Source: Alcaligenaceae bacterium
GTDB taxonomy: Bacteria > Pseudomonadota > Gammaproteobacteria > Burkholderiales > Burkholderiaceae_B
Direction: 5' to 3'
Assembly: GCA_002737415.1 (NCBI GenBank)
Contig: NSIQ01000036.1
Coordinates: forward strand, 1-34,932
Length of the DNA: 34,932 nt
Part shown: in pieces, positions 1 through 34,932 of the stretch
Numbering within the stretch: the stretch's first letter is position 1
How the letters are laid out: each line of letters begins with the position of its first letter
Made by a program: the position numbers and the translations under genes
The notes under the pieces: model-generated
Database searches by the model: none
What the model was told of the DNA's origin: nothing
The model's input: only the letters and a program-made list of their open reading frames with translations

Positions 1-10
1 CTCTCTTGAG

Positions 11-610
11 ATGATTCTTGAACAGCTAGCAGCCGTTCTGCCGCCCCAAACACCCGTTTGGTTTGAGCACGGTGTCGCCCAAGCCAGTTGGACCACGTTT
101 AAAAACGCTTCCGCTCAGGACGCCGTCACTGGCGACTCTGCCTCGACTGCGCCTGCCTCCAACCCTCTGGCAGGCAACGTTTCTCACGCGCTCTATCTTT
201 GGGCAAACGAAAGTGGGCAAACCGAAGGTTTGTTTTCAAGTCTTAGCTTTGGCGGCGCGACTGCCCTGGTTGCAACCGAAACGCGTGGTGAGCCTCGGCC
301 CGACTCAGGTCAGCGCAAGTCAGGGGTGCCGGCAACAAGTTCGGCGTGGTTACCTCCCGGATCGGTGCAACTGTTTGGTCTGCAAGATCGCTCTGCAGGT
401 GGTTTAGCGTCGTTGCAAGCCTTTAGCGTTCCGGCTGGTCGGACAGAGTTGTTGCATCAGCTTACGGCGTACGCCAGCCAACACGGCTGGCGAGGGCAAG
501 GAGAAGAGTTGATTTTTTTAAGAGGCTCTAAACGTCTGCAGTTTGAAATTGATGCCAGTCTGGGTCAAACGAACGCCGTGATTTATGAAACCGAACAGGA
601 CGCGCTTTGA
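11..610 (+). CDS. Uncharacterised protein encoded immediately upstream of cpaB in the Tad cluster; the 5' end may continue beyond the window
   Basis: 199-aa ORF. The frame stays open to the window edge, so the true start is uncertain. Its TGA stop (608-610) overlaps the TTG start of cpaB (607). No family recognised. Confidence 0.6.
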   Translation: MILEQLAAVLPPQTPVWFEHGVAQASWTTFKNASAQDAVTGDSASTAPASNPLAGNVSHALYLWANESGQTEGLFSSLSFGGATALVATETRGEPRPDSGQRKSGVPATSSAWLPPGSVQLFGLQDRSAGGLASLQAFSVPAGRTELLHQLTAYASQHGWRGQGEELIFLRGSKRLQFEIDASLGQTNAVIYETEQDAL

Positions 611-1482
611 AACTGAATATAGCTCGACGCAATGTGGTGTTAATCGTGATCTCTGTCGGACTGGGCTGCGTGTCGGCCTGGGCGATCGAGAGGCATCTGT
701 CAGAAAAGTCAAACGAACTAGAGTCGCGCAGCCGAACGGACAAGGTGGTTCGTGTCGTTGCAGCGCGAGACCTGCCTCGCGGCACCCTGATTAATCTAGA
801 GGATTTAGCGAAGAACGAGTTTCCGTCGAGTTGGGTGGGGTCAGACTCCATCGAATTGAGTGAGGCGCATCTCGCGCAGGGCAAGCATTTAAGTGTCGAC
901 TTAAAAGCGGGTCAATTATTGATGCAAATTCATTTGGCCGAGCGTGCACAGCCTGCGCTAGCCAGCCGCTTAAGTCCCGACAAACGAGCGGTCACGATTG
1001 CGGTTGATTTATTAAGCTCAATGTCGGGGCTGCTGCAGCCAGGTGATCGTGTCGATTTATTTGTCTCTTTTGAATATAAAGGACAACGCACAACCGCCAC
1101 CTTATTGCAAAGTGTCGAGGTCTTAGCAACAGGCCAGCAAACGCGTTCAAGCAGCGACACTGCGGCAAGTGCTGAGCCCCAATTCTCGACCGTCACGCTG
1201 GCGGTCTCGCATGCCGACGCGACAAAGCTGGTGGCTGCGAGACAAGGCGGCACGATCACTGCAGTGTTGAGTCACGAAACCGCTGAGCCGCTTCAAGCCA
1301 ATCGCTCGGTCTCGGCAGATCATTTGCCAGGTCTGTTGGGCTTGGGGATCGAAAAGGGGCCAGCGCCTGTCGAGGTGATCTACGGCGATCGGCTGGCATC
1401 AGAGTTATCGCCAGCGGGGGTGTCAGACTGGGCGCAATGGGTCGGTGACAAAGGGCTTTTAGCACCGAGGGGTGACCAATGA
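607..1482 (+). CDS. cpaB: Flp/Tad pilus assembly protein CpaB/RcpC
   Basis: N-terminal TM, then SAF-like motifs (VVAARDLPRGTLINLEDL, KAGQLLMQIHLA, AVTIAVDLLSSMSGLLQPGDRVDLFV) typical of CpaB/RcpC. TTG start with AGGA upstream. Confidence 0.85.
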   Translation: MKLNIARRNVVLIVISVGLGCVSAWAIERHLSEKSNELESRSRTDKVVRVVAARDLPRGTLINLEDLAKNEFPSSWVGSDSIELSEAHLAQGKHLSVDLKAGQLLMQIHLAERAQPALASRLSPDKRAVTIAVDLLSSMSGLLQPGDRVDLFVSFEYKGQRTTATLLQSVEVLATGQQTRSSSDTAASAEPQFSTVTLAVSHADATKLVAARQGGTITAVLSHETAEPLQANRSVSADHLPGLLGLGIEKGPAPVEVIYGDRLASELSPAGVSDWAQWVGDKGLLAPRGDQ

Positions 1483-2897
1483 CAAGCACCCGCGATATGC
1501 CGGCGTCGCGGCCTCTTCGCGCGCGAAGATGGCTATTTGCCTTGAGCCTCTCGCTTTGTAGTGCAGCGCTTTGGGCGAGTGAACCGCAGCGCCTAGATCT
1601 TGAAATGGGTGCCTCTAGCGTTCTCAAACTTAGAGGGGTCACCAGAATTGCTGTGGGGAACAGCCAAATTGTTCAGGCAACGGCGGTAAACCCACGCGAG
1701 GTATTGATTTTTGGAAAAGCGCGCGGGGCCACCACAGTTGATATCTGGGTCTCTGACCACAAGCGCGCGTCTTATCGTGTGTTTGTGGCACCCGAGGGCC
1801 TAGGCAGAGTGCAAGAAGAGATCACGCGGTTGCTAAAAAATATTCCGCAAGCCCGCAGCAGAATCGCGGGCGACAAACTCGTCATCGAAGGCGAGGATCT
1901 GACCGATGCAGACCAAGCGCGTATTGCAAATTTAGCCAAGCGCTATCCAGAGATTGTTGATTTCACGAGCCAGTTGGGTTGGGACAAAATGATTTTATTA
2001 GACGTGCAAGTGCTTGAGTTGCCCAGCTCGCGTATGCAAGAGTTAGGTATTCGCTGGGATCCTTCGTCGCAAGGAGGCTTGAATGCAGGTCTGGCTTGGG
2101 AGGGCGGGTCGACCTCAGTGGCTCAGCGTCCAGGCGAAGCGGGGTTGGCAGTCCCCTTTCCGTTATCTCAGGCGGCAGGATACTTGGGCTTAAACACCTT
2201 GTTGTCGGCACGCTTGGCGGCGCTGTCAAAAGCAGGTGAGGCCGTGGTCTTGGCGCAACCGCAGCTGTTAGCGCGTAGCGGCTCAACCGCCAGTTTTTTA
2301 GCCGGCGGTGAAGTGCCCTATGCCTCGGTGGATAAAGACGGTAAATCGACCACGACCTTCAAGAAATACGGTGTCTCTTTAAATATCACCCCGCATGCCG
2401 ATCGCAACGCGGGGATTCGGTCTCGTATCGAGATCGAAGTCAGTTCAGTCGACACGTCCATCACTGTCCCAGGTGGGCCCGCCTTGAAAATCCGCAAAGC
2501 CTCGACCGAGTTCAACGTACGGTCAGGGCAAACCTTGGTGCTTGGCGGCTTTATCTCACGCGAACGATCGCGTGACCGCGATGGCTTGCCCGGGGGTGTT
2601 GATATTCCGGTTCTTGGAGGGCTGTTTGGTGTCAAGCGCGAGCAAGAACGACACACCGAACTTGCGATTTTTGTCACCCCTGTGATTGTCGATCCGCAAC
2701 ATCCGGCGATGGCTGCCCGCGTGGCGAACGGGCAGGGGTTACTGCAAACCTCGTTTCCCGACGCGCCAAAGCTCAATACGCCCATCGCGACTGAGCAACA
2801 GACGCAGCAATGGGAGCAACAGCCCCAAGCAGGCGCTGTGCAGCCGAACCTCGGGTCGCAGTGGGAAGACGCGAGCGCGGCCACTGAAGCCCGCTAG
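1479..2897 (+). CDS. cpaC: Tad pilus outer-membrane secretin CpaC/RcpA
   Basis: Signal peptide, N-terminal secretin domain and C-terminal secretin core (VLAQPQLLARSGSTASFLAGGEVPY, VLGGFISRERSRDRDGLPGGVDIPVLGGLFG, TELAIFVTPVIV). ATGA overlap with cpaB. Confidence 0.92.
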   Translation: MTSTRDMPASRPLRARRWLFALSLSLCSAALWASEPQRLDLEMGASSVLKLRGVTRIAVGNSQIVQATAVNPREVLIFGKARGATTVDIWVSDHKRASYRVFVAPEGLGRVQEEITRLLKNIPQARSRIAGDKLVIEGEDLTDADQARIANLAKRYPEIVDFTSQLGWDKMILLDVQVLELPSSRMQELGIRWDPSSQGGLNAGLAWEGGSTSVAQRPGEAGLAVPFPLSQAAGYLGLNTLLSARLAALSKAGEAVVLAQPQLLARSGSTASFLAGGEVPYASVDKDGKSTTTFKKYGVSLNITPHADRNAGIRSRIEIEVSSVDTSITVPGGPALKIRKASTEFNVRSGQTLVLGGFISRERSRDRDGLPGGVDIPVLGGLFGVKREQERHTELAIFVTPVIVDPQHPAMAARVANGQGLLQTSFPDAPKLNTPIATEQQTQQWEQQPQAGAVQPNLGSQWEDASAATEAR

Positions 2898-2946
2898 GTT
2901 CGACTGTCAATCAATAATTTGTCACTTGTCAGAGAAAGGATTTCAC

Positions 2947-4689
2947 TTGATTGAATTAGATCTATTTTTTGAAGATGGAACGCGCCGACGCGGTAAGTTC
3001 GAAGTTCCGGTGGTAATGGGTCGCGCGTCTGATTGCGGGATTCAGGTCTCACACTGGCGCATCGCTCGACAACACTTGCGCATCTCGCGCGCAGAAGATG
3101 GCTTTCATGTTGATGATTTAGGCTCGATCCTCGGTACCCGCATTAACGGGAACCGTATCACTCGGTATGGCCCTCTTAAAAAAGCGGATGAAATTATTGT
3201 CGGGCCGTGCCTGCTTCGTCTCGCGGCACCTCTCGTGCAAAAGGCTGCGTCGGTGGTTGTGTGCAACGAAGGCACGCCCACCGAACTCAATCGTTTGCGA
3301 CAGCAGAGCGAACAGTACTCGAGCTTAAACGACACTCCAAACAAAAGTCAAAACCAAAGACAATATGAACAGTACGCTCAGGTTCAAACCCTGCGCAATA
3401 CGCAAGACGACATCCCACGCGACACCCGCGGTGACATCCACAGTGAGACAGTGCAGAAAGACTTGCGTCAAGAGTTGCGTGCGGGGCTCATTCGGGCGTT
3501 CGATTTAAGGCGTAACGATGTCGCAACACTTTCTGAAAGCGCGTTAAAGGGGCAGGCGCAGGCATGCGTCTCTGAGCTTCTTGAAAAAAGCCACGCAATG
3601 CTTAGCCAGTCTGAGCGACAACGGGTGCTTAAACTCGTCGTCGACGAGGCGATTGGCTTGGGTGTGCTTGAAGAGCTTCTTGAGGACGGTACCGTGACCG
3701 AAGTCATGGTGAATCGGTTTGACGAGATTTATGTTGAGATCAACGGCATGTTAAGTAAACACTCGTTACAGTTTAGCGATGAGCAAGCGGTGCGCAGCGT
3801 GATCGAACGCATTGTGTACCCTCTGGGCCGCAGAATTGACGAGGCCTCGCCGATGGTGGACGCGCGCCTAGCCGACGGTTCGCGACTTAACGCAGTTTTG
3901 CCTCCGATCTCTGTCAGAGGCGCAAGCCTGACGATCCGAAAATTTCCTAAAAAGCGTTTGCAAATGCAAGATCTTGTCGCACAGCAAACCTTGCCAGCTG
4001 CGCTGGCTGATTTTTTACGGTTATGCGTTGAGCGGCGCTTAAATATTCTAGTTTCTGGCGGAACGGGCTCGGGCAAAACGACTTTGCTTAATATTTTGGC
4101 TGGCTTTGTTGACCCTCTGCAAAGAATCGTCACAATTGAAGATTCGGCAGAGTTGTCGATACAGCACCCGCACGTTGTCACGCTTGAAGCACGCACGGCA
4201 AACTCTGAAGGACAGGGTGCCGTAACCATTCGCGACTTGGTGAAAAATGCTTTAAGAATGCGCCCTGATCGTATCGTGGTCGGAGAGGTCAGAAGCGTCG
4301 AGGCGCTTGATATGTTGGCTGCGATGAACACCGGCCACGATGGCTCGCTCACAACTTTACATGCCAACAGCCCGCGTGACGCGTTGTCGCGTCTTGAAAC
4401 TATGGTCTTGAGCGCGAACGTCGCGCTGTCTTTGCAAGCTATCCGAGAGCAAATCGGTTCAGCGCTTCAAATGGTGGTACAGCAAACAAGATTGGCAAAT
4501 GGCCGTCGAGTCATCACGGGTCTAGCTGAGATCTCTGGAGTTGAATCTGGTGTCGTCCAAATGCAGCAACTGGTGCGCTTTGATGCCAAGAGTCAAAGCT
4601 TGGTTGGCATCGGATTAAGGCCCGCTTTTTTTGAAAAATTAGAACGGCCACCCGAACGCTCAATGACGAACTGGTTTTTGCGGGCATGA
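2947..4689 (+). CDS. cpaF: FHA domain-CpaF/TadA secretion ATPase fusion
   Basis: TTG start at 2947 with AAGGA at 2936-2940. N-terminal FHA-like segment (VVMGRASDCGIQVSHWRIARQHLRISRAEDGFHVDDLGSILGTRINGNRI), Q/N-rich linker, then CpaF ATPase with Walker A (SGGTGSGKTTLLNILAG). The ORF-track start at 2686 overlaps cpaC by about 210 bp and is unlikely. Confidence 0.88.
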   Translation: MIELDLFFEDGTRRRGKFEVPVVMGRASDCGIQVSHWRIARQHLRISRAEDGFHVDDLGSILGTRINGNRITRYGPLKKADEIIVGPCLLRLAAPLVQKAASVVVCNEGTPTELNRLRQQSEQYSSLNDTPNKSQNQRQYEQYAQVQTLRNTQDDIPRDTRGDIHSETVQKDLRQELRAGLIRAFDLRRNDVATLSESALKGQAQACVSELLEKSHAMLSQSERQRVLKLVVDEAIGLGVLEELLEDGTVTEVMVNRFDEIYVEINGMLSKHSLQFSDEQAVRSVIERIVYPLGRRIDEASPMVDARLADGSRLNAVLPPISVRGASLTIRKFPKKRLQMQDLVAQQTLPAALADFLRLCVERRLNILVSGGTGSGKTTLLNILAGFVDPLQRIVTIEDSAELSIQHPHVVTLEARTANSEGQGAVTIRDLVKNALRMRPDRIVVGEVRSVEALDMLAAMNTGHDGSLTTLHANSPRDALSRLETMVLSANVALSLQAIREQIGSALQMVVQQTRLANGRRVITGLAEISGVESGVVQMQQLVRFDAKSQSLVGIGLRPAFFEKLERPPERSMTNWFLRA

Positions 4690-5531
4690 TCGTTTTAGGA
4701 CTGTCGTGCGCCTGCCTTGCGGTTGCTTTAGCTGCCTGGATCAGTCAAAGGCTTTTTTATGAAGCCGCGCAACGCTATCAGAGTAGCTTTACCGAGCAGG
4801 CGCGTACAGAACTCTCTGATCTCTTTGTTTTTGTTGACCTGACTCACTTGTGGCCTGCGCTGGTGTGCGGCGCGATCGGCGTCACGCTATTTTGTTGGCT
4901 GTTGACGCAAAGCGTCGTTTTTGCCTTGTCGCTTGGCGCCCTCAGTGTTTTCTTGCCACGTGTTGCGCTGACGAGTGCGTTACGGCGTCGACAAAAACGT
5001 TTTGATCTGCAGCTGCCCGAGTTGCTGTTAGCACTGTCGGGGTCGTTGCGTGCTGGCGCGAGCTTAACATTCGCGCTTAAAAGTATTGTGCAAGATGCAG
5101 CGACTCCGCTGTCTCAAGAGTTTGGTCTGGTCTTGCGAGAGCAGCGAATGGGTTTGAGCTTTGCGCAAACTCTCGAAAATCTGTACGAGCGAATGCCGTC
5201 TGAAAGTGTCGAACTGGTCACGACGATGCTCATTGTCGGTATGCACTCGGGCGGCTCGCTTGCCGAATTACTTGAACGACTGTGCAGCAATTTGTGCGCG
5301 CGACAACATCTGGAAGGAAAAATCGAAGTCATGACCTCGCAAGGAAAAATGCAGGCTTGGATTATGGGTGCGCTCCCGCTTGTGTTGCTATTGGTCTTAA
5401 GCCAGATCGATCCCGTTTCGATTCACTTGCTGTTTACGACCACGCAAGGGCAGGGGGTGCTGTTGACGGTATGCGTGCTTGAAACACTTGGTGTTTTTTG
5501 TCTGCGTCGTATTTTAGCCATCCATGTCTAA
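4686..5531 (+). CDS. tadB: Tad pilus inner-membrane protein TadB (T2SSF domain)
   Basis: Four-TM T2SSF-type protein (LPELLLALSGSLRAGASLTFALKSIVQDA, GGSLAELLERL, ITMTSQGKMQAW-like region). ATGA overlap with cpaF. Confidence 0.85.
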   Translation: MIVLGLSCACLAVALAAWISQRLFYEAAQRYQSSFTEQARTELSDLFVFVDLTHLWPALVCGAIGVTLFCWLLTQSVVFALSLGALSVFLPRVALTSALRRRQKRFDLQLPELLLALSGSLRAGASLTFALKSIVQDAATPLSQEFGLVLREQRMGLSFAQTLENLYERMPSESVELVTTMLIVGMHSGGSLAELLERLCSNLCARQHLEGKIEVMTSQGKMQAWIMGALPLVLLLVLSQIDPVSIHLLFTTTQGQGVLLTVCVLETLGVFCLRRILAIHV

Positions 5532-6441
5532 GCCATTGGTGGTGCTTGCATCGGTAGCAGGGGCTTGTGCAATCGCGGTTGCACTTTATCTCTTTGTTCG
5601 CTTGGTCGTCGAACACTTTGAGCAGTCACGACGCGAGGGTGTGTCGCCAAGTTTGAAGTCTTGGTTGTCAAGCGATCTGCTGCAGCCCGTTCTTGCCCGC
5701 CTAGGGCGCGTATTACACCCGTTGATCACCTGGAATCAGCGGCGCATTTTGTCGGGATTGCTTGTGCGAGCGGGTGTGCAGCACTTAGACTATGCGCAAG
5801 TCTTTGTGTTGCAGGCTTTGCTCTTGGTACTTGCCCTGTGCGCCTTTTGCTTGCATGTTACGCTTGGGTTAGCCGAAGATCTTTTCACGCGGTTTGAGCT
5901 GAGTGTCTGGGGAGTTGGCGGCTTGTGTGCCTCGGCTGTGTGCTGGTGGTTACCCATTTTTTGGCTCAAGCGCCTGTATCGCCAACGCTTGGCTTCAATC
6001 GAACGCTCGTTACCTTTTTTCTTGGATATGGTCGGCTTAGGTCTAGATGCCGGGCAAAATCTTCAGGCCGCAATGCAGATGGCGAGCGAGCGTTTACGAC
6101 CCGGTGCGTTAAAAACTGAATGGCAGCATACGTTGACAGATATTCGCTCGGGACTTGCGCGGGCGCAGGCCCTCAGGCAATTAAGCGCGCGCATTGAGCT
6201 GACGGCCTTACGCCAGCTCTTAGCCGCGTTGATTCAAGGCGAGGCGTTAGGTCTGGGCATGGCGCACATCATTGGCGTGTATGGGGCGCAACAACGCGCG
6301 CAACGCCTGATGGCAGCAGAAAAACGGGCGCTTCAGGCGCCGGTCAAAATGCTTTTTCCACTAGCGTTGTTTATTTTTCCGTGTACGTTCCTGATCTTAG
6401 GATTTCCGGTAGTGGTGCAGCTCTTTGGCCTGCACGCATGA
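5524..6441 (+). CDS. tadC: Tad pilus inner-membrane protein TadC (T2SSF domain)
   Basis: T2SSF protein (SLPFFLDMVGLGLDAGQNLQAAMQMAS, GEALGLGMAHIIGVYGAQQRAQRLMAAEKRALQAPVKMLFPLALFIFPCTFLILGFPVV). 8-nt overlap with tadB. Confidence 0.87.
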   Translation: MSKPLVVLASVAGACAIAVALYLFVRLVVEHFEQSRREGVSPSLKSWLSSDLLQPVLARLGRVLHPLITWNQRRILSGLLVRAGVQHLDYAQVFVLQALLLVLALCAFCLHVTLGLAEDLFTRFELSVWGVGGLCASAVCWWLPIFWLKRLYRQRLASIERSLPFFLDMVGLGLDAGQNLQAAMQMASERLRPGALKTEWQHTLTDIRSGLARAQALRQLSARIELTALRQLLAALIQGEALGLGMAHIIGVYGAQQRAQRLMAAEKRALQAPVKMLFPLALFIFPCTFLILGFPVVVQLFGLHA

Positions 6442-6833
6442 TCGAGCATAACTGCAATGCGCTTGAACTGACGTTGGCGCATGGGTGGCTCGCCAGAGCC
6501 GTTGGTTGGCTGACTAAGCGCGAAATCCAGCCCTGCGAAGCCTTATGGTTAAAACCTTGCGCGGCGATTCACACCTTTGGCATGCGGTTCGCTTTGGGTG
6601 TATTTTTTTTGGATACACAAGACCGCGTGATAAAAATTGTGCCCCGGCTTAAGCCCTTTAGCTTTGCCCTTTGTTTTCGTGCGACCTCGGTCATTGAAAT
6701 TGCGGCCTTTCACCCACAAGACACGGCTGTCATGGTGCGGCGTCTTGAGCAGGCACTTGTTCGTCTGCAGACGCCAGAAACACAGAGGCGTAGCTTGGAT
6801 AAAAACTACAATACAAGGCGGCGCCGCCAATAA
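6438..6833 (+). CDS. DUF192 family protein
   Basis: DUF192-like motifs (CEALWLKPCAAIHTFGMRFALGVFFLDTQDRVIKIVPRLKP). ATG at 6438 forms an ATGA overlap with tadC. Confidence 0.78.
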   Translation: MIEHNCNALELTLAHGWLARAVGWLTKREIQPCEALWLKPCAAIHTFGMRFALGVFFLDTQDRVIKIVPRLKPFSFALCFRATSVIEIAAFHPQDTAVMVRRLEQALVRLQTPETQRRSLDKNYNTRRRRQ

Positions 6834-7530
6834 TGTTGATGGGGACTTGGAGGGTGGCTGCGATCGAGCTCGATAACCCGGCCCAAACAAGCACGCTCAT
6901 GGCGCTGTCGATCGCGACAAAGACGCCTAGCCAACTGGCACCGTAGATTGAAAATACCCACTTGTTGCGCCAGCACGCAACACCACTAAAAAATAAGGCT
7001 TGCAGTAAGCCGATCTTGTGCCAGGCCACAAGCGCGGGTGCATACCAAAATAAAGCAGCCATCAACATATAAAAAATGGCAAAGATGATCATCGGCGTGC
7101 GCACCGCTTCAAGCAAGGGCATCAGGTTGTTTGAGCCTGTGAGTGCCTTGAGCGCTTCGGTGACCTCGGCGGCAAAGGGCATAAAGGCTAAAAGTCCCAA
7201 CAGCAGGCAAGTGACTAAATACAATGCCCCCATCCCGAGTAGTTTTTTAAAAACGGTGGGCGGTTTGAGCGGCTCAAGCCAATGGCTGAGCAGAATTTTA
7301 TGCCCCTGCGCGGCATGCCGACCCGCTGACAGTGTGACGACGGTTACTGCGGGCATCAGAATGACGAAGACGATCGGGCCGATGGGAGGCGTGATGCTTG
7401 CGATCATTAATAAAAGGCTAATGAACATTGCCCAAGAGAAAAACGCCAGGGGTTGCGTGCGAAATAGCGCCCAGCCCTCACAGACCCACCGCCAACCACT
7501 TAACGCATTGAGGGCAACAGCTTGCATCAA
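6730..7530 (-). CDS. BPSS1780-type multi-TM membrane protein
   Basis: 266-aa membrane protein beginning [32 protein letters not shown], typical of the Burkholderiales BPSS1780 family; adjacent to thrB. Confidence 0.78.
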
Positions 7531-8504
7531 TCTTCCTTTGGTAAATCGGGGATTAGACCGACGGTTCGTTGCTGAAGTACACGTTCAAAGTGGCTAGGGT
7601 CGTGAGGCTTAAGTGTTTGTGCCGCACGGGGGAGGTAAAAGTCATACAGACGTGAGATCCAGAAGCGCAAGGCGGCGGCTCGCAGCAACGTCGGCCATAA
7701 CAGTCGCTCAGCGGCGGTAAAGGGACGAATACTTGTGTAGGCGGCTAACCAAGCCTGAACGTGTGCGGGCTTAAAACTGCCGGTATCTAAGTGGATACAC
7801 CAGTCGTTGACACTCACTGCCACATCAAACAGCCAGGTGTCGCAACCGGCGAAATAAAAGTCGATGAACCCACCCATTTTAGGTTGCTGGTGGGTGCCTG
7901 CAAAAAGCACATTGTCTCTGAACAAATCGCAGTGCGAAGGGCCAAAGGGCAGGGTTTTGTATGGTTCTGTCAGAGCAACCGCACGTTGTTCGTCTAAGCT
8001 CTGGGTAAGGAGCGCGGCCAGGCTTGAGGGTAGGTAGGGTAAAACTACCGGCGCGGTTTGCTCCCACCAAGCAAGGCCTCGCAGATTGGGTTGGGTCATG
8101 GCAAAGTTTTTTGTGGCAAGGTGCGTGCGGGCCAAGGTTTGCCCGGCCAGCGCACAGTGCTCGACCGTCGGTGCGGGCTCGTAGGCCCCCGCCAGTCGGC
8201 TAACAATCGCTGTGGGTTTGTGCGCCAACGTTGAAAGGCGCGAGCCGTCTAAACGAGTTTGTGGGTGGGGCACAGGCACGTCGCGTTGCGCGAGGTGGTG
8301 CATCAATTCGATATAAAAGGGGAGTTGTGCGGCAGTCAAGACTTCAAAAATCGTTAAAACATATTCGCCGCGTGTCGTCGTCAGAAAAAAATTGCTGTTT
8401 TCGATACCGGTCGCGATGCCTCGCAACGCGACAAAGTCCCCTAAGTCATAGCTTTGAAGCAGCGCGCGCACGCGATCGTCACTGACAGAGGTAAAAACGG
8501 CCAT
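7527..8504 (-). CDS. thrB: Homoserine kinase ThrB (type II, APH-like)
   Basis: [54 protein letters not shown] and [11 protein letters not shown] kinase motif. 4-nt overlap with the downstream gene. Confidence 0.93.
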
Positions 8505-8694
8505 AAAACATCACAAAAAGTTAAGTGGATACCAGACACGTGCCGCAGCAAGACCGAAAATACTAACCGCTATGCGAAGTTTAACAAGAAGTGTGAAAAC
8601 ACTCTTTAACGCCCCGCGTTGCGTGCTCAAGCGGCGGCAGGCGTAAAATTCGCGCTTTCTGGCAAAAAATGTTGCTGTTTGCCTTTCGAACGAT

Positions 8695-9753
8695 ATGTTG
8701 AGTGAACTTAAGCCCCCGCCGTCCACACAGTTAAGCGGACAACCCGGCCCTTCTGAAGACTGGCGGCTTTGTGTCGCCCCCATGATCGACGTCACTGACC
8801 GTCATTGCCGTTATTTTCATCGCTTACTGGCTCCTAAAGCGCGTTTGTACACCGAGATGATTACCACCGGCGCCTTGCTGCATGGTGATGCGTCCAGGCA
8901 CCTTGATTTTCATAAAGACGAGAGTCCGGTGGCACTGCAACTCGGGGGTAGTGAGCCCGAGGCGCTAGTGCGTTCGGCAAAACTTGGCGAGCAGTGGGGC
9001 TACAACGAAATTAATTTAAATTGTGGCTGCCCGTCTGAACGTGTGCAAAAGGGCGCGTTTGGGGCTTGCTTGATGGCCGAGCCAGGCTTGGTCGCTGACT
9101 GTCTTAAGGCGATGCAAGATGCGGTAAGTCTACCCGTCACGGTCAAGCATCGCTTGGGGTTAGACAAAAACGAATCTTACGATTTTGTGCGTGACTTTGT
9201 CGGCGCAAGCTATGACGTTGGTTGCCGTGTTTTTATTGTGCATGCGCGTAACGCCGTGCTCAAAGGTTTGTCGCCAAAAGACAATCGCGAGGTGCCGCCC
9301 TTAAGATACGAACAGGCCGCTCGGTTGAAAAAAGATTTTCCGCAAGCCACCATCGTGCTCAATGGCGGTCTCACCACGCTTGCGGATTGTGAGGAAGCGA
9401 TGCACGAGTTCGACGGCGTGATGCTAGGACGTTCTCCTTGGCATGACCCCTCGGTGTTGTCGCGCCTGACACAGGCTTGGTGGCCGCAGCTTGGATTAAA
9501 AGATGAGGCTGCGGTGATTGACGCGCTAGTTGCGTATGCTGAGCGTGAACTGGCCGTCAAGACGCCACTGCGCATCGTGGTTCGCCCCCTGCTTGGTTTG
9601 TTTAATGGTCGCTCAAACTCGCGTGTGTGGCGGCGCATGTTGTCAGACTCAGTGCTATTAAGACAAGACGATCCAGAACTCATCCGGCTCGCCTGGCAGC
9701 AGGTAGGCGGTCTGGCGATCCGTGGCGCGCGCGGCTCTGAACTCGACGTTTAG
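8695..9753 (+). CDS. dusA: tRNA-dihydrouridine synthase DusA
   Basis: VAPMIDVTDRHCRYFHRLLAPKARLYTEMITTGALLHGD, LNCGCPSERVQKGAFGACLM, VHARNAVLKGLSPKDNREVPPL. Confidence 0.95.
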   Translation: MLSELKPPPSTQLSGQPGPSEDWRLCVAPMIDVTDRHCRYFHRLLAPKARLYTEMITTGALLHGDASRHLDFHKDESPVALQLGGSEPEALVRSAKLGEQWGYNEINLNCGCPSERVQKGAFGACLMAEPGLVADCLKAMQDAVSLPVTVKHRLGLDKNESYDFVRDFVGASYDVGCRVFIVHARNAVLKGLSPKDNREVPPLRYEQAARLKKDFPQATIVLNGGLTTLADCEEAMHEFDGVMLGRSPWHDPSVLSRLTQAWWPQLGLKDEAAVIDALVAYAERELAVKTPLRIVVRPLLGLFNGRSNSRVWRRMLSDSVLLRQDDPELIRLAWQQVGGLAIRGARGSELDV

Positions 9754-9764
9754 TCGCGTGAGGC

Positions 9765-10226
9765 CTAGGCGCTGGAGCCAGGCGTTGGGCTGTCGGGCCA
9801 GTCGCGTATATAGGCCTTGAGCAGTGAGTTTTCAAATTTTTGCGCGGCGGCAAGCGCTTGCGCCATGTCATAAAAAGAGATAACGCCCAAGAGCATCTCG
9901 CCTTCTATGACCGGTACATAGCGCGAGTGATGCGCAAGCATGAGCCGCTGAACTTCGTGGGCGAGGGTGTCGGGGCTCACGCTGACTGGCTCTTGCTCCA
10001 TGATCGTGCCGATCAAGACGTTGCCGATCGCGCCGTGCTGCGTATTTAAGTGTCGGATGATTTCACGAAACGTCAGCATACCCACAAGTTTTCCGCGCTG
10101 CATAATTACGAGCGACCCGATGTCATGGGCGCTCATGGTTTCAATGGCTTGAGTCACCAAGGTTTCGGGCGTGGCGGTAAAAAGGGTGTTTCCTTTGACT
10201 TTTAGAACTTCACTGACTTTTAGCAT
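9765..10226 (-). CDS. CBS-domain pair protein
   Basis: Two CBS motifs (MSAHDIGSLVIMQRGKLVGMLTFREIIRHL; MLAHHSRYVPVIEGEMLLGVISFYDM). Confidence 0.85.
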   Translation of the reverse strand: MLKVSEVLKVKGNTLFTATPETLVTQAIETMSAHDIGSLVIMQRGKLVGMLTFREIIRHLNTQHGAIGNVLIGTIMEQEPVSVSPDTLAHEVQRLMLAHHSRYVPVIEGEMLLGVISFYDMAQALAAAQKFENSLLKAYIRDWPDSPTPGSSA

Positions 10227-11493
10227 GAGTGTCCCTCGCGTTGCTGCTCTCTGATTTGGATTGTAGTGGGTGGGTCAGAGCGGCGTCATGGTGTTGCAAA
10301 ACTTCGGCCAGCGTGGGGTCGGCGCGAGCGGTCATCAGGTCGCTCAGTGCCTGCGCTAAAAATAGTTGTTCTTTGAGTTTAATCGAGCTGCGGTCAAGCG
10401 TTGTTTTGTCAACCAGGTTGCCGAACTTTGTTTGTTCGGGATCACAGGTCAACAGCCAGCGCTCTTGCGTGGCGCCGGGGGCAACCATCACCAGACCTAG
10501 CGCGCTTAAGGTCGCGAGTTGTCGCTCAAGAAGATTGAGTGGGCTGTTTAACACCCTCACCAACTCAGTGGTGCTGCAGCCTGGGGGTAAGCCGCCTCGC
10601 GCCTGGCTAAGCGTCTTTAAGAGCGTCAGGGCGTCGATGAGGGCAGCGCCAGGCAAGAGCGTCGACTCAAGGCGATCCATGCGCACAAGCGGCAGGTTCG
10701 CGGCGACTAAGGCACCGACTAAGATGCCCAGCCAGCAAAGATAAATCCAGAGCAAAAATACCGGCAGCGCAGCGAAAGCGCCATAGATCATGGTGTAGGT
10801 CGAAAATTGCGAGACATACAAACCAAAACCAATTTTCATGATTTCGAGAATCACTGCCGAGACGAGCCCCCCGAGCAGTGCATCCATTCGCTTGACTCTG
10901 GTGTTGGGCACCACAATGAACAACGCGGCTAGGGCCAGTCCGCTCAGCACGACAGGCAGGAGCTTGAACGCGAGTTCTAACAAAAGCGGCATGCCTGCAA
11001 GCAAACCAAGCGACTCTTTCGCCAAAAAGGTGGTGGCATAAAGGCTTGCTCCGGCAAGCACGGGCCCTAACGAGATCACTGCCCAATACACCAGCAAGCG
11101 GTGGGCTAGCCGGCGTTGTCGATCGACCTTCCAAATGGTGTTGAGTGCGGCCTCAACTGACATCATCAAGAGGACGACTGTCAATACCAGAAACGCTCCG
11201 CCAATAGCCGTCAAGCTTGAGGCTTTGGATGCGAACTCATTGAGATACGTCATAATATTTTCTGAGACCGCAAGGGGCATCAGGTTGTTGCTTAAAAACG
11301 CTTGTAGGGCGTCGCTAAATTCCTTAAAAAGTGGAAACGCCGTGAACAGTGACAGCGCAACCGCTAACAAGGGCACAATTGACAGAACGGTGCTAAAGGT
11401 TAAGCTCGCGGCCATTTGCAGCGTGTTGGCGGCCACCACTCTTTGACTGGCAAAGCGAAGAAGCTGGCGCAAACCCCGGGCATTGGTTGACAT
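10210..11493 (-). CDS. YihY/UPF0761 family inner-membrane protein
   Basis: YihY-type core (AASLTFSTVLSIVPLLAVALSLFTAFP, TIWKVDRQRRLAHRLLVYWAVISLGPVLAGASL, TMIYGAFAALPVFLLWIYLCWLGILVGALVAANL). Start at MSTNARGL (11493) preferred over the longer ORF from 11718. Confidence 0.85.
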   Translation of the reverse strand: MSTNARGLRQLLRFASQRVVAANTLQMAASLTFSTVLSIVPLLAVALSLFTAFPLFKEFSDALQAFLSNNLMPLAVSENIMTYLNEFASKASSLTAIGGAFLVLTVVLLMMSVEAALNTIWKVDRQRRLAHRLLVYWAVISLGPVLAGASLYATTFLAKESLGLLAGMPLLLELAFKLLPVVLSGLALAALFIVVPNTRVKRMDALLGGLVSAVILEIMKIGFGLYVSQFSTYTMIYGAFAALPVFLLWIYLCWLGILVGALVAANLPLVRMDRLESTLLPGAALIDALTLLKTLSQARGGLPPGCSTTELVRVLNSPLNLLERQLATLSALGLVMVAPGATQERWLLTCDPEQTKFGNLVDKTTLDRSSIKLKEQLFLAQALSDLMTARADPTLAEVLQHHDAALTHPLQSKSESSNARDTHAKSQ

Positions 11494-11624
11494 GAGGGTA
11501 ACGATTTGTTGTTTTGTGGCAGCCGACACACACGACGGCTCTCTGCGGGTGATAATAGCAGCGTCTCCCCTCAAAGGGCTCTTGTCGGCCGTGCTGGCCG
11601 TCTGAACGTCACGCAGCGCAAACG

Positions 11625-12062
11625 ATGTCAATTCAGGTAGATCCACCCCCCTCTGTCGCCCGCTTAAATGTTGCATTGCAACGCGCTGCCTCGCTGAGTC
11701 TGTTAGCGTTGTTTGCACTTTGCTTGCTGTGGGAAACCTGGCTGGCGCCTCTCAGGCCCGGTGGAACCTTGCTATTTTTGAAGGCGCTTCCCTTGGCGTT
11801 TGCGATTCGCGGGGTAGTGCAAGGTAGTCTTTACACTATTCAATGGGCCTCGATGTTAGTGCTGTTGTATTTGATGGAAGGCGTCGTTCGGGTGGTGTCT
11901 GATCCGCCCGGGCCTTCAATCGCGCTGGCCTGGATCGAGATCGTCTTGGCCACCATTTTCTTTTTCTGCTCGGTTTTTTATGTGCGACCTGCAAAACAAA
12001 TCGTAAAAGCGGCACAGAAGGCCGAGAAGTTAAAAGAGAAAGAAAGCAACCGAAATTCGTAA
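11625..12062 (+). CDS. DUF2069 family membrane protein
   Basis: 145-aa small membrane protein (LCLLWETWLAPLRPGGTLLFLKALPLAFAIRGVVQGSLYTIQWASMLVLLYLMEGVVR). Confidence 0.82.
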   Translation: MSIQVDPPPSVARLNVALQRAASLSLLALFALCLLWETWLAPLRPGGTLLFLKALPLAFAIRGVVQGSLYTIQWASMLVLLYLMEGVVRVVSDPPGPSIALAWIEIVLATIFFFCSVFYVRPAKQIVKAAQKAEKLKEKESNRNS

Positions 12063-12075
12063 ACTGTAGATAACC

Positions 12076-13623
12076 ATGACGTCGAACTCTTGTTTTGAAG
12101 CACTTCCTAAGCCAAACTCTTTTGCACAACTGCCGCCAGAGTTTTATACGCGGCTGCCGACCACGCCTCTGAACCAGCCGCGCTTGCTGCACGCCAGCGC
12201 CGAAGTGGCGGCGTTACTGGGGTTGCCGCTCGAGGCGCTTAGCACGCCAGAGTTTTTGGCAGTGGTCAGCGGCTCTGAGCCTCTTCCGGGCGGAGCCACG
12301 CTAGCGGCGGTCTACAGCGGACACCAGTTCGGTGTTTGGGCTGGACAGCTTGGCGATGGTCGTGCACATTTGCTAGGCGAGATACAAGGGCCAGAAGGGA
12401 GTGTTGAACTGCAACTCAAGGGGGCAGGCATGACGCCTTATTCCCGCATGGGCGATGGGCGCGCCGTGGTGCGCTCGTCAGTGCGTGAGTATTTGGCCAG
12501 CCATGCAATGCAGGGTTTAGGCATTCCAACCACGCGTGCCTTGTCGTTGGTGTCTGCGTCAAATCCAGTGATGCGCGAAACCGTTGAAACGGCTGCCGTG
12601 GTTGCCCGAGTGGCGCCGAGTTTTGTGCGCTTTGGTTCCTTCGAGCACTGGGCGTCTCGCAAGCGTCCTGACCATTTACGAACGCTGGCCGATTATGTGA
12701 TTGACCGGTTTTACCCCGACTGCCGCACGCGTATCGCTCAAGCCACAGCACCCGCTTACGAACCCTACGTCCAGTTATTGCGCAGGGTCGTGCAACGAAC
12801 TGCGACGCTCATGGCTGACTGGCAAGTGGTTGGGTTTTGTCACGGCGTGATGAACACGGACAACATGTCGATTTTGGGTCTAACGCTTGATTATGGCCCC
12901 TATGGTTTTATGGATGGCTTTGACGCCAGACATATTTGCAATCACACCGACAGCAACGGCCGCTACGCTTGGCACGCGCAGCCAGCGGTCGCCCACTGGA
13001 ACCTTTATCAGCTCGCCAATAGTTTGCACGAAATCGTGCCCGACACTGAGCCTTTGCAAGCCGCGCTCAACGAGTTTGAGCCCATTTTTTTAGAAGCGAT
13101 GCAAGCGCGCCTGAGCCAAAAACTGGGCTTGGGTCGCTGGCAGTCGGGTGATGAAACCCTGATCGACGACCTCTGGAGTTTGATGCAAGGCAGTCATGCC
13201 GACTTTACGCTGACCTTCAGGCAATTGGCCTATGCGCCGGGTTTGACGCTGGCGTCGCAAGCGCAGATCGAGCATGATCTCGGTCAGACAGTGAATGCCA
13301 ACCTGACGCCTTTTGTCGATTTATTTGTGGATCGTGCGGCCGCGCTGGCCTGGCTAGAAGCCTACGCCAAGCGGCTGGGGCCCGAGCCCACCCAAAACTG
13401 GCAAGAGCGGGTCGCAGGGATGCTGGCAGTCAACCCACTCTATGTTTTGCGCAATCACCTTGCGCAGCAGGCGATCGAGGCCGCTGAACGCGGTGACGCG
13501 GCTGAGATCGCGCGGCAAATGAAGGCCCTGCGCAATCCCTTTGTTGCCCAAGCAGGTCAAGAGGCCTATGCGGCTGCGCCAGCCGCCGGGGCACCGCATT
13601 TAGAGGTGAGTTGCTCGTCATGA
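12076..13623 (+). CDS. selO: Protein adenylyltransferase SelO (YdiU/UPF0061)
   Basis: YSGHQFGVWAGQLGDGRAHLLGE, LKGAGMTPYSRMGDGRAVVRSSVREYL, GFCHGVMNTDNMSILGLTLDYGPYGFMDGFD; C-terminus LEVSCSS. Confidence 0.95.
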   Translation: MTSNSCFEALPKPNSFAQLPPEFYTRLPTTPLNQPRLLHASAEVAALLGLPLEALSTPEFLAVVSGSEPLPGGATLAAVYSGHQFGVWAGQLGDGRAHLLGEIQGPEGSVELQLKGAGMTPYSRMGDGRAVVRSSVREYLASHAMQGLGIPTTRALSLVSASNPVMRETVETAAVVARVAPSFVRFGSFEHWASRKRPDHLRTLADYVIDRFYPDCRTRIAQATAPAYEPYVQLLRRVVQRTATLMADWQVVGFCHGVMNTDNMSILGLTLDYGPYGFMDGFDARHICNHTDSNGRYAWHAQPAVAHWNLYQLANSLHEIVPDTEPLQAALNEFEPIFLEAMQARLSQKLGLGRWQSGDETLIDDLWSLMQGSHADFTLTFRQLAYAPGLTLASQAQIEHDLGQTVNANLTPFVDLFVDRAAALAWLEAYAKRLGPEPTQNWQERVAGMLAVNPLYVLRNHLAQQAIEAAERGDAAEIARQMKALRNPFVAQAGQEAYAAAPAAGAPHLEVSCSS

Positions 13624-13689
13624 TGCAATAATGCTGTACTAAGAGCTTGCGGGCCCCTGTTCTACTCATTTTTTCGGTACTTGCCGCCT

Positions 13690-14748
13690 ATGTCTGGTAA
13701 TACGCTCGGTACACTATTTTGTGTGACTAATTTTGGTGAATCCCATGGCCCTGCCATTGGCTGTGTCGTCGACGGCTGTCCACCTGGTTTAGTGCTTTGC
13801 GAGCAAGATATCCAAGTGGAACTTGATCGTCGTCGGCCCGGCACCTCACGCCACGTGACTCAACGTCAAGAGGCCGATCAGGTTGAAATTTTGTCTGGGG
13901 TCTATGAGGGCAAAACCACCGGCACACCCATTGCGCTATTGATTCGTAACGTGGATGCACGCAGTAAAGATTACAGCGCAATTGCAGATACGTTCAGGCC
14001 GGGCCATGCCGATTTCACTTATTTCAAAAAGTACGGTGCGCGTGACCCGCGCGGCGGTGGGCGCTCGTCAGCACGGTTAACGGCCCCCACAGTGGCGGCG
14101 GGTGCGATCGCAAAGAAATGGCTCGCCGAGCACTTTGGCATTAAGGTGCGCGGCTACATGAGCCAGCTAGGGCCCATCACCATGCCATTTGTCAGCTGGG
14201 ATCATGTCCCAAATAACCCGTTTTACGCAGCCAACGACACCAGTACGCCTGAACTCGAGGCTTACATGGATCAATTACGACGCGATGGCGACTCTGTGGG
14301 CGCGCGTATCGAAGTGGTGGCTGACGGCTTACCGGTAGGCTGGGGCGAGCCCATCTATGATCGCCTAGACGCCGATATTGCCTACGCAATGATGGGTTTA
14401 AACGCCGTTAAGGGTGTTGAGATTGGCTCAGGTTTCAAAAGTATTGAGCAACGTGGCTCTGAGCATGGCGACGAAATCACGCCAGAGGGCTTTTTAACGA
14501 ATCATGCCGGCGGTGTGTTGGGTGGGATTTCGACTGGGCAACCCATTACGGTGAGCGTGGCGATCAAGCCAACCTCAAGTATTCGCACCGAACGGCGCTC
14601 GATTGACCGCGCGGGGAACCCAGTGATGGTGCAAACTTTAGGCCGCCATGATCCCTGTGTCGGGATTCGCGCGACCCCGATTGCCGAGGCCTTGCTGGCT
14701 TTAATTTTGATCGATCACGCCTTGCGTCACCGTGCGCAGTGCGGCTAG
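13690..14748 (+). CDS. aroC: Chorismate synthase
   Basis: [90 protein letters not shown]. Start at 13690 chosen. Confidence 0.97.
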
Positions 14749-14816
14749 GCCCTAGGCTCGCTATGGCATAATCAAGGGCTACCCCTTTACAACGTCTGTT
14801 TGGCAGATAAATCGTC

Positions 14817-16226
14817 ATGAAAAAAACTCTATACGACAAGCTTTGGGACGCCCATGTGGTTCACGAAGAACCAGATGGCACCGCAATTTTGTACATCGAT
14901 CGTCATTTGTTGCACGAGGTCACAAGCCCTCAAGCTTTTGAAGGCCTCGATTTGGCAGGTCGTCCGCTGTGGCGCCTCAATGCCAACTTGGCAGTGGCCG
15001 ATCACAACGTGCCCACACTCGCGCGCGATCGTGCAGAGGGCATCACTGATCCAGTCTCCAAGTTGCAGGTCGATACCCTTGATGCAAACTGCGTGAAGCA
15101 CAATGTGATTGAATTTCGCATGAACGATTTGCGTCAGGGCATTGTGCACGTGATTGGCCCCGAGCAGGGCGCAACCTTGCCTGGCATGACGGTGGTTTGT
15201 GGCGATTCGCACACCAGCACGCATGGCGCTTTTGGTGCCTTGGCCTTTGGTATCGGTACCTCTGAAGTCGAACACGTCATGGCCACGCAAACATTGCAAG
15301 CCAAGAAAAATAAAAATATGTTGGTGCGCGTTGAAGGTACCTTGCCTATCGGCTGTACTGCAAAAGACGTGATCCTGTATGTAATTGGTCAAATTGGCAC
15401 GGCCGGTGGCACAGGTCATGCGATTGAATTTGCAGGCAGCACCATTCGCGGCTTGTCCATGGAAGGTCGCATGACCCTTTGCAACATGGCGATTGAAGCC
15501 GGTGCGCGTTCAGGCATGGTAGCGGTTGATCAAAAGACAATCGATTATTGTGTGGGGCGCCCTTTTTCGCCAAGCGGTGCCCTGTGGGATGCCGCGGTCG
15601 TCTACTGGAAAACCTTGCACACTGACGAGGGTGCTTTCTTTGATCGTGTCGTCGAGATTGATGCGCGCCAAATTGTGCCTCAGGTCACTTGGGGCACTTC
15701 GCCCGAGATGGTCTTACCAGTCACCGGCCGTGTGCCTGATCCAGATCGCGAAAAAGACGACATGCGTCGCGAGGGGATGGAACGCGCCTTGGTGTATATG
15801 GGTCTAAAGCCCAATACGCTGATCGAAGACATCAAGATTGATCGCGTGTTTATCGGCTCGTGCACCAACTCGCGTATTGAAGATTTGCGCGCTGCGGCCG
15901 TTGTTGCCCGCGGTCGCAAGGTCGCCAGCAATGTGCGTCAGGCACTTGTGGTGGCGGGCTCGGGTTTGGTCAAAGCACAAGCCGAGCGCGAAGGCCTAGA
16001 CAAGATTTTTATCGAGGCTGGTTTTGAATGGCGCGAGCCAGGCTGCTCAATGTGCCTGGCCATGAACGCCGACCGCATCGAGCCCGGCGAGCGTTGCGCC
16101 TCGACTTCAAATCGCAATTTTGAAGGACGCCAAGGGCAGGGTGGTCGCACCCATCTCGTGAGTCCGGCGATGGCTGCCGCTGCAGCCGTGTCGGGTCATT
16201 TCGTTGACGTACGTAACCTCCGGTAA
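14817..16226 (+). CDS. leuC: 3-isopropylmalate dehydratase large subunit
   Basis: [70 protein letters not shown]. Confidence 0.97.
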
Positions 16227-16231
16227 ACATC

Positions 16232-16888
16232 ATGGATTCTTTCACTACGCATCAAGGTTTGGTCGCCCCGCTCGATCGTGAAAACGTCGACACCGATTTG
16301 ATCATTCCAAAGCAGTTTTTAAAGTCAATCAAGAGCACAGGGTTTGGGCCGAATCTGTTCGACGAGATCCGCTATCTGGATCACGGCGAACCCGGCATGG
16401 ATAACTCTAAACGCCCCTTGAACCCTGAATTCATCTTGAATCACTCGCGCTATCAAGGTGCTTCGATTTTGTTAGGCCGCAAAAATTTTGGCTGCGGTTC
16501 GAGCCGCGAGCATGCGCCTTGGGCGTTGGCGCAATACGGCTTTCGGGCAGTGATTGCCCCGTCATTTGCCGACATCTTTTTCAACAACAGCTACAAGACA
16601 GGGTTCTTGCCGATTGTGTTGTCTGAGTTACAAATTTCGCGTCTGTTTGACGAGGTACGTGGTTTTGTTGGCTACAAGCTAACCATCGATCTTGAAAAAC
16701 AAGTCGTGATTGCACCAGACGGGCGCACGATGGATTTTGACATCACCGCGCATCGCAAATATTGCATGGTCAATGGCTTGGATGAAATTGGTTTGACCTT
16801 ACGTCAGGCCGATAAGATTCGAGTCTTTGAGGCCGAGCGCCTCGCCCGCCATCCTTGGTTGGATGTTCAACCAATCGGTGCACGTTAA
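16232..16888 (+). CDS. leuD: 3-isopropylmalate dehydratase small subunit
   Basis: [45 protein letters not shown]. Confidence 0.97.
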
Positions 16889-16901
16889 TTCACTTACACG
16901 T

Positions 16902-16921
16902 TGGGCCGGTTTACCGGCCCA
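16902..16921 (+). other. Intergenic hairpin between leuD and leuB
   Basis: TGGGCCGG-TTTA-CCGGCCCA: 8-bp perfect stem with 4-nt loop, no strong T-tract after it. Confidence 0.7.
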
Positions 16922-16951
16922 TGACTTTTGGATCAAAGCAACAGGACGAAC

Positions 16952-18028
16952 ATGACGCAAAAAATTGCAGTATTGCCAGGCGATGGGATCGGCGCCGAAA
17001 TTATGGAACAAGCGGTTCGTGTTTTAGGCGCGCTTAACTTACCACTTGAAATTAATCATGCACCGGTTGGCGGCACTGCCTATGACCTGCATGGCCACCC
17101 CTTGCCACCTGCAACTTTGAAGCTTGCCCAAGAATCAAACGCTGTCTTGTTTGGTGCAGTGGGCGACTGGAAATACGACAAGCTGCCACGCGAGTATCGC
17201 CCTGAACAGGCGATCTTGGGCTTACGTAAAGCGCTAGGTTTGTTTGCAAACTTTCGCCCAGCGATCTTGTACCCTGAGTTGGCCAATGCGTCGTCTTTAA
17301 AGCCCGAAATTGTTTCTGGGCTAGATATTTTGATTTTGCGTGAACTCACCGGCGATATTTATTTTGGTTCGCCACGTGGTGTGCGCGTAGCCCCTGATGG
17401 CCCGTTTGCAGGCGAGCGTGAAGGCTTTGACACCATGCGTTATGCCGAGCCCGAGATTCGTCGGATCGCGCATTTGGGTTTTCAGGCAGCGCTTAAGCGT
17501 CAACGCCGTTTGTGTAGCGTCGATAAGTCAAACGTTCTTGAAACCTCCCAACTCTGGCGCGACATCGTGACAGAGATTGGTAAAGAATATCCTGATGTCG
17601 CGTTGTCGCACATGTATGTCGATAACGCCGCGATGCAGTTAGTGCGTGCACCGCGCGACTTTGATGTGATTGTGACGGGCAATTTGTTTGGTGACATTTT
17701 GTCTGATGAAGCGTCGATGTTGACCGGTTCAATCGGCATGCTGCCCTCAGCCTCACTCAACGCCTCAGGCCAGGGTCTGTATGAGCCTAGCCATGGCTCA
17801 GCCCCTGACATCGCAGGTAAAGGCGTGGCAAATCCCTTGGCCACGATTTTGTCGGCGGCCATGATGTTGCGATATTCGCTAAATGAAACGGCTCAAGCGG
17901 ATCGTATTGAGCAAGCTGTTAGAAAAGTTTTGCAACAAGGCCTGCGGACTGCTGACATCTACGAACAAGGCACGACCAAAGTCGGGACCGCTGCTATGGG
18001 CGACGCTGTACTCAAGGCCTTAGGGTAG
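16952..18028 (+). CDS. leuB: 3-isopropylmalate dehydrogenase
   Basis: [67 protein letters not shown]. Start at 16952. Confidence 0.97.
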
Positions 18029-18086
18029 TGCGGTGTTAAAATTCACTGTAAGTGTAGGTATTTAAACGATTTTTTGGTCTTTGGCG

Positions 18087-19214
18087 ATGAAACAGTCTGT
18101 TGGTTTGGTAGGTTGGCGTGGGATGGTGGGCTCGGTGCTCATGCAACGCATGCGCGACGAGGGTGATTTTGCCCTGATCGACCCGGTATTTTTTTCAACG
18201 AGTAATGCGGGTGGACGTGCACCCGAGTGGGCAGGTGCCACCGCCTTACAAAATGCTTTTGAGATCGACGCGTTAAAAAAACTACCCATTATCGTGACGG
18301 CGCAGGGTGGCGATTACACCTCTGAGGTCTACCCCAAGCTGCGCGCAGCGGGCTGGACTGGTCTGTGGATCGATGCAGCGAGTACGTTGCGCATGAAAGA
18401 TGATGCAATCATTGTGCTTGATCCCGTTAACCGTTCTGTGATTGACGCTGCACTCAAGCGCGGGGGTCGAGACTTTGTTGGTGGTAATTGCACAGTAAGC
18501 TGCATGGTGATGGGCTTAGCAGGCTTGTTTAAGGCAGGTTTGGTCGAGTGGATGACCAGCATGACGTATCAGGCGGCCTCGGGCGGCGGCGCCCAGCATA
18601 TGCGTGAATTGCTCACGCAGTTTGGCTTGCTGAATGCCGCTGTAAAGGCGCTGCTTGACGATCCGGCTTCGGCGATTCTTGAAATTGATCGAAACGTATT
18701 GGCGTTGCAACAAAGTGGTCGGTTACCCACCGAGCACTTCGGAATTCCCTTAGCAGGAAATTTGATCCCCTGGATTGATAAGGATCTTGGTAATGGGATG
18801 TCGCGCGAAGAGTGGAAAGGCGAGGCTGAAACCAATAAGATTTTGGGTCGCGGCGCTGGGTTTGGCTCAACCCCCATTGCGATTGACGGTTTGTGCGTGC
18901 GCATTGGTGCGATGCGTTGCCATAGCCAGGCGCTCACGATTAAGCTGACTCGCGATGTCCCCATCGATGAGATCACTGATATTGTCAAAAACGGGACGAC
19001 CTGGACCAAGGTCGTTGCTAACACTAAAGATGCAACTCTCGCGGGGTTGTCACCTGTGGCGGTCACGGGCACGCTAGACATACCGGTAGGGCGCCTGCGT
19101 AAGTTATCAATGGGGCCTGAGTATTTGGGGGCCTTTACGGTGGGCGACCAGTTGTTATGGGGCGCAGCTGAACCCTTGCGCAGGATGTTGCGTATTGCTT
19201 TGGGCGAACTATAG
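18087..19214 (+). CDS. asd: Aspartate-semialdehyde dehydrogenase
   Basis: [45 protein letters not shown] (catalytic Cys), [16 protein letters not shown]. Start ATG 18087. Confidence 0.96.
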
Positions 19215-19232
19215 GTTTAAAAGGGTACAACG

Positions 19233-20750
19233 ATGCGTGATGATCTAAATTCTTTGTGTCAGGTAGCGCAAAAACTGGGCTTCGCTCTGGGTTTGTCTTT
19301 AGTTGTCTCTTCGCAAACGCTTGCCGCGAAAGCCGGACATGGTCGCGTTGATTCAAGCGCTGGCGCCCCGTTACAGGTTTCGATTCCCTTGCTCGATTTA
19401 GCTGCTGCGGATCTTCCAACCTTGCAGGTTAAGCTTGCCTCTGCAGCTGCCTGGGCCAAAGCGGGTCTGACGCCTCCTGCCAGCCTCGAGTCAATGGTGG
19501 TCACCGTTGAGCCTGGCTTTGCAAAAGATTCGCGTACCTTGGTGTTGCGTTCGACTCAGTCGGTCAACCGACCTGTGATTGATGTCTTGCTTGAGGTGTC
19601 TTCTGCGAGCGGTGCCACCCAAGTGCAATCGAGTTTTCTTGTTTTAACTCAAGCGAGCAGTGCGTCTGCTGGCGGTACCGTGGTCGTCAAATCAGGAGAC
19701 ACGCTCTCAGCAATCGCAATGATTCATGCCGTACCTGGTGCCGATCTTTATCAGATGCTTTGGGCGCTTTATCAGGCCAATCCGCAGGCGTTCTTCTCGC
19801 AGAACATGAATCTGCTCAAAGCCGGCGCGGTACTCACGATTCCTCAGGCCGATACGGTACGTGCAATTGACACAAAGCTCGCACGCGAAATGTATTTAAA
19901 ACATACTGCGGCCTTCAACGCGCGAAGTGGCGGCACAAGAACCGCTTCAACAGGGCTCACGCCTCAAGCGGCGGCGCCTGTTGCTTCGACACAAGCTGGC
20001 ACGGTATCGACCCCTAGTGCGTCTGCCCCCGCGACCGCGTCGGGTGATCGGGTGCGTCTGACCTCGTCTAACGCCAACGAGCAAAGCGAGGACGCGCGCG
20101 TGGCTGCTGCCAAAGAAATCGCAGAGATTCAGTCACGCGTAGAAAGCTTGCAACAAAATATCAAGCAACTGAAAGACACCTTGAGTCAGCTGGGCAGTGC
20201 GCCGCAAACTGGCGCACCCGCAGCCTCGGGTAGCACGGGTGCAACTGCGGGTGCAACAGGCGTTGCAGGCAGTACGGGAGCAGTTGGTTTGACAGGCAGC
20301 GCTGGAGTTACGGGTGCTCCTGGTAGCGTTGGCACGTCAGGCAGCGCAGGCGTGGCAGGTCAGGCAGGCGTCTCTGGGGCTCAGGCGGGTTCAGTAGCGG
20401 GTGCAACTGTGGCTGCAGGTAATGAGGCCTCAACCACGAAGGCCACCACTGAATCTGCTGCAACGGGTGGGTTTCAGGCGACTGCAGGCAAGCTGTGGGC
20501 GGGCCTGACTGGTAGTGCGCTTGGTATGTTGACGGCGTTCTTGGCGCTCGGTGGTTTGTCTGTGGCTTGGCTGTTGCGCCGCGCAAGCGCACGCCGCGAA
20601 CAAGACGAGAACGTAAGTGATGACGCGCCACGTCCGCTTAATCAAGAGGCCGTCACTGCCTTCGATCAAAAGCTCAAGGGTTTAGATTTGAACCTTGATG
20701 CTTCAGCCACGCCCGCTAAGGTCGAGTCCTCTCTCGCAAAGCCGATTTAA
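19233..20750 (+). CDS. FimV/HubP-like LysM protein, short form with a collagen-like tract
   Basis: FimV-type N-terminus (GRVDSSAGAPLQVSIPLLDLAAADLPTLQVKLAS), LysM (VVKSGDTLSAIAMIHAVPGADLYQMLWALYQANPQAF), coiled-coil, G-X-X tract, one TM and a short cytoplasmic tail. Located between asd and truA, the usual place in Burkholderiales. Confidence 0.85.
   Translation: MRDDLNSLCQVAQKLGFALGLSLVVSSQTLAAKAGHGRVDSSAGAPLQVSIPLLDLAAADLPTLQVKLASAAAWAKAGLTPPASLESMVVTVEPGFAKDSRTLVLRSTQSVNRPVIDVLLEVSSASGATQVQSSFLVLTQASSASAGGTVVVKSGDTLSAIAMIHAVPGADLYQMLWALYQANPQAFFSQNMNLLKAGAVLTIPQADTVRAIDTKLAREMYLKHTAAFNARSGGTRTASTGLTPQAAAPVASTQAGTVSTPSASAPATASGDRVRLTSSNANEQSEDARVAAAKEIAEIQSRVESLQQNIKQLKDTLSQLGSAPQTGAPAASGSTGATAGATGVAGSTGAVGLTGSAGVTGAPGSVGTSGSAGVAGQAGVSGAQAGSVAGATVAAGNEASTTKATTESAATGGFQATAGKLWAGLTGSALGMLTAFLALGGLSVAWLLRRASARREQDENVSDDAPRPLNQEAVTAFDQKLKGLDLNLDASATPAKVESSLAKPI
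20250..20384 (+). repeat. Collagen-like Gly-X-X coding tract (15 consecutive triplets) within the fimV-like gene
   Basis: In-frame translation: GAT GVA GST GAV GLT GSA GVT GAP GSV GTS GSA GVA GQA GVS GAQ. Confidence 0.85.
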
Positions 20751-20835
20751 ATGTCTTGGGCGTACGCCAAGTCTTGTCAATGTGGTTAAGGCTAAGTCTT
20801 TTGAGTGGCTGCTGGCTTTTTAGGGCGGCCCTCTG

Positions 20836-21612
20836 ATGAGTCGGGTAGCGCTAGGGGTCTCTTATGATGGGCGCCCTTGGCAGGGCTGGCAAACGCAGCC
20901 CAACGGCCAAACTGTTCAAGATTCGCTAGAACGCGCCTTGGCGATCGTTGCAACCGTGCCCGTACGCACCACCTGCGCGGGTCGCACTGACACAGGCGTG
21001 CACGCACTCGGGCAAGTGGTTCATTTTGATTGCGATGTTGCTCGTACGCCAGAGTCTTGGGTCAGAGGGGTTAATGCACATTTGCCCGACACGATCTCTG
21101 TGCAATGGGCGCAGTATGTCTCTGAGGATTTTCATGCACGCTTTTCGGTTCGCGAACGGGCCTACACCTATGTCATTTTAAATAGTCGAGTTCGTCAACC
21201 CCTATGGGCGGGCAGGGCGGGCTGGGTGTTTCAACCTCTCGAAGTGCAAGCCATGCAGCGGGCGACGCAGTGCTTGTTAGGCGAGCACGACTTCAGTAGT
21301 TTTCGGTCTTCGCAATGTCAGGCTAAGTCACCTGTGCGCACGCTAACCGAGTTGAATATTCGGCAAAAAGGCCAACTGATTTACGTATCCTTGCGCGGTA
21401 ACGCCTTCTTGCATCATATGGTACGCAACATCGTTGGCGCGCTGATACAAATCGGACAGGGCCGACAACCCGTTGAATTTATGGCCGCCTTGCTTGCCTT
21501 TAAGGATCGCACAAAAGGCTCGCCTACCTTCTCGCCTGACGGCTTATATTTAACCGAGGTGTCTTATCCGCCTGGCGCGCTGTTACAGCATCAGGGTATC
21601 GGGCTTGGGTGA
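20836..21612 (+). CDS. truA: tRNA pseudouridine(38-40) synthase
   Basis: [70 protein letters not shown]. Confidence 0.96.
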
Positions 21613-21658
21613 CAAGATCTCGGTCTAAAATAGATTCTATTCATTGATATCCTCTGAC

Positions 21659-22342
21659 ATGACAACCAGCCCAATGCTCGCACGCACTCGCATCAAAATC
21701 TGCGGCCTGACACGTGCTCAAGATGTTCGTACCTCAGTGCGTAACGGCGCTGATGCGCTGGGCTTTGTCTTTTATCCGCCCAGCAAACGCTTCGTGAGCG
21801 CTGCCCATGCGGCAGAGCTGTGTACTGATTTGCCCGCGTTTGTGAGCACCGTGGCGTTATTCGTCAATCCCGAACCACAGACAGTGAAAGACGTGTTGAC
21901 CACCCTGCGCCCGAGCTTGCTACAGTTTCATGGCGATGAAGATCCAGATTTTTGTGCCTCGTTTGGGGTGCCCTACCTCAAAGCGTTCAGAGTCGGTGCG
22001 CCTGGCTTGGATACTGCAGTCAATGTCCTGACAACTTGCCGGCCTTTTTCGCAAGCGGCTGGATGGTTGTTTGATAGCTACACTGCGGCTTTCGGTGGCA
22101 GTGGCCACGGGTTTGATTACGCGCTTCTGGCCGACTTACAAGCGTCGCTTTCGCCTGCACGGCCCTTGATTTTGTCTGGAGGGTTAACAGCCCAAAACGT
22201 CCAGGAGGCTGTTCGAACGCTTACCCCCTGGGCCGTGGACGTGAGCAGCGGGGTCGAAGTCGGTCCAGGTGTAAAGTCTGAAAAAAAGATCGAAGACTTT
22301 GTGCAGGCGGTTCAGCAAGCGCTTCCGAACCCTGCGCTTTGA
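21659..22342 (+). CDS. trpF: Phosphoribosylanthranilate isomerase
   Basis: RIKICGLTRAQDVRTSVRNGADALGFVFYPPSKRFV, LQFHGDEDPDFCASFGVPYLKAF, PLILSGGLTAQNVQEAV, GVEVGPGVKSEKKI. Confidence 0.95.
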   Translation: MTTSPMLARTRIKICGLTRAQDVRTSVRNGADALGFVFYPPSKRFVSAAHAAELCTDLPAFVSTVALFVNPEPQTVKDVLTTLRPSLLQFHGDEDPDFCASFGVPYLKAFRVGAPGLDTAVNVLTTCRPFSQAAGWLFDSYTAAFGGSGHGFDYALLADLQASLSPARPLILSGGLTAQNVQEAVRTLTPWAVDVSSGVEVGPGVKSEKKIEDFVQAVQQALPNPAL

Positions 22343-22368
22343 CAGTACATCTCTAATGCCGATACAAT
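22339..22368 (+). promoter_or_regulatory. Sigma70-type promoter for tRNA-Val, overlapping the trpF stop codon
   Basis: TTGACA (22339-22344), 18-nt spacer, TACAAT (22363-22368). tRNA begins at 22381. Confidence 0.75.
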
Positions 22369-22380
22369 AGTGGTCTTTAC

Positions 22381-22457
22381 AGGCGGTTAGCTCAGCTGGT
22401 TAGAGCGCCACGTTGACATCGTGGAGGTCGTTGGTTCGATCCCAATACCGCCTACCA
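22381..22457 (+). tRNA. tRNA-Val(GAC), CCA encoded
   Basis: Cloverleaf: acceptor AGGCGGT/ACCGCCT, D-stem GCTC/GAGC, anticodon stem CCACG/CGTGG with loop TTGACAT (anticodon GAC), T-arm GTTGG-TTCGATC-CCAAT, 3' ACCA. Confidence 0.97.
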
Positions 22458-22473
22458 AAAAATCCAGCAACAA

Positions 22474-22496
22474 CCCCAGCGATGGGGATTTTTTTT
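22474..22496 (+). terminator. Rho-independent terminator of tRNA-Val
   Basis: CCCC-AGCGAT-GGGG stem followed by A and T8. Confidence 0.75.
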
Positions 22497-22557
22497 GTCT
22501 GGTCTTCGATTGCAACGGCTAACCCTAAATTATTTCTCCCGTGCGAGGTAACCTCTT

Positions 22558-22761
22558 ATGACAAAAAAAGAAGAGCTCGATCCAGATACCCAAGCCTTAA
22601 TCGAGTGGTGCACCGAAGTTGAGGGCTTTTTAGTCGCGGCGGGCGCGAGTTTGCGCGAAGCGCAAGGCTATATCGAAGAGCAGGCCGAGTGGTTCACCGA
22701 TCAGTTTTATGAAGGGTTGACACCTCAAGAAGCTGCCAAGGCGTCTCTAAACGAGCCTTGA
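22558..22761 (+). CDS. Small acidic protein of unknown function (67 aa)
   Basis: ATG preceded by GAGG at 22545-22548; MTKKEELDPDTQALIEWCTEVEGFLVAAGASLREAQGYIEEQAEWFTDQFYEGLTPQEAAKASLNEP has a plausible amphipathic-helix composition. Confidence 0.65.
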   Translation: MTKKEELDPDTQALIEWCTEVEGFLVAAGASLREAQGYIEEQAEWFTDQFYEGLTPQEAAKASLNEP

Positions 22762-22771
22762 ACCCTTGTAA

Positions 22772-22780
22772 TGCTAAAAT
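22772..22780 (+). promoter_or_regulatory. Possible extended -10 promoter upstream of thrS
   Basis: TGCTAAAAT (TGn + TAAAAT); no convincing -35. Confidence 0.35.
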
Positions 22781-22925
22781 CCCGGTTGTTTTTAACTGGA
22801 TTTTGCATGTGATTTGAGAGGGTCTGCGTAGCGGGTTTGCTTGCCTAAAGTATTGGCGCAAACAAGTTGTGTTCAAAGCCCTGCCAACAATATGTAGCTT
22901 CTGCTCGAGTCAACGCCACCCAATA

Positions 22926-24875
22926 ATGATTGCCATTACATTGCCAGACGGTTCTCAACGCCAATATCCGGGCCCAGTCACGGTTGCCGAGGTGGCGCAA
23001 TCGATTGGTGCAGGCCTTGCCCGCGCCGCCTTAGGCGGGCGTGTCACGCGCGGCGAACAGTCGCAGTTGGTGGACACCAGCCATCTGATTGAACAAGACG
23101 CTAAACTTTCCTTGGTCACGGGTAAAGATCCCGATGGGCTAGAGCTGATTCGTCATTCAACGGCGCACCTGCTGGCCTATGCGGTCAAAGCGATTTTTCC
23201 GGATGCGCAGGTGACAATTGGCCCAGTCATTGAAAATGGCTTTTTTTACGACTTCTCGTACAAACGGCCCTTCACCCTTGAAGACCTTGCCACCATTGAA
23301 AAGAAAATGGCTGAGCTCGTCAAAAAAGACGAGCCCGTCACGCGCGAAGAATGGAAGCGCGACGACGCCATTGCCTACTTCAAGAGCATTGGCGAACACT
23401 ACAAAGCCGAAATCATCGGTGCGATTCCAGGTAACGAAACAATTAGTCTCTACCGTGAGGGCGACTTTATCGATCTATGCCGGGGCCCGCACGTTCCCAA
23501 TACCGGTAAACTAAAAGTGTTCAAGCTGATGAAACTGGCCGGCGCTTATTGGCGTGGCGATAGCAACAACGAAATGTTGCAACGGATTTATGGCACGGCT
23601 TGGGTCAACAAAGACGACCAAGACGCGCATCTGCATATGCTTGCAGAAGCCGAGCTTCGCGACCACCGCAAAATCGGGCGTGAGCTTGACCTGTTTCACT
23701 TTCAAGAAGAAGGCCCGGGTCTGATTTTTTGGCACCCAAAGGGCTGGGCAATCTGGCAGCAAGTTGAGCAATACATGCGTAACGTGTACCGCGATAACGG
23801 CTACCAAGAGGTGAAAGCTCCCCAAATTCTTGACTTGTCACTCTGGAAAAAAACGGGTCACTGGGATAACTATCGTGAAAACATGTTCACGACTGAATCC
23901 GAAAATCGCACCTATGGCTTGAAACCCATGAACTGCCCAGGGCACGTTCAAATTTTTAATTCAAGCCTGCACTCTTATCGCGACTTGCCGCTGCGCTATG
24001 GTGAGTTTGGTCAGTGTCATCGCAATGAGCCCTCTGGGTCGTTGCACGGCATGATGCGTGTGCGCGGTTTTACACAAGATGATGGTCATATCTTTTGTAC
24101 CGAAGCACAAATGCAAGATGAGTGCGCAAATTACACGGCACTTTTGCAAAAGGTTTATGCCGACTTTGGCTTCACCGAGATTTTGTACAAAGTGGCGACG
24201 CGCCCCGAAAAGCGCATTGGTAGCGACGAGGTCTGGGATAAGGCTGAAAACGCGTTAATGGAAAGCTTGCGGCGAACCGGTTGTGACTTTGAAGTCTCGC
24301 CCGGTGAAGGCGCCTTTTATGGCCCTAAGGTTGAGTACACGCTCAAAGACGCCATCGGACGCCACTGGCAGTGCGGCACGATTCAGGTTGATTTCTCGAT
24401 GCCGCAGCGCTTGGGCGCAGAGTTTGTTGATGCACAAGATCAACGCGTCGCGCCGGTCATGTTGCATCGCGCGATTTTGGGTTCGTTCGAGCGTTTCATC
24501 GGTATGTTGATCGAAAACCATGCGGGTGCCTTGCCAGCTTGGCTGGCTCCGGTGCAAGCGGTTATTTGCTGCATCTCTGAATCCACTGCTGAATATGCAA
24601 CAGAAATCACACAAAGCCTGAAAAAACAAGGCTTTAGAGTAGAATCTGATTGTCGTGGTGAGAAAATCACTTATAAAATTCGTGAACACAGTATGCAGAA
24701 GGTCCCTTATATTCTGGTGGTTGGTGAAAAAGAGCGTCAGGCGGGGACAGTTGCTGTGCGTAGTCGAGGTGGCTTGGATCTGGGTGTCATGCCCGTTGAA
24801 CAATTCACTTCGTTGCTAAACGAAGATGTGGCCTTACGCCGCAATTCTGGCTCGCCTGCACCGCAGGTAGCCTAA
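22926..24875 (+). CDS. thrS: Threonyl-tRNA synthetase
   Basis: [77 protein letters not shown], class II motifs. Start ATG 22926 preferred over GTG 22869. Confidence 0.97.
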
Positions 24876-24893
24876 CCCTCAGGAGTCGTCAAC

Positions 24894-25439
24894 ATCGCAA
24901 CAGAAAAACCCCATCGCATTAACGGTGACATCCGCGTTCCCGACGTGCGTTTACTTGGAATCGAAGGCGAGCAGTTAGGTATTGTCAATACACTAGAAGC
25001 TGTTCGTATGGCAGAAGAAGCAGGCGTCGATTTAGTTGAAATCGCACCTAACGCCGAACCGCCAGTCTGCCGGTTAATGGATTACGGCAAGTTCAAATAT
25101 CAAGAACAAAAGCGTTTAGCTGAAGCCCGCGCTAAACAAAAAATCATTCAGGTTAAAGAGGTGAAGTTTAGACCTGCCACCGACGAAGGTGACTACCAGG
25201 TCAAGCTGCGCAACCTCAAGCGCTTTCTTGAAGAAGGCGATAAAGCAAAAGTCACTTTGCGCTTCCGTGGTCGTGAAATGGCCCACCAAGAACTCGGGAT
25301 GCGAGTGCTTGAGCGCGTGCGTGACGACCTGACCGACATGGCTTCGGTTGAAGCGATGCCTAAGCTCGAAGGTCGTCAGATGGTGATGGTATTGTCTCCA
25401 CGTAAAAAAGCACCTGCAGGTAAAGCAGAAGCGGCTTGA
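24894..25439 (+). CDS. infC: Translation initiation factor IF-3, probable ATC start codon
   Basis: Frame upstream of the ORF-track start reads (ATC)[30 protein letters not shown], the standard IF-3 N-terminus, with AGGAG at 24881-24885 upstream of ATC 24894. No ATG/GTG/TTG lies between the thrS stop and GTG 24945. Confidence 0.92.
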
Positions 25440-26404
25440 TGATGCACGTATTGTTTGTCATTGATCCGTTGCCAGACTTAAAAGCCTACAAAGACAGTTC
25501 GGTAGCGATGATGCGGGCGCTTGTTGCTCGCGGTCATCGCTTAAGCGTCGTCTTGCAAGGCGGTTTATTTATTCAAGCTGGGCAAGTGTTTGCGCATGCC
25601 ACCCCGATCAGTCTTGTACCAATGGCAGATCTGCATGAACATGCGTGGTGGCATGACGAATCGATTGCAAAAGATACGCCATTGCAAGCATTTTCTGCGG
25701 TGCTCATGCGCAAAGATCCGCCCTTTGACATGGAGTACGTCTACGCGACGCACATGCTTGAATATGCCGAGGCGCAAGGCGCGCGGGTCTTTAACAGCGG
25801 TGCCGCAATTCGTAATCACCCCGAGAAACTGGCGATTACAGAGTTTGCAAAATTAACGACTCCAACTCTAGTGACGCGTGATATGAATCGCTTAAAAGCG
25901 TTTCATATCGAGCACCATGACGTCATCGTGAAGCCTCTTGATGGGATGGGTGGCACGGGGGTGTTTCGTTTAGCGCCACACGAAACTAATTTAAACGCCA
26001 TACTTGAAGCGTTGACGCACGACGGCACGCGCACAATCATGGCGCAACGTTATATCCCTGAAATCAAGCAGGGTGATAAGCGTATTTTGCTGATCGGTGG
26101 TGAACCCGTGCCGTTTTGCCTGGCGCGCATTCCGCTTGCCGGAGAAACCCGTGGCAATTTGGCGGCGGGTGGGCGCGGTCTCGCGCAACCGCTGACCGAA
26201 CGCGATTGGGCGATTGCCCGAGAAATCGCGCCTCAACTGGTCAAGCGTGGCTTGCTCTTGGTGGGTCTCGATGTGATCGGGCAATATGTTACCGAAATCA
26301 ACGTGACAAGCCCGACCTGTTTTGTTGAAATCACCGAGCAAACTGGCTTTAACGTGGCCGAGTTTTTTGCACAGGCGCTTGAACGGGCTGTGGCGCCTTC
26401 TTAA
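25439..26404 (+). CDS. gshB: Glutathione synthetase
   Basis: MHVLFVIDPLPDLKAYKDSSVAMMRALVARGH, VIVKPLDGMGGTGVFRL, EIKQGDKRILLIGGEPVPFCLARIPLAGETRGNLAAGGRG, INVTSPTCFVEI. Starts possible at 25436 (TTG), 25439 or 25442. Confidence 0.95.
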   Translation: MMHVLFVIDPLPDLKAYKDSSVAMMRALVARGHRLSVVLQGGLFIQAGQVFAHATPISLVPMADLHEHAWWHDESIAKDTPLQAFSAVLMRKDPPFDMEYVYATHMLEYAEAQGARVFNSGAAIRNHPEKLAITEFAKLTTPTLVTRDMNRLKAFHIEHHDVIVKPLDGMGGTGVFRLAPHETNLNAILEALTHDGTRTIMAQRYIPEIKQGDKRILLIGGEPVPFCLARIPLAGETRGNLAAGGRGLAQPLTERDWAIAREIAPQLVKRGLLLVGLDVIGQYVTEINVTSPTCFVEITEQTGFNVAEFFAQALERAVAPS

Positions 26405-26405
26405 A

Positions 26406-26801
26406 ATGATTGCGATCGTGATCGTGGCGCACGTACCCTTAGCCTCAGCGCTTGCCGCTTGTGCCCAACACGTGTTGGGTCGCGCCCCAGACGTTGTGAT
26501 TGCCGATATCTTACCCAATGAATGTGCGTCAGATTGCGCACCCAATCTGGCTCAGCAATTGCTCGCGGCAGATCAGGGTGAGGGTGTTTTAGTCTTAACT
26601 GATCTGCCCGGCGCGACCCCCTCAAACATTGCAGTAAAAGCCAGTCATTTGGTGCAAGCAGCCGGGGTACCCTGTTGCGTGCTCGGTGGCGTGAACGCTT
26701 CAATGTTGCTGCGGGCGATTAATTATCGACAGGGCAGCTTAGAAGATGTCGCAACAAGCGCACTTGCGGGTGCTACGCATGCATTGTTGCGTGTAGACTG
26801 A
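26406..26801 (+). CDS. PTS EIIA component, mannose/fructose (ManX-like) family
   Basis: MIAIVIVAHVPLASALAACAQHVLG with the conserved His, GEGVLVLTDLPGATPSNIA. Start ATG at 26406, 1 nt after the gshB stop. Confidence 0.88.
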   Translation: MIAIVIVAHVPLASALAACAQHVLGRAPDVVIADILPNECASDCAPNLAQQLLAADQGEGVLVLTDLPGATPSNIAVKASHLVQAAGVPCCVLGGVNASMLLRAINYRQGSLEDVATSALAGATHALLRVD

Positions 26802-26838
26802 AGACATTCTGTTAACAAGCGTCAAACTCACTTAGCCT

Positions 26839-27108
26839 ATGTCACAGTTAGATATTGTTGTTTCCAATAAACTCGGTTTACATGCGCGTGCCGCGGCCAA
26901 GCTCACACAGCTTGCGGGGAAGTTTCGTAGTGAAATTTTTATTTCAAAAGGCGCGCAGCGTGTCAATGCAAAAAGTATTATGGGGGTGATGATGCTTGCC
27001 GCCGGCATCGGTAGCACAGTCAAAATCGAAGCGTTGGGCGAAGATGCCGACCAAGCACTTACTGCAATTCAGGCGCTTTTTGATGATAAATTCGGCGAAG
27101 GCCAATAA
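26839..27108 (+). CDS. ptsH: Phosphocarrier protein HPr
   Basis: NKLGLHARAAAKLTQLAGKF (active His) and VNAKSIMGVMMLAAGIGSTVKIEALGEDADQAL (Ser46 region). Confidence 0.94.
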   Translation: MSQLDIVVSNKLGLHARAAAKLTQLAGKFRSEIFISKGAQRVNAKSIMGVMMLAAGIGSTVKIEALGEDADQALTAIQALFDDKFGEGQ

Positions 27109-27139
27109 GCTTACCCAGTCCGCCCCGGCGGGCAGTCCT

Positions 27140-28855
27140 ATGATGTGCCTCTATGGGCAGGGTGTGGCGCGTGGCTATGCGATTGGTCGCGTAGTCGTGC
27201 TCGGTGCAACCGCTCTTGAGGTGTCGCACTACCGCATCGCTGAAGATCAAATTCAGGCCGAAAAAAGTCGGTTAACCAACGCCTTGGCAACGACTCAACT
27301 TGAAATGCACGAAATGGCCGCGAATCTGCCCGCCGATGCACCGCGCGAGCTTGCCGCGTTGTTAAGCGTACACGGTATGTTGCTCAGCGATCCGTTGCTC
27401 GCCGATCAGGCCGTGGCGCTGATTGACGAAAAACATTACAACGCCGAATGGGCATTGACGACACAAGGCCAGATCTTGGCTGAACAGTTCGCGGCCATCG
27501 AGGACGAATACCTTCGAGAGCGCGGTTCAGACGTGCGTCAGGTGATTGAGCGAGTGCTTCAGGTGTTGTCGGGTTCTAAGCAAGTGCTGGCGCTTAACCA
27601 TGAGGTCAACGCTGACGAGCACTTGATTGTCGTCGCGCACGATATCTCGCCGGCCGACATGATTCGGTTGCGGGGCGCGCGGTTTGCAGGCTTCGCCACC
27701 GATCTTGGCGGGGCAACCTCACACACTGCAATTGTCGCTCGCAGCTTAGGTGTGCCGGCCGTGGTTGCTCTAGGGCACGTGCGTATGTTGGTGCGTGACG
27801 GCGATATGATTGTTGTCGATGGCGCACATGGCACCATACTGGTGAATCCTTCGCGTCAGGCGCTTGAACAGTACCGCCGCCTGCAGCAGCTTTATTTAGA
27901 CGAACGCGCCGAGCTGTCGCTGTTAAAAGATGTTCCGGCAGAGACCTTAGACGGCATACTGATTGAACTCGAAGCCAATATCGAATTGCCTGATGAAGCG
28001 GCCTTGGCCGTGGCTAATGGTGCGACGGGGATTGGACTGTTTCGCAGCGAGTTTTTGTTTATGGGGCGTGGTGATTTGCCCACCGAACAAGAGCAATTCG
28101 AGGCTTATTTAAGCGTTGTGACAACGATGCAGCATCGTCCCGTTACGATTCGTACGCTTGATATTGGCGCGGATAAGACGCTTGATGGCGAGGCAACCGT
28201 TGCGACCAACCCCGCGTTGGGTTTGCGTGCGATTCGTTATTGTTTAGCGCATCCAGAATTGTTTGCGACCCAGTTACGCGCCATTTTACGGGCCTCGGCT
28301 CACGGTACCGTTCGGATCTTGATCCCGATGGTGGCGCATATGCACGAGGTGCATGCGACGCGTGCGGCGATTGCGTCAGCGAAGCGAGAACTTGACGAAC
28401 GAGGCCAACCCTACGACGATCACCTTTTGGTGGGTGCGATGGTCGAAGTGCCTGCAACCGCGATCGCTATCGAACCGTTTGCCGAGGCACTTGATTTTTT
28501 GTCGATCGGCACAAACGATTTAATTCAATACACACTCGCGATCGATCGCGCAGACAACGAAGTCGCTGCGCTCTACGATCCGCTGCATCCGGCGGTGTTG
28601 CGTTTGATTGCCAATACGATTAACGCAGGCGAACGCTTAGGCAAGCCCGTCGCGGTTTGCGGCGAAATGGCCGGAGACTCGCAGCTGACTCGTTTGTTGT
28701 TAGGCCTTGGGTTAAAGAATTTTTCGATGCATGCGCAACAATTGCTCGATGTGAAGCGTGAAATCCGGGGTGCACATTCAAACGCCTTGCGCCTGAAAGT
28801 GGCCAACTCCTTAAACCGCGCAAGCGAGATTGATCCCGCCACGCTTTACCACTAA
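27140..28855 (+). CDS. ptsI: PTS enzyme I (phosphoenolpyruvate-protein phosphotransferase)
   Basis: LGGATSHTAIVARSLGVPAVV (phospho-His loop), GIGLFRSEFLFMGR, DFLSIGTNDLIQYTLAIDR, VCGEMAGD. Start uncertain (27083, 27140 or 27143). Confidence 0.94.
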   Translation: MMCLYGQGVARGYAIGRVVVLGATALEVSHYRIAEDQIQAEKSRLTNALATTQLEMHEMAANLPADAPRELAALLSVHGMLLSDPLLADQAVALIDEKHYNAEWALTTQGQILAEQFAAIEDEYLRERGSDVRQVIERVLQVLSGSKQVLALNHEVNADEHLIVVAHDISPADMIRLRGARFAGFATDLGGATSHTAIVARSLGVPAVVALGHVRMLVRDGDMIVVDGAHGTILVNPSRQALEQYRRLQQLYLDERAELSLLKDVPAETLDGILIELEANIELPDEAALAVANGATGIGLFRSEFLFMGRGDLPTEQEQFEAYLSVVTTMQHRPVTIRTLDIGADKTLDGEATVATNPALGLRAIRYCLAHPELFATQLRAILRASAHGTVRILIPMVAHMHEVHATRAAIASAKRELDERGQPYDDHLLVGAMVEVPATAIAIEPFAEALDFLSIGTNDLIQYTLAIDRADNEVAALYDPLHPAVLRLIANTINAGERLGKPVAVCGEMAGDSQLTRLLLGLGLKNFSMHAQQLLDVKREIRGAHSNALRLKVANSLNRASEIDPATLYH

Positions 28856-28946
28856 GGTCTGTGGGTAGCTTCGCCGGCAAGGGCTTGGCGCGGTCAAGTC
28901 GTAAGAGTAAAATTCAAACTTCATTATTTTGTTTGTCGAGAAAGCT

Positions 28947-29207
28947 ATGAATCCAAAAAACGCCTGGTTTGAAGAGTTTCAAAAAAATGTGTCTGACTTA
29001 ATTGCGCGTAGCCCTGCTGCCGATATCGAGCGCAATGTGAAAGGGTTTATGGGTCAAGCATTTAACAAAATGGATTTGATTACCCGCGATGAGTTCGACA
29101 TCCAGGTCGACATGCTCAAACGCGTACAAGAACGAGCGGCCATACTTGAAGCACAAGTCCAACAACTTGAGCAGCGTATGACGTTGCTTGAGGATGCTAA
29201 GGTCTAA
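28947..29207 (+). CDS. ubiK: UbiK/YqiC (BMFP) accessory factor
   Basis: 86-aa BMFP-type protein (FEEFQKNVSDLIARSPAADIERNVKGFMGQAFNKMDLITRDEFDIQVDMLKRVQERAAILEAQVQQLEQRM). Start 28947 preferred. Confidence 0.88.
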   Translation: MNPKNAWFEEFQKNVSDLIARSPAADIERNVKGFMGQAFNKMDLITRDEFDIQVDMLKRVQERAAILEAQVQQLEQRMTLLEDAKV

Positions 29208-29232
29208 ACACTCAAGGCATTTGTGAGTTAGC

Positions 29233-29249
29233 TTTGCGCGCCGCGCAAA
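29233..29249. repeat. GC-rich inverted repeat between ubiK and comM
   Basis: TTTGCGCG-C-CGCGCAAA, perfect 8-bp arms. Confidence 0.7.
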
Positions 29250-29313
29250 ATGATCCCTCGGTAGGCAGTCGCGATTTCTCGGGCGATACTTTTGGCTTTT
29301 AGCCGAGAAGCCT

Positions 29314-30858
29314 ATGACTTTAGCCGTCCTCATGAGTCGTTCGTTGTTTGGAATGGACGCGCCCCCCGTTTGTGTTGAAACGCATTTAAGCAGCGGATTG
29401 CCTAGCTTTACGATGGTGGGGCTTGCGGATGCTGAGGTGCGCGAAAGTCGCGAACGCGTCAGGGCTGCGATTTTAAGTAGTGGCTTTGAGTTTCCGTCGG
29501 GGCGACTGACAGTGAATTTGTCGCCGGCCGAACTCCCTAAAGAGTCGGGTCGCTTTGATTTGCCGATTGCCTTAGGCGTATTGTTGGTGTCAGGGCAAAT
29601 CGAGCTGCCAGAGTTAGCGGCTCAGGCTGCTAAGGGAGTGCAACAAACCAGCCTTTCGTCCTTGGTGGTCGCAGGCGAGCTCTCTTTGACGGGGATGCTT
29701 TCGCCCATCAATGGTGCGATTGCGATTGCGCTGGCGGTCGCGCGCAGTCAACCCGAGGCAAGTTTGTTGTTGCCGCTTGCTAACGCTGAGCAGGCCGCTT
29801 ATGTGCCGGGCCTTCGGGTGCTCGGTGCTTACAGCCTAAGTGAGGTCGTCGAACATCTGAATGGGCGTCGACCGCTTGTGCCCTTTGTCGGCCCGGTTGC
29901 AGTGACCGGGCTCAACGACTTACCTTGCTTATCAGAGGTCCGCGGGCAACTGATGGCACGGCGCGCGCTTGAGGTGGCTGCCGCGGGCGGTCATAGCTTG
30001 TTGTTCTCGGGCACCCCTGGGGTGGGCAAAACGATGCTTGCTAAACGCCTGGGCGGCATCTTACCGGCGCTGACCCCTTCAGAGTGTCTAGAAGTGGCCT
30101 CGGTGGCCGCTTTTGCAGGGGTGCGCGATCGTGCCTGGGGGCAGAGGCCCTTTCGCGCGCCGCATCACTCGGCCTCGCTCGCTGCGATTTTGGGTGGGGG
30201 CTCGACGCCGCGCGCAGGTGAGGTGACGTTGGCCCATCGCGGGGTTCTCTTTTTAGACGAGTTTCCGGAGTTTGAGCGTCGGGTACGCGAGGGCCTGCGT
30301 GAACCACTAGAAAGTTTGTCAGTGACCATTGCGCGGGCTAAGCAAAAAGTCGAGTTTCCAGCCGATTTTCAACTCTTGGCGGCGATGAATCCTTGCCTGT
30401 GCGGCTGGTTTGGCCATGCGCAAGGTCGTTGCAAGTGTCGCGCAGAGCAAATTGCCGCTTACCAGCAGAGGCTTTCTGGTCCGGTAATGGATAGAATCGA
30501 TCTGTTCGTGACGTTGACCACGAGCGAAGAACCCTGGCTTGAGCTGCCGCCCGGTGAGACCTCTGCCTGCGTACGTCTGCGTGTTCAAGCCGCTCGGGAA
30601 CTGCAGCTTAAACGCCAAAGCACCGTCAATGCCCGTTTACCCGATCGTGCGCTGGAGGCTTGCTGCTCGATGACGCCTGCAGCCGCTAAACTATTGGGCA
30701 GTGCAATCAAAACGCACCACCTGTCGGCACGTTCAATACAGCGAATCCGTAGAGTTGCACGCACGTGCGCGGATCTGGCTGGTGCGCCAGAGATCGATGT
30801 CCCGCATTTCGCTGAGGCGTTTCAATACCGCGCGGCGATTTCTAAAGCGTCTCGTTAG
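29314..30858 (+). CDS. comM: YifB/ComM family AAA+ ATPase (Mg-chelatase-like)
   Basis: MTLAVLMSRSLFGMDAPPVCVETHLSSGLPSFTMVGLADAEVRESRERVRAAI, FSGTPGVGKTMLAKRLGGILP, FRAPHHSASLAAILGGG, AMNPCLCGW. Confidence 0.94.
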   Translation: MTLAVLMSRSLFGMDAPPVCVETHLSSGLPSFTMVGLADAEVRESRERVRAAILSSGFEFPSGRLTVNLSPAELPKESGRFDLPIALGVLLVSGQIELPELAAQAAKGVQQTSLSSLVVAGELSLTGMLSPINGAIAIALAVARSQPEASLLLPLANAEQAAYVPGLRVLGAYSLSEVVEHLNGRRPLVPFVGPVAVTGLNDLPCLSEVRGQLMARRALEVAAAGGHSLLFSGTPGVGKTMLAKRLGGILPALTPSECLEVASVAAFAGVRDRAWGQRPFRAPHHSASLAAILGGGSTPRAGEVTLAHRGVLFLDEFPEFERRVREGLREPLESLSVTIARAKQKVEFPADFQLLAAMNPCLCGWFGHAQGRCKCRAEQIAAYQQRLSGPVMDRIDLFVTLTTSEEPWLELPPGETSACVRLRVQAARELQLKRQSTVNARLPDRALEACCSMTPAAAKLLGSAIKTHHLSARSIQRIRRVARTCADLAGAPEIDVPHFAEAFQYRAAISKASR

Positions 30859-30952
30859 GCTATTTTTAGATTGGGGGGCCCAGTGCTCAAACTTGTGCTC
30901 GGTTTCAGCGGTTTTTTTTGCTCTCGGGCGTGCGAAGAACAAGAATTTGTCA

Positions 30953-30958
30953 TATAAT
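30953..30958 (+). promoter_or_regulatory. Candidate -10 element upstream of rpmI-rplT
   Basis: Perfect TATAAT at 30953-30958; only a weak -35 (GTGCGA) at about 17-nt spacing. Confidence 0.5.
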
Positions 30959-31010
30959 CAAAGGCTTTCCTGAAAAACTTGCAGAGAAAATGAGCAGAGA
31001 GAGTCAGGAA

Positions 31011-31100
31011 TAAGCAGTAAAAAGCAAGTAAGCAGTAAAAAGCAAGTAAGCAGTAAAAAGCAAGTAAGCAGTAAAAAGCAAGTAAGCAGTAAAAAGCAAG
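31011..31100. repeat. Five perfect 18-bp tandem repeats (TAAGCAGTAAAAAGCAAG) upstream of rpmI
   Basis: Direct reading: 31011-31028, 31029-31046, 31047-31064, 31065-31082 and 31083-31100 are identical; the next base run is TGCAGTTATA. Confidence 0.97.
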
Positions 31101-31216
31101 TGCAGTTATAAGTGGATCTTGGGTTAACAAGACTGGCGGTCGATTCGTAAAGCAGGGCGCGCATCGAGCAACATGCCAGGCACCTGCAGAGCACAATTTA
31201 AGTAACAGGAACTAAA

Positions 31217-31414
31217 ATGCCTAAGATGAAAACTAAAAAAAGCGCTGCGAAGCGCTTTGAGGTTCGCGGCAGCGGATCAATTAAGCGGGGTCAGGCTTTT
31301 AAACGCCATATTTTGACCAAAAAAACCACCAAGACCAAGCGTCAGTTACGCGGGTCGACAGCGGTCGACAAATCAAATGTGGCTTCAGTTAAAGCCATGA
31401 TGCCCTTCGCTTAA
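31217..31414 (+). CDS. rpmI: 50S ribosomal protein L35
   Basis: [46 protein letters not shown]. Confidence 0.97.
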
Positions 31415-31425
31415 GGATATAAAAC

Positions 31426-31785
31426 ATGCCTCGCGTCAAACGTGGTGTAACGGCCAGAGCCCGTCACAAAAAAGTTATTGCTAAAGCTAAAGGTTATCGC
31501 GGTCGCCGCGGTAATGTGTTCCGTATTGCCAAGCAAGCTGTTATGCGTGCTGGACAATACGCCTATCGAGATCGTCGCAATAAAAAGCGTACGTTTCGCG
31601 CGCTTTGGATCGCCCGTATCAACGCAGCAGTGCGTGAACACGGCGTCACCTACAGCGTCTTTATTGCTGGCCTGAAAAAAGCTTCAATCGAGCTCGACCG
31701 TAAAGTCTTGGCCGACATGGCCGTGCGTGACAAAGCTGGTTTTGCTGCAGTATTGAATCAGGCAAAATTAGCGTTGGCTGCTTAA
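31426..31785 (+). CDS. rplT: 50S ribosomal protein L20
   Basis: [73 protein letters not shown]. Confidence 0.98.
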
Positions 31786-31803
31786 GCACGGACAAGTTGT
31801 ATC

Positions 31804-31833
31804 TGCAAACGGGGCCGTTGGGCTCCGTTTGCA
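31804..31833 (+). other. Strong hairpin between rplT and pheS
   Basis: TGCAAACGGGGCC-GTTG-GGCTCCGTTTGCA: 13-bp stem (12 Watson-Crick pairs, one G-U) and 4-nt loop, followed by TTTC. Confidence 0.8.
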
Positions 31834-31866
31834 TTTCAAAGATGTGATTTCACGAAGGTTGTAAAA

Positions 31867-32889
31867 ATGGCTGAGACGGTCGATGACCTGATTGAACAGG
31901 CCCGGGCACAGTTTGCACTGGCAACTGATGCGGCTGCGCTTGAAAACGCAAAAGCACGATTTTTGGGCAAACAAGGCTCGCTTACCGAACTCATGAAAGG
32001 GTTGGGCAAGCTTGACCCTGAGGCAAAACGCACAGAAGGTGCGCGTATTAATGCCATCAAACAACAGATTGAAGCCCTGCTGAACGTCCGACGCGCAGCA
32101 CTGGCGCAGGCTGAGCTTGATTTGCGCCTGGCAGCCGAAACGATCGATGTGACGTTGCCCGGTCGTGGCCGAGGCAAAGGTGGGATTCATCCAGTGATTC
32201 GCACTTGGCAGCGTGTTGAGGCGATCTTCAGATCAATCGGCTTTGATGTGGCCGATGGCCCCGAAATCGAAAACGACTGGACCAACTTCACTGCGCTGAA
32301 CAACCCTGAAAATCACCCAGCCCGTTCAATGCAAGATACTTTTTACGTCGATATCAACGACGCCCAAGGCCTGCCACTTTTACTGCGCACACACACGAGT
32401 CCGATGCAAGTGCGTTACGCACGCATGCATCAGCCTCCCATCAAAGTGATTGCACCCGGGCGCACTTATCGCGTGGACAGTGACGCCACGCATTCGCCAA
32501 TGTTTCATCAGGTTGAAGGCCTTTGGATTGACGAAAACATTTCTTTCGCAGACCTCAAAGGTGTCTATACAAATTTCTTGCGTTGCTTTTTCGAAACCGA
32601 CGCTCTTGAATTGCGTTTCAGACCATCGTTTTTTCCGTTCACCGAACCGTCGGCCGAGATCGATATGATGTTTACTTCGGGGCCCAACAAAGGTCGTTGG
32701 CTTGAAATCTCTGGGTCAGGGCAAGTCCACCCCGATGTGATCCGCAACTTTGGTCTCGACCCCGAGCGTTACATTGGCTTCGCCTTTGGCTCGGGCCTTG
32801 AGCGCCTGACCATGTTGCGCTACGGTGTCAATGATTTGCGACAGTTCTTTGAAGGCGATCTGCGCTTTTTACGTCAGTTCAACGATTAA
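31867..32889 (+). CDS. pheS: Phenylalanyl-tRNA synthetase alpha subunit
   Basis: [96 protein letters not shown]. Confidence 0.97.
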
Positions 32890-32913
32890 TTTTTTAGATC
32901 GATACGGTTCACT

Positions 32914-34932
32914 ATGCAATTTTCTGAGTCCTGGCTGCGTACACTCGTCAACCCCCCGATTTCTACGGATGAATTGTCGCATCGGCTGACGATGGCTGGG
33001 CTTGAGGTCGAAGACACCGTGACCGTTGCGCCGGCTTTCTCGGGCGTGGTAGTGGCCTTGATTCAAAGTGCCGAGCCACACCCCAACGCGGACAAGCTGC
33101 GCGTGTGCATGGTGGACGTGGGTGCTGCGGCGCCCTTGCAGATCGTGTGCGGCGCACCAAATGCCGCGGTGGGTTTGAAGGTACCGCTGGCTACGGTTGG
33201 GGCCATTTTGCCCGGCGAGGTCAAGATTGGCGTGGCCACGATGCGTGGCGTTGAGTCGTTTGGTATGTTGTGCTCGTCCAAAGAGTTGGGTCTTTCGCAA
33301 GAGCACGCTGGGCTACTCGTGCTGCCCCCTGAGGCCAAAGTTGGTGACAGCCTACGTGAAGTGCTTGATCTTGACGATACCTTGTTTACTTTAAAACTGA
33401 CGCCAAACCGCGCCGATTGTTTGTCGCTTTTAGGCGTGGCTCGAGAAGTCGCGGCCCTGACGGGCGCCGTGTTAACCCCGCCAAAAACGTCCGCGCTTGT
33501 CCCAAGCTTAACTGAAGTGATTCCGGTTACCGTGCATGCCCCAGAATTATGTGGGCGGTTTGCGGGGCGGGTCGTACGTGGAGTCAACGCGCGCGCCGCA
33601 ACCCCCGAGTGGATGGTTGAGCGCTTAAAGCGGGCAGGGCAGCGCTCGGTGACTGCGCTGGTTGATATTTCGAACTACGTGATGCTGCTGCTGGGTCGAC
33701 CGACCCACGTTTTTGACTTAGACCGCATGCCCGAGAAGCGTATCGAAGTTCGCTGGGCGCGTGCCGGAGAAACACTCACGCTGTTAAACGATCAGACCAT
33801 CGAACTGAACGAGCAGCTGGGCATTATTACCAGTGCAGGAATAGCCGAAAGTCTGGCAGGCATCATGGGGGGTGCTTCGACGGCGGTCTCGCTCGACACG
33901 AAGAGTATTTATGTTGAGGCTGCGTTTTGGTGGCCTCAGGCGATAGCGGGTCGTGCCCGCAAGCTTAAATTAAATTCTGAAGCTAGCCATCGCTTTGAAC
34001 GCGGGGTTGATTTTGAAAATATTCCCGAACATCTTGACCTGATCACCCAATTGATTCTGGACATTTGCGGCGGCCAGGCGGGTCCGATTGACGACCAACA
34101 GTTGGCCGTGCCCACTCGGGATGCTGTCACGATGCGTTTGTCACGTTGTCACCGCGTGCTCGGCGTCAAAGTGAGTCAAGACGACGTCGCTCAGACTTTT
34201 ACGCGACTGGGGTTTGCCTTCGTTCTCGAGGGTGATAAGTTCATTGTTGTGCCGCCAACCTACCGATTTGATCTTCAGATCGAGGAAGACTTAATCGAAG
34301 AAGTCGCTCGCATCATTGGTTTTGAAAGTATCCCGGCTGTGCCGCCGCTGGCGGCCGCCCATATGCGGATGACCCCAGAGACCACGCGTTCGGCTCACAC
34401 CGTGCGCGCAGAGATCGCCGCCCTTGATTATCAAGAGGTGATCAACTTCTCGTTTGTCGAACCAAGCTGGGAAGTTGAGCTTTTGGGACAAGCCGAACCG
34501 ATTCGACTCTTAAATCCGATCGCAAGCCAACTGGCTGTGATGCGCTCATCGTTATTGCCTGGCTTGGTGGCAAATATTCGCTATAACGCGAACCGCAAGC
34601 AAACACGCGTGCGTGTCTTTGAGCTCGGCCGAGTGTATGCGCGTGACTTATCTGTGCAAGACGGCCCGTTGTCCGTCGCTTCAGTGCGTCAGCCGCAACT
34701 TTTGGCGGCGGCGGCATGGGGCGCGGTAACTGAGGATCAATGGGGCGTTGCGAGCCGCGGCATTGATTTCTTTGATGTCAAACGCGATATTGAGGTGCTT
34801 TTTAGCGCACAGGCTGCGCACTTGCGTTTCATCCCTGCCCCGCACAGCTTGCTTCATCCAGGACGAAGCGCGCGTATTGAATTTAAGCAAAAAACCATCG
34901 GTTGGCTCGGAGATTTGCACCCGCGCTGGATG
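32914..34932 (+). CDS. pheT: Phenylalanyl-tRNA synthetase beta subunit, 3' truncated by the window
   Basis: ATG at 32914: MQFSESWLRTLVNPPISTDELSHRLTMAGLEVEDTV; open frame to the window end (673 codons). Not in the ORF track because no stop is present. Confidence 0.96.
   Translation, partial: MQFSESWLRTLVNPPISTDELSHRLTMAGLEVEDTVTVAPAFSGVVVALIQSAEPHPNADKLRVCMVDVGAAAPLQIVCGAPNAAVGLKVPLATVGAILPGEVKIGVATMRGVESFGMLCSSKELGLSQEHAGLLVLPPEAKVGDSLREVLDLDDTLFTLKLTPNRADCLSLLGVAREVAALTGAVLTPPKTSALVPSLTEVIPVTVHAPELCGRFAGRVVRGVNARAATPEWMVERLKRAGQRSVTALVDISNYVMLLLGRPTHVFDLDRMPEKRIEVRWARAGETLTLLNDQTIELNEQLGIITSAGIAESLAGIMGGASTAVSLDTKSIYVEAAFWWPQAIAGRARKLKLNSEASHRFERGVDFENIPEHLDLITQLILDICGGQAGPIDDQQLAVPTRDAVTMRLSRCHRVLGVKVSQDDVAQTFTRLGFAFVLEGDKFIVVPPTYRFDLQIEEDLIEEVARIIGFESIPAVPPLAAAHMRMTPETTRSAHTVRAEIAALDYQEVINFSFVEPSWEVELLGQAEPIRLLNPIASQLAVMRSSLLPGLVANIRYNANRKQTRVRVFELGRVYARDLSVQDGPLSVASVRQPQLLAAAAWGAVTEDQWGVASRGIDFFDVKRDIEVLFSAQAAHLRFIPAPHSLLHPGRSARIEFKQKTIGWLGDLHPRWM

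Follow-up and report, generated by a model that had tools for sequence, protein, structure and literature searches.

Most known cases of repeat-length variation in 5′ leaders concern surface and virulence genes. In Haemophilus influenzae, the hmw1A and hmw2A genes carry heptanucleotide (ATCTTTC)n repeats in the promoter/5′ UTR region; at these loci, which encode a phase-variable adhesin, 13–24 copies of the 7-bp unit are found and an effect on expression was shown (PMC8262952). In marine Beggiatoaceae, short TAACTGA direct repeats lie upstream of genes, some of them ribosomal; about 169 sets occur genome-wide, mostly abutting start codons, and a post-transcriptional role was proposed (PMC4679880). 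Bacterial VNTR or minisatellite loci are made of perfect head-to-tail units and vary in length at the strain level. Finally, leader RNAs of the gene for ribosomal protein L20 (L20 r-leaders) are described for Gammaproteobacteria and Firmicutes, with a candidate in Deltaproteobacteria (PMC7247131, PMC6097659); in the portions of these accounts cited here, two consecutive G-C pairs and an AA dimer are given as common to the published L20 leaders (PMC7247131) and tandem repeats are not mentioned.

Here we describe a tandem array in the leader of the rpmI-rplT operon of an Alcaligenaceae bacterium, within a 34,932-nt stretch of DNA (contig NSIQ01000036.1 of assembly GCA_002737415.1) hereafter called the window. 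Like the hmw1A/hmw2A repeats (PMC8262952), the array is perfect, lies in the promoter/5′ UTR region and is apparently strain-variable in copy number; unlike them, it is located in an essential ribosomal operon and consists of 4–5 copies of 18 bp. It shares with the TAACTGA repeats (PMC4679880) the presence of short direct repeats upstream of ribosomal genes, but it has a different sequence, a single locus and a position more than 100 nt upstream of the start codon. In contrast to bacterial VNTR loci, which it resembles in its perfect head-to-tail units and probable strain-level length variation, it recurs with different units at one operon-leader position across a family. Between the array and rpmI, a conserved RNA leads the L20 gene. 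Like the L20 r-leaders in the cited portions of their descriptions (PMC7247131, PMC6097659), this candidate has an AA dimer and two consecutive G-C pairs; it differs from them in scaffold, in lineage and in having no Rfam match.

A perfect tandem array in the rpmI-rplT leader

The features of the locus are collected in Table 1. TRF reported a perfect period-18 repeat of TAAGCAGTAAAAAGCAAG at 31011–31101 (5.1 copies, 100% matches, score 182), in agreement with the five identical 18-bp units noticed in a first-pass annotation of the window; direct reading also confirmed the two AAGCA motifs that this annotation had seen in each unit and the placement of the array between a TATAAT box (30953–30958) and the rpmI ATG (31217), the promoter-to-start-codon arrangement of hmwA-type loci. 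Five perfect units are far beyond chance, and near-identical units arranged head-to-tail are those of a VNTR or minisatellite. The annotation had proposed a genome search for the 18-mer: with up to two mismatches allowed, TAAGCAGTAAAAAGCAAG was found in the whole genome at the array locus and at its copy on a second contig, C10, and nowhere else. A scan of 592 kb of Betaproteobacterial DNA for perfect arrays (at least 3 copies, period 8–40) likewise returned this sister copy on C10 only.

Table 1. Features of the comM-rpmI-rplT-pheS region, in window coordinates.
Feature	Position	Strand	Basis or detail
comM (Mg-chelatase-like ATPase)	29314..30858	+	Pfam PF01078/PF13541/PF13335
TATAAT -10 box and conserved downstream CAAAGGCTTTC; probable promoter and leader transcript start	30953..30969	+	putative start site
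Predicted 5′ hairpin UUUCCUG ... CAG-GAAA	30966..30989	+	strand-swap permutation test
Tandem array	31011..31100	+	TAAGCAGTAAAAAGCAAG five times without mismatch; four times on sister contig C10
Linker TGCAGTTAT, array to conserved RNA	31101..31109	+	sequence, alignment
Conserved leader RNA, candidate L20-type r-leader (AAGUG...GGGU...CAAG...GCACC...CAC)	31110..31193	+	covariance model, P1 permutation, P2 covariation
Shine-Dalgarno AGGA of rpmI	31207..31210	+	sequence
rpmI, ribosomal protein L35	31217..31414	+	PF01632, E 1.6e-25
rplT, ribosomal protein L20	31426..31785	+	PF00453, E 7.3e-47
pheS, downstream gene	31867..32889	+	PF01409 and PF02912 (Pfam)

The centroid structure predicted for the array RNA is entirely unpaired, in line with its earlier description as an A/G-rich, weakly structured stretch. 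Pairing of the array with the core leader RNA was rejected, as none was found beyond that of dinucleotide shuffles (mean z +0.87). Three further readings were discarded: a CRISPR array, the units being contiguous and without unique spacers; a dispersed repeat of the TAACTGA type, TAAGCAGTAAAAAGCAAG being limited to one locus in the genome; and two minus-strand ORFs spanning the array (78 and 113 aa), which were taken as chance readings of the repeat.

Four and five units on two haplotypes

Contig C10 (G000:C10) holds the whole window (G000:C49) at 99.78% identity. The two differ by 40 substitutions, by an 18-bp indel region near 9758 and by one array unit, the window having five units and C10 four. 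Between 21780 and 34932 there are two substitutions only, besides the missing unit, and the 9.2 kb preceding the array are free of substitutions. As the window contig lies almost wholly inside C10, the assembly seems to hold two strain haplotypes, and its contamination estimate of 6.01% is consistent with two such haplotypes binned together. A difference in copy number between strains this close is a mark of VNTR loci, and from this contig-level comparison, in which both haplotypes belong to one and the same assembly, we infer natural variation between four and five copies. The recent expansion and copy-number variation suspected in the first-pass annotation thus find support in these near-identical haplotypes, as well as in the species-specific arrays of relatives described below.

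Elsewhere in the window, 25 of the 40 haplotype substitutions and the 18-bp indel region at ~9758 cluster within 1.1 kb (9282–10364) around the end of a dus-like gene and a CBS-domain-like gene (names assigned by eye). This cluster suggests local recombination.

A conserved leader RNA between the array and rpmI

The element downstream of the array matched a covariance model with an E-value of 2.5e-5; the window is among the model's own sequences and the E-values are rough. Its consensus across Betaproteobacteria, upstream of rpmI, is AAGUG...GGU...CAAG...CACC...CAY. It precedes rpmI in Alcaligenaceae, Burkholderia, Ralstonia, Massilia, Thauera, Nitrosomonas, Variovorax and others, and was also found 5′ of rpmI in loci L042–L121 and many of L152–L251. 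Most strong model matches, distributed over several families of the order, are immediately 5′ of rpmI, and few are off-target. Like an L20 r-leader, the element therefore stands before rpmI-rplT across a lineage.

Two helices were considered. The outer one, P1 (AAGUG...GG with ACC...CAY), was tested by swapping strands among species: the native pairing had an energy of −10.0 kcal/mol compared to −7.4 ± 0.3 kcal/mol for species-swapped strands, and the lowest of 2000 permutations reached −8.8 kcal/mol. These predicted energies support P1 as a long-range helix of the element. The inner hairpin, P2, shows many two-sided changes. RNAalifold on a MAFFT alignment recovered the P2 stem alone, P1 being missing because its 5′ strand is gap-shifted in that alignment. 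The conserved structure of 31110–31193 contains the two consecutive G-C pairs and the AA dimer of the cited part of the published signature (PMC7247131), as a similarity only; in it the CC is invariant, and the G, the AA (within CAAG) and the AAGUG show little or no variation. From the P1/P2 structure, the conserved residues, the position before rpmI and this signature, as given there, we infer an L20-type leader.

Rfam gave zero matches to the leader at the gathering threshold, so that the element does not correspond to a catalogued Rfam L20 leader, and none that was relevant at E≤10; weak matches at E 1.4 were taken as chance. Literature searches on a Betaproteobacterial L20 leader and on a link to Bordetella MLVA found no paper matching all terms. 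The Betaproteobacterial rpmI leader RNA is possibly an uncatalogued r-leader. The P1 test, the conserved residues and the covariance model agree with the earlier proposal that the array lies in the leader, presumably transcribed, of a candidate autoregulated L20 operon. The suggestion that L20 acts on the repeats themselves gained no support: the L20 site probably lies in the conserved RNA that follows them.

Arrays at the same position in related species

The genus is an Alcaligenaceae-like group, judging by its named neighbours. Nearly all genus leaders compared follow one plan: TATAATCAAAGGCTTTC, usually the 5′ hairpin, a variable insert, the conserved element (starting with AAGTG, or with AAGTA in a few) and rpmI. 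The inserts, delimited with hand-made patterns in unevenly sampled genera, measure about 20 to 190 nt. Tandem repeats are present in 21 of 99 Alcaligenaceae rpmI leader loci of ~500 nt and in 3 of 1031 background tiles (TRF score ≥50; 500-nt tiles of the DNA surrounding this operon in 80 named loci), the leader loci being phylogenetically non-independent and a few of the repeats lying upstream of the promoter, not in the insert. One of these, a perfect 13-bp repeat TTGTAGCGACAGG in six copies (L247:328–405), was found upstream of the rpmI promoter of another family member. A multi-gap DNA pattern applied over the family was too loose and was ignored, its matches being due to chance.

The family arrays usually lie immediately 5′ of the one conserved RNA element, and their units vary by lineage, often with GCAGTA or AAGTA in common. 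At the equivalent place, the nearest sisters have a 13-bp version, AAGCAGTAAAAAG, in two copies; L024 has five GTAGTACCGAGAAGTG-type units and L030 two copies of GCAGTACCGAGAAGTG. Most species of genus g4 have GCAGTACCCC or GAAGTACCCC arrays immediately before the conserved element, and similar motifs occur in L173, L187 and L204 of g35, which is probably Bordetella since its member L181 has a leader identical to that of the named Bordetella trematum (L047). Many species, both of the same genus and of other genera, have no array, and leaders with near-identical cores differ strongly in insert length (for example 97 vs 132 nt, 67 vs 113 nt). In L198 the AAACCAGAAGT units copy the ACCAG/AAGTGG edge of the conserved core, present once in related species, and this array shows what appears to be birth in place; the units of L024 and L234 also copy the 5′ edge of the core.

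The GCAGTA motif was counted 44 times in the g4 inserts (2.1 expected from shuffles) and 11 times in own-genus inserts with the closest kin left out (0.9 expected), an excess inflated by tandem copies and common descent. On a 30-row tree its presence requires about 7 changes, at least 5 of them forced by well-supported branches, which indicates that gain and loss are frequent. The over-representation could reflect selection on the motif.

Origin and possible role of the array

We put at roughly 0.6 the probability that the 5′ untranslated leader of rpmI-rplT(-pheS) contains here a minisatellite (VNTR) of recent origin and unstable length, made by slippage and for the most part tolerated as a spacer that immediately precedes the candidate L20-type regulator. 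The upstream edge of the conserved leader RNA would supply short stretches that are duplicated and then expand or contract, probably by replication slippage, so that unit sequence and copy number come to vary from species to species, and even among strains that are nearly identical. The leader would be transcribed from the TATAAT at 30953, and the array RNA would separate the 5′ hairpin from the putative L20-binding leader as an open, single-stranded spacer. It is regarded as an inert spacer because it is predicted to be unpaired and has no above-chance pairing with the core; its copy number would have at most a modest effect on L35/L20 expression. The leader may be under no tight length constraint at this position, where a minisatellite would be tolerated. 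The sequences themselves show the exact repeats, the four and five copies, the locus specificity, the recurrence at one position across the family and the preservation of the flanking leader RNA. A slippage-born, tolerated minisatellite is the most economical account, and most likely the array is no switch but a spacer, unstable and tolerated.

In a rival reading that we regard as rather unlikely, the units reiterate a functional motif (GCAGUA or AAGUR) bound by a protein or an RNase, and its copy number would set L35/L20 synthesis or mRNA stability in the manner of a rheostat, beside the downstream L20-type leader. GCAGTA does occur above shuffles in several genera whose inserts have units that otherwise differ, the arrays of relatives share orientation and place, and the Haemophilus hmw1A 5′-UTR repeats lower expression as copies rise (PMC8262952). 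However, orientation and recurrence are also expected from tandem duplication and descent, array-free species are common within and outside the genus, the inserts of the g4 species L208–L210 have no GCAGTA, and the arrays of L198, L173 and L234 are made of AAGTA/AAGTG-type units without it. Doubtful, too, is the wider proposal that this motif, upstream of the Betaproteobacterial L20-type leader, is a binding site with a fast-evolving copy number that would make L35/L20 dosage a strain-variable rheostat in Alcaligenaceae. The units often contain AAGTR, and three arrays copy the edge of the core, as would suit decoy copies of the 5′ strand of the leader RNA (AAGUG) competing for folding or for L20; this is improbable, as the array RNA pairs with the core no better than shuffled RNA and its units have neither the GG...CC pairs nor the AA dimer of the L20-type site.

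An assembly artefact behind the difference in copy number, or behind the array as a whole, might be argued from the origin of both copies in one redundant assembly with estimated contamination, but perfect arrays stand on two contigs, with the same flanking sequence, and sister species from other assemblies have related arrays at the same place, making this very improbable. Least credible is a genome rearrangement junction next to comM, as the first-pass annotation had also considered. It is true that infC, not comM, precedes rpmI in 70 of 80 named Betaproteobacterial loci; comM, however, has this position in 27 of 30 genus loci and, even within a 500-nt view, in 41 or more of the 99 leader loci of the family, so that the infC/comM split is old. 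Moreover, the array is internal to the leader, with a conserved element on either side, the arrays of relatives adjoin the leader RNA and not the gene junction, many genomes with the same gene order have no array, and no breakpoint within 30859–31109 was seen in close sisters.

One bacterial family has repeatedly grown tandem repeats in the leader of a ribosomal operon that is essential and probably autoregulated, offering a natural series of 0 to 5+ copies with which to ask whether leader spacers matter. The locus also points to a Betaproteobacterial leader RNA of the L20 type that is conserved and apparently uncatalogued.

Promoter and 5′ end of the leader

TATAATCAAAGGCTTTC or a close variant is found upstream of rpmI in most of the genus and family; a consensus scan of the rpmI promoter region found no TTGACA-type −35. 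Over 36 leaders, the pairing of the 5′ hairpin had an energy of −9.2 kcal/mol in native and −7.2 ± 0.34 kcal/mol in swapped combinations, with 0 of 2000 permutations as low as native; the hairpin is weak in the window's own sequence. A seven-codon ORF (MSRESQE) occupies 30990–31013 and stops at the first TAA of the array. It was rejected as a conserved upstream ORF, the ATG position being ACG in the sisters L013 and L014.

The sequence ATCAAAGGCTTTC, at or just downstream of the −10 box (30953–30969), also precedes other ribosomal operons in the genus. It was found at L252 and L256 (rplM-rpsI), at L253 (rpsF-priB-rpsR-rplI) and at L255 (FmdB-like, DUF502-like), with gene names given by eye from translations. 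This distribution suggests a promoter or initial-transcript element common to ribosomal operons in the genus.
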